This document shows, piece by piece, positions 1 through 64,000 of a stretch of DNA of 64,000 nucleotides. Position numbers and translations under genes: made by a program. Position 1 is the first letter of the stretch, and every line of letters begins with the position of its first letter. The notes beneath the pieces were generated by a model, which worked only from the letters and a program-made list of their open reading frames with translations, did no database searches and was not told where the DNA came from. Source of the stretch: Pontiellaceae bacterium B12219 (lineage in GTDB: Bacteria; Verrucomicrobiota; Kiritimatiellia; Kiritimatiellales; Pontiellaceae); contig JARNMJ010000017.1 in NCBI GenBank assembly GCA_029432795.1, positions 1 to 64,000 on the forward strand, in the 5' to 3' direction.

Positions 1-38
1 TTTTTCGTTTCACAAACCGGTTGCCGCCGGATAATTGG

Positions 39-62
39 CAGGCCCGCAGAAAATTGGGCCTG
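39..62 (-). terminator. Hairpin after the iron-uptake operon
   Basis: A perfect 7-bp inverted repeat (CAGGCCC at 39-45, GGGCCTG at 56-62) with a 10-nt loop lies about 30 bases past the stop of the last operon gene. No U-tract follows directly on the minus strand; a T-run only appears near position 1-5. It could be a transcript-stabilising hairpin or a weak terminator. Confidence 0.35.
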
Positions 63-93
63 TGTCTGGGTGCTAACTCCGACAGACTGCTAG

Positions 94-1326
94 CTATTCC
101 GAATCAACTTCCGCCAAATTTAAAATTGCTTCCGCAGATGAATCTGATGGATGCACTTTCAGGTATTCGTTCAAGACCGACGCAGCCTCTCCCGCGCGAC
201 CGTTACTTAACAGCCAGCGCGCATAATCCAGCGCGATGGGTGTGGAATAGTCGGAGTCCAACGTCAGACCCTGCCGGAGCCAGGGTTCGGCATAGTCCGG
301 GGCCGGTTCCGAAACCGCCAGATGCGCGGCCCAGCGCCACAGGGTCAGATCGGACTCCGGATATTGCAGCAAAGCCGTCAGCGCTTCGTTGGCTTTATCA
401 AATTGATTCCCATGCAGCGAAACCACGGCACGGACGCGCCAATAGCGAAAGTCTTCGGTCTGTTCAAATCCGTCCAGCCATTGGGAGGCGGTTTTATAAT
501 CCTCCAGCATGACCGCGGCCTGAACACAGTAAAGCGCCGTGTCGGAATCCGGTTTATTTTCCATAATCACTTCGGCCTGCTTCATTGCTTCCAACCGATG
601 CCCGGCCGAGAGCTGGGCCAGCAGATGCTGCCGCCGAAGCTGCAGATCGTCAGGATTGGCCAGAACCGCGGCTTCGAGACGGGCCCGTTGTAAATCGCTT
701 TGGTCTTCCGATCCGGAGGCCCGGGTTTGCCACCAACGGTTCTCTGACGGTTCCTGCACCAGCATCACATCCGTAGCCCGCAGAATATCAGCCGCCTCTC
801 CGTCCTCAACGGCCTGATGCACATCCATTTCCCGCAGGTAGGGAGAACCGGGAAAACGCATCAGACCGAACCGGGTTAATTCCCGCACCAACCGGGAATC
901 ATTCACCTGAACCGCCAAATACAGATACGACTCCAGCGCATTCTGATCGCAGGTGGAAAGGTTCAGGTAGCGCCCAAACAATTCCAATGCTTCCTGCTTT
1001 TTATCCAGCTCCGCCAAACAGACCGCCAGTGTAATTCCAAAGCGTTCATCCTGATTCGCTTTAAAGGCGGTGCGAAGCGGTTCTTCCGCCTGCTGCGGAT
1101 CGCCCTGCGCCAGATAAATCTGGCCGAGTGTATTATGCCAAAGTGCGTTGCGCGCCCCTTTGAATTTATTCAGCACCGCAACGGCTTCTTCCCACTGCTC
1201 CGCCTGAATTGCCGTCTGGACGGCCTCCAGCGTTTTGCCCATTTCGGGCGATACAGCGGGAACCGTTCCAAAGGCTGGAACAATCAAAATGGCAAACAGG
1301 AGAACAGGAATCAGTTTCTTTTTCAT
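94..1326 (-). CDS. Exported TPR protein at the end of a TonB operon
   Basis: A 410-residue exported helical-repeat protein. Residues 1-20 form a signal peptide (basic MKKK, hydrophobic core, A-F-G cleavage region). The rest is degenerate tetratricopeptide helices with repeated small/aromatic spacing, for example around YLAQGDPQQAEEPL and WLLSNGRAGEAASVL. No enzymatic motif is visible. The start at 1326 is chosen because its ATG overlaps the tonB stop as ATGA; the longer reading from 1344 would run back into tonB. It is the last gene of the operon. A TPR gene in this place is, as I recall, also seen in vibrio TonB2-type clusters, where it is thought to assist the energy-transducing complex. 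A scaffold role in the periplasm is inference. Confidence 0.85.
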   Translation of the reverse strand: MKKKLIPVLLFAILIVPAFGTVPAVSPEMGKTLEAVQTAIQAEQWEEAVAVLNKFKGARNALWHNTLGQIYLAQGDPQQAEEPLRTAFKANQDERFGITLAVCLAELDKKQEALELFGRYLNLSTCDQNALESYLYLAVQVNDSRLVRELTRFGLMRFPGSPYLREMDVHQAVEDGEAADILRATDVMLVQEPSENRWWQTRASGSEDQSDLQRARLEAAVLANPDDLQLRRQHLLAQLSAGHRLEAMKQAEVIMENKPDSDTALYCVQAAVMLEDYKTASQWLDGFEQTEDFRYWRVRAVVSLHGNQFDKANEALTALLQYPESDLTLWRWAAHLAVSEPAPDYAEPWLRQGLTLDSDYSTPIALDYARWLLSNGRAGEAASVLNEYLKVHPSDSSAEAILNLAEVDSE

Positions 1327-2012
1327 TTTACAGGTGGCGTCCAATCTAGGCGTAAACGATACATCGTGGCAACGGGCCGGCCCTCTTCCATGGCAGGCCT
1401 GAAACGGGCATTCAGCGCCCCTTTCAGGGCGGCTTTATCAAATATTCCACGCGGTGTGGAAGAGACCAGTTTGGCATGTTCAACTTTACCGGCGGCGGAA
1501 ATTTTCAGCTCCAGCACCGATTCCCCGGTCATCTTCCGGGCCCGGGCCACACTGGGATAAAAACGATCAAACACCTGCCGGTTTAATAACTGAGGCGAGC
1601 GGTTCTGCGCCCCCGTTCCGGCGGAACTTCCGCTGGCTACCGTATAGTTTCCAAGATCTGGAAAAAAGAGCCCCGGTTCGGGCATCACGGACGGGTCGAT
1701 GTGCGCAGGCGCGGAAATATCAAATGGAATATCAAAAGACGGCGGGCGGGCGGGCCCGTCTACCGCCGAGGGCAAAGCTGACTTCCAGGCACTGGAAGAA
1801 GCTCCCGAAGCCACCTGCTGCAGCTGCGGTTCCGGCGGAGGCGGTTCTTCGATGATTGAAGCCGTCGCTCGCGGCGCAACCTCCGTTTCGGGTTCAACCT
1901 GTTCCACAATCATGCCGAGCAGCAGCCCGTTGACCACCAGACTGAACAGCACGGCCAGCGGCCAGCGGATCCAGTTCCGTTTGCTATTTAACTGTTGCGG
2001 CAAGGTCAACAT
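1323..2012 (-). CDS. tonB: TonB-family energy transducer
   Basis: A 229-residue TonB-type protein that couples the proton-driven ExbB/ExbD motor to the outer-membrane receptor. One N-terminal membrane anchor (about residues 13-35, W-P-L-A-V-L-F core) is followed by an acidic/proline linker (EEPPPPEPQ) and a C-terminal TonB domain (last 90 residues) with ESVLELKISAAGKVEHAKLV and a terminal RLRLDW strand. The linker is short and acidic, not the long Pro-Lys/Glu-Pro spacer of E. coli TonB; this suits the TonB2 class. The start at 2012 has GGGAGG 12 bases upstream and overlaps the exbD 3' end by 29 bases; the alternative start at 2039 has no better ribosome site. It is co-transcribed with every neighbour from 94 to 10819. 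Confidence 0.85.
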   Translation of the reverse strand: MLTLPQQLNSKRNWIRWPLAVLFSLVVNGLLLGMIVEQVEPETEVAPRATASIIEEPPPPEPQLQQVASGASSSAWKSALPSAVDGPARPPSFDIPFDISAPAHIDPSVMPEPGLFFPDLGNYTVASGSSAGTGAQNRSPQLLNRQVFDRFYPSVARARKMTGESVLELKISAAGKVEHAKLVSSTPRGIFDKAALKGALNARFRPAMEEGRPVATMYRLRLDWTPPVK

Positions 2013-2385
2013 GTAACGCCCCGGCCTCCCGGCTGACATCCATTGCGTGCATCAGATCGGCCGTGGAAGTCTGGCCGTCTGCGTGAAGAACAACATGATC
2101 GGATCCCTTTTTCGCCAACTGCTGTGCAATCGCCGCCTGGGCAAAATGACCCGCAATTTCGTTGTTTACGTAAATATCTCCGCGCCGGTCCACCGAAATA
2201 TGCACGGCATTATCCTGCCGGCTTTCCGCCTGCGTACTGGCGGGCGGATCCAGCTCGACCACCGAATCTTCGGTCATGCGCGCTGTCACCAACGTGAAAA
2301 TAAGCAGGAGAAAAACCATATCGATCATGGGGCCCATATCGATGGTTGCAACGTCCTTGCTGCGTCCTCTTAAGCGGCCCCGCAT
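1984..2385 (-). CDS. exbD: ExbD/TolR biopolymer transport protein
   Basis: A 133-residue ExbD-type subunit. A short cytoplasmic N-terminus rich in Arg is followed by one membrane helix (about residues 17-37) carrying the essential aspartate in the GPMIDMVFLLLIF motif. A periplasmic alpha/beta domain follows. Known role: with ExbB it forms the proton channel that energises TonB. The start is the ATG at 2385, with GGAGG 7 bases upstream; a GTG at 2388 is possible. Its start overlaps the stop of exbB. It is near the usual family length of 130-145. Confidence 0.9.
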   Translation of the reverse strand: MRGRLRGRSKDVATIDMGPMIDMVFLLLIFTLVTARMTEDSVVELDPPASTQAESRQDNAVHISVDRRGDIYVNNEIAGHFAQAAIAQQLAKKGSDHVVLHADGQTSTADLMHAMDVSREAGALHVDLAATVK

Positions 2386-2888
2386 CACCCGGCCTCCTGC
2401 ATAAATTCATTGGCCAGATGACGACCCCGTTCATACAGCCGATCCGAACGGCGGCTCCACATGCGGTGGAAAAAAGCACCGGGAATCGCCAGCACCAACG
2501 CGTATTGCGTAGTGAGCAATGCTTTATCAATGCCCCCCTCCATGCCATTGGTCTGCGCCTGATAGGCCGACATCAGTCCACTCACCGTACCCAGCAGACC
2601 GAGCATAATCAGCACCTGAACCAATCCGGCAATCAACGTGGTTCCGGCCGTCAGCCGCCGCTTTTCCCGCGCCAGCAAATCCTCCAGCGCATCGCCCCGT
2701 TTCCAGTCCCGATAGACTCCATTCAGCTGTTCGCGCCAATACGCACGGCGGCGCTCCGCTCTCCAGCACGGAGAAACGGCTTCGCAGGCCCGTTCAAAAA
2801 GCAGGATGAACAAAAGAATCCCTAATGCTCCAATGATATACAGCCACGGTCCTCCCGACTGCAGCCAGGTTAATGCGGCACTGATCAT
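2385..2888 (-). CDS. exbB: ExbB/MotA/TolQ proton-channel protein (short)
   Basis: A 167-residue MotA/TolQ/ExbB-family protein. It has a membrane helix near residues 15-33 and two more in the conserved C-terminal part (around LIAGLVQVLIMLGLLGTVSG and TTQYALVLAIPGAFFHRM). The small G-T-V-S-G turn and the Thr/Tyr-lined helices are typical of the channel-forming ExbB segment. It is shorter than E. coli ExbB (about 240), as ExbB2-type proteins are. It overlaps the TtpC-like gene by ATGA. It is the second ExbB-type protein in this operon; the larger TtpC-like one precedes it. Confidence 0.88.
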   Translation of the reverse strand: MISAALTWLQSGGPWLYIIGALGILLFILLFERACEAVSPCWRAERRRAYWREQLNGVYRDWKRGDALEDLLAREKRRLTAGTTLIAGLVQVLIMLGLLGTVSGLMSAYQAQTNGMEGGIDKALLTTQYALVLAIPGAFFHRMWSRRSDRLYERGRHLANEFMQEAG

Positions 2889-4216
2889 TCCGAATCCCCT
2901 CCGTTCTGCTCAATGATGACTGCCAGCATGGCGTGCCCGGCCTGTTCAAGCCGGATCACCCGACGATCGATCACCCGGTTGAATGCCGCATGAAGCAGAA
3001 GCAATGGAACCGCCACCACCAGCCCGACCTGGGTGGTGATCAAGGCTTCGGAAATTCCCTGCGACAACGCATCGCCGCCAGCATCGAGCCCCAGCGATTT
3101 AAACGTTTGAATCATCCCCGTCACCGTTCCCAGCAAACCAAGCAGCGGCGCAATGGCGGCGCAGGCGGCAATCATGGTCATCGACCGTTCCAGACGCGGA
3201 ACTTCTTCGAGAATGGCATTTTCAATATGCGATTCGCGCTTATCCCGACTCTCCAACCGCGTGTGCACACCGCAGTGCAGGACGCGCTGAAGCGGCGTTG
3301 CCTGCGCTTCAACCATTGCATGCACTTCATCCCATTCGAATCTTTTCGCACGTTCAATCACGGCATCCATCAGGGCCGGCGGACTTCGGTGACGCACCAT
3401 ATTCACCATGCGTTCGCAGACCAACAGCAGGCCGAACAGACCGACTGCAATGATCGGATAAAGAAAAATTCCGCCGGATGAAAGGTAGTGCTGAATGAAA
3501 CTTTTCTGCTGCGGGGCGGTCTCCAATCGGCGACTCACATCCACCGGAAAGAATCCGGTGCCGGGCGCGTCTTCCGGAGCCACACCAATCAGATAGGCAT
3601 GACCATCCGGCGTATGCTTCACCAAGCCGCGTTGCTGCGGGTTATTACCGAGCGCAATCGTCTGCACATTGCCAATGCGCACCACCGGCACCACAACCAT
3701 TGCTCCGTCATGATCCAGCAGCTCCATCTCCTCCTCGCGGATCCCGGTTTGGGAGAACAGTGCGGCAAGCTGTTCCCGGATTCCCTCGTTCAACGCCTTC
3801 TGAATGTCTGCCCAGGATTCATCCAGCATCACCGCCACGCGCGCGGCCAGCAGCAGTTCGCGTAAGAGTTGCTGATTGCGAGCCGCATCCAGCGAACCGC
3901 GAACTTTCAGTTCATTGAATTCCTCCTCGGCCACCACCCGATCGAAGGCCGCCTGCTCAGCATCGGCTTTCGCCAGAGCCAAATCGGCATAAGCCTGTTT
4001 TACTTTTTCCGACAGCTCGGCATGCTCTTTACTCACCTCAGAACGCAAGGCAACCAATTCAGCCGCAGCCTGCGCCTCTTTTTCTTTCGCCGCACTCAGT
4101 AAATCGTCCGCAGTCTGGGCAAATACAGAGCCGGAAATTAACCACAAAGATACGAAGAGCACGAAGGATTTCCCGTTTCGAGTTTCACGTTTCAAGCTTC
4201 CCGTTTCCCGTTTCAT
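2885..4216 (-). CDS. ttpC: TtpC-like large ExbB-family protein
   Basis: A 443-residue exported ExbB-like protein. It has a signal peptide (residues 1-34), a periplasmic coiled coil (about 40-115, Ala/Glu/Lys-rich heptads), a middle domain, then a MotA/TolQ/ExbB channel domain from about residue 245 with helices near GGIFLYPIIAVGLFG, IAPLLGLLGTVTG and VGLVVAVPLLLLH. This architecture matches TtpC, the fourth component required by the vibrio TonB2 system (established for Vibrio). The start at 4216 is preceded by AGGAGGTG and overlaps the DUF3450 stop (ATGA). Oddity: its first 26 codons are encoded by two short-period repeats (seven GAAACGG-like heptamers at 4166-4214, then CTTCGTGCT-like 9-mers at about 4138-4165). 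See findings. Confidence 0.85.
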   Translation of the reverse strand: MKRETGSLKRETRNGKSFVLFVSLWLISGSVFAQTADDLLSAAKEKEAQAAAELVALRSEVSKEHAELSEKVKQAYADLALAKADAEQAAFDRVVAEEEFNELKVRGSLDAARNQQLLRELLLAARVAVMLDESWADIQKALNEGIREQLAALFSQTGIREEEMELLDHDGAMVVVPVVRIGNVQTIALGNNPQQRGLVKHTPDGHAYLIGVAPEDAPGTGFFPVDVSRRLETAPQQKSFIQHYLSSGGIFLYPIIAVGLFGLLLVCERMVNMVRHRSPPALMDAVIERAKRFEWDEVHAMVEAQATPLQRVLHCGVHTRLESRDKRESHIENAILEEVPRLERSMTMIAACAAIAPLLGLLGTVTGMIQTFKSLGLDAGGDALSQGISEALITTQVGLVVAVPLLLLHAAFNRVIDRRVIRLEQAGHAMLAVIIEQNGGDSE

Positions 4217-4953
4217 CGTCCCACCTCCTGAAAGGGCAGATAAACCCAATGCGGTGCGCGGCGCCCTTCCACAATCTGAAACGCCTTGCGCAGCTCCGCC
4301 TGCAGTTTTCCAGCCCTTGGAAACGCAACCAGTTCCACGCCCCCTTCCGCATCGGCCGGAGGAATCAGAAAGCCGGTCTGACCGGTGGTTTCATCGAGCC
4401 ACCAGCCCAGCGTCGTTCCCACAAGCAAGGCTTTCACCTTTACCGCGCGATTACCCAACAGGCCCACCATCGTACGGACTTCAATATTCCGGGAGGCGTC
4501 CTCGGTCGCTTTCCAGCGCGACATCGCCTGTTGCCATTGCTCCTTGAGTTCACCATAGGGCTTGCTCATTTCCGGAACCGTGCCGGGAATAGAGCGCAAT
4601 GAAATCTGATCCAGCGTCGCGTGCACTTCATTCATCAGCTCAATGCAGACCCGGCTTATGTTTTCACCGGCCTCCTGCGTTCGCATCAGTTCTTTCGATA
4701 CCGCGCTGAAGCGTTCCGTTTGCCTGCGATCGGCCTCGGCCTTTACGCGCTGTTGTGCGGCAGCCGCTTCAATGCTTCCGATGAGCGTTTCCATTCTGGC
4801 GCGATTATCCTGCCACGCCCGATATTCCGCATCGCGCGCACTGCGCAGCCGATTGGCTTCCGCCAGATGATCTTCCACCTGTTTATGAAGCGGTGTTTCT
4901 TCCGCGACAACAACGGTGATCCATAGAAGGGAGATGAATATTTTTTTCAGCAT
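4213..4953 (-). CDS. DUF3450 periplasmic coiled-coil protein
   Basis: A 246-residue exported protein matching the DUF3450 type found next to TtpC/ExbB2/ExbD2/TonB2 genes. The signal peptide spans residues 1-17 (MLKKIFISLLW). An alpha-helical coiled-coil region (20-115, Ala/Arg/Glu-rich) is followed by a mixed C-terminal domain with a WWLDETTGQTGF segment. No catalytic motif is visible. The start at 4953 is supported by GGAG about 10 bases upstream and a 7-base overlap with the ABC ATPase 3' end. The function is not established; the gene order suggests it contacts the periplasmic part of the TonB-ExbB-ExbD-TtpC complex. Confidence 0.82.
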   Translation of the reverse strand: MLKKIFISLLWITVVVAEETPLHKQVEDHLAEANRLRSARDAEYRAWQDNRARMETLIGSIEAAAAQQRVKAEADRRQTERFSAVSKELMRTQEAGENISRVCIELMNEVHATLDQISLRSIPGTVPEMSKPYGELKEQWQQAMSRWKATEDASRNIEVRTMVGLLGNRAVKVKALLVGTTLGWWLDETTGQTGFLIPPADAEGGVELVAFPRAGKLQAELRKAFQIVEGRRAPHWVYLPFQEVGR

Positions 4954-5732
4954 GAGACAGGCTCCAAAGCAGCAATCACCACCGGCGCGCCGTCGCCGGG
5001 AGCCGGCACGATGGTTGATTCAATATTATACAATTCGCGGATCAGTTCCGGCGTGACAATGTCGGCGGGCTTTCCCTGCGCAACCAGCTGCCCGTCGCGC
5101 ATGGCCACCAGACGATCCGCATAGCGGGCGGCAGCGATTAAATCGTGCAGGACCACCACCACGGTTTTACCGCTCGCCGCAAGTTGTTTCACCAGCGCAA
5201 GCACTTCAGACTGATGACCGATATCAAGCATACTGGTCGGTTCATCCAGTAGAATAATCGGCGATTCCTGTGCCAGCGACATCGCCAGCCAGCAGCGCTG
5301 CCGCTGCCCGCCCGACAGGCTTTCGAGCGGACGGGCGGCCAGCTCGGTAATCCCGGTCTGCTGCATCGCCGCGGCCACCACTTCTTCATCGCGCTTCGAC
5401 CAACGCTGGAAAAGGCCCTGATGCGGATGACGGCCGTATTGAACCAGAGCCTGAACGGTGATGCCTTCCGGCGCAACCGGACTTTGCGGAAGCAGCGCCA
5501 CATACTGCGCCCGTTCCTTTCCATGGATCCGGCGTATATTTTTTTCGTCGTATAAAACCGCCCCTTCTTCCAACGATTGGAGACCGGAAATCCCGCGCAG
5601 CAAAGTGGATTTTCCACAGCCGTTCGGACCCACCAACACCGTCACCTCGCCGGCGGGAATATGCAGTGAAACACTATCGACCGCGCGATGGCGGCCATAA
5701 CTGATCGAAACTTTTTTAACAGAAATATTCAT
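4947..5732 (-). CDS. Iron-siderophore ABC transporter ATPase (FepC-type)
   Basis: A 261-residue ABC ATPase of the FecE/FepC/BtuD class. It hydrolyses ATP to drive siderophore import through the two FecCD permeases encoded just upstream. Walker A is GPNGCGKST (about residues 35-43), the Q-loop lies at LLPQSP, the signature is LSGGQRQR, Walker B is IILLDEPTSMLD, and the switch His is in VVVLHDL. The start at 5732 is chosen because its ATG overlaps the permease stop (ATGA) and begins the conserved N-terminal strand; the open frame extends further upstream only inside the permease gene. Confidence 0.92.
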   Translation of the reverse strand: MNISVKKVSISYGRHRAVDSVSLHIPAGEVTVLVGPNGCGKSTLLRGISGLQSLEEGAVLYDEKNIRRIHGKERAQYVALLPQSPVAPEGITVQALVQYGRHPHQGLFQRWSKRDEEVVAAAMQQTGITELAARPLESLSGGQRQRCWLAMSLAQESPIILLDEPTSMLDIGHQSEVLALVKQLAASGKTVVVVLHDLIAAARYADRLVAMRDGQLVAQGKPADIVTPELIRELYNIESTIVPAPGDGAPVVIAALEPVSC

Positions 5733-6784
5733 CCAGCATTCCTTTTTGGAAGGACCAGCAACAGCAGAAGAAACAGGCCGCCGAAAATGCGGCAAACCAC
5801 GCCAACGGGAAGCTCAATCGGGGCAAGCAGCATCCGGCCGGCCAGATCGCCGCCCAGCGCCAACAGCCCGCCGGTCAACAGCGAGCCGACCACAGCAACC
5901 TTCGACGAACGAACCAACCGGCTGACTGCAATGGGTGCGGCCAACGCCAGAAAGGCGAGCGGACCGCCCACCGACAGACCGAGCCCGGCGGAAAGCACCG
6001 CCACAAAGATCGTCTGCAGCTTGACCGACTTCACCGAAACGCCGCAGCCGGAGGCGATGGTTTCGTCGAACGAAAAAAGATTGATGTGCCGCTGGAGCGA
6101 AAGGGCCCAGGGAACACAGATGAGCAAACCGAACATGGCCGGCAGTGCATGTTCAAAACCGCGCCCGACAAACGATCCGATGCTCCAGACATACACCGCC
6201 GTGGCATGCTGAATATGCCCCCGGCTCAGCATCAGTTCATTCACGGAACGGAACAACTGCGATACACCGATTCCGATGACCAGCATGCGGTGACCGTGCG
6301 AACCGACATTCCGGCTCAGCAGCATCAGAATGGAAAAAGCCAGCAGCGCACCGCCACAGGAAATCCGCCATTCACCCACCACCGGCGAGGCTGCAAACAT
6401 CACCATAATCATGACCATGAACGTGGCGCCGTCATTCACGCCGAGAATATCCGGACTGGCCAGGCGGTTCCGCGTGATGGCCTGCAGCATGGCACCGGAT
6501 AAACCCAGTGCTGCTCCCGCCGACCAGGCCGCAACGGCGCGCGGCAGGCGCACCTCCCCGACCAGCAGGTTCGTCGCCCAATCGGCCGACCCCGTCAGCG
6601 ATTTAAAAACCTGAACGGGATTCAAGGACGTTTCACCCGCCATCAGGGCATAGATAAAGAGCACCAGCGTGATGCTGATCAGCACCAGCGATACGAGGCC
6701 GGCACGATACGGCAACACCCAGGAGAACGAACCTCCTCGTATCACCCTGCCTGCAGGAACCGGTTTTAGATTGGAAATATTCAT
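5729..6784 (-). CDS. FecCD-family siderophore permease (first of pair)
   Basis: A 351-residue inner-membrane permease of the FecCD/BtuC family with about nine to ten hydrophobic helices. The family hallmark region is present: R-L-P-R-A at about 88-92 followed by a Gly-rich helix (LGLSGAMLQAITRNRLASPDILG), and a C-terminal P-I-E-L-P-V-G-V loop before the last helix. It pairs with the permease encoded at 6784-7782 to form a heterodimeric channel. Its ATG overlaps the upstream stop by one base (TAATG), which indicates translational coupling. It has a longer N-terminus than its partner. Confidence 0.9.
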   Translation of the reverse strand: MNISNLKPVPAGRVIRGGSFSWVLPYRAGLVSLVLISITLVLFIYALMAGETSLNPVQVFKSLTGSADWATNLLVGEVRLPRAVAAWSAGAALGLSGAMLQAITRNRLASPDILGVNDGATFMVMIMVMFAASPVVGEWRISCGGALLAFSILMLLSRNVGSHGHRMLVIGIGVSQLFRSVNELMLSRGHIQHATAVYVWSIGSFVGRGFEHALPAMFGLLICVPWALSLQRHINLFSFDETIASGCGVSVKSVKLQTIFVAVLSAGLGLSVGGPLAFLALAAPIAVSRLVRSSKVAVVGSLLTGGLLALGGDLAGRMLLAPIELPVGVVCRIFGGLFLLLLLVLPKRNAG

Positions 6785-7782
6785 TAGCTGTTTAACGAAC
6801 TGAGTTGCTTAGGTGAACGGGCAATATGAATGAGCAAGGGTGCTCCGATCAGCACAACAACCACCGAAACGGGCGATTCGTAGGGCCGCACGATGATCCG
6901 CGAAACCGAATCGGCCAGAAGCAGAACAGATGCTCCCATGATCCCGGAAACGATGAAAAAGAGCGCCATGGAGGATTGTACAAAGTAGCGCGCGGCATAG
7001 GGGGCAATCAATCCGAGCAGTACCACCGGCCCCGTGAGCGCAATGGCGGAACCGGTGAAGAGTGTCACCGCCGCAATGGCGGCAAAACGCGTAACAGCCG
7101 GGCGGTGGCCCAGCCCTTTGGCCACATCATCACCCAGCCGAAGTGCACCCAGACTGCGGGTGATGGCAATCACGATGAGTATCCCGATAAGCGTTCCGGG
7201 CAATGAAGCCATGATTCCATCCAGGGTAACACCGGCCAGCGAACCGAGCACCCAGAAGCGAAACTGATCCAGACTGTTCTGATTCTGCAGCAGGATAAAA
7301 CCGATAACCCCCTGCACGGTGGAGGCAATCGCCAGCCCGGTTAAGACCAACCGCAGCGGCGGAATGGTGATGCCCCCGCGGCCCGCAATGGCCACCACCA
7401 ACATCGTGCCGAAGAGCGCACCGCCAAACGACCAGCCCATATACCCCGACACCGTTTCGGCACCGAAGAAGGTCAGGCCGATCACGACACCCAATGCCGC
7501 CCCGCCGTTAATGCCGAGCAGATCGGTTTCGGCCAACCGGTTGCGGGTGACCGTTTGCAGCAGTGCGCCGGCCAGCCCGAAACAGGTTCCGACCAATATC
7601 GCACCCAGTGTGCGCGGCAAACGGATAGAGACGAGAACCATTTCGACATATTCGGGGTCGTCGCCAAGCGGCCGACCACTCAGGTAGTCGAACACATGCA
7701 GCAACGACACACTGCCGCCGCCCACACCCAGAGAAATGATGCAGGCCGTCAGCAGCCCCAAAATGACGAACAGTATTTTCAT
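6784..7782 (-). CDS. FecCD-family siderophore permease (second of pair)
   Basis: A 332-residue polytopic permease of the FecCD/BtuC family. It contains RLPRTLGAILVGTCFGLAG and TVTRNRLAETDLLG, the conserved coupling region, and the terminal ESPVSVVVVLIG motif. The start at 7782 lies two bases after the stop of the binding lipoprotein gene; the longer frame (to 7854) overlaps that gene and lacks a ribosome site. Together with the 5729-6784 product it forms the import channel for the Fe-siderophore delivered by the lipoprotein at 7785-8753. Confidence 0.9.
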   Translation of the reverse strand: MKILFVILGLLTACIISLGVGGGSVSLLHVFDYLSGRPLGDDPEYVEMVLVSIRLPRTLGAILVGTCFGLAGALLQTVTRNRLAETDLLGINGGAALGVVIGLTFFGAETVSGYMGWSFGGALFGTMLVVAIAGRGGITIPPLRLVLTGLAIASTVQGVIGFILLQNQNSLDQFRFWVLGSLAGVTLDGIMASLPGTLIGILIVIAITRSLGALRLGDDVAKGLGHRPAVTRFAAIAAVTLFTGSAIALTGPVVLLGLIAPYAARYFVQSSMALFFIVSGIMGASVLLLADSVSRIIVRPYESPVSVVVVLIGAPLLIHIARSPKQLSSLNS

Positions 7783-7784
7783 GC

Positions 7785-8753
7785 CTACTTCAATGCACCG
7801 TGTATTTCTTCCACCAGCTGCAACGCGGCAATGGGTCCGCCGGACGAGGTCCACATGGAACCGTCCACTACAACCACCTGACCGGATTTCACGGCCTTCA
7901 ACTGAGCAAAAGCCGGGTTGCTTCGAGCGGCATCGAATGAACGCTGTGCATCGCCTTCGCCCGTGAGCGTACCGAGAAAAACCCAGTCGGCATCGATCAG
8001 ATTAAGGTTTTCAAAACTGATGGTTTTCGAATGGGCGGGCCCTTCCACATCCTGCCCTTCAGGAATGCCCAGTCCCAGATCGCCGGTAATTTTTCGCGCA
8101 AAACTATCCGCGTGCATAAAGGCCGGACCTTTGGGATTCCAACGGATAATGCTGGCTGTCTGCTGAAGCGAATCTCCCAGTTCGGCCTGAATGGATGCCA
8201 CCCGTTCGGCATACGCCTGCTCGAAGGCTTCCGCCTGATCCTGCAGGTTGAGGGCGGCCGCCACGTTCTGCAGCGCGGTGCGCCATCCGTCGTCCACCCG
8301 ATAGGTCCGCACCACCGGGGCAATCTTACGGAGTTTTTTCTCCACCCCGTCATCCATCCAACCGCCGCACAGAATCAGATCCGGCCGGGCACCGATGACC
8401 CGTTCGAACGACGGACGATAGAGCGCGCCCATCAGTTCAATGCCTTCGGTCTGATCCAGCAGATAGCGGGGAAAGGTTTCCTGCCCCCGTCCGGCGCTTG
8501 CACCAAACGGGGTTTCGCCCAGCGCGAGCATGGCATCGAGATCCACTTCGCTAAGCGCAAGCACCCGTTTCGGATGCTCCGGCACTTCCACTTCATTGCC
8601 GAAGGCATCGATGACGATCCTGGTTTTCTGCACGTCGGAATTTCCAACCTCCGGAACTTCGGAAGCCGCCGGTTTACAACCGGATAGAATAACGCCAAAA
8701 GCCGCGGCGAATACCGCGGCCATGGCCAGCATAGTGTGGCGTGTTGATTTCAT
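7785..8753 (-). CDS. Siderophore-binding lipoprotein (FecB/FepB-like)
   Basis: A 322-residue periplasmic binding protein of the FecB/BtuF/FepB clan. The signal sequence ends in the lipobox L-S-G-C (Cys at about residue 26). The ligand-binding fold starts at TRIVIDAFGNEVEVPEHPKR. Segments around ASIIRWNPKGPAFMHADSF and MWTSSGGPIAALQLV resemble siderophore rather than cobalamin binders. It overlaps the receptor gene by TAATG. A lipoprotein binding component is unusual for E. coli-type systems but common elsewhere. The actual ligand cannot be told from sequence. Confidence 0.85.
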   Translation of the reverse strand: MKSTRHTMLAMAAVFAAAFGVILSGCKPAASEVPEVGNSDVQKTRIVIDAFGNEVEVPEHPKRVLALSEVDLDAMLALGETPFGASAGRGQETFPRYLLDQTEGIELMGALYRPSFERVIGARPDLILCGGWMDDGVEKKLRKIAPVVRTYRVDDGWRTALQNVAAALNLQDQAEAFEQAYAERVASIQAELGDSLQQTASIIRWNPKGPAFMHADSFARKITGDLGLGIPEGQDVEGPAHSKTISFENLNLIDADWVFLGTLTGEGDAQRSFDAARSNPAFAQLKAVKSGQVVVVDGSMWTSSGGPIAALQLVEEIHGALK

Positions 8754-10819
8754 TAGAATTTGTAACTCGCAGAGAGCCTGAAATCGCGACCGGGTTCGGG
8801 CAGACCGGAAATGGCACCCAGGCCCGTATTGTAGCCATAGGAGTTGTGTTCGTAATAAAACTTATCGAACACGTTCATCACCGTGAAGGTCAGCGTCAAC
8901 GCATCGTGCGCGGGAGGATTCCAACTGACGTAAACATCCTGTACCCCGAAGCCCGCTTTGTTCGGGTGTCCGGTCGGAAGATCGTCAAGTTCTTCCACAA
9001 AACGTCCGTTCCAGCCGAGCGTAACGCCTTTTGTCGGGAACAGATATTCCAGACGCGTAATCCAGGTGCGGCCGCTTGCAGCACCTAATCCGATATTATC
9101 CTCATTCACCAGCGGCTCGCCGTTCATTTCGGGGAAGGACTCATTCACGCCAATCGAAGCAACAAGCATGTCCCAGTGATAACCGATGGAGCCGGAATAT
9201 CCCGGAATTTTAACATCGTCGAGATTGGTGCGGTTGAGGTAACCGATATAATCCTGAATCTCTTCGTAATACCCTTCCAGGTTGAACTCAAATCCCCCCG
9301 CGCGGCCGTTCAATCCGATTTCATAGTTATAGGCCACTTCCGGATCCGCATTCGGATCGGTTGTTTTCCGGGCATCCCCCACCCACAGGGCTTCCCCCAC
9401 TGTCATGCCGCGAATGGCACGCGCCGCATTGGCATAGATATCCAACTGTTTAATCGGGGAGAAGGTGGCTCCGATGTTGGGGCTGAATCCGTTGCTATCG
9501 ACCTGGATGCCATCGCGATCTTCATAGTTATACTGATCCCAACGCGTCCCGAAACTCAGCAGAAACATCGGATGGATACGCCAGTTATCCTGCAGAAAAG
9601 CACCGTAGACCTGGTCGTTTTCATCGGCACTCGGCCAGGCGGCGAACATGGGACCCAAAGCATTTGAACCGGTCGTGCGGTTTTCAAAACTGACTTTGTC
9701 ATACCGGTAATCAACTCCATACGTTGTGGCATGCCGTCCACCCAGATTAAACTCCGATGTATTACGAAGGTCGAAACCGTAGTTCTGGCCGCCGAGATCG
9801 TAATCGAAATTCATGTTATAGGAGAAAGGAGGTCCCGTCACATACGGGCCATCACTGACCTGCGTGGATTCTGTATCCGTGGTGTAGAGCTTCAGTTCCA
9901 GATTCACTGCATCGTTATCGATCGGATTAAAGTTATACCCGAAGGTCGCCGTCTGGCGGAGCATTTCCATATCGATCACCGGGTTGGGAAGTACCGGGTG
10001 AGTAATATCACCAACAAAATTGGGGCGGATTCGACGGTCGCCCGCATCGCGATAAACTTCATAACTGGCGTCGTAGGAGTGATCATCCCCGAACCGTCCG
10101 TCTGCCGACAGATACAGCGAATCAACGGTGGTCGCCGTATCCGGCACCACAATCCCGCCTCCGGCCTCATAGTCGCCGATATCGTATCGGGAATAGAGCG
10201 CCAGCAGATTCAGCGTTTCGTGAACAGATCCGAACAGACCGGCCGTGGCTTTGTACCCTTCGCCGTTTGAATAATATCCGCCTTTACCGAATGCGCCGAG
10301 GCTCTGCCCCGGATCCAGCAGATCGGAAGCGTTTTTATATCCAAACTGAATGGACCCGCCCAACGCCCCCGGCCCGTAAGTGGCCGCGCCGGCCCCGGAT
10401 TCAACGGTCACCGTTTTAAGCATCTCAGGATCGAGCATGATGCGGGCCTGGTGGTGATAAATCTGAGCGGTTTGCGGAGCTCCGTTGATCTGCACATTCA
10501 GCATGGTGTCTTCCAAACCGCGTACATAAATTTTCTGCGCGGAAGGAATGCCGCCGCCTCCCACCGAAATTTCCGGATCCACCCGGAAAACATCCCCCAG
10601 CGTGGAAGCCTGAATATCCTGAATAAACCGATCGTCAATCACACTGACGGTCCGCACTTCGTCCATCTCCTGCGGAATAACCTGCACCGTTTCTTCCGCT
10701 GTGATATTCGCTTCCACCTCTGCATTTATATTGGTTTCACTTTCGGCAAAGGCCTGGAATGCAAAGCTGAATGCCAAAGCTGACACCCACCCTGAACGCA
10801 CCTTGAATGTATTGTTCAT
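8753..10819 (-). CDS. TonB-dependent outer-membrane receptor
   Basis: A 688-residue TonB-dependent receptor, first gene of the operon. The signal peptide (residues 1-24, ending A-F-A) is followed by a plug domain with V-R-G-L-E-D and GPGALGGSIQFGYKN, then a 22-strand-type barrel ending in a C-terminal phenylalanine (LSASYKF), the outer-membrane insertion signature. A TonB-box-like stretch EETVQVIPQ lies near residues 40-48. The start at 10819 has AGGAG about 8 bases upstream; the open frame to 10939 lacks one. It imports a ferric siderophore or similar metal chelate, inferred from the FecB-like lipoprotein and FecCD pair downstream. Confidence 0.9.
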   Translation of the reverse strand: MNNTFKVRSGWVSALAFSFAFQAFAESETNINAEVEANITAEETVQVIPQEMDEVRTVSVIDDRFIQDIQASTLGDVFRVDPEISVGGGGIPSAQKIYVRGLEDTMLNVQINGAPQTAQIYHHQARIMLDPEMLKTVTVESGAGAATYGPGALGGSIQFGYKNASDLLDPGQSLGAFGKGGYYSNGEGYKATAGLFGSVHETLNLLALYSRYDIGDYEAGGGIVVPDTATTVDSLYLSADGRFGDDHSYDASYEVYRDAGDRRIRPNFVGDITHPVLPNPVIDMEMLRQTATFGYNFNPIDNDAVNLELKLYTTDTESTQVSDGPYVTGPPFSYNMNFDYDLGGQNYGFDLRNTSEFNLGGRHATTYGVDYRYDKVSFENRTTGSNALGPMFAAWPSADENDQVYGAFLQDNWRIHPMFLLSFGTRWDQYNYEDRDGIQVDSNGFSPNIGATFSPIKQLDIYANAARAIRGMTVGEALWVGDARKTTDPNADPEVAYNYEIGLNGRAGGFEFNLEGYYEEIQDYIGYLNRTNLDDVKIPGYSGSIGYHWDMLVASIGVNESFPEMNGEPLVNEDNIGLGAASGRTWITRLEYLFPTKGVTLGWNGRFVEELDDLPTGHPNKAGFGVQDVYVSWNPPAHDALTLTFTVMNVFDKFYYEHNSYGYNTGLGAISGLPEPGRDFRLSASYKF

Positions 10820-11389
10820 TTCAACTCCTGTTAACTGGTTATGAATAAATTCAGAATCCATGCCGGGCCACCCGGCCAAAGTCTCTGAATGAAAGCCGGA
10901 AACATGAGAGGGCTCCCCCATGCAGAACCATGAATACAATGTGCCGATTCATACGGTTCTGATTCCGGAAAAAGTGATTTTCTGCTGCGACCGTTCGGTC
11001 GAAAAGAGGGATACAGCTATTCGGAAGGCGGTCGAAAGCGAACCGGGAAAACATCCCGTGTTCAGCAAAGAGGGCCTGAATCGTGTTTTTTAAAAAGTCG
11101 AGTCCTGTCAGCATGTCTAATGATCAGCCTGATCAACAACCGGAAGATGTTCTCCCGGATCAATTCAGCTTTATTCGGCATTTTACTCCGTCGCGGAGTC
11201 GCGAATACCGATTCAATTAACAACGCCTTCAGGACCACCCTGACAGGTTTTACGCGGGAAATTTCAGTGAATTCAAAATTCACTCCTGCCCCGCTTTAGG
11301 GTCGCCTAACTTATTCAAGAGAAAAGTTAAGTCAACTGCATTTTATGCGAATCTGCTTACGCTGATTCATTCTGAAAAGAGGAACAGTT
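10820..11389 (-). promoter_or_regulatory. Long leader and promoter region of the iron operon
   Basis: 570 bases without a convincing gene. On the minus strand a possible promoter has TTGACT at 11335-11330 and TAAGTT at 11313-11308 (16-bp spacing, weak -10), flanked by an inverted TAACTT/AAGTTA pair. Two hairpins follow in the leader: ACTCCG-TCG-CGGAGT with outer ATTCG/CGAAT arms (11173-11206), and a 14-bp palindrome CGACCGTTCGGTCG (10988-11001) that could be a regulator site. Short open frames at 10851-11114 and 11062-11283 have no family resemblance. I found no cobalamin-riboswitch box (GCCACTG). Confidence 0.4.
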
Positions 11390-12115
11390 CTAGTGATTAA
11401 AATTTTCCTGCCGGATTTTTGCGCGGTCAATCCCCTGCTCCACAAAACGATCCGCCATGCCTTCGATAAACCGTTCGGAACCACTGACAAAATAATAGGC
11501 CTCCGGATGTTCCCGCACCGTACGTTCCACCACTTCGGGTACATCCTTTCGGGTAATATGGATCTGCGGACTTTGATACGTCTCAAAATCTTTTTTATAG
11601 AGATAATTTCGCCCAACGTGAATCAGCGACCAGGAATAGTTCAGCTTGCGTAGCTCAATGTCCCGGATAAGCGACCGGAACGGTGTAATTCCAATTCCGC
11701 CGGCCACAAAGACCAACTCTGCTCCCTCCGGAATTTCGTCCAGAGTAAACTCCCCATCCACATGAAAAATGCGAACTTCATCGCCTACCGAAACCTCTGA
11801 AAACCGTTTTTTGAACTGGCTTTGAGAAGCCACGCTCATGGAAAATAGCAGCTCATCATCCAAAGGAGATGAAGCAACCGACATGTGACGCGCGGTTGCC
11901 TTGCTGATTGATTCTTCCGGCGCTACCAAGTGGAAATACTGCCCCGCAACAAAGTTAACCTCATCAGTAGGCTTCAACCAGTAACTATAGGTCTGGTCAT
12001 ACTCGTGATCGATTCGACTCACCGTCAATATCTGAGCAATTAAACCAGGCGGATCATTGTATTTTGTTGTCGTTGAACTCATGCGGGACACTGATCCACA
12101 GAGCGGATCTTTCAT
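11390..12115 (-). CDS. FAD/NAD(P)-binding ferredoxin-reductase-like protein
   Basis: An oxidoreductase of about 241 residues in the ferredoxin-NADP reductase superfamily. The FAD domain has the R-H-M-S-V-A-S-S flavin motif and the GQYFHLV strand; the NAD(P) domain has VFVAGGIGITPFRSLIRD. There is no 2Fe-2S or globin domain, so it is a stand-alone reductase module. The start is uncertain: ATG at 12115 and ATG at 12082 are both possible and neither has a clear ribosome site. It is transcribed in the same direction as the iron operon, which starts about 570 bases downstream. Ferric-siderophore reduction is a plausible role but is inference from position. Confidence 0.8.
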   Translation of the reverse strand: MKDPLCGSVSRMSSTTTKYNDPPGLIAQILTVSRIDHEYDQTYSYWLKPTDEVNFVAGQYFHLVAPEESISKATARHMSVASSPLDDELLFSMSVASQSQFKKRFSEVSVGDEVRIFHVDGEFTLDEIPEGAELVFVAGGIGITPFRSLIRDIELRKLNYSWSLIHVGRNYLYKKDFETYQSPQIHITRKDVPEVVERTVREHPEAYYFVSGSERFIEGMADRFVEQGIDRAKIRQENFNH

Positions 12116-12271
12116 CAATTTTTTTTAATGAAAAATAGATCATCCATAACCGCATCGATTTAGAGTCCGTATATACAGATCACTTTTCCACAATGAGTTA
12201 ACCAAGATACTCCACAGAAAAATCCAAGCCCTTACAAACCGGCATAAAAGCCTGTTCATTCCAATTTAATT

Positions 12272-14014
12272 TCATTCGATCCGTATTCGAAGGCTGACAA
12301 ACAAGGCTGGCAGATCAGCTGCGAAAACATAATTTGTGACGTGCCCGAAGCCATCGGCACTTTCACTGATTCCAACCGTTACCGTGCCGTTCGTGGTCCA
12401 GCCGCCTGCAACAAGATTGGTAGAGGTTTCAAGATAGTAGTTCAGTCCGCGCACAGCTGCATCGCTGCGGCGGCGATAGACATATTCATACTCATCGACT
12501 GCAAAATAAGGTAGAATCGCTGCATCGTTAGAATGGGTCGGGTTTCCGCCCAGTGCATATTCCGTTAGATTATCGAGCCCGTCCGCGTCCGGGTCGGCCA
12601 GTAGAGCGGCACTGCTACCGCTAAGCTCAAACTCCGCCAACCAACGATCGTACAGCGTTGCTTCAGGAAGCTGCTCCACCCAGATCACGCTTTGGCCAAA
12701 CTGCGATCCGTTGTCGAGGTTGTCCCAATAGAGGGTGGCGGTGTCGTTGACGATTCGGCCGTCGTAACCATTGGTGCTGTAGGTTCCTGCAGCCAATCCG
12801 TTGGTCCAGCTGAGCCTGCCGCTTGCGGCCATGTTTGTGATCGCTTCTGTGACATTGGGATTCCCCCATTGAAGCAGCGCTTTTTCGAGGAGAACCGTTC
12901 CGTTGGCAAGTTGAAATGAAGCGTCAGATGTGCCGAGGATTTGCAGCTCGCCATTAAGCAGATTGCATTCGCCACTGGATGATTCGGCGACACCGATAGC
13001 CAATTGATTTGCTGTAATGCTCCCGCCGGAAAGGTTGATTTGTCCGAAAGATCGGCTGGCGGCTCCAAGTGTGATGGATCCGTCAACCGTAACCGATCCA
13101 CTGTTCATTTGAAGCGTCCCGGACGAATCGGTGTGCCCAATATTCAGCGGACTTCCAATCGTCGTCAACGATCCGCCATTCATGATAAGCAGCCCGTTTG
13201 AGTTGAGTTTGCCGAGGGTGATTCCGCCACTGAGAACACGGACGGTTCCGTCGTCCAGCGTCATCGATCCATTTCCTTCCGCTCCGACATTCAGGGTGCC
13301 GCATTCAAGCAGACCACCCATCACCCGCACACTGCCCGTCGGCGAAAGGGCCCCGTTGTCGAGCTTTGCAATATGCAGTGATCCGGTGATGGAAACGGAC
13401 GATGTGCCGAATAGAATCAGCTCTCCGAAAGAGCCGGCACCCTGGGCAATAATCATCGATTCTTTGATCTGCAGGTCTGAGCTGGCGACATCAACGCGCC
13501 CCGTACTGCTTGCCCGGCTGGCCACGGTGAGCCCGTTAGATCCCAGCAGCATCATCGAGCCCGCATTGGTGATCGTCAGCGCGGCCGTTCCTTCCGGATT
13601 ATTGCCAACCAGAAAAGAGGTGTTGGTGATGGAAGCGGTGGCCGCCTGCCCGATTACGCGGCCGCCATCGATCGTAAAACTCGATAGGCGGTCGTCCGCT
13701 TTGTCGCCCATGCGCAGCGTGTTCAAATGCAAGGTGCCGCCCGATTCAACCTTAACATGAATCGGAACATCGCCAAAGGATTGCAACCACAGTTTATCGG
13801 TTACAGCCGCCGATTGAACCACCACGGTATAAGCATTGGTTTGCCGATCGTGATTGAGAAGTACGGTTGCGTTGGTGTCCGGAAGTCCGCCGGCCCAGTT
13901 CGGGGCATAGTCCCAAACTCCGGAAACATTTCCCTTCCAGGTCGTAAGCCCCAGTGCCGAACTAACGAGGCCGAGACCGCAAATCACCGTGATGAAGATC
14001 CTGTTTTTCTGCAT
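12272..14014 (-). CDS. Secreted beta-solenoid protein with verrucomicrobial-type C-terminus
   Basis: A 580-residue exported protein. The signal peptide spans residues 1-22. Residues about 80-400 are repeated short strands rich in Gly, Ser, Thr and Asn (units like GSLTTIGSPLNIGHTDSSG, about 20-25 residues each), typical of autotransporter-style right-handed beta-helices. Residues about 460-480 form a D-P-D-A-D-G-L-D-N-L-T-E-Y calcium/thrombospondin-3-like motif, followed by a C-terminal domain with YYLETSTNLVAGGWTTNG and FVSLRIRI. No autotransporter barrel is present. The same C-terminal arrangement ends the giant protein at 47601-53611. The role is unknown: cell-surface adhesion or sorting. 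Confidence 0.8.
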   Translation of the reverse strand: MQKNRIFITVICGLGLVSSALGLTTWKGNVSGVWDYAPNWAGGLPDTNATVLLNHDRQTNAYTVVVQSAAVTDKLWLQSFGDVPIHVKVESGGTLHLNTLRMGDKADDRLSSFTIDGGRVIGQAATASITNTSFLVGNNPEGTAALTITNAGSMMLLGSNGLTVASRASSTGRVDVASSDLQIKESMIIAQGAGSFGELILFGTSSVSITGSLHIAKLDNGALSPTGSVRVMGGLLECGTLNVGAEGNGSMTLDDGTVRVLSGGITLGKLNSNGLLIMNGGSLTTIGSPLNIGHTDSSGTLQMNSGSVTVDGSITLGAASRSFGQINLSGGSITANQLAIGVAESSSGECNLLNGELQILGTSDASFQLANGTVLLEKALLQWGNPNVTEAITNMAASGRLSWTNGLAAGTYSTNGYDGRIVNDTATLYWDNLDNGSQFGQSVIWVEQLPEATLYDRWLAEFELSGSSAALLADPDADGLDNLTEYALGGNPTHSNDAAILPYFAVDEYEYVYRRRSDAAVRGLNYYLETSTNLVAGGWTTNGTVTVGISESADGFGHVTNYVFAADLPALFVSLRIRIE

Positions 14015-14035
14015 CCTGTTCCAACTCCCGGGAAA

Positions 14036-14662
14036 CTATCGTCCCAATATTTCATTCACCTGACGCTGCGTCATTTTCTGGGCACGATAGGTTTCGCCCG
14101 AAATGGATTCATAATTCCGGACAAAGGCGTTCAGATGCCTTTCCGAGCCGCCCTTTAGATTTTCGTAAACCGAACGGATGGTTTCATTGCGGGTTCTTTC
14201 CATGGCGATAACCAGATCCTGAATATCAACTTCTTCAATCAAAGCCCCAACAAGGAAAGCGTCCTGTTTTGATGTTGCGCCTCGCGTGACCAGCTCATTG
14301 TAAAGGTTCTGCAACTCAACATTACCGAATACGCCGGCTCCTTCTTTTACGGGATCAGCAAGTCCGTACGCATTGAGCAATCCGAGCACGGCATCCATGT
14401 GGTGCTGCTCCGCACGGGGAATATTGATGAACACACGTTGGTTATAGAGCTCGCCCATCGCGTTATAAACATCACGCGCAAGTTTTTCCTCCTCCCGCAT
14501 CAAGAGCAAGTCGCGGGTTTCATCGGCCGTCAGCGCGGTTGTCGGCGCTGTAGTCGCTACAGAACTGCAACAGCACGAACACGGTTTCGCGAATGCAGTA
14601 AAAGACGTTCCGCTAATCAGAACACCGAGGGTCATAATTCTGAAACCGGTTTTTTTATTCAT
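14036..14662 (-). CDS. DUF2202 ferritin-like protein, copy 1
   Basis: A 208-residue exported DUF2202 protein, a four-helix ferritin-like fold. The signal peptide (about residues 1-25) is followed by an unusual cysteine cluster, C-S-C-C-C-S-S. The core carries the expected acidic/His metal ligands: LLMREEEKLARDVY, AEQHHMDAVLGLLN, GALIEEVDIQDL and E-R-H-L-N-A-F. The start at 14662 has AAGGTGGT upstream. It is a tandem paralogue of the gene at 14740-15351. The family role is not well established; binding of a di-metal centre is inferred from the ligand pattern. Confidence 0.85.
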   Translation of the reverse strand: MNKKTGFRIMTLGVLISGTSFTAFAKPCSCCCSSVATTAPTTALTADETRDLLLMREEEKLARDVYNAMGELYNQRVFINIPRAEQHHMDAVLGLLNAYGLADPVKEGAGVFGNVELQNLYNELVTRGATSKQDAFLVGALIEEVDIQDLVIAMERTRNETIRSVYENLKGGSERHLNAFVRNYESISGETYRAQKMTQRQVNEILGR

Positions 14663-14700
14663 CAGACACACCACCTTAAACACCTTCTGCATTTAAAAAC

Positions 14701-14732
14701 TTCCAATCCTTGGAATTTTCCAAGGATTGGAA
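14701..14732. repeat. Perfect 32-bp palindrome made of two TTCCAA palindromes
   Basis: TTCCAATCCTTGGAA (14701-14715) and its exact reverse complement TTCCAAGGATTGGAA (14718-14732) lie 2 bases apart between the two DUF2202 genes. Each half is itself near-palindromic, so the DNA or RNA can fold as one long stem or two short ones. It sits 8 bases after the stop of copy 2 and about 38 bases ahead of copy 1. Confidence 0.95.
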
Positions 14733-14739
14733 ACTCCTC

Positions 14740-15351
14740 TTAACGACCCAGAATTTCATCCACTTCTTCCTGGGAAATCCATTGGGCCACATAGGTTTCG
14801 CCGGTGATGGATTCAATGTTGCGAACAAAGGCATTCAGATGATTTTCGGAACCGGCCAGCAGACGACCGTATACATTCAGAATGTCCGTTTTATCCGTGC
14901 GGTCCATGGCATCGACAATGTCTTCTATATCCACTTCTTCAATCAAAGCACCGACCATCAATGCATCGAGCTGCGACTGAAGCCCGGTCGTAACGAGTGA
15001 ATCAAACAGCGCCTGCAGGTCCTGATCCGCGAAATAGCCGAATTCCAGCACGGGATCCGCCAGACCGTATGTATTCAGAAGACCGAGCATGGAATCCATG
15101 TGCTTTTGCTCGGCTTGGGAAATAGTATCGAATACCCGATTGCCCCATTCGGCGTAAAGCGTGATGTAGACATCGCGCGCCAGTTTTTCCTCTTCCCGCA
15201 TGAAGAGCAGACCATCCGCTTCCTGCTGCGTCAGTATCGTAACCGGCGTTGGATTATTATTCCCTTTGCCTTTTCCTGCAAACGCGGATTCCAGCATCAC
15301 GCTGGTTGCAATTCCAAATAGCATAAGAGCCAGAGCTGTCCTGTATTTCAT
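14740..15351 (-). CDS. DUF2202 ferritin-like protein, copy 2
   Basis: A 203-residue exported DUF2202 protein. The signal peptide spans residues 1-25 (ending S-A-F-A), then comes a short Gly/Lys/Asn linker (GKGKGNNN). The ferritin-like ligands match copy 1: LLFMREEEKLARDVYITL, AEQKHMDSMLGLLNTYG, GALIEEVDIEDI and ENHLNAFVRN. It lacks the cysteine cluster of copy 1. The two copies share a nearly identical core and ending (E-I-L-G-R), so they are a local duplication. Expression probably runs from this gene into copy 1, with the 32-bp palindrome between them. Confidence 0.85.
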   Translation of the reverse strand: MKYRTALALMLFGIATSVMLESAFAGKGKGNNNPTPVTILTQQEADGLLFMREEEKLARDVYITLYAEWGNRVFDTISQAEQKHMDSMLGLLNTYGLADPVLEFGYFADQDLQALFDSLVTTGLQSQLDALMVGALIEEVDIEDIVDAMDRTDKTDILNVYGRLLAGSENHLNAFVRNIESITGETYVAQWISQEEVDEILGR

Positions 15352-15431
15352 GGGGAGCCTCCTTTGTGTTATGTGTTCCCGTCTTCATAAGGGAGTACAC
15401 CCGCAGCTGAGCTTCCGTCACATCGAGCTGC

Positions 15432-15460
15432 AAAAAAAAAGGAACGCGAACGTTCCCTTT
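15432..15460 (-). terminator. Intrinsic terminator with UUCG-type loop
   Basis: On the minus strand, GGAACG-TTCG-CGTTCC is followed by nine T residues (T-tract at 15440-15432). This is a strong rho-independent terminator, lying between the sigma factor gene and the DUF2202 pair. It should stop transcripts coming from the sigma gene, leaving the DUF2202 genes under a separate promoter or attenuated read-through. Confidence 0.85.
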
Positions 15461-15510
15461 CTAATCATTCTATTGCTCCGGCCGTTAAATATTGAAAATG
15501 CAGGGGATTT

Positions 15511-15598
15511 ATTTTAACCGCAAAAGAACACATAGAACGCAGAATAAGCGAGGCTTGGTTTCCCTGTGTACTTTGCGTTCATTCGCGGTAATAATCCC
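15511..15598. repeat. Inverted pair of AACCGCAAA-type short-period repeats
   Basis: The left arm starts TTTAACCGCAAAAGAACA and includes GAACGCAGAA; the right arm contains CTTTGCGTTCATTCGCGGT. The arms are imperfect reverse complements of about 30 bases with a roughly 9-base period. The same style of sequence (TTAACCACAAAGATACGAAG) occurs at 4138-4165 inside the signal peptide of the TtpC-like gene. No gene was found here. Confidence 0.6.
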
Positions 15599-15619
15599 AA
15601 CATTTTTCTGCCGCATCTA

Positions 15620-16168
15620 TCAGATGCTGCATCTATTTAGCGCAGGTGCCGTCCTGTTTTTTCTGCTGCTTTTTTTCCTGATCGCACGCTTTAGTCTGAT
15701 CCTGTTTTTTATCGCCATCTTCTGAACAGGCCGAACAGGATTTTTTCTGCTGCTGTTTTCCATTTCCATTGCCCGTTCCTTTGGCTTCGGCGCCAGTTGC
15801 GCCAGGGCCTCTTCCAAGGGTTGGAAATCCGGTTCCGTACTGGACGCCAGAACCGCCTGTGCATTTAAACTTTTTTCTTCAGCATCGCGACGACGCGTCC
15901 GTTTGCGAAACAGGTTTTTGGTCTGGTTCGCGCAAATCCGCAGAATCCAGGACCGGAATGCATACTCCGGATTGTACTGTTCCAATTTATTATAGGCCTT
16001 AATGAATGCTTCCTGTGCCATATCTGCCGCGTCCTCCCGATTCCGGGTCATGCCGACAGCCAGACCGAATACCGAATCCTGATGACGTGAAACCAGGAGC
16101 GCAAACGCGCTTCGGTTTCCTTCCAGACTGGCTTTCACCAGCTCCTGGTCTGTCCGTTCCATGGCCAT
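15620..16168 (-). CDS. ECF-type sigma factor lacking region 4
   Basis: A 182-residue protein whose first 95 residues are a good sigma-70 region 2 (AFALLVSRHQDSVFGLA, DMAQEAFIKAYNKL, FRSWILRICANQTKN) with a basic linker after it. The region-4 helix-turn-helix expected after E-E-A-L-A-Q-L-A-P-K is missing; the frame ends in a Lys/Arg-rich tail. The -1 frame over the last 40 codons reads as a Cys/Gln/Lys-rich tail ending D-G-T-C-A-K, and an A-AAA-AAT slippery heptamer (15747-15741) lies where a -1 shift would join them. It may be a truncated regulator, a frameshift product or a decayed gene. The start at 16168 has AGGATAG about 10 bases upstream. Confidence 0.65.
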   Translation of the reverse strand: MAMERTDQELVKASLEGNRSAFALLVSRHQDSVFGLAVGMTRNREDAADMAQEAFIKAYNKLEQYNPEYAFRSWILRICANQTKNLFRKRTRRRDAEEKSLNAQAVLASSTEPDFQPLEEALAQLAPKPKERAMEMENSSRKNPVRPVQKMAIKNRIRLKRAIRKKSSRKNRTAPALNRCSI

Positions 16169-16217
16169 CTTCTATCCTGTATACACACCAACGGTCCGAT
16201 TCGTCACATTCATCAAC

Positions 16218-16232
16218 TTCCAATGATTGGAA
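16218..16232. repeat. TTCCAATGATTGGAA palindrome
   Basis: An intact copy of the dispersed TTCCAA-N3-TTGGAA palindrome in the 322-base divergent region between the sigma factor and the exporter operon. The rest of this region holds the promoter listed next and AT-rich DNA with no other gene seen. Confidence 0.95.
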
Positions 16233-16292
16233 ATCAATTTAGGCCCGTCATCACGACGCAACAACATTAGAACTGTTTTATATTTTAATCTA

Positions 16293-16320
16293 TTGACACA
16301 TTACAATATCTGAATATGTT
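16293..16320 (+). promoter_or_regulatory. Sigma-70-type promoter for the exporter operon
   Basis: A perfect -35 TTGACA (16293-16298) and a -10 TATGTT (16315-16320) with 16-bp spacing lie in an AT-rich stretch. They are about 170 bases ahead of the MMPL exporter start. The leader that follows has no obvious gene. Confidence 0.5.
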
Positions 16321-16490
16321 TATTCCATAAAGCAAACGAACTTTATGCGGGTATAAAAATGCTGTGCATACCCGGCTGCCTGCAGCTGAAAAAGCCGCAC
16401 GCGAAATGAATAGACTTTATATACGGGTTGATTTATACGGATTTAAGAATCCGGAGATTTTGAACGAAGCATCAAGAATCGAGGAACCAA

Positions 16491-19439
16491 ATGAAACGCT
16501 TAAAAATGACCACCTTCAGTGTCCGCTTCCCTTGGATGATTATGGCGGTAGCGATTGCGATTACCGTCTTTTTCGGAGCGCAGTTTCCGAAGGTCAGTTT
16601 TGATAACGATCCGGAAAATATGCTGGCGGAAGATGAATATATCCGCGTCTTCCACAATCAGGTTAAGGCCCGGTATAACCTCTATGATTTTGTGATTGTC
16701 GGCATTGTGAACGATCAGCATGAAGACGGCATTTTTAATGTTGAAACGCTCGGAAAAATCGACGCCCTCACCCGCGAGCTGATCAGTCTGCATCAGAATG
16801 CCGACGGTAAACCGGAGGTCATTCGCGACGGCCGGCCCTATGCGCCGGAACTCGCATCGGACAGCGCCTGGGAGCGCGGGCTCGCCAAGGTATTCGGCAA
16901 CGACGTGAACCGCCTGTTTGCAGAAGACGGCTCCTCGGCCATCATTGCCCCAGAAATCATCAGTCCGAGCGTGGTGGATAACATCAAGCAGGCGGATCAC
17001 GGGCAGCTCGCGATTGAATACCTGATGGAAGAGGCGCCCACGACTCGCGCGGAAGCCCTGGTTATTAAAACCGATGCCATGAACAACCCGCTCTATAAAG
17101 GCACACTCGTTTCCGAAGACGGGAACGCAATTGCGCTCTACATTCCCATCCTTGAAAAAACCTATTCCTACAACGTCGCCAATCTGATTGAACATCTGAC
17201 CGCCGATTGGGATGATTCCGACCGGATCTATATCACCGGCCAACCCGTGGCGCAGGACACCTTCGGCGTTGAAATGCTGGTGCAGATGGCGACCTCCGCC
17301 CCGCTCGCCGGATTGGCGATTTTCCTGTTGCTGCTGTTTTTCTTCCGACGCCTTTCGCTCATCATTGCCCCGATGCTGGTGGCCGTCATCAGTGTGGTGG
17401 CCACCATGGGGCTGCTGATCGGGTTGGGATATGATGTGCACATTATGAGCTCGATGATTGCGATCTTCCTGATGCCGATCTCCGTCGCCGATTCCGTCCA
17501 TATTCTGAGTGAATTCTTCGATTCGTATCACAAGTTCCGCGACAAAGCTAAAACCATCAAACACGTGGTAAGCCATCTTTTCCAACCGATGCTCTACACC
17601 TCGCTCACCACCATCGCAGGTTTTGCATCGCTCGCCACCACCCCGATTCCGCCGGTGCGCATTTTCGGTTTGCATGTGGCATTCGGTGTCGGCCTGGCGT
17701 GGTTGCTGACCATGACGTTTGTTCCGGCCTACATCATGATTTTCGTCCGCACCAAAACACTCGATAAACTGCAGCCGGCCGATGTTGAAGATCGGCACGG
17801 CCTGCTGGGCCGCTCTCTTGGCAACCTCGGTCGGGTTTCTTACCGGCATTGGAAAATGATCCTGATGCTGACCGTGCTTACCATTGTGGTTTCTGCAGTC
17901 GGTATTTCAAAAATAAAGGTAAACGATAATCCCGTGAAATGGTTCACGCAGAACCACCGCATCCGCGTGGCCGACCGCGTGCTGAACGATCACTTCGGCG
18001 GAACCTACACGGCCTATCTCACGCTGAAACCGAACCTGGTTACAACCCTCACCTGCGCCGAGCGAATCGACTTTATGCACACGGCCGCCACCGAACGGTT
18101 CGGGAAAACACTTCCCGAAGCCTCTGCCGAATTTCTGGCGATTCTCGACGATACCAACGCCAAGTTCCAAACGCTGGAACATGCGGATATAGACCGGTGT
18201 TTCGCCGATCTCCTTGAAACGGCGCGCGAATTAGACGAAACGGTTTCCGGTGCCTGGAACGATCTGGGTGATGAGATTAACTATCTCGATCCGGACGGTC
18301 TTACATATGGAAAAATGATGAATTCTATTGCGTCGGTCGGTAATGAAGAAACGCGCAGAACCTTCGTTGAACGCATGAGCGGTTTCCAGACTCTGGCAGG
18401 TGCAGCACTGCAGAACCAGGCGCTCGATATTATTGATGAATATGCCGCACTCTCCTTTTCCGACTTCCTGTTTGAAGCGCGGGCCGATGCCAGCGCGCCG
18501 GCCTTTAAGCGCCCCGAAATGCTGGCCTATATCGATCGTCTTCAGGCCTTCCTCAGCGAAGTTCCAACCATTGGAAAATCCAGCTCCGCACTGGATGCCC
18601 TGAAGAAAGCCAACTTTGAGCTGAATTATGATGCCGGCGAATCGGACGATCGTAACGACGGGTTCTATAGTATCCCGCCCACTCCATCGGCCGTTGCGCA
18701 GGTTTTCACCCAGTTGGAAGGCATGAAGAAAAAAGACAGCCTCTTCCATATGATCACTAAAGATTACAACGAAGTGAACATCTGGATTCAGCTAAAAAGC
18801 GGCGACAATACCGATATGGTGGAAGTGGTTGACGCCATTGATGCCTGGATGGCTGAAAATCCGGCGCCGGTTGAGCTGGATGTCGGCTGGGCAGGACTCA
18901 CCTATCTGAATGTGGTTTGGCAGGAAAAAATGGTTGCCGGCATGATGAATGCGTTGCTCAGCTCCTTTGTAGTGGTGCTCATTATGATGATGGTGCTCTT
19001 CTGCTCGGTCCTGTTCGGACTGTTGGCAATGATTCCGCTGACCGTGACGATCACCTTCATCTACGGCCTCATCGGCTGGGTTGGCAAAGACTACGATATG
19101 CCCGTGGCCGTGCTCTCATCGCTGACCCTCGGCCTGAGCGTGGACTTTGCGATCCATTTTCTCGAACGCTCCCGCGAGCTGACCAAAAAATTCGGGAGCT
19201 GGAAGGATGCAATATGGCACATGTTCCAGGAACCGGCCATGGCCATCAGCCGCAACGCGATCATTATTTCGGTCGGCTTCACTCCGTTGCTGTTTGCACC
19301 GCTGGTTCCCTACAAAACGGTGGGCTTTTTCCTCGCCACCATCATGGCCGTATCATGGCTTGCCACCCTCTTCATTCTGGCCGCACTGATCACCGGCCTG
19401 CAGAAATGGTTATTTAAGGATAAGGAAACGGAAGTTTAG
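16491..19439 (+). CDS. RND/MMPL-family exporter
   Basis: A 982-residue RND-superfamily membrane protein of the MMPL/HpnN type. The N-terminal helix (residues 11-30) is followed by a periplasmic domain, a first five-helix sterol-sensing-like bundle (about 255-415), a second anchor near 460, a second periplasmic domain and a second bundle (about 815-975). Motifs include D-S-V-H-I-L-S-E in the first bundle and SLTLGLSVDFAIHFLERS in the second, with the proton-relay Asp. GAGGAA lies 6 bases ahead of the start. The LolA-like and barrel genes downstream suggest export of a lipid or lipoprotein-like cargo across the envelope; the cargo is not known. Confidence 0.88.
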   Translation: MKRLKMTTFSVRFPWMIMAVAIAITVFFGAQFPKVSFDNDPENMLAEDEYIRVFHNQVKARYNLYDFVIVGIVNDQHEDGIFNVETLGKIDALTRELISLHQNADGKPEVIRDGRPYAPELASDSAWERGLAKVFGNDVNRLFAEDGSSAIIAPEIISPSVVDNIKQADHGQLAIEYLMEEAPTTRAEALVIKTDAMNNPLYKGTLVSEDGNAIALYIPILEKTYSYNVANLIEHLTADWDDSDRIYITGQPVAQDTFGVEMLVQMATSAPLAGLAIFLLLLFFFRRLSLIIAPMLVAVISVVATMGLLIGLGYDVHIMSSMIAIFLMPISVADSVHILSEFFDSYHKFRDKAKTIKHVVSHLFQPMLYTSLTTIAGFASLATTPIPPVRIFGLHVAFGVGLAWLLTMTFVPAYIMIFVRTKTLDKLQPADVEDRHGLLGRSLGNLGRVSYRHWKMILMLTVLTIVVSAVGISKIKVNDNPVKWFTQNHRIRVADRVLNDHFGGTYTAYLTLKPNLVTTLTCAERIDFMHTAATERFGKTLPEASAEFLAILDDTNAKFQTLEHADIDRCFADLLETARELDETVSGAWNDLGDEINYLDPDGLTYGKMMNSIASVGNEETRRTFVERMSGFQTLAGAALQNQALDIIDEYAALSFSDFLFEARADASAPAFKRPEMLAYIDRLQAFLSEVPTIGKSSSALDALKKANFELNYDAGESDDRNDGFYSIPPTPSAVAQVFTQLEGMKKKDSLFHMITKDYNEVNIWIQLKSGDNTDMVEVVDAIDAWMAENPAPVELDVGWAGLTYLNVVWQEKMVAGMMNALLSSFVVVLIMMMVLFCSVLFGLLAMIPLTVTITFIYGLIGWVGKDYDMPVAVLSSLTLGLSVDFAIHFLERSRELTKKFGSWKDAIWHMFQEPAMAISRNAIIISVGFTPLLFAPLVPYKTVGFFLATIMAVSWLATLFILAALITGLQKWLFKDKETEV
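18562..18576. repeat. TTCCAACCATTGGAA palindrome inside the exporter gene
   Basis: An intact palindrome copy within coding sequence, read as part of V-P-T-I-G-K. A second near-copy (TTCCAAACGCTGGAA) is at 18165-18179 in the same gene. Confidence 0.9.
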
Positions 19440-19443
19440 ACAA

Positions 19444-19486
19444 GATAACAGGATCAACCGGATCGATTCCTGTACATCCTGTTATC
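19444..19486. repeat. 11-bp perfect inverted repeat (GATAACAGGAT family)
   Basis: GATAACAGGAT (19444-19454) and ATCCTGTTATC (19476-19486) flank a 21-base centre that itself contains ACCGGAT and ATTCCTGT. It fills most of the 76-base gap between the exporter and the LolA-like gene. The stem could act as an RNA processing or stability element. There is no U-tract, so a terminator is unlikely. Confidence 0.75.
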
Positions 19487-19515
19487 CCGTCAAAAAATAA
19501 TACGGAGGTATTAAA

Positions 19516-20298
19516 ATGAAAAAGTTAATGACAACGATAGCAGCAGTTGCCCTGACCGCCGGCGTTTATGCCGAGATGACCGCCGACCAGATTGCCGAAA
19601 AAGCCAATCAGGCCGCCTACTACGCCGGCCAGGACGGGCGTGCCGAAGTGGAGATGAAAATCATCGATAAATCCGGGTCGGACCGAACCCGCGAATTCAC
19701 ATTGCTCCGCATGAATACGGACAACGGAAACCAGCGTTTTTATGTCTATTTCAAAAAGCCGGCCGATCTCTACAAACAGGTTTTCCTCGTGTGGAAAGAA
19801 GTCGGACAGGGAAAGGATGATTCCCGCTGGATGTGGCTGCCGGCCCTCAATCTGAAACGCTCCATTGCCCCCGGCGACAAACGTACTTCCTTCGTCGGCT
19901 CCGACTTTGTCTATGAAGATGTTTCCGGCCGCAACCTGAAGGAAGATCGGCGCGAACTGGTTGACACCACCGACACGCAGTACGTTCTCAAAAATACACC
20001 GGTCGATCCGGACAGTGTTGAGTTTTCCTATTACACGGTCAAAATCGATAAGGACACCTTCCTGCCTCGCTATGCCGAATACTTTGACAAAAACGGTAAA
20101 CTCTATCGCACCGTCGAGGCCACCAAGGTTGAAACGATTCAAGGCTTCCCCACGGTCACTGAATCCGTCGTGAAGGATCTGAACACCGGCGGTTCCACGG
20201 TGAATACCTTCTCGAATATTGAATACAATATCGGCCTGAAAGAAAACATCTTCACCGAACGCTTCCTCCGCCGTCCACCGCGCGAAGTTACGAAGTAG
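19516..20298 (+). CDS. LolA-like outer-membrane lipoprotein-sorting protein
   Basis: A 260-residue exported protein of the 'outer membrane lipoprotein-sorting protein' family (LolA/LppX fold), which usually accompanies MMPL exporters. The signal peptide spans residues 1-19 (cleavage after V-Y-A). The body is beta-rich with K-P-A-D-L-Y-K-Q, WMWLPALNLKRSI and FVGSDFVYEDVSGRN, typical of this family. GGAGG lies 9 bases ahead of the ATG. It probably shuttles a lipid-like substrate through the periplasm between the MMPL exporter and the outer-membrane barrel encoded downstream. Confidence 0.85.
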   Translation: MKKLMTTIAAVALTAGVYAEMTADQIAEKANQAAYYAGQDGRAEVEMKIIDKSGSDRTREFTLLRMNTDNGNQRFYVYFKKPADLYKQVFLVWKEVGQGKDDSRWMWLPALNLKRSIAPGDKRTSFVGSDFVYEDVSGRNLKEDRRELVDTTDTQYVLKNTPVDPDSVEFSYYTVKIDKDTFLPRYAEYFDKNGKLYRTVEATKVETIQGFPTVTESVVKDLNTGGSTVNTFSNIEYNIGLKENIFTERFLRRPPREVTK

Positions 20299-20340
20299 AA
20301 ACCTGAAACCTGAAACCTGAAACCTGAAACCTGAAACCTG
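20299..20340 (+). repeat. Six perfect AAACCTG heptamers
   Basis: Six head-to-tail copies of AAACCTG begin one base after the LolA-like stop codon. Four related heptamers in the opposite sense (CAAGTTT, CACTTTT, CAGGTTT, CAAGTTT at 20403-20430) lie within the next gene. The two sets can pair and would enclose the ribosome site and start codon at 20366. Confidence 0.95.
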
Positions 20341-20365
20341 AAAATGCTGAGACTGGAGAATTCAA

Positions 20366-21649
20366 ATGCAACGTAAACCCCTTATTTTTTTAGCGCTCAT
20401 TTCAAGTTTCACTTTTCAGGTTTCAAGTTTTGCCCTCGATGCGGACTACTACGGGTTTATCGATGGCCGCGCCGGGGTACGCACGCAGGATGATCCCTAT
20501 GAGGATCGGCGCAGTTTATCGGAAATCCGTCTGCAGCTCGGGACCACGGCCTATTTCGACTGGGGCGGCGAGTTTAATGCGCGGGGCGATTTTCTTTATG
20601 ACGATCTCGCCACCGATCGCGATGATGTGGATCTCCAAACCGGGCAGGGATTTTTTGATCTGCGAGAACTTAATCTGCTGTTCACACCGGTGGACTGGGC
20701 GGATGTGAAAATCGGTCGGCAGATTCTAACCTGGGGCACGGGCGACCTGCTGTTTATCAACGACCTGTTTCCCAAGGATTGGAACTCGTTTCTGTTGGGG
20801 CGCGATGAAGAATATTTAAAAGCGCCATCGGACGGAATCTTTGCCAGCTTTTTCCCGAGTATCGCCAGCATTGATGTGGCCTACATGCCGCGTATGAACC
20901 CCGATCGGTATATCAACGGCAAACGCCTTTCCTATTGGACGCCGGTCCCTCCGCCGGGCAGCATCGTCGGCCAGAACGACCCCATCGATGCCGAGCAGCC
21001 CGAAGACTGGTTTGTGGATGATGAAATCTCCGTGCGGATCTATCGCCCCTTCCTGAGTTATGAAGCGGCCGTTTATGGCTATAGTGGATACTGGAAAAAC
21101 CCGGTCGGTTTTGACACGTCGATCAACAACTACTATTTCCCGAAGCTGAATTCGGTGGGCGGAAGCATTCAGGGTTCGCTCGGCAGCGGACTGATTAATG
21201 CCGAAGCCGGGTATTACGATTCGCAGGAAGATCGCAGCGGAGATGACCCGAATATCGCAAACTCTGAGTTCCGTTTTTTAGCGGGCTACGAACGCGAAAT
21301 CGCAACGGATCTGACCGCCGGGTTTCAATACTACACCGAGTGGATGATGGATTATGATGCCTATCTCTCCAGCACCTATCCCGATTCAGCGCGCGACGAA
21401 GTGCGCCATGTGCTGACCCTGCGGCTTACTCAGATGCTGATGAACCAGAACCTGATGCTCAGTCTGATGACGTTCTATTCCCCGAGTGATCACGATGCCT
21501 ATTTCCGGCCGATCGTCACCTATAAAATCAATGACCACTGGCAGGTGGTGGCCAACGGAAATATTTTCATCGGACAGGACGACTACACGTTCTTCGGGCA
21601 GTTTCGCTACAACAGCAACGTCAACCTCGGCATTCGCTACAGTTTCTAA
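20366..21649 (+). CDS. Outer-membrane beta-barrel protein of the exporter cluster
   Basis: A 427-residue exported barrel. The signal peptide (residues 1-23) is encoded in its second half by CAGGTTT-type heptamers. The mature part alternates amphipathic strands with turns (REIRL-like, VKIGRQILTWGTGDLLFIND, FLSYEAAVYGYSGYW) and ends in a terminal Phe (NLGIRYSF), a barrel-insertion signal. It resembles DUF1302/alginate-export-like porins accompanying MMPL and LolA-like genes. It is the presumed outer-membrane element of the system, co-transcribed with 16491-20298. It overlaps the convergent phospholipase gene by 4 bases. Confidence 0.82.
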   Translation: MQRKPLIFLALISSFTFQVSSFALDADYYGFIDGRAGVRTQDDPYEDRRSLSEIRLQLGTTAYFDWGGEFNARGDFLYDDLATDRDDVDLQTGQGFFDLRELNLLFTPVDWADVKIGRQILTWGTGDLLFINDLFPKDWNSFLLGRDEEYLKAPSDGIFASFFPSIASIDVAYMPRMNPDRYINGKRLSYWTPVPPPGSIVGQNDPIDAEQPEDWFVDDEISVRIYRPFLSYEAAVYGYSGYWKNPVGFDTSINNYYFPKLNSVGGSIQGSLGSGLINAEAGYYDSQEDRSGDDPNIANSEFRFLAGYEREIATDLTAGFQYYTEWMMDYDAYLSSTYPDSARDEVRHVLTLRLTQMLMNQNLMLSLMTFYSPSDHDAYFRPIVTYKINDHWQVVANGNIFIGQDDYTFFGQFRYNSNVNLGIRYSF

Positions 21650-23211
21650 AGCTGACTTTCCACCGGAATCCAACGCCATAAAAAATCAGCACAACGCTGG
21701 CGGAATCCCCGGGCGGGCTGATTTTTTTTCACGCCGTCCTTCGAAGTCCAACGCAGTTTTCCGTTTTCATTCAGCGTCACAGCCCAGGCATTTTCGGGGG
21801 AAATCATTGTATCGAATTGTTCGAGCAGCTGACGGGCCAGTTCCTGCGAATCGATGATCAGCATATGTTCCGTATTAATGTGAATGGAACGCGGATCCAC
21901 ATTCAACGACCCCAGCAAAACCCATCGTTCGTCCACCACAAAGGCCTTCGTGTGCAGCGAAATAAAGTCGGATCGGATCGGCGGGGTATCACTTAGTGCA
22001 CGCAGCTCGGCCGAAGGTTCGCCCTTGAATTCATAAAGAAGCGCTCCGGCATTTAATAATTTTTTGCGATATTTCTTATAGTGACTGTGCGCCATCGTGT
22101 GGTTATTTGACTCCATCGAAGGCACCAGAAAACGGATGGTCCGTTTATCTTCGTTAATCACTTTTACCACTTCGTTGAGAAACTCCTTCGGCGGAATCAT
22201 ATACGGGGTAATCACACTGACCTGATCATTTGAATTCAGCGAAAGTTCAACCAGCTGTTCAATCAAACGCTCGCCGCGATCGCCGCGTACTTTCGGCGAA
22301 TCGCTTCTGCTTTCCGCAACGCCCTTCACCATACTCTTCGGCAGCGTGGAAAATGCTTCACTCCAGTCAACAGGTTCCCAGGCAATGGGAGTCTGTTTCA
22401 GCAGTTTCCGGTCCTCTTCCAGCTTCCTTCCAAAACCGGCCCACAACTTCTTTTCTTTTTCAGGGGAAATTTCTTTATACATCGCTTCACCGGGATAAGC
22501 CGCCCACGAGTTCCAGTATTCATCAAAATCAACGGCCAGATCCTGAATAATCGATCCCGTTAAAAGCAGATCAAGATCGCGGTTATTATAGGTGGAACTC
22601 AAACCGAAATAGGGGTTCCCGATATTCCGCCCGCCAACCACACCCCAACATCCATCAACCAGCATTTGTTTGTTGTGCATTCTCCGGTTCAGCGTTTTGA
22701 ACTGCGTGCTCATCTGAAGCGTTCGGCTGAGTAATCCCTTTCGCACCCGGCCTGGATTAAAACGCCGCAACTCAATATTCGGAATTCTCGCCACCAAAGC
22801 GATTCCACGATCCGACCAGTCTTTCGGCAGATCATCCACCAGCAGACGAACTTTAACTCCCCGTCCCGCCGCCGCAATAATCCTGCTCAGCAGCAACCGG
22901 CCACTCTCGTCGTCGGACCAAATGAATACCTGCAGGTCAATACTCTGCCGCGCAGAATCGATTAAAGCCAAACGCCAGTTCAATGCGTCCGAGTTCCGGG
23001 GAATCAGCATAAAGGCGGATTCATCGGTCCCATGCCCGGCCAATACAGCATCTGCCGTCTCCGGCAACAGCCCCTCCCCGGGAGCCATCTGGCTATAGCT
23101 GACCGCCTTTTCCGGATCTTTGGGAAGATGAGCACATCCAGCCGAAAGCAGCATCACCCCAACGAGAATCTGCACCCCATATTTTTTGTTCCACATAACG
23201 GGAAAAAACAT
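21646..23211 (-). CDS. Phospholipase D-family lipoprotein
   Basis: A 521-residue lipoprotein of the PLD/cardiolipin-synthase superfamily. The lipobox is L-S-A-G-C. Two catalytic H-x-K-x4-D motifs are intact: HNKQMLVDGCWGVVGG (first half) and HTKAFVVDERWVLLGS (second half), each followed by the G-S/G-G-x-N element. It matches YmdC/ClsC-like or PLD-like lipoproteins that transfer phosphatidyl groups; the substrate is unknown. The start is set at 23211, 8 bases after AAAGG; starts at 23217, 23220 (GTG) and 23196 are possible. Confidence 0.88.
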   Translation of the reverse strand: MFFPVMWNKKYGVQILVGVMLLSAGCAHLPKDPEKAVSYSQMAPGEGLLPETADAVLAGHGTDESAFMLIPRNSDALNWRLALIDSARQSIDLQVFIWSDDESGRLLLSRIIAAAGRGVKVRLLVDDLPKDWSDRGIALVARIPNIELRRFNPGRVRKGLLSRTLQMSTQFKTLNRRMHNKQMLVDGCWGVVGGRNIGNPYFGLSSTYNNRDLDLLLTGSIIQDLAVDFDEYWNSWAAYPGEAMYKEISPEKEKKLWAGFGRKLEEDRKLLKQTPIAWEPVDWSEAFSTLPKSMVKGVAESRSDSPKVRGDRGERLIEQLVELSLNSNDQVSVITPYMIPPKEFLNEVVKVINEDKRTIRFLVPSMESNNHTMAHSHYKKYRKKLLNAGALLYEFKGEPSAELRALSDTPPIRSDFISLHTKAFVVDERWVLLGSLNVDPRSIHINTEHMLIIDSQELARQLLEQFDTMISPENAWAVTLNENGKLRWTSKDGVKKNQPARGFRQRCADFLWRWIPVESQL

Positions 23212-23306
23212 ATACATCACCTTTAAAAATTCAAATGGATCGACACAGTGAAGATTTAAAGTCCGGACTTCAAGATATCCTCCTGCCAGAACCCGGATTT
23301 AAGATA

Positions 23307-23353
23307 TTCCAATCCTTGGAAAGCGACGCTTGCATCCGTTCCGAAGGTTGGAA
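23307..23353. repeat. Two TTCCAA-type palindromes before a transporter gene
   Basis: An intact copy TTCCAATCCTTGGAA (23307-23321) and a near-copy TTCCGAAGGTTGGAA (23339-23353) lie in the leader 30-80 bases upstream of the binding-lipoprotein start at 23385. Confidence 0.9.
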
Positions 23354-23384
23354 TACTCTCGCCCTAAATCCCGGAGGTTATTTT

Positions 23385-24155
23385 ATGAAGCGTATTGTAT
23401 TTCTCAGTTCACTGGCTGCCATCCTGAGTGGTTGCATGACCACAACAACAACGGTTAAACCCGACCCATCCATTCTCCGAGTCGGCGTCACCCCTCGTTC
23501 CCGTCCAATGATATTCAAGGAAAATGGACAGATTATGGGAATCGAAGCCGATTTCGCCAACCTGCTGGGCACATCTTTGAACCGGGAAGTGGTTTTCATT
23601 GAAGTTCCGTGGGACAAGCAGATTGATTATCTGGAGCAGAATAAAACGGACATCATCATGTCGAATATGAGCATTACCGGCCCCCGCAGTATCCGGGTTA
23701 ACTTCACAACCCCGTACCTGCAGTCCGGTCTGAGCGCCCTGTTCTCCCGCAACAAATACGACCCATCCGGACTGGTTGCGAGCACCATCCTGAACCAGAC
23801 GGGCCGCATCGGCTATGTGAAAGACACCACCGGCGAGTTCTTTTGTATGCAGCGCTTCTCCCGCGGAAAACTGGAAGGCTTTAAAGATTCCAATGAAGGC
23901 GTACTTGCCCTGCGGAATGGAAAACTCGATATGTTTGTGAGTGATGCACCGGTAATCTGGTGGCAGTCATCTGTGCACGAACGCTCGCTTGTGGCCTTTC
24001 CTGAGGTGCTGAACGTTGATCCGGTTGCCTGGGGTATTGGCCGCCACAACAAACAGTTGCTTGATCAGGTCGACGCCCTTCTGGCCACCTGGGAAAAAGA
24101 CGGAACTGCTAACAGCATTATCCGAAACTGGCTTCCAAACTTCGGAAATGAATGA
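23385..24155 (+). CDS. Extracellular solute-binding lipoprotein, family 3 type
   Basis: A 256-residue lipoprotein (lipobox L-S-G-C, followed by a Thr-rich linker) with the SBP_bac_3 fold of amino-acid binding proteins: LRVGVTPRSRPMIF, GIEADFANLLG, WDKQIDYLEQNKTDIIMSNM and G-Y-V-K-D-T-T-G. No permease or ATPase gene is adjacent, so it may serve a distant transporter or act as a sensor or a MltF-like protein without a lytic domain. GGAGG lies 8 bases before the ATG at 23385; the longer frame from 23235 has no start signal. Confidence 0.85.
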   Translation: MKRIVFLSSLAAILSGCMTTTTTVKPDPSILRVGVTPRSRPMIFKENGQIMGIEADFANLLGTSLNREVVFIEVPWDKQIDYLEQNKTDIIMSNMSITGPRSIRVNFTTPYLQSGLSALFSRNKYDPSGLVASTILNQTGRIGYVKDTTGEFFCMQRFSRGKLEGFKDSNEGVLALRNGKLDMFVSDAPVIWWQSSVHERSLVAFPEVLNVDPVAWGIGRHNKQLLDQVDALLATWEKDGTANSIIRNWLPNFGNE

Positions 24156-24180
24156 ATGTACTCGGGCTCACAGATCCCGA

Positions 24181-24958
24181 CTACATTAACGGAACCCGCA
24201 CGTTGGCCGGATAGCCCTGAAGCTTCCGCGCCAACGCCTGTTTCAATAAAGGCACACCGCCCGCACTGAAACGCGCACTGTAAGCCTTGATTTCCTGCTG
24301 CATCACTGCCGCCTCTTCCACCTTCGCCGCCACCACCAGCAGCTCCATGGCCGCATAAAGCTCCGGACGAACATTCGCCGTGGCGGCAACAAATCCGGCC
24401 GCACCATCCTGAACCGGTTTGTAGATATTGGTGCTCGAACCCACAAAATACCGCGGCGTATGCCCCATCAGCTCCAACTGCTGCGCCGAATCTTTGATGG
24501 CATAATGCGGCACCGCCTTGAGGATTTCCGGCGTGATCGCATTCCCCGTATGCTTCGGAAAATTATAGAGAATAAAGGGAACCTCCGCTACAGCTTCCAG
24601 AGCCTGGAAATAGGTAATGATTCCAGCGGTCGAAAGTCCGGCCGGATAAAGCGGTGGCAGCACCGCCACCGAACTCACCGGCCCACCGCACCTCGATTTT
24701 ATTCTGTTCCAGGCCGAGTCCTCCGGCATGCAGCACAATGAATCCTGAAAAATACTCCCGCGCCAGCTTCAGCAACCGCAACCGTTCCTCCGGTAATAAC
24801 GAGAAAAACTCGGCCGTGGTTCCATTCACCATAATCCGCCGAATTCCCTGACTCGTCAGAAATTCCAGATGCCGGATAAACGCCTCTTCATCAATCTGCC
24901 CCTTCTCGGAAAACGGCGTCAGTACCGGAACAATCAAACCCTTTAATGTTTCATTCAT
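24181..24958 (-). pseudogene. Frameshifted DapA-family aldolase gene
   Basis: Two adjacent frames together make one dihydrodipicolinate synthase/N-acetylneuraminate lyase-family protein. The N-terminal part (ATG 24958 to about 24670) has LIVPVLTPFSE and the phosphate-binding-like V-N-G-T-T-A-E-F. The C-terminal part (to 24181) has VAVLPPLYPAG, the catalytic Tyr in F-I-L-Y-N-F-P and the Schiff-base Lys in Y-A-I-K-D-S. The frame changes near 24660-24680, within A-G-E-F / S-V-A-V, and a few residues may be missing. All active-site residues survive, so decay is recent, or the shift is a sequencing error. The substrate class is unknown. Confidence 0.8.
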
Positions 24959-24977
24959 GCAAGCGAACCTAGCGGTT

Positions 24978-25015
24978 TTCCGAAGATTGGAAAACCACCT
25001 TTCCAACCTTTGGAA
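24978..25015. repeat. Palindrome pair in a divergent promoter region
   Basis: A near-copy TTCCGAAGATTGGAA (24978-24992) and an intact copy TTCCAACCTTTGGAA (25001-25015) lie between the divergent DapA-like gene and the gene at 25054. Confidence 0.95.
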
Positions 25016-25053
25016 GGCAGCGTATACTTTCTCCAGTTCAACGGAGGTTTACC

Positions 25054-25338
25054 ATGAGAGGTCATATCATTACGGAAGACCGGTTTCTACATCAGGGCAT
25101 CGATCATCATCTGTTCGTTACCAAGGCCGACGGAGCCGAAAATGAATACCGGTTTGAAATCCGCTGCATTCCGCCCGGCGCCGAACAACCGGAAACGATC
25201 TACGAAAAAACGGAAGACTTTTCCGCCTGGATAAACACAGATCCGACAACCGTTATCGGCGAACTGCTCTGCGAAGAAATGAGCACCATTAAGCAAAAGA
25301 TTTTTGCCGAAGAAGCTCTTCGCGCCAACGATCCGTGA
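25054..25338 (+). CDS. Small hypothetical protein
   Basis: A 94-residue soluble, acidic protein (pI low by eye) with no signal peptide, membrane helix or known motif. It is judged real because GGAGG sits 7 bases ahead of the ATG, its composition is protein-like (many Asp/Glu and no low complexity), and no other frame across it is better. A near-copy of the dispersed palindrome (TTCCAGTCATTGGAA, 25357-25371) follows between its stop and the convergent gene end. The function is not recognised. Confidence 0.65.
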   Translation: MRGHIITEDRFLHQGIDHHLFVTKADGAENEYRFEIRCIPPGAEQPETIYEKTEDFSAWINTDPTTVIGELLCEEMSTIKQKIFAEEALRANDP

Positions 25339-25374
25339 CACCGGAAAGTTCCGACATTCCAGTCATTGGAAAAA

Positions 25375-27975
25375 TCAGCGATGTACAAAATGGCAGCTCA
25401 CGGTTTGATGGAGCGCATCGGCGATAATCTGGATCGCGCGGTCTCCGGCCACATCTTCAGCATCGATCACCCGGACCGTATCCGCCCATTTTCCGGCGGA
25501 GGGAACGAGCTCTAATAATCGATTGGGCGCCTCTTCAAAAAAGGCGGTGTTGAGGAAGTTGCCTCCTTTGTCGGGAAACAGAGCCAAATAGAGCATTTTC
25601 ATTTCCACCCGCTCATTTAAAAAATGGGTGCCGAGCGAAACATCCGGCACGAGATTGTCGTGCATAGCAACAATTTCGCAGAGAATGGAAACGGTGTTGA
25701 TATCGCTGAACGAAACCGGAATGCCGAGCGAAGGGCTGCTGGTTCCCCAGCGGCCGGGACCGATGATCATGGTATTTTTCGGCGTGCTCTTTTTTCCCGT
25801 GCGGTTGATATCGCCGATGAGCCGGGCGATTTCGTGCCGCGTATTGACGGGAAGCTGGCCGTAGCGGGAAGGAACCACATAGATAAAGCGGTCGATCTGC
25901 CCGACCCGGCTTTGCCCCACCACGGCACCATGTGCTTCGACAATCCGATCTTCATCGGCCACATCGACCTCCGGCAGCTCCACGGCTTCGGAGCCGTGGA
26001 CCTGAAGCGGCCGGCATTGGAGCAGGTTAATACGGTAATTCCCGTCTTCCATAAAGTTGGCGGTGAATTCGATATCAACCGGATAGTTATACGCCGCTTC
26101 GATCGTATCGAGAATTTCACGCATATCAGCCACAAAGTCGGTTTCGTTCAACAGCTTGTCAAACGTCAGAATACGATAGGGTTTTGCGCCGCGCGGCTGG
26201 GTGGGATCGATGGAGGCAAACATTTCGATGGGCAGGTTGTCGGCCCCCTCAACCAGATCCATAAAATAGTCGGAGACTTCCTGGTTGGCTTCGAGGTCCA
26301 GATAATCCACACGGCGCTGGGCATATTGCGCAACTTCATCAAAATTAGCTTCAGGGCGTTTATCAGGCGCGTTGAGGGCAACAATGCGGGTGTAATCGTC
26401 GTCGGCCTGATCAACGGCGCGGGTGCCGAGCCCGAAGACCAGGCGAATCACACCGGCCTCGGGATCGATGCTTTCGTGCCAGGCATAGGGATTGAACGAG
26501 AAACCGACTCCGGCCATTTCGGGATAGAAATAGCGGCCGTGCATGGTGCCGGAAACGCGCATAACCAGCAGCGCCATCTGCTCGTCGTTGTCGAGCATGC
26601 CCCGCCGGGCGCGGTAGCGCAGCGCCTGCTCGCTCATCGAGCTGGCGTAGATCCGCTTCACAGCGGCAACAAAATCCTCCATTCGGCGCTCACGCGGTCC
26701 CTGGTTCACACAGAAGACACTTTCGTATTTACCGGCAAAAGAGTTTCCGAAGTTGTCTTCGAGCAGGGAACTCGAACGCACAATGAAGGGAGACTGCCCG
26801 AAATAATCGAGCATTTCATCGAACTGCTTTAAAATGTGTGCCGGGAAATCGCCGGTAATGATGCGGCGCCGCGCCTGCTCGGCCCCATCCAGAAACTTTT
26901 CGGGATCGCGCTGATTCTGGCGTACCCACCAGATTCCATTGCGTACCAAAAAGGAGAAAAAGGCATCTGAGCCAATGAAGAATGAATCCTGCGCCTCAAA
27001 CAGATCAATAAAACGCGGACTCTTCTTTTTGACGATGGCCTGCGCAAGCAGCATACCGACCGCCTTCCCGCCGATCAGCCCGGTGCCAATCATCCGTTTT
27101 CGAATATCGAGAATATCCTGCAGCGTGAAATAACGGGCAATGAGTTTCTGCATACTTTCGTCGCGGGAAATGACCATACGCACGAGCAATTCATAAACCG
27201 CCTTTCCTTTTTCGGGCAGATCGGGGCGGTATTCCCCCGATTTGAGCAGTTCGCGCGCCTGCAGAAATGACGACTCCCAAAAACCGTGACTGCTATCCGA
27301 ATGCAGCCCGGACCATTTGGCCGAGGTGAGAATTTCCGAAATGACGGCACTCGAGGTGACCGGCATAAATTTTTCGCCGTGGCGCACGTGCAGCATATTC
27401 ATTGTGGGCGAATAGCGATGCTGCGCTTTGATCGGCCGCACATAGAGTTCGTCTTTATGACGGTAGACATCGAGGAAAAGCTGGGTGGTTTCCAGAATCG
27501 GACTGATGGCGCGTGACGTATGGTAGTTCCGGAAAATTGCGAAATAGGCTACCGTTTCAACATCAAAAAGATAAGGACACGTGAGCATGAAAAAATTGCC
27601 CAGCATTTCGTCCGAATACCAGTCAACCGCCAGGCGCGAGAGGCAGTCGAACACATAAAATGCGCCGGGGCCGGTCTTTTCAATGATTCCATGAATGGAT
27701 GCTATAAAGTTTTCAAAGCCTTCTTCCGGATCAAATTCATAGACCTCGGCTCCCATTTCCGTCGTAATGAGTGCATCGTGTCGGGAAAAACGGAAATAGA
27801 CCAGCTTCCGGCCGTTCCTGACGGCCGCCTCACAGTACGGAACGACCAGCTCGCGGTATTCCGCAATCGAGTCGACCTGCCAAACAATATTATCGCCGAT
27901 CAGGACCCCTTTTAAAATCCGATCAAGTCCGGGCAAGCCGGTGGTCAACCCTGCATCAATCGTACTCATGGCCAC
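25375..27975 (-). CDS. RecA-like domain fused to PEP-synthase-like ATP-grasp
   Basis: An 866-residue protein. Residues 1-230 resemble a KaiC/RecA-type domain by its opening (T-G-L-P-G-L-D-R-I-L-K-G), but the P-loop that should follow is replaced by IGDNIVWQVDS, so ATP binding there is doubtful. Residues about 290-700 match the pyruvate-phosphate dikinase/PEP-synthase nucleotide-binding domain: GKAVGMLLAQ, FIVRSSSLLEDNFGNSFAGK, VFGLGTRAVDQ and INLLQCRPLQ. The phospho-histidine swivelling domain and PEP TIM barrel are absent; instead a C-terminal region carries MIIGPGRWGTSSPSLGIPVS. The enzyme activity is unknown. It lies beside an NrpR regulator gene in the same direction. Confidence 0.8.
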   Translation of the reverse strand: MAMSTIDAGLTTGLPGLDRILKGVLIGDNIVWQVDSIAEYRELVVPYCEAAVRNGRKLVYFRFSRHDALITTEMGAEVYEFDPEEGFENFIASIHGIIEKTGPGAFYVFDCLSRLAVDWYSDEMLGNFFMLTCPYLFDVETVAYFAIFRNYHTSRAISPILETTQLFLDVYRHKDELYVRPIKAQHRYSPTMNMLHVRHGEKFMPVTSSAVISEILTSAKWSGLHSDSSHGFWESSFLQARELLKSGEYRPDLPEKGKAVYELLVRMVISRDESMQKLIARYFTLQDILDIRKRMIGTGLIGGKAVGMLLAQAIVKKKSPRFIDLFEAQDSFFIGSDAFFSFLVRNGIWWVRQNQRDPEKFLDGAEQARRRIITGDFPAHILKQFDEMLDYFGQSPFIVRSSSLLEDNFGNSFAGKYESVFCVNQGPRERRMEDFVAAVKRIYASSMSEQALRYRARRGMLDNDEQMALLVMRVSGTMHGRYFYPEMAGVGFSFNPYAWHESIDPEAGVIRLVFGLGTRAVDQADDDYTRIVALNAPDKRPEANFDEVAQYAQRRVDYLDLEANQEVSDYFMDLVEGADNLPIEMFASIDPTQPRGAKPYRILTFDKLLNETDFVADMREILDTIEAAYNYPVDIEFTANFMEDGNYRINLLQCRPLQVHGSEAVELPEVDVADEDRIVEAHGAVVGQSRVGQIDRFIYVVPSRYGQLPVNTRHEIARLIGDINRTGKKSTPKNTMIIGPGRWGTSSPSLGIPVSFSDINTVSILCEIVAMHDNLVPDVSLGTHFLNERVEMKMLYLALFPDKGGNFLNTAFFEEAPNRLLELVPSAGKWADTVRVIDAEDVAGDRAIQIIADALHQTVSCHFVHR

Positions 27976-27995
27976 TCATCCTTTCCTCCCCGCTT

Positions 27996-28010
27996 TTCCA
28001 ACCTCTGGAA
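27996..28010. repeat. Near-copy palindrome between two genes
   Basis: TTCCAACCTCTGGAA differs from the consensus at one arm base. It sits in the 37-base gap between the nrpR-like stop and the PEP-synthase-like gene start. Confidence 0.8.
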
Positions 28011-28012
28011 CT

Positions 28013-29020
28013 TCACCGCAATGCGGCAAGGCGGCTCTTCAGTTCACTGTAATGAAACAACTGGTTAAAATCGACCAGCCCGGAAAGCGCACTGGAGCGG
28101 ACGCGCAGGCCGGTTTCCTCGAAAATCGACATCGGATTAAGCCCGCCGATGATGATCGCACCCACCCGCTGGGGACCGACAGGTACACCATAGAGACTCT
28201 GTCCGGGACTGCCCAGACAAAGCAGGCTGCCGAGCCCCAGGGCCTCCAGCTGTTTGGAAATGCTATGCACGGCTTCAACACTGTCAGCCGGGAATTCGCG
28301 GAAGCTCGCGCCGATTTGTCCGTTGCCGGTGGTGATTGCACCGATATAGTCGGCCATTCCGCTGCGGATGAAAACAACAAGCGGATCAATGCTCGTACCG
28401 TCGTAGTGAATGATATCGGAAAAACGTACCGGAGCGCCCTCGTGCAATTCGATCAACCCGCCGAAACGCGATGTGGTCGGAACGCCGCGACGCAGCAATA
28501 CCCCATTCAGCGTAATCGAACAAACCGTGCCAATGCCGACATGGCCGTCGGGAATGGTAAAACTGCCGCAACTCTCGCCGGGAGCAAAAAGCGTAACCAG
28601 CGTTCCCATCGAATAGCCTTTGGCAAATACCTTTTCAATCAGCTTCAAACGCTCGCTGGTGAAACCTTCAAGCGGAATGGCGGAAACATTAACCACCACC
28701 GTACCGCGACGTAAGGCTGGATCAAAATCCATCTTATAAGCCATCGCATCAATTTTGCCCGAAAGAAGCCCCACGCCTTCAAGGATGCGCGACGCATCGG
28801 CCTCATGCTTGCCTTTTTCGGTGATAATCCGCCCGCGGCGCCCAAGGTTTTCTGTAAAACCCTCTGCATCCAATTCGCATAAATAAAGCCGAACCGAACG
28901 CTCACTGATATCGATACCCTGGCTGATCAGCAACTCCGTAATACGCGTACTGCTGAGCACCTGCCCGCTTCGATTCAGCACATCCAGAATCGCCAGCCGT
29001 TTTTTCTGCCGTTTATCCAT
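28013..29020 (-). CDS. nrpR: NrpR-family transcriptional regulator
   Basis: A 335-residue regulator. Residues 1-70 form a winged helix-turn-helix (RLAILDVLNRSGQVLSSTRI, S-E-R-S-V-R-L-Y-L). Residues 80-330 are one NrpR regulatory domain (DUF128) with VVVNVSAIPLEGF, TVCSITLNGVLLRRG, F-G-G-L-I-E and AIIIGGLNPMSIFEETG. NrpR is the archaeal nitrogen repressor, released from DNA by 2-oxoglutarate (known); bacterial homologues have been little studied. It is divergent from gdhA and close to gltBD, which strongly suggests nitrogen-assimilation control. The start at 29020 has AAGGGG 7 bases upstream; that sequence doubles as the candidate operator half-site. Confidence 0.88.
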   Translation of the reverse strand: MDKRQKKRLAILDVLNRSGQVLSSTRITELLISQGIDISERSVRLYLCELDAEGFTENLGRRGRIITEKGKHEADASRILEGVGLLSGKIDAMAYKMDFDPALRRGTVVVNVSAIPLEGFTSERLKLIEKVFAKGYSMGTLVTLFAPGESCGSFTIPDGHVGIGTVCSITLNGVLLRRGVPTTSRFGGLIELHEGAPVRFSDIIHYDGTSIDPLVVFIRSGMADYIGAITTGNGQIGASFREFPADSVEAVHSISKQLEALGLGSLLCLGSPGQSLYGVPVGPQRVGAIIIGGLNPMSIFEETGLRVRSSALSGLVDFNQLFHYSELKSRLAALR

Positions 29021-30539
<1,519 letters not shown>

Positions 30540-30560
30540 CCGAAACAACCGAACCTTCTT

Positions 30561-30625
30561 TTCCAATCATTGGAAAAGAAGAAAACCCGGACTTCCAAAG
30601 ATTGGAAGTTCCGGGTTTTTTATTT
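30561..30625. terminator. Bidirectional terminator built on a TTCCAA palindrome
   Basis: The stem AACCCGGACTTCCAA (30584-30598) pairs with TTGGAAGTTCCGGGTT (30602-30617), with one bulged base, and is followed by a T-rich run for gdhA. The A-rich run ahead of it serves gltD from the other strand. The upper part of the stem is the palindrome TTCCAAAGATTGGAA (30593-30607). A second intact palindrome, TTCCAATCATTGGAA, is at 30561-30575. Confidence 0.9.
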
Positions 30626-30642
30626 GCGCGCTGCGCGGATCT

Positions 30643-32130
30643 CTACGGGAGAACCGTGTCGCCCATCAGAAATTTATCCACCTCGCGCGCGCAGCCACGG
30701 CCCTCATTAATGGCCCAAACCACCAGCGACTGTCCGCGCCGGGCATCACCTGCGGCGAATACCTTTTTCACATTGGTGGTGTAAATTTCATGATCAGCCC
30801 GATAGTTGGAACGTCTGTCGCGCTCCACGCCGAGCTGTTCCGCAACCGGATCTTCCGGCCCGAGGAAACCCATCGCCAACAGAACCAAATCAGCTTCAAC
30901 CCGCTGCTCGGTTCCGGCAACAGCTTTCGGCATTTTCCCGCCGTTCCCATTATCGACCCATTCGACTTCCACCGTATGGATGGCAACCAGATTGCCGTCG
31001 GCATCGCCTTCGAATTTCTGAGTCATCACCGAAAAATTACGCGGGTCTTTACCCTGAATTTTAATGGCTTCCTGCTGACCGTAATCGGTCTTCAGATTGG
31101 CCGGCCACTGCGGCCAGGGATTGGAAACGCGGTTGCGATCGACATCCGGCTTAGGAAGAATCTCAAGCTGAGTTACTTTCTCACATTCGTGACGGAGCGA
31201 GGTGCCGACACAGTCCGTACCGGTGTCGCCGCCGCCGATAACGATGACTTTCTTCCCCTTGGCGGAGATATAGTTGCCGTCTTCAAGATTGCTGTCGAGC
31301 AGACTCTTGGTATTGGCATGTAAAAATTCCATGGCAAAATGAACACCCTTCAGATCCCGACCTTCAACCGGCAGGTCGCGCGGTTTGGTTGCACCCGTGG
31401 CCAGAACAACGGCATCGAACTGCTTCTTGAGCGCAGTTGCCGAAATATCTTTGCCGACTTCCGTATTGGTTTTATACACCACACCTTCCTGCTCAATGAT
31501 GTCCACACGGCGCTGCATCACTTTTTTATCCAGCTTCATATTCGGAATACCGTACATCATCAGCCCGCCGATACGGTCGGCCCGTTCGAACACCGTCACA
31601 TTATGACCGGCCCGATTCAACTGCTGGGCACAGGCCAGACCTGCAGGCCCGGAGCCCACAATCGCAATTTTTTTGTCTGTACGAACTTCCGGCGGTTCAG
31701 GAACCACCCATCCGTTTTCAAAGCCCTTATCAATGATGGTTCGTTCGTTATCATGAATGGTAACGGCCGGTTCGTTGATGCCCAGCACACACCCCGCTTC
31801 ACACGGCGCCGGACATACACGACCGGTAACTTCCGGAAAGTTATTGGTGTGGTGCAGCCGATCAAGCGCTTCGCGCCAGCGGTTGCGATAGATCAGATCG
31901 TTCCACTCGGGAATGAGGTTATTGATCGGGCAGCCGCTCGCTCCGCCTTCCAGCATTTCCCCACGGTGACAGAACGGCACTCCGCAATCCATGCAGCGAC
32001 CGCCCTGCTCGACACAGGTTTTGTTGTCGCGCAAAATATAGACTTCAGACCAGTCCTTGACACGCTCGAGCTCGGGGCGCATCGGGTTGGTCTTCCGAAC
32101 AAACTCTAAAAATCCAGTTAGCTTTCCCAT
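30643..32130 (-). CDS. gltD: Glutamate synthase small subunit
   Basis: A 495-residue NADPH-dependent GOGAT beta subunit that passes electrons from NAD(P)H through FAD and Fe-S clusters to GltB. The N-terminal cysteine motifs for 4Fe-4S clusters are present ([16 protein letters not shown] and [13 protein letters not shown]). The first dinucleotide motif is [15 protein letters not shown] and the second is [13 protein letters not shown]; the C-terminal [13 protein letters not shown] flavin motif is present. It starts 17 bases after gltB ends, so the pair is one operon. The length is close to the family norm (about 480-495). Confidence 0.96.
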
Positions 32131-32147
32131 AACAAAACGTCCTTCGT

Positions 32148-35100
32148 TTAAAGGCTGGCGATGTGCATATCAAACGCCGCATCGATTATCTCTGCTTCAC
32201 TTTTGTACTCGCCCGTAGCACGAGCCTGTTCGATGTAACCAAGCATGCGCTTATAGTCGGTTGGAATAACCTTAACGAACTTCGTCAACGTCTCATCCCA
32301 ATCAGCCAGCATTCTGGCAGCAACGGTTGATCCCGTTTTCTGCTGATGCATTTCGATCTTACTTTTCAGGTCCGCAATATCGGCCTCGGCCTGCACCTTT
32401 TCGAGCTCGATCATCTCCATATTGCACTTGCTCGCAAAATCGCCGGCAGCATCGTAAACATACGCAATACCGCCGGACATACCTGCACCGAAGTTGCGCC
32501 CGGTTTGTCCGAGAATAATGGTCTTTCCTCCGGTCATATATTCACAGCCATGATCGCCGATGCCTTCAACAACCACTTCCGCACCGGAGTTGCGAACACA
32601 GAAACGTTCGCCCGCCACACCACGGATGTAGGCCGATCCGCTGGTCGCACCATAAAAACAGACGTTGCCAACAAGAATATTTTCCTCGGCCCGGAACGTG
32701 GCCCCCTTATCGGGATAAATAGTCAGGCTGCCGCCGGAAAGGCCTTTGCCGACATAGTCATTGGCATCGCCTTCAAGCTCCAACTCAATCCCCCTGCACA
32801 TGAATGCACCAAGCGACTGTCCCACTGACCCCTTGAGGTTGAAGTGAACGGTTGCATCGGGCAGCCCGTCGCTTTTGTAAATTTTGGTCATCTCATGCGA
32901 AAGAATCGTTCCTACAGAGCGGTCGGTATTAACCACATGGAAATCAGCTTTCACCTTTTCGCCGTTTTCAAGCGCAGGCTTAGCAGCTTCAACCAGTTTC
33001 CAATCCAGCACATTTTCGAGCATGTGGTTCTGGTCTTTGCTGTGATATGTGCCTTCCTCGGCTCCAATGGTCTCCTTGTGAAGAATCGGAGAGAGATCGA
33101 GATTTTTATATTTCCAGTGTTCAACATCATCGCGGAACTTCAGGCACTGCGACTGACCGACCATTTCGTTAATGGTGCGGAAGCCAAGCTCTGCCATGAT
33201 CTCACGAAGTCCATCGACCAGGAATTCAAAGAAGTTAACTACGTGATCCGGGTTGCCATCGAATTTTTTACGCAGGTCACCCCGCTGAGTGGCAATGCCA
33301 ACCGGGCAGGTATTGCTGTGGCATTTGCGCATCATGATGCAGCCTTCCACCACAAGTGCCGCTGTTGCCACACCCCACTCTTCCGCACCCAGCAACGTGG
33401 CAATGGCAAGATCCCGGGAGGTTTTCATCTGACCATCGGCCTGAACCACAATGCGGTTACGCAGGCGGTTACGCACCAGTGTTTGATGCGTTTCGGAAAG
33501 TCCAAGCTCCCACGGAAGTCCCGCATGTTTGATGGAACTGAGCGGTGAAGCTCCGGTTCCACCGTCATATCCGGCAATCAGCACAGCATCGGCTTTCGCT
33601 TTACATACGCCGGCGGCGATCGTTCCTACACCGGCTTCAGAAACCAGTTTGACGTTCACGCGGGCATCGCGATTTGAGTTTTTGAGGTCGTAGATCAGCT
33701 GAGCCAAATCCTCGATCGAATAAATATCGTGGTGCGGAGGCGGCGAGATGAGTCCCACCCCCGGCGTGGAGCCACGTACGCGACCGATCCATCCATTCAC
33801 TTTATGGCCGGGAAGATGTCCGCCCTCTCCCGGTTTTGCCCCCTGCGCCATTTTAATCTGAAGCTCGGAAGCTTTGGAAAGATAGTAGCTGTTCACACCA
33901 AAACGACCGGATGCGATCTGTTTGGTTGCCGAGCACATATCATCGCCATTCGGCAGCTTTTTGTAGCGAACCGGATCTTCGCCGCCTTCGCCGGAGTTGG
34001 AACGCGAACCGATGCGATTCATCGCAATGGCCAAGGTTGTATGCGCTTCCCAGGAAATAGAACCGAATGACATTGCTCCGGTGGCAAACCGCTTCAGAAT
34101 ATTTTCGGCCGGTTCCACCTCATCCAGCGGAATGGGTGCACGGTCCGACTCAAACTCCATCAGACCACGCAGGGTGTATGCGGCCTGGCTCTGTTCATCA
34201 ACGGTTTGACAGTATTTCTTATACTTCGCAAAATCCTTTTCACGGGTGCATTCCTGCAACAGGTTAATGACGGTCGGGTTGAACAAGTGACGTTCACCAT
34301 CTTTACGCCAGGAATAGTCACCGCCCGGATCCAGCACCTTCTGTGCTCCTCCACGTGTGGGGAAGCCCTTGCGATGTTTCATGAGCGTTTCGGTTGCGAT
34401 ATCATCGAGACTCAGTCCCTCAATACGACTTACCGTGCCCGTGAAGTACTTATTAACCACTTCGGAATTAATGCCGACGATCTCAAAAATCTGCGCGCCC
34501 TGATAGGAAGCGAGCGTTGAAATACCCATCTTCGAAAAGATTTTCAGCAAGCCGCCGTTGATGGACTTAATGTAGTTCTGGATGGCCTTTTCTCTGGAAA
34601 GGCCATTCAGCAACTCTTCTTTTTCCATATTGCAGATGGTATCGAGCGCCATATACGGATTCACGGCCGAAGCGCCGTAGCCGAGAATGGTGGCGAAGTG
34701 GTGCACTTCGCGCACATCACCGACTTCCATAACAATATCGGCCTTACCGCGTTTTCCTGCGCGAATCAGATGATGATGCACGGCCGAAGCCGCCAACACA
34801 GACGGGATCGCCGCATGGCCGGGGTTTGAATTGAGGTCGGACAGAATAATGATGGAGTACCCTTCATCAATAGCATCTTCTGAATAACGGCAAACGCGAT
34901 CGAGCGTTTTTTCAAGCACACCCGGTGCCCCGGTGGCGGGAAACAGAATTTCCAGTCGCTTCGCCTGGAACGTAGGATGATTCAGCCCCACCAATCGGGA
35001 AAGATCTTCATTCGTCAGTACAGGCTGATCGATCGCAATGCGGCGGCAGTGCTCCGGCGACTCCGTCAGAATATTGGTGAATCCGCCGACATAGGTGCGA

Positions 35101-36776
35101 AGGTCCATCACGATACGCTCGCGGATCGGATCGATCGGCGGGTTGGTGACCTGTGCAAAGAGCTGTTTAAAATAATGCGACAACTGCACCGGGCGATCCG
35201 AAAGAACTGCCAACGGATTATCCGCTCCCATTGAGCCGAGCGGCTCTTTGCCCTCGGTGGCCATCGGCCGTAGGATTTCGTTTATGTCCTCATAGCTGTA
35301 GCCAAACATTTTTTGGCGTGCAAACAACACCCTGTCCGATGCCGGTTTCGCATCATAGTCCGGCGAAGGCGGCAAATCTTTGAGATGAATCATCGTCTGA
35401 TCAATCCACTTCTGATAGGGCTGGCGCGAACAGAGATCGGCCTTGAGCTCTTCATCGGAAATGATACGACCCTGATTGAGATCGGCAACAAACATTTTAC
35501 CGGGCTGCAGACGGCCGCGGGTTTTAACTTTGGAGTGATCAACATTGATCACGCCGGTTTCGGAAGCCATGATCAGCGTATCGTCATCCGTCACACAATA
35601 ACGGGACGGGCGTAAGCCGTTGCGATCGAGTGTGGCACCAACAAGAACACCGTCGGTAAAGCAGACCGATGCAGGGCCATCCCAGGGCTCCATCATCGCG
35701 GAATAAAATTCATAGAAGGCGCGTTTGGCCGGATCCATATCCTTATCATTCTGCCAGGCCTCCGGAATGAGCATCATGAGCACATGCGGTAACGAGCGCC
35801 CGCTGAGCACCAGCATTTCGATCGCCATATCGAGGTTGGCGGAGTCAGAAGCCGCAAGATCGCAGATCGGGAAAATCATCTCGAGCTCTTCTTTTGTGAA
35901 GGCGGTGCATTCCAGCAGCACTTCACGGGCACGCATCCAGTTGATGTTCCCCTTATTAGTGTTGATTTCACCGTTGTGGGCGATATAGCGGAACGGCTGA
36001 GCCAGCTTCCAGGACGGGAACGTGTTGGTGGAGAAGCGTGAATGCACCAGCGCAATCGCGGAAACGGCCGCTTCGTTCTGCAGATCGAGGAAGTAACGCG
36101 GAACCTGTTCGGTTACCAGCTGACCTTTATAGTTAATGGTTTTATAGGAACAGGAAATAATATTCAGCCCGTCCGGTCCGATTCCACTGACGGTTTCGTT
36201 GGCAACACGTTCAGTGTACTTACGGAAAACGAAAAGCTTTTGATCAAACACCTCAGCACTCATATCGCTGGGCTTACCAATAAAAATCTGCTGAACACTC
36301 GGCTCGGTTTCAGCGGAATCGCGGCCCAGATCGGAGTTATCGACCGGAACAACACGATAGCCCAGCAGCGGCAATTTAAACTTGGCCAGATTGCGTTCGA
36401 TGATCTCCTTGCATTCCGCCTGCTTAACCTTGTCGCGCGGGAAGAAGGTCATTCCAACACCGTACTCACCAAACTTTGGAAGTTTGATCCCGGATTTCGG
36501 ACATTCCTCCATAAAGAGTTCGTGCGGAATCTGGAACAGAATACCGGCACCATCGCCGGATTTAATATCGAATCCGGTACCGCCCCGATGTTCCATACAA
36601 GCCAGCATGCCCAGTGCATCGGTGATGACTGAATGCTTTTTACGGCCCTTGAGATTTGCAACAAAACCGATGCCGCAACTGCTGCGTTCGAAATCGGCAC
36701 GGTACAACCCCTCTCCCTCAGGTTGTCCGAACATGTTGAGATCGTTTTCCGTATAAATAGTGGTGTTTTTGCTCAT
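32148..36776 (-). CDS. gltB: Glutamate synthase large subunit
   Basis: A 1542-residue GOGAT alpha subunit making two glutamates from glutamine and 2-oxoglutarate. The N-terminal glutaminase nucleophile is Cys34 (S-S-C-G-I-G-F), implying a 33-residue propeptide that is removed. The central FMN domain has S-I-K-H-A-G-L-P and G-T-G-A-S-P-L-S-S. The 3Fe-4S motif is [13 protein letters not shown]. The C-terminal beta-helix has repeated Gly turns. The start at 36776 is chosen because AAGAGG is 8 bases upstream and the propeptide length fits; the frame runs 17 codons further up without support. Control is probably by NrpR (see the upstream inverted repeat). Confidence 0.97.
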
Positions 36777-36833
36777 ATAAAACCTCTTAAATGGCCAGTC
36801 AAAATAGCGGGGTAATTTGCCGAGCACCCCTGT

Positions 36834-36882
36834 TCAAGTCAACCCCTTAGCGTGCCTAAATAGGAATACAATTAAGGGGTTT
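36834..36882 (-). promoter_or_regulatory. gltB promoter with perfect AAGGGGTT inverted repeat
   Basis: On the minus strand, AACCCCTTA (36881-36873) and TAAGGGGTT (36849-36841) form a perfect 9-bp inverted repeat 23 bases apart, about three helical turns between centres. The second arm runs straight into a -35-like TTGACT (36842-36837). The -10 that would go with it is weak (CAAATT at 36819-36814). Another GGGGT-N12-ACCCC pair lies just downstream. This is the best candidate site for the NrpR regulator encoded at 28013-29020. Confidence 0.5.
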
Positions 36883-36942
36883 TTAAAATATATAATCCAT
36901 TTTTGTATTACGCCCGACTTGTTTAGACATTATTCGAATATG

Positions 36943-37353
36943 CTAAAATGTCCACCCTTTGGAGCGAAATACTTCATCAAAGAAGGTTGGAGCAATCGGA
37001 CGACCATTCCGGGTCAGCACCCCGGTCACCTGCCCCTCCAGAATCAGCCGATCGTCGGCTTTGCGATAAATCGCCTGATCAAAAACAAACCGCACACGGC
37101 CTTCTTTATGCATCCCGAGCTTCACCACAAACACATCGCGCGGCATCAGCGGAAATTTGTAGTTCAATTCAACTTTAATCACCACGGCATCAACGCCATC
37201 GTCGTGCATCTGCGTAAAATTAACGCCGACTTCATGCAGAAATTCGTGGCGGCAGTGCTCAAGATAATTCTGATAGACGGAATTGTTCACAATTCCCTGA
37301 ATATCGCACTCGTAGTCGCGCACCATCATTTCCATTTCAAATACATATTCCAT
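36943..37353 (-). CDS. 4HBT-family acyl-CoA thioesterase
   Basis: A 136-residue single hot-dog-fold protein of the 4-hydroxybenzoyl-CoA thioesterase/YbgC class. The key N-terminal motif is V-R-D-Y-E-C-D-I-Q-G-I-V-N-N-S-V-Y-Q-N-Y, with the catalytic Asp in the D-x-Q-G-I-V-N-N loop, and the later strand ELNYKFPLMPRDVF. It probably hydrolyses short-chain or aromatic acyl-CoA; the substrate is unknown. Its ATG overlaps the rsgA stop (TGATG), so it is co-translated with rsgA. Confidence 0.88.
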   Translation of the reverse strand: MEYVFEMEMMVRDYECDIQGIVNNSVYQNYLEHCRHEFLHEVGVNFTQMHDDGVDAVVIKVELNYKFPLMPRDVFVVKLGMHKEGRVRFVFDQAIYRKADDRLILEGQVTGVLTRNGRPIAPTFFDEVFRSKGWTF

Positions 37354-38432
37354 CAGGAATCCCCTTTAATTCTTCGCCCCTGACTCTGCGTAGAGCGGTA
37401 AAAACGGCTCAGCTTCCGGTCCTGATCCTTCTTTTCAAAAGCGGACTGATCGTGAAAAGCAGCCTCTTTAATGAGCCGAACATAATTTTTGTAGCGTGCC
37501 TCCGCAATCTCCCCGAGCTCAACGGCCGCCAAAACGGCGCATCCTTTTGTATTCACATGCGAACAGTCGTTGAACTTACACGATGCCGCCAACGCCTGAA
37601 TATCGTCGAACGTTTCCTCGATCCCTTCATTCACATCCAGATTACCGAGCTCCCGCATTCCGGGGGTGTCCACCACATGCGCACCGTTTTCGAGCGTAAT
37701 CAGCTCCCGCCAGGTGGTGGAATGCACTCCTTTTCCATCCGACTCGCGAACAGGCAGCGTAAACAAACAGTCCTCTTCTCCCAACAGATTGTTCAGCAGT
37801 GTCGTTTTTCCAACGCCGGAAGTCCCGATGATGCAATAGGTTTTTAACGGCTCAAACAAGGCCATGACTTCATCCAGGCCCTGCTGATCGGTATTGCTGA
37901 AGGTGAAAAACCGGACACCCGGCATGCGCTCCTCCACCTCGGCGGCCTTGACCATCAGCTCTTCGGGACTCAGCAGATCAGCCTTGCTCAACAGAACCAC
38001 GGGCTCGATGCCGCTTTCATTCACCATCACCAGATACCGCTCCAGGCGTTTCAGGTTATAGCCGAGCCCGACCGTCTGCATAATGAACGCGACATCGATA
38101 TTTGCCGCAATCAATTGATAGCGCATCGTCTTTCCGGATGTTTTCCGCTTCAGGGCCGACTGCCGATCAAGGACCCGATGAATGCGCCCGAAATTTTTAT
38201 CGTCGAAATTCTTCACCAACACCCAGTCTCCAACTGTTGGATAATCCAGCTTCGACCTTGCCTGGTGGCGCATACGCCCCGTCATTTTGGCCGGACGCGT
38301 TTCTTCGCCATTGGAAACCTCGCATTCCCCTTTGTGAATTGCTGTAACCCGTGCAGCCGTCAGATTTCCTTCCGTATCCGGATCGATCTGATCTGCAAAC
38401 CAGGCATTATAACCAAATTCTTCGAGTGTCAT
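37353..38432 (-). CDS. rsgA: Ribosome small-subunit GTPase RsgA
   Basis: A 359-residue circularly permuted GTPase that assists late 30S subunit maturation. An N-terminal OB-fold is followed by the permuted G motifs: G4-like L-L-S-K-A-D, then G1 G-T-S-G-V-G-K-T-T-L and G3 D-T-P-G-M-R-E. The C-terminal zinc site is C-K-F-N-D-C-S-H with a further Cys (G-C-A-V). The start at 38432 is preceded by AAGGA at 10 bases; an intact TTCCAACGATTGGAA palindrome at 38446-38460 sits directly upstream of that ribosome site. The open frame continues upstream to 38537 but crosses the palindrome and has no start signal. Confidence 0.95.
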   Translation of the reverse strand: MTLEEFGYNAWFADQIDPDTEGNLTAARVTAIHKGECEVSNGEETRPAKMTGRMRHQARSKLDYPTVGDWVLVKNFDDKNFGRIHRVLDRQSALKRKTSGKTMRYQLIAANIDVAFIMQTVGLGYNLKRLERYLVMVNESGIEPVVLLSKADLLSPEELMVKAAEVEERMPGVRFFTFSNTDQQGLDEVMALFEPLKTYCIIGTSGVGKTTLLNNLLGEEDCLFTLPVRESDGKGVHSTTWRELITLENGAHVVDTPGMRELGNLDVNEGIEETFDDIQALAASCKFNDCSHVNTKGCAVLAAVELGEIAEARYKNYVRLIKEAAFHDQSAFEKKDQDRKLSRFYRSTQSQGRRIKGDS

Positions 38433-38445
38433 GCTGTCATTCCTT

Positions 38446-38460
38446 TTCCAACGATTGGAA
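38446..38460. repeat. TTCCAACGATTGGAA palindrome 13 bases before rsgA
   Basis: An intact copy of the dispersed palindrome, overlapping the edge of the rsgA ribosome-binding region. A regulatory effect on rsgA is possible but not shown. Confidence 0.95.
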
Positions 38461-38510
38461 ACCCATAGCATGATAGAAGGAATTGAGAAACGGGAAATCG
38501 TGCGTTTTAA

Positions 38511-38566
38511 GCATAAACAGCCCTCCAGCGGCCTCATTCGCCACTGTGGGCTGGAATCTTTTATGC
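38511..38566 (-). other. Long imperfect hairpin downstream of a small gene
   Basis: Nested arms GCATAAA (38511-38517)/TTTATGC (38560-38566) and CAGCCC (38518-38523)/GGGCTG (38548-38553) enclose a further pairing of CCAGCGGC with GCCACTGTGG. It lies just after the stop of the gene at 38583-38810. There is no strong U-tract. It could be a structured RNA element, a REP-like repeat or a weak terminator. Confidence 0.55.
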
Positions 38567-38582
38567 AACGGCAAACCGCCCA

Positions 38583-38810
38583 TTAACGGTGAGATATCAG
38601 CTCAACAACCACATCCTCTCCGTAATATGCCTTGGCTTTCCGCTCAAGACACTGAAGCACTTCGTCCACCGTATCTCCCGCTGAAGGCTCAAAACCGGGG
38701 AGGCATCCTCTAAAATGCATCGTGATATCCTCCCGAATGTATCCTTCAGTAAGTTGCATGCCATCCACCGGATGAACAATGATTTCTTCCTCTATGATAC
38801 AGCTCTTCAT
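38583..38810 (-). CDS. Small hypothetical protein
   Basis: A 75-residue acidic soluble protein with no signal or membrane segment. Its opening (M-K-S-C-I-I-E-E-E-I-I-V) and a Glu/Asp-rich second half give no family match by eye. It is judged real because GGAGGT precedes the ATG by 11 bases and the composition is balanced. No partner gene is obvious; rsgA lies downstream in the same direction across a hairpin. Confidence 0.6.
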   Translation of the reverse strand: MKSCIIEEEIIVHPVDGMQLTEGYIREDITMHFRGCLPGFEPSAGDTVDEVLQCLERKAKAYYGEDVVVELISHR

Positions 38811-39014
38811 AACTTCCTACCTCCAAGAGCTCTATATACCTGAAGTTCGAGAACTTATCAATCTCCGACATCAAATTTATACGTATCTTTTCATCAACCA
38901 GGATATCCCGTGGCCGGGCCCCGCAGCTCAGAGCGACTCGACAACACCGCTGTTCAATGAACCCGATTGCAGCCGCATCGGGTTCATTTCGCGGAATCGC
39001 AGTCAGCGGAACAT

Positions 39015-39190
39015 TTAATGTTTCCGGAGAGGCGGGCCCATGCTGGCCACCGCGGGTTTATACCCCTGCTTTTTAAGCTCAAAAATCCGCACCTCTTCCT
39101 CCATGGTTTTACAGGGCGCAGTCCCCGGTTTTTCAAACCGTCCAACCGATAAACCTCCCCGCCTGAAGGATCCGTCTCAATGGTCTCATA
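39015..39190 (-). pseudogene. Possible frameshifted gene remnant
   Basis: Between 38811 and 39335 no complete gene is present. On the minus strand one frame reads protein-like text (Y-E-T-I-E-T-D-P-S-G-G-E-V-Y-R-L-D-G, about 39190-39135). Then the +1-shifted frame reads F-E-K-P-G-T-A-P-C-K-T-M-E-E-E-V-R-I-F-E and ends P-P-L-R-K-H at a stop at 39015. Together they look like the C-terminal 60 residues of a protein broken by one indel, with stops on both sides upstream. The ATG at 39104 could alternatively start a 29-residue peptide. I do not recognise the family. The rest of the gap shows nothing. Confidence 0.35.
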
Positions 39191-39335
39191 ATTAATTTAA
39201 AAATATAGAAGCCATCAAAGCCGGCCCCTGTTTCTGTAAAAACGGCTGATTCTGAATGACAGATCCCTTCCTAAGAACGCTTTCCAACCCCGGAAAAACC
39301 ATCTACATTCCATCGCCACATTAAGGAGTTTTCAC

Positions 39336-39854
39336 ATGCAGCACATTCATGACGCCATTCGAAATATATCCGATTTCCCAAAGCCGGGAATTCAGTTCAA
39401 AGATATCACCCCGCTTCTGGCCGATCCCGCCGTTTTCAAACAAACCATTGATTGCTTTGCCGATCGCCACAGGACCAACCGAATCGATGTCGTGGTCGGC
39501 ATTGAAGCGCGCGGATTCGTCTTTTCCTCCGCACTCGCCTATGCACTGGGTGCAGGCACCGGCATGGTCCGCAAACCCGGAAAATTGCCATACAAAACAT
39601 ATCGCAAAACCTACGAGCTTGAATACGGCACTGATACCGTTGAAATCCATCAGGATGCTTTTCTGCCCGGACAGCGTATCCTCATTATTGACGACGTACT
39701 CGCCACCGGCGGGACAGTCGCCGCAACAACAGCGTTAATTGAAGAGAATTTCGACGTGGAAATCGTAGAAATCGACTTCCTCATGGAACTCGGTTTTCTG
39801 CAGGGCCGGGAGATGCTGGGCGACCGCCCCGTCTTCTCGCTGCTGTCCTATTGA
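39336..39854 (+). CDS. apt: Adenine phosphoribosyltransferase
   Basis: A 172-residue purine-salvage enzyme joining adenine and PRPP to give AMP. It has the type I phosphoribosyltransferase PRPP loop ILIIDDVLATGGT (about residues 117-129), the adenine-site region F-P-K-P-G-I-Q-F-K-D-I-T-P-L-L near the N-terminus, and the V-G-I-E-A-R-G-F flexible-loop strand. The length is typical (170-180). AAGGAG is 9 bases before the ATG. It stands alone, with yceI about 90 bases downstream on the same strand. Confidence 0.97.
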   Translation: MQHIHDAIRNISDFPKPGIQFKDITPLLADPAVFKQTIDCFADRHRTNRIDVVVGIEARGFVFSSALAYALGAGTGMVRKPGKLPYKTYRKTYELEYGTDTVEIHQDAFLPGQRILIIDDVLATGGTVAATTALIEENFDVEIVEIDFLMELGFLQGREMLGDRPVFSLLSY

Positions 39855-39944
39855 TATCACTCCGAGATCACACAGGAAATTAAGTTTGAACAAAAACAGG
39901 ACAACTTCAGTCTGATTTCAAATAACGTGATAAAGGAGATTATA

Positions 39945-40505
39945 ATGAAAATACAGCTATTCGCACTAACCACCCTGCTTGCCCTGGGTTCCCAGGCCGA
40001 AACCTTCACCATTGATACCGGTCATGCTGAAATCGGTTTCGCTGTGAAACACATGATGGTCAGCAACACTAAAGGAACATTTAACACCTTTGAAGGAACG
40101 GTCGATTTCGATACCGAATCAAAGGAGCTCCAGGCCATTCAGGGCAGCATCGATACTGCAAGTATTGATACCAATAATGAGAGCAGAGACGAACACCTGC
40201 GGAATGCAGATTTCTTCAATGTCGTTAAATTCCCGAAAATGACTTTCCAAAGTACGGCAGTGAAATCAACCGGCGAAAATACCTATGAAGTCACCGGAAC
40301 GCTGAATGTGCTCGGAATTGACCGCACGGTCGTATTGCCGATCACCATCAACGGGCCGATTGATGATCAGAGAGGTTTCAAACGTATCGGTATTGAAAGC
40401 CAGACCGAACTGAACCGCCGCGAACTCGGAATCACCCATTCCCCCGCCGCCATGATCGGCGATGAGGTTAAAATCGATCTGCAGTTTGAAGCCACCTTTA
40501 AATAA
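39945..40505 (+). CDS. YceI-family periplasmic protein
   Basis: A 186-residue exported YceI protein, a lipocalin-like barrel that binds isoprenoid-type lipids in characterised members. The signal peptide is residues 1-18 (cleavage after S-Q-A). Family motifs: F-T-I-D-T-G-H-A-E-I-G-F-A-V-K-H near the N-terminus, D-E-H-L-R-N-A-D-F-F-N-V, and N-R-R-E-L-G-I near the C-terminus. AAAGGAG is 7 bases before the ATG at 39945; the frame from 39927 has no support. It is terminated by the bidirectional hairpin at about 40525-40565. Confidence 0.93.
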   Translation: MKIQLFALTTLLALGSQAETFTIDTGHAEIGFAVKHMMVSNTKGTFNTFEGTVDFDTESKELQAIQGSIDTASIDTNNESRDEHLRNADFFNVVKFPKMTFQSTAVKSTGENTYEVTGTLNVLGIDRTVVLPITINGPIDDQRGFKRIGIESQTELNRRELGITHSPAAMIGDEVKIDLQFEATFK

Positions 40506-40524
40506 CCGGCTTCCAATTCCTTGA

Positions 40525-40565
40525 AAAAACACCTGCCCGCTGAAAAGCGGCAGGTGTTTTTTTTT
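40525..40565. terminator. Bidirectional intrinsic terminator
   Basis: AACACCTGCC and GGCAGGTGTT arms, plus inner GCT/AGC pairing around a GAAA tetraloop, are followed by nine T residues on the plus strand and preceded by an A-run that serves the minus strand. It serves the converging yceI-like and peroxiredoxin genes. Confidence 0.92.
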
Positions 40566-41121
40566 ATTCCCCGGCCGACAGGAAACTCAGCACGGTTTTC
40601 AGATCTTCAGCAGGCTTCACGGAATCCGATTTGAAGCCGACCGTTCCATCCGGCTGAATCACAAACGTCCAGCGAGCCGTTGTTGCACTCCGGATCAAGT
40701 TCACTTCAACCCCATCGACCGTACGGGTGATCGTTTGCTCACCCGGTTTAAACGACACCCCGAATTGACCCGCAATTTCTCCCCCGGGATCAGACAGCAA
40801 CGGAAAATTCAGTTTTTCCGAGGTCTGGAACCACTTCAGGTTCTGCACGGCATCACCACTGATCCCCACCACAGCGAAGTCCGGATTACCCGCCTCCAGA
40901 TAATCCCGATAAGAACAGGCCTGTTTGGTACATCCCCCCGTCATTGCCGCCGGATAGAAATAGACCACAATCGGCTTTGCCCCAAGATGCTCCTCCAGAA
41001 CCCAGGCCTTTCCATCCTGATCAACCGCCGTAAATAAGGGCGCGCGATCGCCCGCTTCCAATGCAGAAACCGCCTGTGCCCAAATAAGACATCCCATTAA
41101 TCCAATAATCCATATTTTCAT
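40564..41121 (-). CDS. Exported PrxQ/BCP-type peroxiredoxin
   Basis: A 185-residue peroxiredoxin with a signal peptide (residues 1-20), so it acts in the periplasm. The peroxidatic Cys is in T-G-G-C-T-K-Q-A-C-S-Y-R-D, with the resolving Cys five residues on, the PrxQ/BCP arrangement. The usual Thr of the active site (P-x3-T-x2-C) is present as A-A-M-T-G-G-C. It reduces hydroperoxides using a thioredoxin-like partner. Its stop lies inside the T-run of the shared terminator. A similar redoxin is encoded at 41922-42500. Confidence 0.9.
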   Translation of the reverse strand: MKIWIIGLMGCLIWAQAVSALEAGDRAPLFTAVDQDGKAWVLEEHLGAKPIVVYFYPAAMTGGCTKQACSYRDYLEAGNPDFAVVGISGDAVQNLKWFQTSEKLNFPLLSDPGGEIAGQFGVSFKPGEQTITRTVDGVEVNLIRSATTARWTFVIQPDGTVGFKSDSVKPAEDLKTVLSFLSAGE

Positions 41122-41161
41122 CGGTCTGACCTCCGCGCAGGAGCATAGCGGTATCTTTGCA

Positions 41162-41192
41162 TAAAAAAAGCCCGGAAAATTCCGGGCTTTTC
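41162..41192 (-). terminator. Intrinsic terminator of the coiled-coil lipoprotein gene
   Basis: AAAAGCCCGGAA and TTCCGGGCTTTT arms form a compact stem with a long T-run (41169-41163) on the minus strand. It lies about 20 bases after the stop at 41214. Confidence 0.9.
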
Positions 41193-41213
41193 ATCAGTTA
41201 AAACGAATATCGC

Positions 41214-41801
41214 TTAGAGCGTACCCATTGCGTCCAACAGACTGCTGGCTTTCTGCGCATCCGATTGCGGAGCCGCAGCTGCTGCCGGAGCAGACATGGT
41301 GGTTGCCGGAGCTGTAGATTTAGCAGGTGCTGCTGCCGGTTCAGGCGTATTGATCGAGCTCAGGTTTTTCTGGAACATTTCGAAACGACGTTTCAGTTCC
41401 TGATATTCCACGTCGAGCGTGCTGTATTTGTTTTCAGCATCCTGGGCCCGGTCCTGAGCTGCAGCGATCTGGTTTTTGGCTGTTTTCAGTTCAGACTCCA
41501 ACTTAGCGGCCTGCGATTTAAACGTTGCGAGTTCCTTTGAAGTTTCAGCGTTCTTCTGCTGAAGGTCTTTAATACGTTCCGTTGCATCGTCGAGCTCAAT
41601 ACGATTCTGCCGATTCTTCGCTTTTTCGCTTTTGATGATCGATTCATTATCCGCGATCGTTCCATTCAGCTCATCGATCTGCGCATCATAATCCGCTTCA
41701 ATCGTAGCAACCATTGCATCCACTTCTTCCTGCGGGACTCCGCAGCCAGTAAGCATTCCAATGGTACAACCGGCGACCAACAACATTGCAATATTTTTCA
41801 T
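41214..41801 (-). CDS. Coiled-coil lipoprotein
   Basis: A 195-residue lipoprotein. The signal peptide ends with the lipobox L-T-G-C. Residues 30-145 form a long alpha-helical coiled coil with Lys/Glu/Gln heptads, and a Pro/Ala-rich C-terminal tail follows. It resembles Lpp- or LppA-like envelope spacer proteins but is much longer than Braun's lipoprotein (58 residues mature). It ends G-T-L, not the peptidoglycan-linking Lys. A structural role in the envelope is plausible. Confidence 0.8.
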   Translation of the reverse strand: MKNIAMLLVAGCTIGMLTGCGVPQEEVDAMVATIEADYDAQIDELNGTIADNESIIKSEKAKNRQNRIELDDATERIKDLQQKNAETSKELATFKSQAAKLESELKTAKNQIAAAQDRAQDAENKYSTLDVEYQELKRRFEMFQKNLSSINTPEPAAAPAKSTAPATTMSAPAAAAAPQSDAQKASSLLDAMGTL

Positions 41802-41921
41802 GAATCTTCCTTCCTCGTTAATAGTTTAGATATCGCTTTCCCCAGAAATGAAATCAGTATAGGTGTCGATTTTAGAATTTCAACACCTCTTCCTTCTAAA
41901 ATATTGTTATTTTGTTAGGCC

Positions 41922-42500
41922 TTAAACGAGATCACAGGCTTCCGGCGGCATCCAATGCCGCTCCTTTCCATCCCATTTCACATTGCAGCCGATCGGATTC
42001 GTGACCGGCTGGCTCACCGGCTTGCCGGCCAGCAATTCATCCAGTGCGTCCTCCAGTTCATGTGTAGTCGACTGTGTATGATCCCGAGGCGTATCAATCG
42101 CCCGCCCCACATAAACCAGCTCACGTGCCTCATTAAACACGTAAAAATGCGGTGTGCGTAATGCGCCATAGGCTTCCGCAATATCCTGCGTAGCATCATG
42201 CAGATAGAGCCAGGGAAATTTATTTTCCGCCATGCGCGCCACCATGTGGTCGAAATCATCTTCCGCATACGTATTCGGACTGTTCGAATTAATCGCCACA
42301 AACCGAACGCCCTTTTCGGAAAATTTTTCCGCGATTTTCCGCGTGTTTTCATCCGATCCGATCACATACGGGCAATGGTTGCAGGTGAAAAAGACCACCA
42401 GCCATTTTTCGGTGAAGTCGCTGAGCGCATAAGTATTTCCATCCGTAGCCGGCAGGCTGAACGCAGGAGCCTGCTCTCCGATTTGCAGTGTAAAAGCCAT
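41922..42500 (-). CDS. Cytoplasmic thioredoxin-fold redoxin
   Basis: A 192-residue AhpC/TSA-redoxin domain protein without a signal peptide. It keeps an F-F-T-C-N-H-C-P-Y motif where thioredoxins have C-x-x-C, and F-S-L-P-A-T-D-G at the N-terminus. It resembles 'thioredoxin family protein' relatives of ResA and PrxQ. Its electron donor and target are unknown. ATG 42500 is preceded by GGAG at about 10 bases; the M-I-M start at 42506 lies within the ribosome site. Confidence 0.87.
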
Positions 42501-42666
42501 AATCATTCTCCAATTGAATTACCCCTATTTTCCCTTCCAGCCGCTGGAAATCAATAAAAAATGGCGCTCCACCAAAATGCGAATGTCTCACTCTTCACGG
42601 AGTCGCCCATCATTTTGCTCATAATTATTTTGCCAACCCTCTCCGGTTGCCTCAGCCTCTCCCGCT

Positions 42667-43830
42667 ATGAAAGTGGTATTAATTGTATTGGACTCGGTCG
42701 GCATCGGCGAAGCACCGGATGCGGCAGATTATGGCGATGTCGGTTCCGCAACGCTGCAGCATATCGCGGAAACCGTCGGCGGACTCAAACTTCCAACCTT
42801 TGGAAAACTCGGCCTGGGCAACATCCGCCCGGATTTTCCAATCTCTGGAATTTTCCCGGCCGCAAATCCACTGGCCTCGTTCGGCATGATGCAGGAAGCC
42901 TCCATCGGAAAAGACACCATTACCGGCCACTGGGAAATCTGCGGACTGGAGATCAATCCGGGGTTTCATAATTTCCCGATGGCGTTCCCCTCTTTTCCGG
43001 CAGAACTTCTCCGCGAATTTGAAAATAAAACCGGGCGTCCAGTCATTGGAAACAAAGCCGCCAGCGGAACGGCCGTCATCGACGAGCTGGCTGAAGAGCA
43101 CGCCTGCACCGGCGCGTGGATTGCCTACACCAGTGCGGATTCCGTTCTGCAGCTTGCCGCACATAACGACGTGATTCCGCTCGACGAACTGTACCGCGGC
43201 TGCGAAATCGCCCGCAGACTCTGCGATCCGCTGAAAGTCGGCCGGGTGATTGCCCGACCCTTCATCGGAACCCCCGGCGCCTACAAACGGACCGAAGACC
43301 GGCGCGACTACGCCTTTACCCCCGAAGAACCGCTCATTACCGAACGGCTGTTCGATGCGGGCATTCCCGTTTATGCCGTTGGAAAAATTGAAGACATTGT
43401 GGCGCATCGCGGCATTACTGAAAGTATACATTCCGGCAATACAAAAGAATCGCAGAAGGTCGTTGAGCAGTTCATGAAAAAAGAAGGAAACGGCTTCATC
43501 TTTGCCAACTTTATTGATTTCGACATGCTCTACGGTCACCGCCGCGATCCCAAAGGCTATGCCGCTGCTCTGCAGCAAACCGACGACTGGCTCGCCCGTT
43601 TTCTTCCAATGCTTGGAACAGATGATGTGCTGATTCTGACTGCCGACCACGGGAACGATCCAACCTTTGCGGGAACCGATCATACTCGCGAATATGTTCC
43701 GCTTCTGGTTTATCGCCCGGAAACCGTCGGCCAAAATCCGGGGCTTCGAAAAGGATTTTTCGACATCGCCCAAAGCGTTGCATCACTCTTCGGTTTGCCG
43801 CCCCTCGCCCGCGGGCGCAGCTTTTTTTAA
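42667..43830 (+). CDS. deoB: Phosphopentomutase
   Basis: A 387-residue deoB-type phosphopentomutase (alkaline-phosphatase superfamily) interconverting (deoxy)ribose 1- and 5-phosphates in nucleoside salvage. Metal/active-site motifs are present: the first Asp in V-L-D-S-V-G-I-G-E-A, G-K-D-T-I-T-G-H-W-E (acceptor Thr), ILTADHGNDP and G-T-D-H-T-R-E-Y-V-P. It carries an unusual density of the dispersed palindrome: intact copies at 42791-42805 and 43604-43618 and near-copies at 42836-42850 and 43037-43051. Its last 48 bases overlap the convergent M23-like gene. Confidence 0.95.
   Translation: MKVVLIVLDSVGIGEAPDAADYGDVGSATLQHIAETVGGLKLPTFGKLGLGNIRPDFPISGIFPAANPLASFGMMQEASIGKDTITGHWEICGLEINPGFHNFPMAFPSFPAELLREFENKTGRPVIGNKAASGTAVIDELAEEHACTGAWIAYTSADSVLQLAAHNDVIPLDELYRGCEIARRLCDPLKVGRVIARPFIGTPGAYKRTEDRRDYAFTPEEPLITERLFDAGIPVYAVGKIEDIVAHRGITESIHSGNTKESQKVVEQFMKKEGNGFIFANFIDFDMLYGHRRDPKGYAAALQQTDDWLARFLPMLGTDDVLILTADHGNDPTFAGTDHTREYVPLLVYRPETVGQNPGLRKGFFDIAQSVASLFGLPPLARGRSFF
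42791..42850. repeat. Two palindromes within 60 bases of deoB
   Basis: TTCCAACCTTTGGAA (42791-42805, intact) and TTCCAATCTCTGGAA (42836-42850, one mismatch) both fall in codons and translate as L-P-T-F-G-K and F-P-I-S-G-I. Confidence 0.9.
43604..43618. repeat. TTCCAATGCTTGGAA palindrome in deoB
   Basis: An intact copy near the 3' end of deoB, in codons for L-P-M-L-G. Confidence 0.9.
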
Positions 43831-45249
43831 AGGCACCGAGCGTTGCTGCACAAATCCGCCGCGTTCCGGCGAAAGTTCCGGAACAATCGTCGTCTTTCCG
43901 TCTTTCCTGACGTACAGATTTTTAAAAACCGGCTTATATCCGGATCCCGCCAGCAGCGATCCGGAATCCTGCAGATGAAAATAGACGCTCGGCTGCGATG
44001 AGTCGCCTGAATTTCCACACCGCCCAATGGGAACTCCTGCCACAACCCGTTCCCCGACCCGCACCGTGATGCTCTTATTCATCAGATGTCCCACCACGGA
44101 ATATTCATTCGTGCCGTGCTCAATCATGACGGCATTTCCCAACCGATCGAACGGATTCGGCGCGCGCGGCTGATTGTCCTCCACGCCGTTGATCACCGCA
44201 ACCACCGTTCCGGCAGCCGGCGCACGAACCGTTTTGCCAAAAGCGAAATAGTCTTCATTATCAGTTCCTTCACCCACAAATGTTTTCCCGAACCGGTTGG
44301 ATACCACAAATTCCAATGCATTATGACTTACCCGGCTTCCGAAAAATTTGCTCTGGTCGCGTGCATCACCGCCCCAGAGAACGCGCCACTGCCCCTCAAA
44401 CGGAAGCCGCAGATCTGTGGTGAAAGCTCCAATTTCCGGAAAGGCGGTTTTAAAAGGAAGCATCCACATTCCCTGTATTTTATCGTCGTCCGACAACGTC
44501 AGTTTCAATCCGGCCACCGACCGCTCGAAAGTGATCGGCATAACACCCGTGGTCTCCGATTGAACCCACGGATCTCCCACCCGGTCAATCCGGCCGAATT
44601 TGCTGCGCAGCCCGCGCAGAATGGCAACCGTCTGCTCTTCTGAAATCCGGTTCAAAGCTTCCTCGCTGAAATCGTCGCGCACATTTTTATAGCGACCCGC
44701 ATTCACCGAAGCCGCCACCCGGTTCGCCAGCTGAAAAAAACGATACGCCGGATTCTCGGGCCGGATGCGGCGCGGAGAAGAAACAAACGTGAATGTGCGG
44801 TCTTCAAACTTCACTTCATCCGGCGGCCCATCGGCGCCGAAGCGAATCGTGTAGACATTGCCGGAATCATAGTCCCCTTCCGAAAAATCGCCGCTTGCCG
44901 CACTGTAATCCCCGGCCGGAAAAATGAGCGCATCCTTATCGGTTGCGACCGGCGGATCAATCGTTTCGTAATATCCGAGATAATCACCGCTATTGGAATA
45001 AACCAGCGTCCGCCATTCGCGGGTCGGTTTCAGGTAGCAGAGATACACATGATAATACTCGCCCTCGGCTTTCAGCACAACCAGCCGGTCGATGCGATAC
45101 CTCTCCGGAAAGTTCTGATAGGCCGCCACCACCCCAAGCTCGCGCCGCGCCTCACCGATTGAAATATTCTTCTTCCGCGTTTCCGCAACCGACACATACG
45201 CCCATCCGAGCAGTATCGTCATGATTAAACTGGAGGAAAACGTATTCAT
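43783..45249 (-). CDS. M23-like peptidase-fold protein with altered active site
   Basis: A 488-residue exported protein. The signal peptide is residues 1-22. A long N-terminal region with a central domain is followed by an M23 (LytM) fold at about residues 310-450. The zinc ligands look like His in S-H-N-A-L-E-F, Glu in place of the usual Asp (H-x3-E), and the last His in V-Y-F-H-L-Q. The first His of the H-x-H pair is Tyr, so the general-base position is changed. It may be a cell-wall binding or regulatory member, not an active endopeptidase. It overlaps deoB tail-to-tail by 48 bases. Confidence 0.8.
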   Translation of the reverse strand: MNTFSSSLIMTILLGWAYVSVAETRKKNISIGEARRELGVVAAYQNFPERYRIDRLVVLKAEGEYYHVYLCYLKPTREWRTLVYSNSGDYLGYYETIDPPVATDKDALIFPAGDYSAASGDFSEGDYDSGNVYTIRFGADGPPDEVKFEDRTFTFVSSPRRIRPENPAYRFFQLANRVAASVNAGRYKNVRDDFSEEALNRISEEQTVAILRGLRSKFGRIDRVGDPWVQSETTGVMPITFERSVAGLKLTLSDDDKIQGMWMLPFKTAFPEIGAFTTDLRLPFEGQWRVLWGGDARDQSKFFGSRVSHNALEFVVSNRFGKTFVGEGTDNEDYFAFGKTVRAPAAGTVVAVINGVEDNQPRAPNPFDRLGNAVMIEHGTNEYSVVGHLMNKSITVRVGERVVAGVPIGRCGNSGDSSQPSVYFHLQDSGSLLAGSGYKPVFKNLYVRKDGKTTIVPELSPERGGFVQQRSVPLKKAAPAGEGRQTEE

Positions 45250-45360
45250 TCAATCCGAGAGCATAGCGGTGTAAATCCCGCGCCGCAACGGGAATTGCCC
45301 TTGCGTTAACCCTCGGTTCTGTGCTCACATCCAACTTCACGTTTAACGAAGGATGTTTCA

Positions 45361-45963
45361 ATGAAAGCCACAATACTGCTGTTCCTCTGCTCCCTTTTAG
45401 CCGCGCCGTTCAGCCGGGCTCAAACCAACACGACCGGCACTATCCTGGAACAGGAAGTCATTGAGGCCGCCCTCTATGGGAAGAAAGCCATTGTGGAACA
45501 GGCGCTCAAACAGGGCTACGATGTAAACACCGCCGACCTCGAAAAACGTACTGCACTCATGTTTGCCGCCTTTAACGGGCAGCACGAAATTGCCGAGCTG
45601 CTTTTGAAAGCCGGAGCCGATGTGAATGCCCAGGACGAAATCGGCACCTCCGCCCTCATGTTTGCCGCCAGCGGCCCCAGCCCGGAAACGGTTGAACTGC
45701 TCCTTAAAAACGGTGCAAAAATAAATATGGTCGATAACAACGAACACTTCTCCGCCCTCATGTGGGCCGCCGCTGAAGGACAGACCGAAAACGTTAAACT
45801 CCTGCTCGCCAAAGGGGCCGACCTGACACTCGAAGATGTTGATGGCGACACCGCCGAATCCTTCGCCACCAAAGCCGGCCACTATGCAGCCGCCCGTGCC
45901 ATCAAAGAATATACCGCCGGAAAATCCGCCCCCAAACAACCCAACGAAAATCAGGCAGAATAA
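45361..45963 (+). CDS. Exported ankyrin-repeat protein
   Basis: A 200-residue exported protein with a signal peptide (residues 1-20, cleavage after S-R-A) and four to five ankyrin repeats (residues 35-175) bearing the T-A-L-M-F-A-A, L-L-L-K-x-G-A-D-V-N and A-L-M-W-A-A consensus. It probably mediates protein contacts in the periplasm. GAAGGAT precedes the ATG by about 6 bases. guaD follows after 14 bases and is probably co-transcribed, although the pairing has no obvious meaning. Confidence 0.88.
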   Translation: MKATILLFLCSLLAAPFSRAQTNTTGTILEQEVIEAALYGKKAIVEQALKQGYDVNTADLEKRTALMFAAFNGQHEIAELLLKAGADVNAQDEIGTSALMFAASGPSPETVELLLKNGAKINMVDNNEHFSALMWAAAEGQTENVKLLLAKGADLTLEDVDGDTAESFATKAGHYAAARAIKEYTAGKSAPKQPNENQAE

Positions 45964-45977
45964 TTCATCTTAAATTC

Positions 45978-46451
45978 ATGCCTTATTCAGAACAGTTTCT
46001 GCATGAAGCAATCCGGCTTTCCGGCGAAAAAATGGAAGCCGGCGAAGGCGGTCCGTTTGCGGCCGTGATTGTTAAAAACGGCAAAATCATTTCCAAAGGC
46101 TGGAACTGCGTAACGAGTGAAAACGACCCGACGGCCCATGGTGAAGTGATGGCCATTCGCAACGCCTGCCACGCTTTGGAAACGTTCTCTCTCGAAGGCT
46201 GCGAAATTTATTCCAGCTGTGAACCCTGCCCCATGTGCCTGGCCGCCATCTACTGGGCCCGGCTCGATGCACTTTACTTTGCCGGTTCCATGGCCGATGC
46301 CGCCGCGGCCGGTTTTGACGACCGGTTTCTTTACGAAGAAGTTTCCAAACCCTGGAACCTCCGGACCCTGAAAACCCGGCAGGCTCTGCAATCCGAAGCA
46401 CAGGCGGTCTTTAAAGCCTGGATCGCCAAGCCGGATAAAACGGCCTATTAA
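45978..46451 (+). CDS. guaD: Guanine deaminase-type CDA-fold enzyme
   Basis: A 157-residue cytidine/deoxycytidylate deaminase-fold enzyme. Zinc ligands: His in T-A-H-G-E-V (catalytic Glu adjacent; Gly replaces the usual Ala of H-A-E) and the two Cys in C-E-P-C-P-M-C. The A-G-F-D-D-R-F-L-Y-E-E segment near the C-terminus is typical of the Bacillus GuaD subgroup, which deaminates guanine to xanthine. The length matches that family (about 156). Two near-copies of the dispersed palindrome lie inside (46091-46105 and 46343-46357). Confidence 0.85.
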   Translation: MPYSEQFLHEAIRLSGEKMEAGEGGPFAAVIVKNGKIISKGWNCVTSENDPTAHGEVMAIRNACHALETFSLEGCEIYSSCEPCPMCLAAIYWARLDALYFAGSMADAAAAGFDDRFLYEEVSKPWNLRTLKTRQALQSEAQAVFKAWIAKPDKTAY

Positions 46452-46460
46452 AAAGTCCGA

Positions 46461-47393
46461 TTAATTCCGGCAGAAAAAATAAGCTTCCGTCCCACGCATT
46501 TCTTCCATCACCCGGTTGGTTGAAACCAGATATTTTAACGATTTAAACATCTGATCTTCCGGCAGATTGAATTCTCCGGCCAACTGGCCGCAGCTGGCCG
46601 GATGCCGTTTGATCAAACCGAGTAATGCCTCTTCGCTGATCTCCATCGCCTGAAAACCCTGCTTTTTGAACGACGTAGTCACCGAGGCCGTTGGCCCGAA
46701 CAGTTCAGCAATCGCCTGAAGATGTTCCTCCGGCGAAGCGCCGATTCCGGCCACGGCCGGCGGGCGCACCACGGTGTTGATATCGATTCGGTCCGGACTG
46801 ATCAACTGCACGATTTGAGCAATTTTCCGAACATTGGAAAACTGGGAGTTCACGCCGTCGATAATAAACACCTCCACCGAAAGCTCCCCGAGATATTCAT
46901 GCCGAAAGGCCCGCTCGCCTTTCACCAGCAGATCAAACGTCACCCCCTCTGCCGGGCGGTGAATCTGCTGAAAACTGATTTCGTCCCATGCGCTGAGCGT
47001 CAGTTTCACCTTATCCGCCAGCACGGCATCGGCCCGGACATCCGGATCGTGCAGCAAGGCGCCGTTGGTCAGCAGAACCGTGGCGATATCCGTATGCTCT
47101 TTCGCCCATCGAAAAATGTCCCCGAAATGGATATGCAGCGTCGGCTCGCCGGAACCGGCCAATGTGAGGTGGTCGGCCTGCCCGCCTTTTTCCAACCATT
47201 GGGAAAGTTCCGTGAGCACATCCTGCATCGGAACATAGTCGCCCCGCTCGCTCACGACGCACGGTGTTTCGCCAGGCTGGCAGAAGGTGCAATTCATCGT
47301 GCAGGTTTTAAATGGAATCAGATCAATCCCAAGCGATCGCCCTAACCGCCGCGAAGGCACCGGGCCGAACAGATAGTCATAAGCTTTTGTCAT
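46461..47393 (-). CDS. Radical SAM protein (COG0731-like)
   Basis: A 310-residue radical SAM enzyme. The 4Fe-4S motif is C-T-M-N-C-T-F-C (about residues 31-38), preceded by FGPVPSRRLGRSLGIDLIP, which is typical of the COG0731 Fe-S oxidoreductase family. S-adenosylmethionine-binding G-S-G-E-P-T-L is present. A C-terminal winged-helix-like extension of about 70 residues follows (E-E-A-L-L-G-L-I-K-R-H-P). The reaction and substrate are unknown. It is convergent with guaD, only 9 bases apart. Confidence 0.88.
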   Translation of the reverse strand: MTKAYDYLFGPVPSRRLGRSLGIDLIPFKTCTMNCTFCQPGETPCVVSERGDYVPMQDVLTELSQWLEKGGQADHLTLAGSGEPTLHIHFGDIFRWAKEHTDIATVLLTNGALLHDPDVRADAVLADKVKLTLSAWDEISFQQIHRPAEGVTFDLLVKGERAFRHEYLGELSVEVFIIDGVNSQFSNVRKIAQIVQLISPDRIDINTVVRPPAVAGIGASPEEHLQAIAELFGPTASVTTSFKKQGFQAMEISEEALLGLIKRHPASCGQLAGEFNLPEDQMFKSLKYLVSTNRVMEEMRGTEAYFFCRN

Positions 47394-47600
47394 GAGCTAA
47401 GCGTGATTCCTTTTATAAGGCAGATTCAAGCACTTTCCTCGTTTCAGATGGATGGATAGTAACGGCAGCTTTTAAAACAACAAGACAAACAAAGTCTGAT
47501 TTACATCTAATTTAGACCGAAAAATACGGAACAGAAAATAACCCCGTTTCGCGGTGGTCATTATTCTGTCCCGAACAATTCGCCCCGATTTCTCAATGGC

Positions 47601-50600
47601 TTATTCCAGTTCAACCTCCAGACGATAGAAGCCTGCGTCATCTGCCGCATGCACGCTATCGGTGTAACTGCCCTGCGGATATGCAATATTGTTCGTGAGC
47701 GGAACCAGTGAATTCGTTAAGCCATCAATCCAGTTCACCGCATACACGCGCCCGGAAGCTGCGTTCCAGTGAATGATGAACCCGGATGGTGATTCATGCT
47801 GGTCCTCAATCCGGAAATAGGACAGACCATTGGTCGGAACGGTGTCGGCAATGAATTCTTCAATATTGCTGAAACCATCACCATCGCTATCCACACCATC
47901 CCCCGGATAGCCTCCGGGGAAGTACGCTGTGATCCAGCTTCCGGACACAATACCTGCGCTACGGTAGCCCGACTCCGGAAGACTGAATCCTCCCACCCCT
48001 CCGTCATTGTAGGGACGCACCCAATATGTATAGACCTGCCCCGCTGCCCCGCTGATATCATTGAAGACATTCGCTGCAGTATTGCCGATATAGCTGGCGC
48101 TTCCGGAATCGCTGGTGGTATTCCGATACAGATAATAGGTTGTCGCCCCCGGGACAAAGTCCCATGTAATTTCGGTACGGTCTTCATAGTCGCCATCCGT
48201 TGCCTGCACGTTTCCAGCCAGTTCAAAGGCATCCTGTATCACAAGGAAGGTCTGACTCGCCACCGTTACACTTCCGGTCCGCGCGGTGGTCCCGGCATAA
48301 GCTGAAACACTGTAAGCGACTGAACCGTTATTTGTTCCCGACGTTCCGGATTGAATCGTAATCCAGTTCAGACCTTCGGTTGCCGTCCACAGAGTTCCCG
48401 CGGGTGCGGTTACATCAATAGTACCGCTTCCGCCCGCAGCGGCATGCATGCGCTGCGATGGACTTATATTTCCGATGCCTGGACGCCATCCGGTGTTGGG
48501 CACGCTGAACCACGCCGTATTGGTTACGCCGGCAACACTGATCCAATAATGGTACAACTGTCCCGGATCCGCGGAATAATCATTGTACGACGTGGAGCCA
48601 AAGCCACTCGACAGATTGGTTGCCGTGGAAGCGTCGTTCACGGTGTTTCGCCACACTTCAAAAGCACTCACCCCCGAAATGCCCAGCCACTGAAGACGGA
48701 CATAGTCCGCATAGTTTCCATCGGAGGCACTCAGGTTCAGCGGAATTTCAGGCGTTGTGCTTCCCTGCATCACCAAATCAAACGGTTCCGGATTCGCCGT
48801 CGGATTCACTACAGTGAAGTAGTAGGTATAGTTCGGCAGCCACGGCCATCCATTCTCATTCAACAGATACTGATTCAGAGTATAGCTGCCCGCTGTCCGG
48901 TACCAATGATCAGACGATGTCTGCGAGGGCAGTGTACCCTGCTCCAGATACACATTGAGAGCTGATGAATTGGTCGTGCTGTGGATCCAGCGCACTGCAT
49001 CAGCGGGTACATCAACCTGATACGTGATGCTCGCTCCCGCCGGCACGATGGTGGATACCGCCCCGGTTTCGAAGTCGAGTTTTTCATACACAGGAATCGT
49101 TCCGCCGCTGACTGCAGAACTCACACTGAACGATGCATCGGACTTCGCGAGGAAGCTGAGGTAATACACATGGCCCGGCCGCAATGGCGGCATATTAACA
49201 GTATGTGTCCCTGTATCCGGGAAGTTGGGTCGTGCGGATCCTCGATTCTTCAGGTCCTGATTCCAGTCGCGAATGTAGCCCGTGGAGTCAGAGAAAAAGT
49301 TCCAATGCCCGGAAGGAAGTGTGTCGCGAATGAACAAGTCGACATTGCCCGAGGTCTGGGTAAAGGTGAGCTCCCAATTGACCGGTGCGTTGGTCGGCAC
49401 TTCAACGCGATAGTGTCGCCAATCGTTATCCGCCAACAGCTGTCCGGAGAAACTTCCTCCATCCAGCGAAAGAGCCTGCACATTGCCGTCTGCATACACA
49501 TTTCCACCGGAAACTTTCAGGCGGTACCGGGCATTACCGGTCCCTTCAGCCTTCACCATCAGATACCAGATGCCCGGTTCAAGCGCATCGGCATAGCGCC
49601 CGTCATATGGGACCCAGTTACCATATTCTGTGTTTGCCGTTCCATTCAGATAGCGGTCGTAAAGCGTTCCGTTTCCACTGTTATTGTGGTCCAGCGTCGG
49701 CACATTTCCCGCACGGATATAGAGGTTCGGGTTTCCGCTTATGGCTTCGAGCTGCGTACGCAATAATCCGGCATTTTCTTCCGGTACAGTTACGGCATAA
49801 ACATGGTAGAAGCCGTTGTTCAAGTCCACTCCCTGATCCACTGGCAGCGGCAGTCCGGCATCATTCACGCCGCTATCACCAAACAACGGAGAAGATACCC
49901 CCGGTGTGGATAATGCTTCACCCACTTCGGGCATCGTCCATGACCGTTCCGGCACAACAGAAGTACTGGCGAGCGTATAGGTCGTTGCTCCAACGCCCTT
50001 CACTTCAACATACCAGGTGCCCGGAGAAAGGAATGGCGGAACCACCATCAACGCATCCGAACGGAATGGCGTTTGATAGATATTGCTGTTGCCTTCGGGC
50101 AGCAGATCTTTTCTGACCCGAACCTGGGCATCACCCTGCGAAACCGAGGTCGTCAAATACCAACCCACCATCGGAACACCATCAACTTCAGCCGGAACAT
50201 CAACCCGATAAAAGGCCCGTTCATCATCAATCAAAGTTCCGCCGGCCACATTCGAACTTCCGTTTGTATTCAACGCAGCATCAACATTCAGGTCCGGAGG
50301 GATCAGATCTTCAATCACCAATCGATATCCGCCATTCTCCAAAGCCGCTGCAGTGCTGGAATCCCCGATCATCAGCGACCAGGTTCCTGCGGAAACATTC
50401 GGCACCGTTATGATCGATGTATCTGCATACTGGCCATTGTACCCGGAGTATAAACCGTAATTCATGCCGTTGGGCAAACTGGCATCGGTACGCAGATTCA
50501 TCTCCGGAGTTCCAAGCACATTTTCCAACCGAAGTTGCACGCCCAATATACCCGCAGGTATGCTGAATCGGTACAGCTCGGTTTCACCGGCATCGTACAT

Positions 50601-52712
50601 ATTGGAATGCGTCAGATTTCCAGAGACGGGAAGTGTTCCGAGATTCAAGGGCGTCACTTCTCCGAGACTATGCAGCGTCGCACTGGAAGTGCCTGTGCCG
50701 ATTGCATTGCCGGATGGGGACTGCCCTTCGCTCACGACCATCAGGTAATACGTGCCGCCCGGAATCGTGGTTTCACCGCCGGCCGGAAGCAGCGTGTAAT
50801 GTTCATCGCCGCTTTTGCGGAACGTCGGCAAATACTGAATATTCTGATCCGGCGAATAGGTCGGGCTTTGATACATGCTGTAGGTCGGCACATAATCCTT
50901 GCGGATAAACAGCGAGCTCTCTCCAACGGTATTTTCCAACCGAACTTTCCAACTGCTGGAATTCGTCGGAACTTCAACGCTGAAATACTGCACCCCCCGC
51001 GGCGCCAGATTATTGATGGCCGCGCTGCCGCCATTAAAGGCGATCGGCTGCGGGTCATACGTCATGCCGCTGCCGATGGCGCTGCTCGCAAAACTGTAGG
51101 TGGACGTGACTGACGCGGAGTTGTTGTAGAACCCGATGTAATAACTGCCCGGCTCCAGCGGACGGTCCATGCCCATGGAAATCAGGTATTGCGGGTATGT
51201 TCGCGTATTCGTTTCATCCCGGGAATAGGCCGACCAGTCGCCACCGCTCGAGGCCCATTGGTAACCGCTCGGCCAGGAGCCGCTGCTCCGCCAATAGGGA
51301 TAAGAGCTTACCGAATCGGGTAACTGATCGCGGCGAATCACCATGTTCGGATTATTGCCGGCCCAGTCTGTCAACCGAAGTTCCCAACCGATAATGTCCT
51401 GCCCGTTTGTCTGCGCGGGAATATCCAGATTATAAAACTGCCAGGTTTTCGGCGGCACTTGAATCCCTGAGGAAGTATGCCCATCGACGGGAATAACGGC
51501 AGGAAGAATCGGACTGCTATCCAGCGTGAATGCACCTAGCGCAACATCAGGAGAATAAATCCCGACATACCAGACATCGGCTTCATGATTAGGATCCTGC
51601 AGATAGCCCAGCAAACTGGTCTGATCGTTATGCGAGCTTTGGTAAACAGAGGAGCTTCCATTCTGCCGGTAGTTCCAGCGCCCCGGAACAAAATTGCGGC
51701 GAATTGCGATTTCGGAATCCGGTATATGGTTGCTCAACTCGAGCAGCCAGCCCAGTTGTCCCAATTGCTGGCCGATATCCGATACCGCAAAGTAGCGCCA
51801 GCCCACGCGCGTTGGATCGTCGTTTAACGTGGAACTTGAAAAATCAATTTGGGTGATCACCGGCTCGCGGTTTCGCAGGTTGAAACTGAAGTCGGCGTCT
51901 CCATAGACGGTAACGTAATACGAGCCATCGCTCAATGAAGCGGGAACAAGGGTAATGCTGTCGCTCTCGGTCGTGCTGCTCAACTCAGAAAAAGCATCGT
52001 TATTAAACGCATTAGGAACCTTATCAAGTCGAACCGCCAAATTCGGGTTGGTACCGGCCGTTGGTTCCACAGTGACCTCCCATGCGATCTGTTCCGGAGG
52101 AACCGGAATGCGATAGGTTTTAAAATGATAGCCCGAGGCACTCTGACCGACGAGCGTGTTGTTGTAGGTGGTGTTCACAATTTCCTGTTGCCGGGAATCG
52201 AGTTGAAATTGATCTCCCGGAGCTCCCGGAATACCGACATAATAATATTCGGGCTCACCCGGAACCACATAGTCAGGAACCAATAACCCCTGACCGGTTC
52301 GGGTTCGATCATAATAACTGGTACTGGAGGGATGCGGTGCCAGTCCCTTACGCACATAAAACGGAGTATTCAACGTACTGGTCCCGGCGGCATCCTGCAG
52401 CCACAGGCGCCAGGCATAGGCCGCAACCGGAATGGTGGTTTTGAAATAGCGAATTCCCTCGGGCGGAACCTCGTCCAGACCACTTCCGCTACCCGATCCG
52501 GCGGCAAGTGCACCGAGATCTTCTGCATAGACATCGCCGGAAAGAAGATTCCAGGTCGACCCCGTTTCTGCCAGCACCAGAATATACCACTCCTGTCCGG
52601 CCCCGGATGTACTGGAAAGATAGCGAGTAAATCCATCATCCCCCGCATACGTGGAGGAATCGGTGAAGGATTGGCTGGCGCTGTTTAGATAGGGCAACGC
52701 ATTCTGTTTCAA
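47601..52712 (-). CDS. Giant secreted repeat protein, C-terminal part
   Basis: A 1703-residue open frame that continues the 52709-53611 gene after a frameshift. It holds about 15-20 repeated beta-sandwich domains of PPC-like type (motifs P-x-G-x-Y-Y-I-G-F-Y, P-G-T-W-Y-V-E-V, Y-F-S-V-E-V-P-T-N). Then come an Ig/FN3-like region, a BACON-like segment (T-A-T-E-G-L-N-W-I-T-I-Q-S-G) and the C-terminal module D-G-V-D-S-D-G-D-G-F-S-N-I-E-E-F, followed by a short domain ending R-L-E-V-E-L-E. Without the N-terminal fragment it has no signal peptide, and its ATG is internal to a domain. It is probably one roughly 2000-residue surface or adhesion protein with the upstream fragment. Confidence 0.8.
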   Translation of the reverse strand: MKQNALPYLNSASQSFTDSSTYAGDDGFTRYLSSTSGAGQEWYILVLAETGSTWNLLSGDVYAEDLGALAAGSGSGSGLDEVPPEGIRYFKTTIPVAAYAWRLWLQDAAGTSTLNTPFYVRKGLAPHPSSTSYYDRTRTGQGLLVPDYVVPGEPEYYYVGIPGAPGDQFQLDSRQQEIVNTTYNNTLVGQSASGYHFKTYRIPVPPEQIAWEVTVEPTAGTNPNLAVRLDKVPNAFNNDAFSELSSTTESDSITLVPASLSDGSYYVTVYGDADFSFNLRNREPVITQIDFSSSTLNDDPTRVGWRYFAVSDIGQQLGQLGWLLELSNHIPDSEIAIRRNFVPGRWNYRQNGSSSVYQSSHNDQTSLLGYLQDPNHEADVWYVGIYSPDVALGAFTLDSSPILPAVIPVDGHTSSGIQVPPKTWQFYNLDIPAQTNGQDIIGWELRLTDWAGNNPNMVIRRDQLPDSVSSYPYWRSSGSWPSGYQWASSGGDWSAYSRDETNTRTYPQYLISMGMDRPLEPGSYYIGFYNNSASVTSTYSFASSAIGSGMTYDPQPIAFNGGSAAINNLAPRGVQYFSVEVPTNSSSWKVRLENTVGESSLFIRKDYVPTYSMYQSPTYSPDQNIQYLPTFRKSGDEHYTLLPAGGETTIPGGTYYLMVVSEGQSPSGNAIGTGTSSATLHSLGEVTPLNLGTLPVSGNLTHSNMYDAGETELYRFSIPAGILGVQLRLENVLGTPEMNLRTDASLPNGMNYGLYSGYNGQYADTSIITVPNVSAGTWSLMIGDSSTAAALENGGYRLVIEDLIPPDLNVDAALNTNGSSNVAGGTLIDDERAFYRVDVPAEVDGVPMVGWYLTTSVSQGDAQVRVRKDLLPEGNSNIYQTPFRSDALMVVPPFLSPGTWYVEVKGVGATTYTLASTSVVPERSWTMPEVGEALSTPGVSSPLFGDSGVNDAGLPLPVDQGVDLNNGFYHVYAVTVPEENAGLLRTQLEAISGNPNLYIRAGNVPTLDHNNSGNGTLYDRYLNGTANTEYGNWVPYDGRYADALEPGIWYLMVKAEGTGNARYRLKVSGGNVYADGNVQALSLDGGSFSGQLLADNDWRHYRVEVPTNAPVNWELTFTQTSGNVDLFIRDTLPSGHWNFFSDSTGYIRDWNQDLKNRGSARPNFPDTGTHTVNMPPLRPGHVYYLSFLAKSDASFSVSSAVSGGTIPVYEKLDFETGAVSTIVPAGASITYQVDVPADAVRWIHSTTNSSALNVYLEQGTLPSQTSSDHWYRTAGSYTLNQYLLNENGWPWLPNYTYYFTVVNPTANPEPFDLVMQGSTTPEIPLNLSASDGNYADYVRLQWLGISGVSAFEVWRNTVNDASTATNLSSGFGSTSYNDYSADPGQLYHYWISVAGVTNTAWFSVPNTGWRPGIGNISPSQRMHAAAGGSGTIDVTAPAGTLWTATEGLNWITIQSGTSGTNNGSVAYSVSAYAGTTARTGSVTVASQTFLVIQDAFELAGNVQATDGDYEDRTEITWDFVPGATTYYLYRNTTSDSGSASYIGNTAANVFNDISGAAGQVYTYWVRPYNDGGVGGFSLPESGYRSAGIVSGSWITAYFPGGYPGDGVDSDGDGFSNIEEFIADTVPTNGLSYFRIEDQHESPSGFIIHWNAASGRVYAVNWIDGLTNSLVPLTNNIAYPQGSYTDSVHAADDAGFYRLEVELE

Positions 52713-53611
52713 ATAAACGGCGGCGTCACCGGAAAGAACATCGAGCGCTGTGCGCCATGCCGCAAGGTCCGGGAGCTCCGTTGTGATTTTAAAATAGTAT
52801 GCCCCCCGTCCGTGTTCAGGTTATTGAAAACCTCCGTCCCGGCACCGGTTGTTCCCGGATCCCAGGTTAATTCGGTCAGATGAATATCGCCCGCAAAAAG
52901 ACTCCAGGAAGCCCCCTCCTGCGCATCGACCAGAATATATTTTTCCTGCCCGGCGGTCAGCGCCTGAACAATGGTATCACTACCGGTCTGATCCGATTTA
53001 TACTGATAATTATTCGGCGAAATATTGGCATCGGGATCGGTGAAGAGGTCCGCATTCCCGCCGCTTAGATCAAGCACTGCGCGCCAGTAGCCAAGACTGG
53101 CCGGTGTATTGGTGGTTGTGATCCGAAACAGATAGCTGCCTTCCCGGGTGTTGGGATGGCTATACACCTCGGTACCGCTTTGGGCGGAACCCGGGTCCCA
53201 CGTCAATTCTTTCACATGCATATCGCCTGCAAAAAGACGCCAGTCAGAATTCGCAGCAGAATCGACCAGCAGATACCAGGTCTGTCCGGGCGATAAGGAA
53301 CGAACAATCCAGTCACTTCCGGAGGTATCTGATTTTTCGGTATAGGAATTCGTGGTAATGGCCGCGGATGTACTGATGTAAAGGTCCGCTTCCCCGCTCT
53401 CCACATTCAGCACGGTTCGCCAGAAGCCTACGTTGTTTGCCGAATTGGTTGTGGTGATTTCGAAAAGATGAAGTCCTGCACTCATATCCGAGTTAACAAA
53501 GACCTCCGTTCCGGTCTGTGAGGTACCCGGATCCCAGATTAAGCTCGTTTGAGCGAGCGTGGTCAGTACCGAAAAGATGAGAAACAGACCCATATTCCGC
53601 AGTGTATTCAT
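52709..53611 (-). CDS. Giant secreted repeat protein, N-terminal fragment
   Basis: 300 codons holding a signal peptide (residues 1-20, cleavage after L-A-Q) and three near-identical repeats of about 90 residues, each opening L-T-W-D-P-G-x-x-x-x-G-T-E-V and carrying x-L-F-A-G-D. In the third repeat the frame is lost at a run of six G (minus strand, 52807-52802); from there the correct continuation (A-Y-Y-F-K-I-T-T-E-L-P) is read in the frame of 47601-52712. One more G restores a single uninterrupted protein. The tail after the tract is not protein-like. Confidence 0.8.
   Translation of the reverse strand: MNTLRNMGLFLIFSVLTTLAQTSLIWDPGTSQTGTEVFVNSDMSAGLHLFEITTTNSANNVGFWRTVLNVESGEADLYISTSAAITTNSYTEKSDTSGSDWIVRSLSPGQTWYLLVDSAANSDWRLFAGDMHVKELTWDPGSAQSGTEVYSHPNTREGSYLFRITTTNTPASLGYWRAVLDLSGGNADLFTDPDANISPNNYQYKSDQTGSDTIVQALTAGQEKYILVDAQEGASWSLFAGDIHLTELTWDPGTTGAGTEVFNNLNTDGGHTILKSQRSSRTLRHGAQRSMFFPVTPPFI
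52802..52807 (-). other. G6 homopolymer at a reading-frame break
   Basis: Six G residues on the coding strand where seven would keep the frame. Such tracts slip during replication and often cause reversible on/off switching of surface proteins; they are also a common sequencing-error site. Confidence 0.8.
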
Positions 53612-53787
53612 AAGGCTTCCTCCGTATTTTCGGGCACCCTAACCCCCTCCATACACCTAAACAATGATAATCTTTGTCCCATTAAGATCTATTAACGAAA
53701 CTCGGAATAAGTTGCAAAGTGAAGGTACAGCCAGACTTCGCCCTTTTCACATTGTCGCCACAGGGCATTAATGTGCATACTGTCAGC

Positions 53788-55188
53788 ATGAACTATCACC
53801 TGCTTTCTTTATTCTTTCTCGCCGCGCTTCCAACCGTTGGACAGGATGCAGATATGCTCTATCAGAAACATTGCTCCGGCTGCCACGGCATCAACTTCCA
53901 GGGCGGCAATGCCCAGAGCCTGGTGGATGGCGTCTGGCAGTTTGGCGACAGTACCGGCCATATTTCACGAAACATTAAACACGGCATCACCCATTTAGGG
54001 ATGCCCGGATATGAAAAGGTTCTGACGGATGCACAGATCCGCAGCCTGGTTGATTACCTTAAAGCCGCGGAAAAAAATGCGGCTCCGCCGGAGCACCCGT
54101 TGCCCGTCTATCTCCAGACGCTGGATTATGAAATCGACGTCTCCGTTTTTGCCGAAGGCCTCGATACCCCATGGGACATTGCTTTTCTGAACAAAGACAC
54201 AGCCCTGATCACCGAGCGCTCCGGCACCCTCCGGGTCTATGCCGATGGACACCTTTTTTCCAAACCGGTCGAAGGTACCCCCGAAGTGCTGGCCGAAGGA
54301 CAGGGCGGATTACTGGCCGTCGCATTCGATCCCGACTATCTCGAAGAAGGCAACCAATGGGTCTACCTCGCCTACAGCCACGGACTCGAACAACAGCCCA
54401 ACGGAAAACGATCCCCGGCGATGACCCGAATTGTCCGCGGACGAATTGACGGCAACCTTTGGAAAGACGAAGAAGTGATTTTTGAGGCGGAGCGCGAACA
54501 CTACCTCACCACCCGCCACCACTACGGCACCCGTATTGTTTTTGATGCCGAAAAGAATCTTTATTTTTCCATCGGCGATCGCGGCACCGGAGCCCACGCG
54601 CAGGATCCCTCCAAACCAAACGGAAAAATTCACCGTATCCAACGCGACGGAAAAATTCCCAACGACAACCCCTATCGCCGAACCAAAAATACCGTGAAAT
54701 CCATTTATGCACTCGGCAACCGCAATCCGCAGGGCCTTGCTTTCCACCCGGAAACCTGCGAACTTTGGGAATCCGAACACGGTCCGCTCGGCGGCGACGA
54801 AATCAACCTGATTTCCAAAGGCCGGAACTATGGCTGGCCCATCATTTCCTATGGAAAAAACTATAACGGCTCCATCATTACCGAGCTCACCCATAAAGAA
54901 GGTATGGAGCAGCCCATCTGGTATTGGAATCCATCGACAGCAGTCTGCGCCATCGATTTCTATTCCGGCGATCTCTTCCCGAAATGGAACAACAAACTGC
55001 TGGTCGGTTCTCTGAAATATGAAGACGTTCGCATCCTTTCCCTCGAAGGAAATCGCGTGATGCACGAAGAAATCATCCTCAAAAATGCCGGCCGCGTACG
55101 CGACGTCTGCACCGGCCCCGACGGAGCCATCTACGTCGTCCTCAACGATCCCGGCACCATCCTCAGACTGACGCCGAAGAAACAGTAA
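53788..55188 (+). CDS. Cytochrome c-PQQ sugar dehydrogenase fusion
   Basis: A 466-residue periplasmic protein. The signal peptide is residues 1-18. A class I cytochrome c follows with heme motif C-S-G-C-H (about residue 31) and Met ligand in L-G-M-P-G-Y. The rest (about 110-460) is a six-bladed soluble aldose sugar/glucose dehydrogenase domain (GSDH/YliI class): L-D-T-P-W-D-I-A-F, LGNRNPQGLAFHPETC, E-H-G-P-L-G-G-D-E-I and N-Y-G-W-P. It oxidises a sugar via PQQ and passes electrons to its own heme. The start at 53788 marks the signal peptide. PQQ synthesis is not encoded here. Confidence 0.88.
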   Translation: MNYHLLSLFFLAALPTVGQDADMLYQKHCSGCHGINFQGGNAQSLVDGVWQFGDSTGHISRNIKHGITHLGMPGYEKVLTDAQIRSLVDYLKAAEKNAAPPEHPLPVYLQTLDYEIDVSVFAEGLDTPWDIAFLNKDTALITERSGTLRVYADGHLFSKPVEGTPEVLAEGQGGLLAVAFDPDYLEEGNQWVYLAYSHGLEQQPNGKRSPAMTRIVRGRIDGNLWKDEEVIFEAEREHYLTTRHHYGTRIVFDAEKNLYFSIGDRGTGAHAQDPSKPNGKIHRIQRDGKIPNDNPYRRTKNTVKSIYALGNRNPQGLAFHPETCELWESEHGPLGGDEINLISKGRNYGWPIISYGKNYNGSIITELTHKEGMEQPIWYWNPSTAVCAIDFYSGDLFPKWNNKLLVGSLKYEDVRILSLEGNRVMHEEIILKNAGRVRDVCTGPDGAIYVVLNDPGTILRLTPKKQ

Positions 55189-55207
55189 ATGGAACGTGTG
55201 AGCCCCT

Positions 55208-55717
55208 TCACTTCTTTTTGTGATGAACCACTACACCCAAAACACACCCCCCGATAACGAATGTGTGCAATACCCAAAGTCCGTACACGAGCGAACGCGG
55301 GATCAACGCGAGTTCGAAATACTCGATCCGCGATAACAGTGGTGAATTGTCCGACCTGATATGCGCGGCCATACTTTGATAACGCCACGTTTCGAAGTCA
55401 CCACAGCCACGAATAAATGTCGCAAGAAATACGATCGTAATCAGAAACAGGGCGGCTTTCCAAACCCAACCCGTAACTGCAGTGCGATCCATTATCCACG
55501 AGCAAAGTAACAGCTGTGCACCGCTCAAACCCAGCATCCCCAACAAAACCCATTTTGAACCGAATTCGAACCCAAACCGGTCGGCGAGCAAGAATGGCCA
55601 GTAACCACTGATGTGCCCGAAAATGAAACCTTTTGCCTCGAAGCCGGGCCAAATAAAGAGTGCGATAGCGCAGGCACACCACGCCATCATGAAAACAACC
55701 CGGTTTATTTTGATCAC
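55208..55717 (-). CDS. Membrane protein translated with CreD
   Basis: A 169-residue membrane protein with about four hydrophobic helices (around residues 6-24, 54-74, 84-104 and 140-165). No family is recognised. Its start overlaps the creD stop (ATGA), so it is the last gene of the creBCD operon and is co-translated with CreD. It may be a partner of CreD in envelope integrity; there is no direct evidence. The C-terminal K-K-K-stop looks natural. Confidence 0.7.
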   Translation of the reverse strand: MIKINRVVFMMAWCACAIALFIWPGFEAKGFIFGHISGYWPFLLADRFGFEFGSKWVLLGMLGLSGAQLLLCSWIMDRTAVTGWVWKAALFLITIVFLATFIRGCGDFETWRYQSMAAHIRSDNSPLLSRIEYFELALIPRSLVYGLWVLHTFVIGGCVLGVVVHHKKK

Positions 55718-57048
55718 ACCGCTGTCCCTTGGTGCTTCGCCCCGATCGCATACCAGTCGACCTTACGCGTCAGCAGCATCGCAAGAGCCATCAGCCCGAA
55801 AACGAGCGCCGAACCCGCGACCAATGCGTGATCCTCCGATTTTAAGAGGACGAAAAGGACGCCATATAAAAGAGCCAGCAGCCCACCGAACGACATCCCG
55901 CGCATGGCCCCTTTCAGCACATGGCATAAATAGAATGTAATCAGAACAATAGTCGCACCCGCCGCCATAAAGTAGGACCCACCGAAACCCACGTGTTCCG
56001 ACAGACTAAGCAGCAATAGAAAAAAGATCGCCTGCGCCAGCCCCACAAAGCCGTACTGAATCGGGTGAATCTGCAGTCCCGAAATGGTTTCGAACATAAA
56101 GAAAGCTGTGAACGTGATGAAAATGAAAAGGAAGCCGTATTTCAACGCACGGTCTGTCATCGAATACACATTCACCGGATCAACCAGGCTGACGCCGAGC
56201 TCCTGAATCGGTCCTTTTCGAACTCTGGAAATATGCTGTTGTGCAGAACACGCCAATCCGTTCACATTCCACTCCGCCGTAAAACCGGCCTCAGAAACCG
56301 TACGGTCCGTCGCCAGAAAATCGCCGATGAAACTCGGATGCGGCCAGGCCGAACTCAATTGGATAAAATTATCATCGCCGACCGGCACAAACGTCAGATT
56401 TCCCATGCCGTGCACATCAAGCGGCAATTCAAACTCAAAACGATTTCCAAACAAACTTCCAGGGTCCGGAAGTTTGGCATGCACCCCGTTTCCGATCGCA
56501 TCCAAATCGCTTCCCGGCACCACTTCAAGATTTTCCTCGCCAAATTTGAATACCGGAACCCGGGTGAAACCACGCAGGTCGCTCATGAGAATACAGGCGT
56601 TAGCCGAAACCAGTTCAATCCGCACTCCCTCGCGGGTACCCAACATTTCAATTTCAGGAAAAACAACGGCTCCGCTGACGGTTCCTGCGGTCTGAAAAAC
56701 ATGTGCTTTAAAAATTCCCCGGTAGCGTTCCTGCACTTGCATATCGCCGTCATAGCTGAAGGTTTCAGGATACACATTCAGCATTTTTATATCCTGTAAC
56801 GGCTTTTCATACCATGTATCTGTTTCCTTGTTATACGCAGATTCCGTCCAGAACTCCCGATAGCGAACAGTAAAAACCGGACCGATAATCTGCTGTTCAC
56901 CTGCATAGCTCGATGCAATATCACGCTGAACGCTGAGGGCCCGGGCCTTTCGTTCCCTCGCCAGGTTATCGATTGATGAAAGTGCGATCAGCATCGCAAC
57001 AGAAACGAAGCCCAGCACCAAGACCTTCCAAACAATATTCTTCCGCAT
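55714..57048 (-). CDS. creD: Inner-membrane protein CreD
   Basis: A 444-residue CreD-family protein. It has one N-terminal anchor (residues 10-25), a large periplasmic beta-rich domain and a C-terminal bundle of about five to six helices (from about 295, including the characteristic FIFITFTAFFMFETISGLQIHPIQY stretch, key positions 305-330). CreD affects envelope integrity and colicin or beta-lactam tolerance in E. coli and Pseudomonas (known). CGGAGA is 8 bases before the start. It is directly preceded by a perfect CreB tag and a hairpin. Confidence 0.93.
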   Translation of the reverse strand: MRKNIVWKVLVLGFVSVAMLIALSSIDNLARERKARALSVQRDIASSYAGEQQIIGPVFTVRYREFWTESAYNKETDTWYEKPLQDIKMLNVYPETFSYDGDMQVQERYRGIFKAHVFQTAGTVSGAVVFPEIEMLGTREGVRIELVSANACILMSDLRGFTRVPVFKFGEENLEVVPGSDLDAIGNGVHAKLPDPGSLFGNRFEFELPLDVHGMGNLTFVPVGDDNFIQLSSAWPHPSFIGDFLATDRTVSEAGFTAEWNVNGLACSAQQHISRVRKGPIQELGVSLVDPVNVYSMTDRALKYGFLFIFITFTAFFMFETISGLQIHPIQYGFVGLAQAIFFLLLLSLSEHVGFGGSYFMAAGATIVLITFYLCHVLKGAMRGMSFGGLLALLYGVLFVLLKSEDHALVAGSALVFGLMALAMLLTRKVDWYAIGAKHQGTAV

Positions 57049-57113
57049 AACAAATCTCCGGTTAGTTGTTTCCAGAGGTTGGAACAGGAAGTTGAAAACA
57101 GTTTGAAGCGAAT

Positions 57114-57129
57114 GTGAACTCGAGGTGAA
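57114..57129 (-). promoter_or_regulatory. CreB-binding tag upstream of creD
   Basis: TTCAC-CTCGAG-TTCAC is an exact match to the E. coli CreB recognition tag TTCAC-N6-TTCAC. It sits on the coding strand 66 bases ahead of the creD start, between creC and creD. In E. coli creD is the strongest CreB-dependent gene. This supports creD being switched on by the adjacent CreBC pair here too. Confidence 0.85.
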
Positions 57130-57142
57130 AAACTAAACTCCT

Positions 57143-57184
57143 CTCTATCATCCAGACACACGATCGTGCATTTAGATGATAGAG
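57143..57184 (-). terminator. Hairpin between creC and creD
   Basis: CTCTATCATC (57143-57152) and GATGATAGAG (57175-57184) are a perfect 10-bp inverted repeat, with ACGATCGT in the loop. On the minus strand the tail is GGAGTTTAGTTTTT, moderately U-rich. It could end creBC transcripts and leave creD under the CreB tag promoter. Confidence 0.6.
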
Positions 57185-57195
57185 CTCGCCGTAAT

Positions 57196-58596
57196 TTATC
57201 CGAGACGAAGCACTGCTTCAGTGCCGCCTTCTGCACGATTTTTCAGCGCAATATCGCCGCCGTGCAGACGGGCGATTTCGCGCACGAAGTTGAGCCCCAG
57301 CCCGGAACTTTTTGATCCCCCTTCCCTACGCGGCAGCGAATAGAACCGTTCAAACACCCGCTCTAAGGCATAATCGGGAATCCCGCTGCCGGAATCACGA
57401 ACGATGATTTCCGAAGCGCCGGCTTCCACCTCGACCCGGCCGCCCGCCGGCGAGAAGTCGATGGCGTTACGCACGAGGTTGGCCACAGCCTGCCGGAGCA
57501 GAAAATACTCGCCGGAAATATGCGAGGCGTCGCTGACGCGGGGCTGCAGCGTGATTTCTTTTTGACGCGCGACCGGAAGCAGGCTGTCGATGACATCGTC
57601 GATCAAAACCTGAACATCGATCGCTTCCGACTGCTCCAGCCCTTTTCGTTTTTCAATCGCGGCGAGCGATAGCATGCGATCCACCAGACCATGCAATCGT
57701 TCCGACTCCGCGCGAATATTCCCGAGAAACTTTTCACGCTGCGCAGTGGACATTTCCTCGTTCAGAAGCTCTGCCGCCCCCTGAATGGCGGCCAACGGAC
57801 TTTTCATTTCATGCGTCAGCGACTGCACATAGCCTTCGACATATTGTTTACCCTCCAGCGCATCGCGCATTTCTTCAAACGCATTGGCCAGCTCGCTCAT
57901 TTCTCCGCCATGCCCCAGGGCCGGGCGAGCCGCTTTCCGACCGTCACGAATCGCACGGGCATAATTCGTAAGAGCCCGCACCGGTTGAATAATCCAAAGC
58001 GATACGGGAATCAGCAAAAGCAGGATGGCCACAAAACCGATCAAGCCGGAAATGATCAGGCGATGCCGGGCCTGTTTGAGAAACGGGCTGATGCTGCTCA
58101 GCGGTTTGCCGACCGTTACCGCACCGATGATCCGGTCGCCATTCATCACCGGTGCCGCAACATAAAAATAGGCGCTGTACGGGTCACCCGGGATTTCATG
58201 CGAGGTGCGCGCTCCGTATTTGCCCTTCAGCGCCAGCGCCGTATCGCGCCAGCCGTACTGTTCTCCAGCCGCAAGAGCTGATCGGGAATCAAAAACAACA
58301 CGGCTCTGTTCATCCACCACAACCACCCGCAGATTCATGCGGGTTTTGGTGTGGTTATAAATCCGGGCCGAAAGCGGCCGCTCCGCTGCCGCCGCAAACG
58401 CCCGTTCAAATGCGGGATCAATCTGAAGATTTCCGGACAGCTGCTCGGCCAGCAATACGGAGGTGTCCACCAGCGATTCTTCCATGGTAATAAAATAGTG
58501 CAACCGGACATCCTTCACAATCCAGTCGACCAACGCATAAAACCCGAGCGACAAAACGACCAATGCCGTCAAAAACAAACGGCTGCGCATTTTCAT
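57196..58596 (-). CDS. creC: Sensor histidine kinase CreC
   Basis: A 466-residue two-component sensor kinase. TM1 is at about residues 6-28; a periplasmic sensor region (30-175) has V-V-D-E-Q-S-R-V-V-F-D-S; TM2 is at about 178-203, then HAMP. The HisKA motif with phospho-His is S-L-T-H-E-M-K-S-P-L. The catalytic domain has the N-box N-L-V-R-N-A-I-D, the G-box D-S-G-S-G-I-P and G-L-G-L-N-F. The sensor region matches CreC in place before creD. The start overlaps creB (ATGA). Confidence 0.93.
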   Translation of the reverse strand: MKMRSRLFLTALVVLSLGFYALVDWIVKDVRLHYFITMEESLVDTSVLLAEQLSGNLQIDPAFERAFAAAAERPLSARIYNHTKTRMNLRVVVVDEQSRVVFDSRSALAAGEQYGWRDTALALKGKYGARTSHEIPGDPYSAYFYVAAPVMNGDRIIGAVTVGKPLSSISPFLKQARHRLIISGLIGFVAILLLLIPVSLWIIQPVRALTNYARAIRDGRKAARPALGHGGEMSELANAFEEMRDALEGKQYVEGYVQSLTHEMKSPLAAIQGAAELLNEEMSTAQREKFLGNIRAESERLHGLVDRMLSLAAIEKRKGLEQSEAIDVQVLIDDVIDSLLPVARQKEITLQPRVSDASHISGEYFLLRQAVANLVRNAIDFSPAGGRVEVEAGASEIIVRDSGSGIPDYALERVFERFYSLPRREGGSKSSGLGLNFVREIARLHGGDIALKNRAEGGTEAVLRLG

Positions 58597-59285
58597 GGAT
58601 CAACCTTCAGGCAATACCCCCAGCCACGCCGCGTTTCCAGACACGCGCAGGCTTCGTTAATTTTCCGAAGTTTGGAACGCAGAGTCTTGATATGCGTATC
58701 GACCGTGCGGTCGCAACTCGCATCCGGTTCTTCCCACGCGTGATCCATCAGCTGATCGCGCGAGAACACCTGACCCGGATGACGAATCATCAGTTCCAGC
58801 ATCCGGAATTCGTAGCGGGAAAGCGGCAGCGCCTGTCCTTCGAAATAGATCGTCTTCGTTTTCTGATCCACCAGAAACTTCGCTTCCGGCGCGGAGGTTC
58901 CAACCCTTGGAACCGATGTGCCGGACCGTCGGAGAATCGCCCGGATTCGCGCCGTCAGTTCGCGCGGGCTGAAGGGTTTCGCCATATAGTCGTCCGCACC
59001 GAGTTCCAACCCGACAATCCGGTCGATCTCATCATCGCGCGCCGTCAGAAAAATGATCGGCACATCGGATTCCGTTCGGATCCGGCGGCAGAAATCGAAA
59101 CCGCTTTCATCCGGAAGGCCGACGTCCAGCACCACCAGATCGATCGAATGTTCCGCCAGCATCTTTGCGCCGGCTCTCGACGTTGCTGCGTGAATCGGCA
59201 CCATATTTTCGGTTTCGACCGCGAAAGCGATATTGTCCGCAATCGCCGGTTCGTCTTCCACAATCAGTATCGTGTGCTGCCCCAT
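58593..59285 (-). CDS. creB: Response regulator CreB
   Basis: A 230-residue OmpR-type response regulator. The receiver domain has acidic E-D-E-P, phospho-acceptor Asp in L-V-V-L-D-V-G-L-P, Thr in F-L-T-A-R-D and Lys in A-K-P-F. The C-terminal winged helix binds DNA (F-R-M-L-E-L-M-I-R-H-P; R-G-W-G-Y-C-L at the end). CreB recognises TTCAC-N6-TTCAC repeats; one is present before creD. It contains an intact palindrome copy (58898-58912). It is first in the operon creB-creC-creD-membrane protein. Confidence 0.94.
   Translation of the reverse strand: MGQHTILIVEDEPAIADNIAFAVETENMVPIHAATSRAGAKMLAEHSIDLVVLDVGLPDESGFDFCRRIRTESDVPIIFLTARDDEIDRIVGLELGADDYMAKPFSPRELTARIRAILRRSGTSVPRVGTSAPEAKFLVDQKTKTIYFEGQALPLSRYEFRMLELMIRHPGQVFSRDQLMDHAWEEPDASCDRTVDTHIKTLRSKLRKINEACACLETRRGWGYCLKVDP
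58898..58912. repeat. TTCCAACCCTTGGAA palindrome in creB
   Basis: An intact copy in the linker between the receiver and DNA-binding domains of creB, a region tolerant of extra residues. Confidence 0.9.
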
Positions 59286-59329
59286 ACGGAATCTCCAAGG
59301 TTTGGAAGAAATTAGAGCAGTCCCTCGAT

Positions 59330-59383
59330 GATAAAAAGAAAACCCCGCAAATTTTATCGCGGGGTTTTTTCCAAGGATTGGAA
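59330..59383 (-). terminator. alaS terminator with adjacent palindrome
   Basis: CCCCGC (59343-59348) and GCGGGG (59359-59364) arms are followed on the minus strand by TTTTCTTTTT. The palindrome TTCCAAGGATTGGAA (59369-59383) sits directly against the hairpin, between it and the alaS stop. It separates alaS from creB. Confidence 0.88.
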
Positions 59384-59392
59384 GTTCAGGAC

Positions 59393-62050
59393 TTAGGCGT
59401 TTAACTGATCCACAATTCCGGCAACGGCCTGAATGGCTTCGCCGACTTTGGAGCCGTCTTTACCGCCGGCCTGAGCTTTGTCGGGCTTGCCGCCACCGCC
59501 GCCGCCGGCAATCTTCGCAACCTGGCCGATCAGCTTGCCGGCATGAATGCCTTTGGCCACGAGGTCTTCCGATACGCTGGCCGCCAAACACGCTTTCCCT
59601 TCATTGGAACTGCCGAGTACAATGACCGCACTGGAGATTTTCTGGCGCAGTCCGTCGAGCACCTGACGCAGTGCATCCATCGGCATTTCGCCGAGTTCTG
59701 CGGCCAGCACCTGTACGCCGCCCCGGTCCTCAACTTTTTCAACCAAACCATCGACGTTCGATACCGCCGCTTTGGTCTGCAGTTCCTTCAATTGTTTTTC
59801 AGCCGCTTTCACCTGATCCGTGAGAGTTTTAATGCGACCCGGCAGTTCCGAAGCTTTCACACTCAGACTTTGGCTGAGACCGGTGAGCAGTGCGTGTTCT
59901 TCCGCTGCCCAGGCCAAAGCATCGAGTCCGGTAACGGCTTCGATTCGGCGAATGCCTGCCGCAACAGACGATTCCGAGACAATGCGGAACTGGCCGATAT
60001 CGCCCGTCATCTGCACATGCGTTCCGCCGCAGAGTTCTTTACTGAATTCGCCAACGGTTACCACGCGAACCATATCGCCGTATTTATCGTCGAACACGGC
60101 TTGGATATCGCCCGACTTCTGCACATCGGCCAACGCCATTTCCACAGTCTGGAGCTCATCGTTCTTCATAATCTGGTGATTCACCACCTGTTCAATCTGG
60201 CGGATCTGTTCCGGATTCAGTGCTTCAAAATGATTAAAGTCAAACCGCAGGTATTCGTTGGAAACGAGCGAACCGGCCTGTTTGATATTCGGATCGACCA
60301 CCTGACGCAGGGCTGCATTCAGCAAATGGGTGGCGGTATGGTTCCGGCGCATCTGACCCCGACGATAGCGATCAACCCCGGCAATCGCCGGTTCGCCTTT
60401 GCGCGGTGCGCCGTAGGTCAATTCTCCGCGATGAATAATGACGCCTTCCGGAGTCTTCTGGGTATCGGTGACTTTGAATCCAAAATCCTGACCCTGAATT
60501 TCTCCCTGATCGCCCATCTGTCCACCGGACTCCGGATAGAACGGGGTTTCCTTCAGCACCAGCGTGTTGTTGTCCAGCATCTCAACCACTTCGGTCTGAA
60601 TCTGCACCTGATTGTAGCCGACAAACGGCGTGGCATCCACGTCCAGTGCTTTATCGGAAACCGTTACAATTGATTTCTTGGAGGCATGATCCGAACGGGC
60701 GCGTTCGCGCTGTTCGTTCATCAGATCTTCAAATCCATCGGTATCGACGGTCAGGCCGCGTTCGCGGGCCATCAATTCGGTCAGGTCGAGCGGGAATCCA
60801 TAGGTGTCGTAAAGTTTGAAGGCATCTTCCCCGACAATCTGATTGTTCACCGGTTCGATGGCATCGAAAACGACCAGCCCTTTATCGAGCGTGCGGTTGA
60901 AGGATTCCTCCTCCGCTTTCAGCGTTTTACTGATCCGCGCGTGATTTGTACGCAGTTCCGGGAACGCTTCACCGAAACAGTCGGCCACAATATCGGCCAG
61001 TTTATAGAAAAAGGGTTCCGTGAATCCAAGCGTACGGCCATAACGAACCGCGCGGCGCAGAATGCGGCGCAGCACATAGCCCCGCCCGTCATTCGAAGGG
61101 ATGATGCCGTCGGCAATCGAGAACGAGAGGCAGCGGATGTGATCGGCAATCACGCGGAAGGCGACATCGATCTTTTCCTGTTCGGACTGCTTAGCGGCGT
61201 CGAGCGGCAGCGTACTGGTATAAGGTTTTCCGCTCATTTTTTCCAATCCCTGGAAAATCGGCGTGAAGACATCGGTTTCGTAGTTGGAAATGACACCTGA
61301 AAAATCGGTGAATCCTTTGGTGCACTGAATAATCGAACAGGCGCGTTCGAAGCCCATGCCGGTGTCGACATGTTGTGCCGGAAGCGGAGTAAAGGTTCCA
61401 TCCTGGCTGGCATTAAACTGCATGAACACAAGATTCCAGATTTCAATACAGTCGGCGCTGTCGGCATTCACCATTTCCGCGCCGCAGTCCCCGTTCGGAG
61501 TCAGATCGACGTGGAGCTCGGAACACGGACCGCATGGGCCGGTATCGCCCATCATCCAGAAATTATCTGTCCGGTTACCGGGAACAACGTGGTCCTCGGG
61601 CAGATAGCGCAGCCAAAGGTCGCGCGCTTCGAGGTCCGCTTCTCCTTTTTCGTCACCACCGAAATAGGTGGCATAGAGACGTTCTTTCGGGAACCCCCAA
61701 ACGTCGGTGATCAGCTCCCAGGCCCAATCGATGGCTTCCACTTTGAAATAGTCGCCGAACGACCAGTTGCCCAGCATTTCGAAAAATGTGTGGTGATAAG
61801 TATCCAGTCCGACATCGTCAAGGTCGTTGTGTTTACCGCCGGCGCGGATGCATTTCTGGGTGTCGGCGGCGCGGCCCGGGGTGTACGGGCAGTTCATCTG
61901 ACCGAGAAAGATCGGCACAAACTGGTTCATGCCCGCATTGGTGAACAGCAGGTTGGGCGCATCGGGAAGCAGACTGCCCGATTTTACGATGGTGTGTTTT
62001 TTCGACGCATAAAAGTCGAAAAACGATTGCCGGATTTCACTCGATGTCAT
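59393..62050 (-). CDS. alaS: Alanyl-tRNA synthetase
   Basis: An 885-residue class II synthetase. The aminoacylation core has F-D-F/L-Y-A-S-K-K-H near the start and L-L-F-T-N-A-G-M-N-Q-F. The editing domain zinc/H motifs are H-T-A-T-H-L-L-N-A-A and C-G-G-T-H-V. The C-terminal oligomerisation coiled coil and DHHA1 domain (G-G-G-G-G-G-K-P-D-K-A-Q-A-G-G) are intact. Its length matches bacterial AlaRS (about 875). Near-copies of the palindrome occur inside (61241-61255). It is a monocistronic housekeeping gene. Confidence 0.98.
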   Translation of the reverse strand: MTSSEIRQSFFDFYASKKHTIVKSGSLLPDAPNLLFTNAGMNQFVPIFLGQMNCPYTPGRAADTQKCIRAGGKHNDLDDVGLDTYHHTFFEMLGNWSFGDYFKVEAIDWAWELITDVWGFPKERLYATYFGGDEKGEADLEARDLWLRYLPEDHVVPGNRTDNFWMMGDTGPCGPCSELHVDLTPNGDCGAEMVNADSADCIEIWNLVFMQFNASQDGTFTPLPAQHVDTGMGFERACSIIQCTKGFTDFSGVISNYETDVFTPIFQGLEKMSGKPYTSTLPLDAAKQSEQEKIDVAFRVIADHIRCLSFSIADGIIPSNDGRGYVLRRILRRAVRYGRTLGFTEPFFYKLADIVADCFGEAFPELRTNHARISKTLKAEEESFNRTLDKGLVVFDAIEPVNNQIVGEDAFKLYDTYGFPLDLTELMARERGLTVDTDGFEDLMNEQRERARSDHASKKSIVTVSDKALDVDATPFVGYNQVQIQTEVVEMLDNNTLVLKETPFYPESGGQMGDQGEIQGQDFGFKVTDTQKTPEGVIIHRGELTYGAPRKGEPAIAGVDRYRRGQMRRNHTATHLLNAALRQVVDPNIKQAGSLVSNEYLRFDFNHFEALNPEQIRQIEQVVNHQIMKNDELQTVEMALADVQKSGDIQAVFDDKYGDMVRVVTVGEFSKELCGGTHVQMTGDIGQFRIVSESSVAAGIRRIEAVTGLDALAWAAEEHALLTGLSQSLSVKASELPGRIKTLTDQVKAAEKQLKELQTKAAVSNVDGLVEKVEDRGGVQVLAAELGEMPMDALRQVLDGLRQKISSAVIVLGSSNEGKACLAASVSEDLVAKGIHAGKLIGQVAKIAGGGGGGKPDKAQAGGKDGSKVGEAIQAVAGIVDQLNA

Positions 62051-62207
62051 AATTCAGTCCTGTTTCAAAATGAGCGGAAAAGGCGGACTTTATACTGACT
62101 GGCTCATCGTTATGCAAGAAATGCCATGAACCGATAACGGCTTCCGCTGAAAATCGTTCACGTGTCCGGCTTGATTCCCACTTGCCAATTAGGATAGATG
62201 TATACAC

Positions 62208-63182
62208 ATGAATGAGAAACGTATAGTACAATTGGTGGCTAGCAGTGCAGCCGTGTTGGTTTTATTGAGTGGCTGTGGAAAAAATTCCTCTGCGTCTCCG
62301 GATGCAACCTACCAACAGGGTCTGGCCTACCTCAACGGCGATGGAGTTCAAAAAAGTCCGGAGCAGGCCGTTGCCCTGTTGCTGACTGCCGCTCAGGCCG
62401 GGCATCCCGAAGCCATGATGGAATTGAGCACCTGCTATACCTACGGTACCGGAGTTGCCCCGGACAACGAGCTGGCCTTCAACTGGATTCATAAAGCGGC
62501 CGAAAGCGGCTCCTCCAAAGCCCGCGCCTATATTTCTATTTTTTACCTGCAGGGCATCGGCACTCCGGAAAGTCCGGATACCGCCATTCAGCTGCTGAAT
62601 ACAGAAGCGAACGCCGGCAATATCGATGCGATGACTATTTTAGCCAATCTTTATGAAGTCGGTGCCGGTGTTCCGGTGGATTTGGCGCGATCCATGGAAT
62701 GGCACCGTCAGGCCGCCGCGCACGGAAATGCGCAGTCTATGTATTTCCTCGGGCGCAGCTACGCCAAAGGCGAGGCCGGCCTCCAGAAAAATGAAGGTCT
62801 GGCGGCGGAATGGTATCAGAAAGCCGCCAATGCCGGATCGATTGAAGCAATTGGAAAGCTCGGTGCCTGTTATATGATGGGTCAGGGGGTTCCGCAGGAT
62901 ACCCATAAAGGATTTTCTTTAATTAAGGATGCCGCCGCAAAAGGGGACGCCGATTCGATGCATAATCTCGGTGTCTGCTATGAACGCGGATTGAATGTTC
63001 AGGCGGACATGCCGACTGCCGTGGCTTACTATCGTCAGGGCGCAGCTGCCGGCTGCCCGGAAGCGATGTATAATCTGTCCGTCTGTCTCTCCTTTGGAAA
63101 AGGGGTTGCTAAAAATCCGGACGAAGCAGCTACCTGGCGGACGAAAGCCCTCGAAATCGATCCCACGATTACCGCGAAATAA
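62208..63182 (+). CDS. Sel1-repeat lipoprotein
   Basis: A 324-residue lipoprotein (lipobox L-S-G-C) with eight or so Sel1-like repeats of 36 residues (pattern A-x-x-L-x-x-x-Y-x-x-G-x-G-V-x-x-D-x-x-x-A-x-x-W), spanning residues 35-320. Sel1 proteins form helical scaffolds for protein interactions. An ATG 62 bases into a short leader is used; there is no obvious ribosome site better than AGGA about 12 bases upstream. No neighbour clue to the function. Confidence 0.88.
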   Translation: MNEKRIVQLVASSAAVLVLLSGCGKNSSASPDATYQQGLAYLNGDGVQKSPEQAVALLLTAAQAGHPEAMMELSTCYTYGTGVAPDNELAFNWIHKAAESGSSKARAYISIFYLQGIGTPESPDTAIQLLNTEANAGNIDAMTILANLYEVGAGVPVDLARSMEWHRQAAAHGNAQSMYFLGRSYAKGEAGLQKNEGLAAEWYQKAANAGSIEAIGKLGACYMMGQGVPQDTHKGFSLIKDAAAKGDADSMHNLGVCYERGLNVQADMPTAVAYYRQGAAAGCPEAMYNLSVCLSFGKGVAKNPDEAATWRTKALEIDPTITAK

Positions 63183-63231
63183 GGTTTTTCATAATTTTAT
63201 GCGCGTGTTCCGGCTTCCTGTCAGCTCCGCA

Positions 63232-64000
63232 TCAACCGTCCGTTTCGGCCGTAAATAATAACTCCAGAAGGTTGGAAATATCTGACGCGCCGATCCACGC
63301 AGGAATGAATTCCGGGGTTTCGGCACGCCGGGCGATTTCGGCGAGAAACTGCAGGTGCGTCGTTGGGTTACCACGATCGCCCAGCAACAGAAAAACGGCG
63401 TGTATTTTCTGTTCCGCCATCGGGAATTCCAATCCCTGACCACTGCGGGCCGCCGTTGAGCAGCAGATGCGGCAATGCCACGCCGGCATCAGCCGGTGTT
63501 TCGCCGAGGCGTGTACGTTCCAGTAAGGCACCAAGAATCAGATCCCGGGAGATTCCACTCTGTTCAGCGAGCAACCCCGCTCCTTTGCGGATGACCGCTT
63601 CGCAATCATCGCCGGAATTCACCTCTATAAAGTCAGCGTTGGAAACCAGCTGATAAAACGGGGTTACATCACGCAGACCGCGTTCTTTCATAATCTGGCG
63701 AAGTTCAGTACGCAACCCCATGGCATCGGCATCGCGCTCAAGCAGCCTTTCGCCCAGCCGTTCCGCCATTTTTGCGACGGCTCCAACCCTTGGAATTACA
63801 TGCTTTGAAGCGTACAGGTTATACCAAATCACCCCAACAGCCACCAAACCCATGGCAAAAATGCTGGAAAGCAAGCCCATCTCCGGAATCAGCACCACCG
63901 AAATCAGAATACCGATAATCTGCATCCAGGGATATAACGGACTGCGAAAGCCGGGATCATAGCTTTTAATTCCACTCTCCCGCATGACAATGACTGTGAT
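63232..64000 (-). pseudogene. Frameshifted permease with PTS EIIA domain, 5' end outside the window
   Basis: The 3' portion of an APC-type amino-acid permease. The last helices and a conserved S-Y-D-P-G-F-R-S-P-L-Y-P-W lie at 63900-63985; the open frame runs off the window edge. It is fused to a PTS EIIA-like domain with the phospho-His in G-V-A-L-P-H-L-L-L. The frame shifts by one near 63435-63455 (within Q-W-S-G / G-L-E-F-P-M-A-E-Q-K) and the true ending continues to a stop at 63232. A partial TTCCAATCCC palindrome lies exactly at the break. It is either a broken gene or a sequencing error. Confidence 0.75.
63781..63795. repeat. Near-copy palindrome CTCCAACCCTTGGAA
   Basis: Differs from the TTCCAA-N3-TTGGAA consensus at the first base only. 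It lies in the permease-EIIA gene between the membrane and EIIA parts. Confidence 0.8.

Follow-up and report, generated by a model that had tools for sequence, protein, structure and literature searches.

A PEP-synthase-like ATP-grasp protein encoded near glutamate dehydrogenase in bacteria and Asgard archaea

The locus and its gene neighbourhood

The window analysed here is a stretch of 64,000 nucleotides from Pontiellaceae bacterium B12219, in which a gene for a PEP-synthase-like protein lies close to several genes of nitrogen metabolism:

25375..27969, minus strand: GDH-linked PEP-synthase-like protein, 864 aa; the open reading frame opens at GTG 27975, with ATG 27969 the likelier start
28013..29020, minus strand: nrpR, nitrogen repressor (HTH_12 and NRD1_2), likely start ATG 29020
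29039..29052, no strand assigned: palindrome CGGCAAGATTGCCG upstream of nrpR, candidate NrpR operator
29202..30539, plus strand: glutamate dehydrogenase (GDH; PF00208/PF02812), divergent, proposed partner
30643..32130, minus strand: gltD-like, glutamate synthase small-subunit-like protein, assigned from the ORF sequence (neighbour cluster c2)
32148..36827, minus strand: gltB-like, glutamate synthase large subunit, assigned from the ORF sequence (neighbour cluster c5)

An initial annotation of this DNA had placed an open reading frame at 25375-27975 on the minus strand, and the ORF listing agrees. Orthologues begin at the equivalent of ATG 27969, so a protein of 864 aa is most likely, and residues are numbered here from that codon. 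The nrpR gene lies approximately 40 nt upstream on the same strand, and the two genes probably share one operon. The adjacent nitrogen regulator that had been noted earlier is identified as NrpR by Pfam search (PF01995, E 2.7e-75), and the nitrogen context that had been proposed is supported by the position of the gene within a nitrogen cluster. GDH (PF00208, E 4.9e-91) is two genes away from the 864-aa gene, transcribed divergently and with nrpR between them.

The palindrome CGGCAANNTTGCCG is found just 5′ of nrpR in seven loci, that of the window and six orthologous ones, and the copy upstream of nrpR is one of two perfect sites genome-wide. Its retention in orthologous loci, together with its rarity in the genome, suggests at the level of sequence that the nrpR operon may be under NrpR control. 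The methanogen NrpR operator is GGAA-N6-TTCC, from which the candidate bacterial palindrome differs. We dropped the use of the palindrome to define a genome-wide NrpR regulon, as the genome holds just two perfect sites. TTGCCG half-sites recur near the GDH start in relatives, and within the window a direct-repeat operator pattern beside GDH was not above chance.

Two further features flank the 864-aa gene. A small conserved ORF of 94 aa lies beside it on the opposite strand (25054-25338, plus strand) and is present in several orthologous loci (cluster c8). At 24181-25006 on the minus strand a dihydrodipicolinate-synthase-like gene seems to be split into two overlapping frames of 147 and 185 aa; in L006, the Pontiella locus whose orthologue of the 864-aa protein is 87% identical, and in locus L010 the second part of this gene is longer and unbroken (266-287 aa), and we attribute the split to a frameshift or sequencing error.

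Domain architecture of the 864-aa protein

The protein divides into three parts, with the following positions:

27289..27969, minus strand: N-terminal KaiC/RecA-fold domain without a P-loop, aa 1-227
27856..27879, minus strand: aa 31-38 (QVDSIAEY), site of the lost Walker A motif by alignment with KaiC-type ATPases
25978..27078, minus strand: ATP-grasp domain (PF01326, PPDK_N), aa 298-664
25378..25980, minus strand: C-terminal domain, predicted to be a diverged swivelling beta/beta/alpha (phosphohistidine-like) domain, aa 664-864
25744..25761, minus strand: GPGRWG motif, aa 737-742, with G739 and R740 invariant in 80 sequences
25624..25626, minus strand: His782 in SLGTHF, invariant in 80/80 superfamily sequences, candidate phospho-acceptor

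For the N-terminal domain, when a profile of 38 diverse homologues was compared with P-loop KaiC-type ATPases, hhalign returned a probability of 89% (E 2.4e-6). The model of this part of the protein (pLDDT of approximately 75) aligns with KaiC (8dba) at a VIA Z of 16.3 over 200 residues and 3.4 Å, and with FlaH at Z 14.8. The profile and the KaiC match both bear out the KaiC/RecA-type assignment given in the initial annotation. The lack of a P-loop is borne out too, the Walker A motif GxxxxGK[ST] being absent in 38/38 of the diverse homologues. The alignment sets GDNIVWQVDSIAEY opposite GSNVLVSGGAGTGKT of the KaiC-type ATPases, with GDNIV-WQVDSIAEY occupying this position. The Walker-B-like strand aspartate is retained (D108 in VFDcLS), and a FRF..H segment, as read from the alignment, replaces the residues where KaiC proteins have their catalytic glutamates. 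The domain shares its RecA/KaiC fold with KaiC and the archaellum ATPase FlaH (ArlH), but differs from both in that Walker A is lost in all family members examined.

The central region matches PF01326 by Pfam search (E 4.6e-48, aa 298-664). Conservation was assessed in a non-redundant set of 80 superfamily sequences, 42 of which are less than 36% identical to the query, and within this set K302, R398, E404, D405, E634, Q651 and R653 are 98-100% conserved. By motif we take these to be the ATP-binding and catalytic residues of PPDK and PEP synthase, and their conservation suggests that the ATP-grasp domain is probably active; the earlier observation that the ATP-grasp motifs are kept is consistent with both the Pfam match and these residues. 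In the full-length structure model the confidence is poor across the ATP-grasp part.

The Pfam search gave no match to a C-terminal PEP/pyruvate TIM barrel (PF02896), and the 864-aa protein has no sequence left to hold one. With the NCBIfam models of PEP synthase the protein reaches 57-69 bits, where the cut-offs are approximately 600-880. The protein was said earlier to lack the PEP barrel and to be incapable of the standard PEP synthase cycle; the first is correct and the second is supported by the missing barrel and the low scores, as is our conclusion that this is not a PEP synthase and cannot make PEP on its own. An ordinary PEP synthase or PPDK is ruled out by the same two results and by a canonical PPDK elsewhere in the genome, a complete frame of 922 aa at G000:C239 that has both PF01326 and PF00391. 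It is very improbable that the protein is part of a split or residual PEP synthase with the barrel encoded in a separate protein: the ATP-grasp domain is indeed closest to PEP synthase models, but the genome already has its complete PPDK, there is no barrel-only partner among the annotated neighbours and the C-terminal domain is without the conserved swivel sequence.

Residues 664-864 have no Pfam or NCBIfam domain of their own and no solved relatives by sequence. Seven positions are invariant in 80/80 superfamily sequences (G739, R740, G749, E765, S778, G780 and H782), and H782 is the sole histidine with at least 90% conservation in the aligned ATP-grasp and C-terminal part of these sequences. 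The canonical swivel motif GGxTSHAA (GGxT[SC]H) is absent from the domain, Pfam gives no match to the PF00391 swivel signature at E up to 1, and in two hhalign attempts against a small template set of 13 swivel sequences the probability was approximately 0.1% or less. When the whole core was aligned with a PEP synthase by hhalign the alignment extended into the first swivel strands.

Modelled alone, the C-terminal domain has a pLDDT of 85, with the loop bearing H782 its least confident part (pLDDT of approximately 52-63). A Foldseek search with this model gave nothing at E ≤ 0.001. Re-alignment with VIA, the one source of a swivel-like pattern, matched PPDK carrier domains (5jvn, Z 5.1; 2fm4, 4.9; 1vbg, 4.7) and rifampin phosphotransferase (RPH; 5hv1 and 5fbu, Z 5.0), where a Z of about 5 is weak, a value that common arrangements can also give. 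Further matches were to Enzyme I, CCT apical domains, RraA-like proteins, LD-carboxypeptidase and PA domains, and nearly all the matches belong to one SCOP fold class, the swivelling beta/beta/alpha domains. The order of elements, a strand (SILCEIV), a loop, S-x-G-T-H, a helix (FLNELVE) and a strand (MLYLALF), parallels the strand-GGxTSH-helix-strand of the phosphohistidine site, and the domain directly follows the ATP-grasp domain, the place of the swivel in PEP synthase and PPDK. The weak fold match is credible because one fold class dominates the matches and because position and element order agree with it. On the basis of the model the C-terminal domain is likely to be a swivel domain that has diverged strongly, with its invariant histidine, H782, as the likely phospho-acceptor.

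The initial annotation had taken the swivel domain to be missing, which is probably wrong given the weak matches to PPDK and RPH phosphohistidine domains and the invariant His782. It had also named a conserved swivel histidine domain, seen by HMM or structure, as the finding that would contradict it; the HMM searches (PF00391 and hhalign) give none, while the weak structural match at Z of approximately 5 and the invariant histidine come close to it. The G-P-G-R-W-G domain that was described as new does lack a Pfam or NCBIfam domain, but is common to the superfamily and not unique to this protein. Apart from the swivel, the observations made earlier stand, and the interpretation is half right: the protein is not a PEP synthase, but it probably does not lack a phosphohistidine-type domain.

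Compared with PEP synthase and PPDK (PF01326, PF00391 and PF02896), the query has the same ATP-grasp domain with its catalytic residues, and the domain after it is predicted to have a swivelling fold, to which the similarity is weak; the query is without the PEP barrel and the GGxTSH signature, has an additional KaiC-like N-terminus and scores far under the NCBIfam cut-offs. RPH is an ATP-grasp plus swivel enzyme that likewise has no PEP barrel, and one to which the C-terminal domain is a weak structural match, but no rifampin-binding domain is seen in the query, and the NCBIfam RPH model scores 36.7 bits against a cut-off of 999.

The protein could instead be without catalytic function, a nucleotide sensor or a scaffold which attaches to GDH and acts on it allosterically, with the ATP-grasp fold merely reading ATP or AMP. 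The KaiC-like domain is degenerate, and the receivers of PPDK effectors often lack the aspartate (PMC4395418), so that degenerate modules are usual in such proteins. We nevertheless consider this improbable, since the conserved catalytic K, R, E, Q, R set together with R740, E765, S778 and H782 exceeds what a scaffold would need.

Distribution of the family and linkage to glutamate dehydrogenase

The query belongs to a GDH-linked ATP-grasp/GTHF superfamily in which PPDK_N is followed by a GPGRWG...E...SxGTHF domain. Matches to the query protein were found in 29/58 near relatives and, counting all matches, in 37/145 members of the phylum. The full KaiC-type architecture is also present in a few genomes of the phylum of a Deltaproteobacterium MAG and, at 44-51% identity, in several from Asgard archaea. 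Relatives further removed retain the ATP-grasp and GTHF domains and carry receiver, DUF5752 or GAF-like N-termini. Some of these add a C-terminal nucleotidyltransferase, with a GS-x-N...SDxD signature in 5/7 of those inspected. Among the nucleotidyltransferase-bearing loci (L180, L181, L182 and L185-L187) the last Asp of the signature is Asn in two, and several lie by a divergent class of GDH.

Receiver-PPDK fusions have been noted in Bacteroides and Heimdallarchaeota (PMC5847659). Judged by architecture, they would correspond to our relatives of approximately 1000 aa, which share the ATP-grasp and GPGRWG/GTHF domains with the query and often adjoin GDH. They differ from the query in having a receiver, DUF5752 or GAF N-terminus in place of the KaiC-like domain, and the passages of PMC5847659 consulted name them just as enzymatic output domains, without a GDH link. 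Among receivers on PPDK effectors, those without the aspartate are over-represented (PMC4395418) and the KaiC-like domain is likewise degenerate, so a degenerate sensor on an ATP-grasp/GTHF core is a recurring theme. The searchable open-licence literature yielded no description of a GDH-PPDK link or of the KaiC-type variant. The KaiC-type subfamily appears to be undescribed in that literature, and the GDH-linked family as a whole is large and apparently uncharacterised.

To survey the gene neighbourhood we took up to 20 kb around family genes, clustered the neighbours and annotated the clusters. GDH lies within two genes, either adjacent or with one gene between that is often nrpR, in 29/56 KaiC-type loci. 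After clustering at 70% identity, 17/32 informative clusters are GDH-linked, for which the binomial probability is near 1e-32 at a chance rate of approximately 0.4% per locus, a rough estimate that assumes at most three GDH genes among some 3000; the conclusion is unchanged even at a tenfold larger rate. Receiver-type loci have GDH within two genes in 18/41 cases, loci L073-L131 give 20 GDH matches in short flanks, and nucleotidyltransferase-type loci also show GDH nearby. The linked loci come from Kiritimatiellota/Verrucomicrobiota-type genomes, a Deltaproteobacterium MAG and Asgard archaea. GDH may lie upstream in the same direction (the smallest gaps being 4-31 nt), divergent, convergent or downstream, and this variation in orientation and order indicates that the genes have stayed linked despite rearrangement. 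The joint occurrence of the family and GDH in genomes was uninformative as evidence, GDH being near-universal in the phylum (128/145 genomes).

Some loci have more elaborate arrangements. Three GDH paralogues are interleaved with two family members (KaiC-type plus nucleotidyltransferase-type or shortened) and nrpR in L134 and L170. A DUF2804 protein adjoins the family gene in L139, and a gene of the same length (approximately 341 aa) is beside the family gene in the Asgard loci L175 and L179.

Roughly half of the loci lack an adjacent GDH, and these often carry GSIII or GlnA, GltB, P-II, AmtB or NifA-like genes. An alternative is that the protein acts as regulatory partner to a different component of nitrogen metabolism (P-II, glutamine synthetase, NrpR or a NifA-like activator) and is just co-located with GDH. 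Such neighbours, NrpR included, occur in several GDH-free loci, and in the lineage of the window nrpR is adjacent and co-directional. We think this unlikely, as GDH is the one neighbour common to distant subfamilies and to both domains of life, whereas an adjacent NrpR is limited to some of the bacterial loci sampled. For this reason GDH, which the initial annotation did not mention, is a more telling neighbour than NrpR.

Possible covalent control of glutamate dehydrogenase

The adjacency of the family genes to GDH in both bacteria and Asgard archaea points to control of GDH by phosphate transfer as the probable role of the family. The reading we prefer, tentatively and with rather less than even confidence, is that the protein is a sensor-gated regulatory phosphotransferase, which corresponds to a PEP synthase reduced to its first two-thirds and is dedicated to GDH, and in which phosphate passes from ATP to His782 and on to GDH or a close partner rather than to pyruvate. 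As judged from the conserved catalytic residues, ATP would be bound by the ATP-grasp domain, which would then phosphorylate His782 on the diverged swivel. Without a PEP barrel to serve, the swivel would dock on a partner and pass the phosphate to GDH, most likely, or to a GDH-bound component; for transfer to GDH the evidence is the gene neighbourhood. The gene linkage suggests that GDH activity would be altered in this way with nitrogen and energy status. The N-terminal domain, KaiC-like but presumably without ATP hydrolysis here and a receiver or GAF domain in relatives, may act as an input or oligomerisation module, and co-transcription with nrpR would make expression of the protein depend on 2-oxoglutarate status in the lineage of the window.

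Phosphorylation of GDH has a precedent, in that E. coli NADP-GDH has been reported to be phosphorylated (Lin and Reeves 1994, as cited in a passage of PMC3318891). When 25 paired GDHs were compared with 21 unpaired ones (one of the latter, at 19% identity, is probably a wrong frame), no signature residues of the paired enzymes were found, and the GDH sequence thus gives no sign of a dedicated acceptor site.

The main rival is a small-molecule dikinase, in which the swivel histidine phosphorylates a GDH-pathway metabolite (2-oxoglutarate, glutamate or a compound derived from ammonium) much as rifampin phosphotransferase does its antibiotic. The well-known PPDK_N-plus-swivel enzymes of this kind act on small molecules, the nearest PDB sequences to the query are PEP synthases and the conserved linkage is to a metabolic enzyme. 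We regard it as doubtful on two grounds: the sole possible extra acceptor site is the N-terminus, which is swapped between KaiC-like, receiver and GAF domains as an input domain would be, and the neighbours are mostly regulators and the nitrogen-assimilation core.

Returning to phosphotransfer to GDH, a dedicated covalent modification of a nitrogen-assimilation component would be analogous to that carried out by GlnE (GS adenylyltransferase) and GlnD (P-II uridylyltransferase). Some of the GDH-linked relatives carry a nucleotidyltransferase domain, as do those enzymes, which fits covalent modification of an enzyme; the catalytic core here is instead a PEP-synthase ATP-grasp domain and the target would be GDH. 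More broadly, and with less confidence again, the family may comprise PEP-synthase-derived protein phosphotransferases with swappable degenerate sensors, and sometimes a nucleotidyltransferase, that covalently control GDH in bacteria and Asgard archaea as the GDH counterpart of control by GlnE and GlnD.

We know of no general prokaryotic enzyme established for the covalent control of GDH, which is a main gate between carbon and nitrogen metabolism. What is new here is the linkage to GDH across the superfamily, together with the probable presence of a diverged phosphohistidine domain, and the link supplies a likely context for the receiver-PPDK fusions known from Bacteroides and Heimdallarchaeota. 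A conserved ATP-grasp/histidine protein whose gene adjoins that for GDH in bacteria as well as in Asgard archaea is a direct, testable candidate for such control and, if this is true, a module known from PEP synthesis would have been turned into a signalling device.
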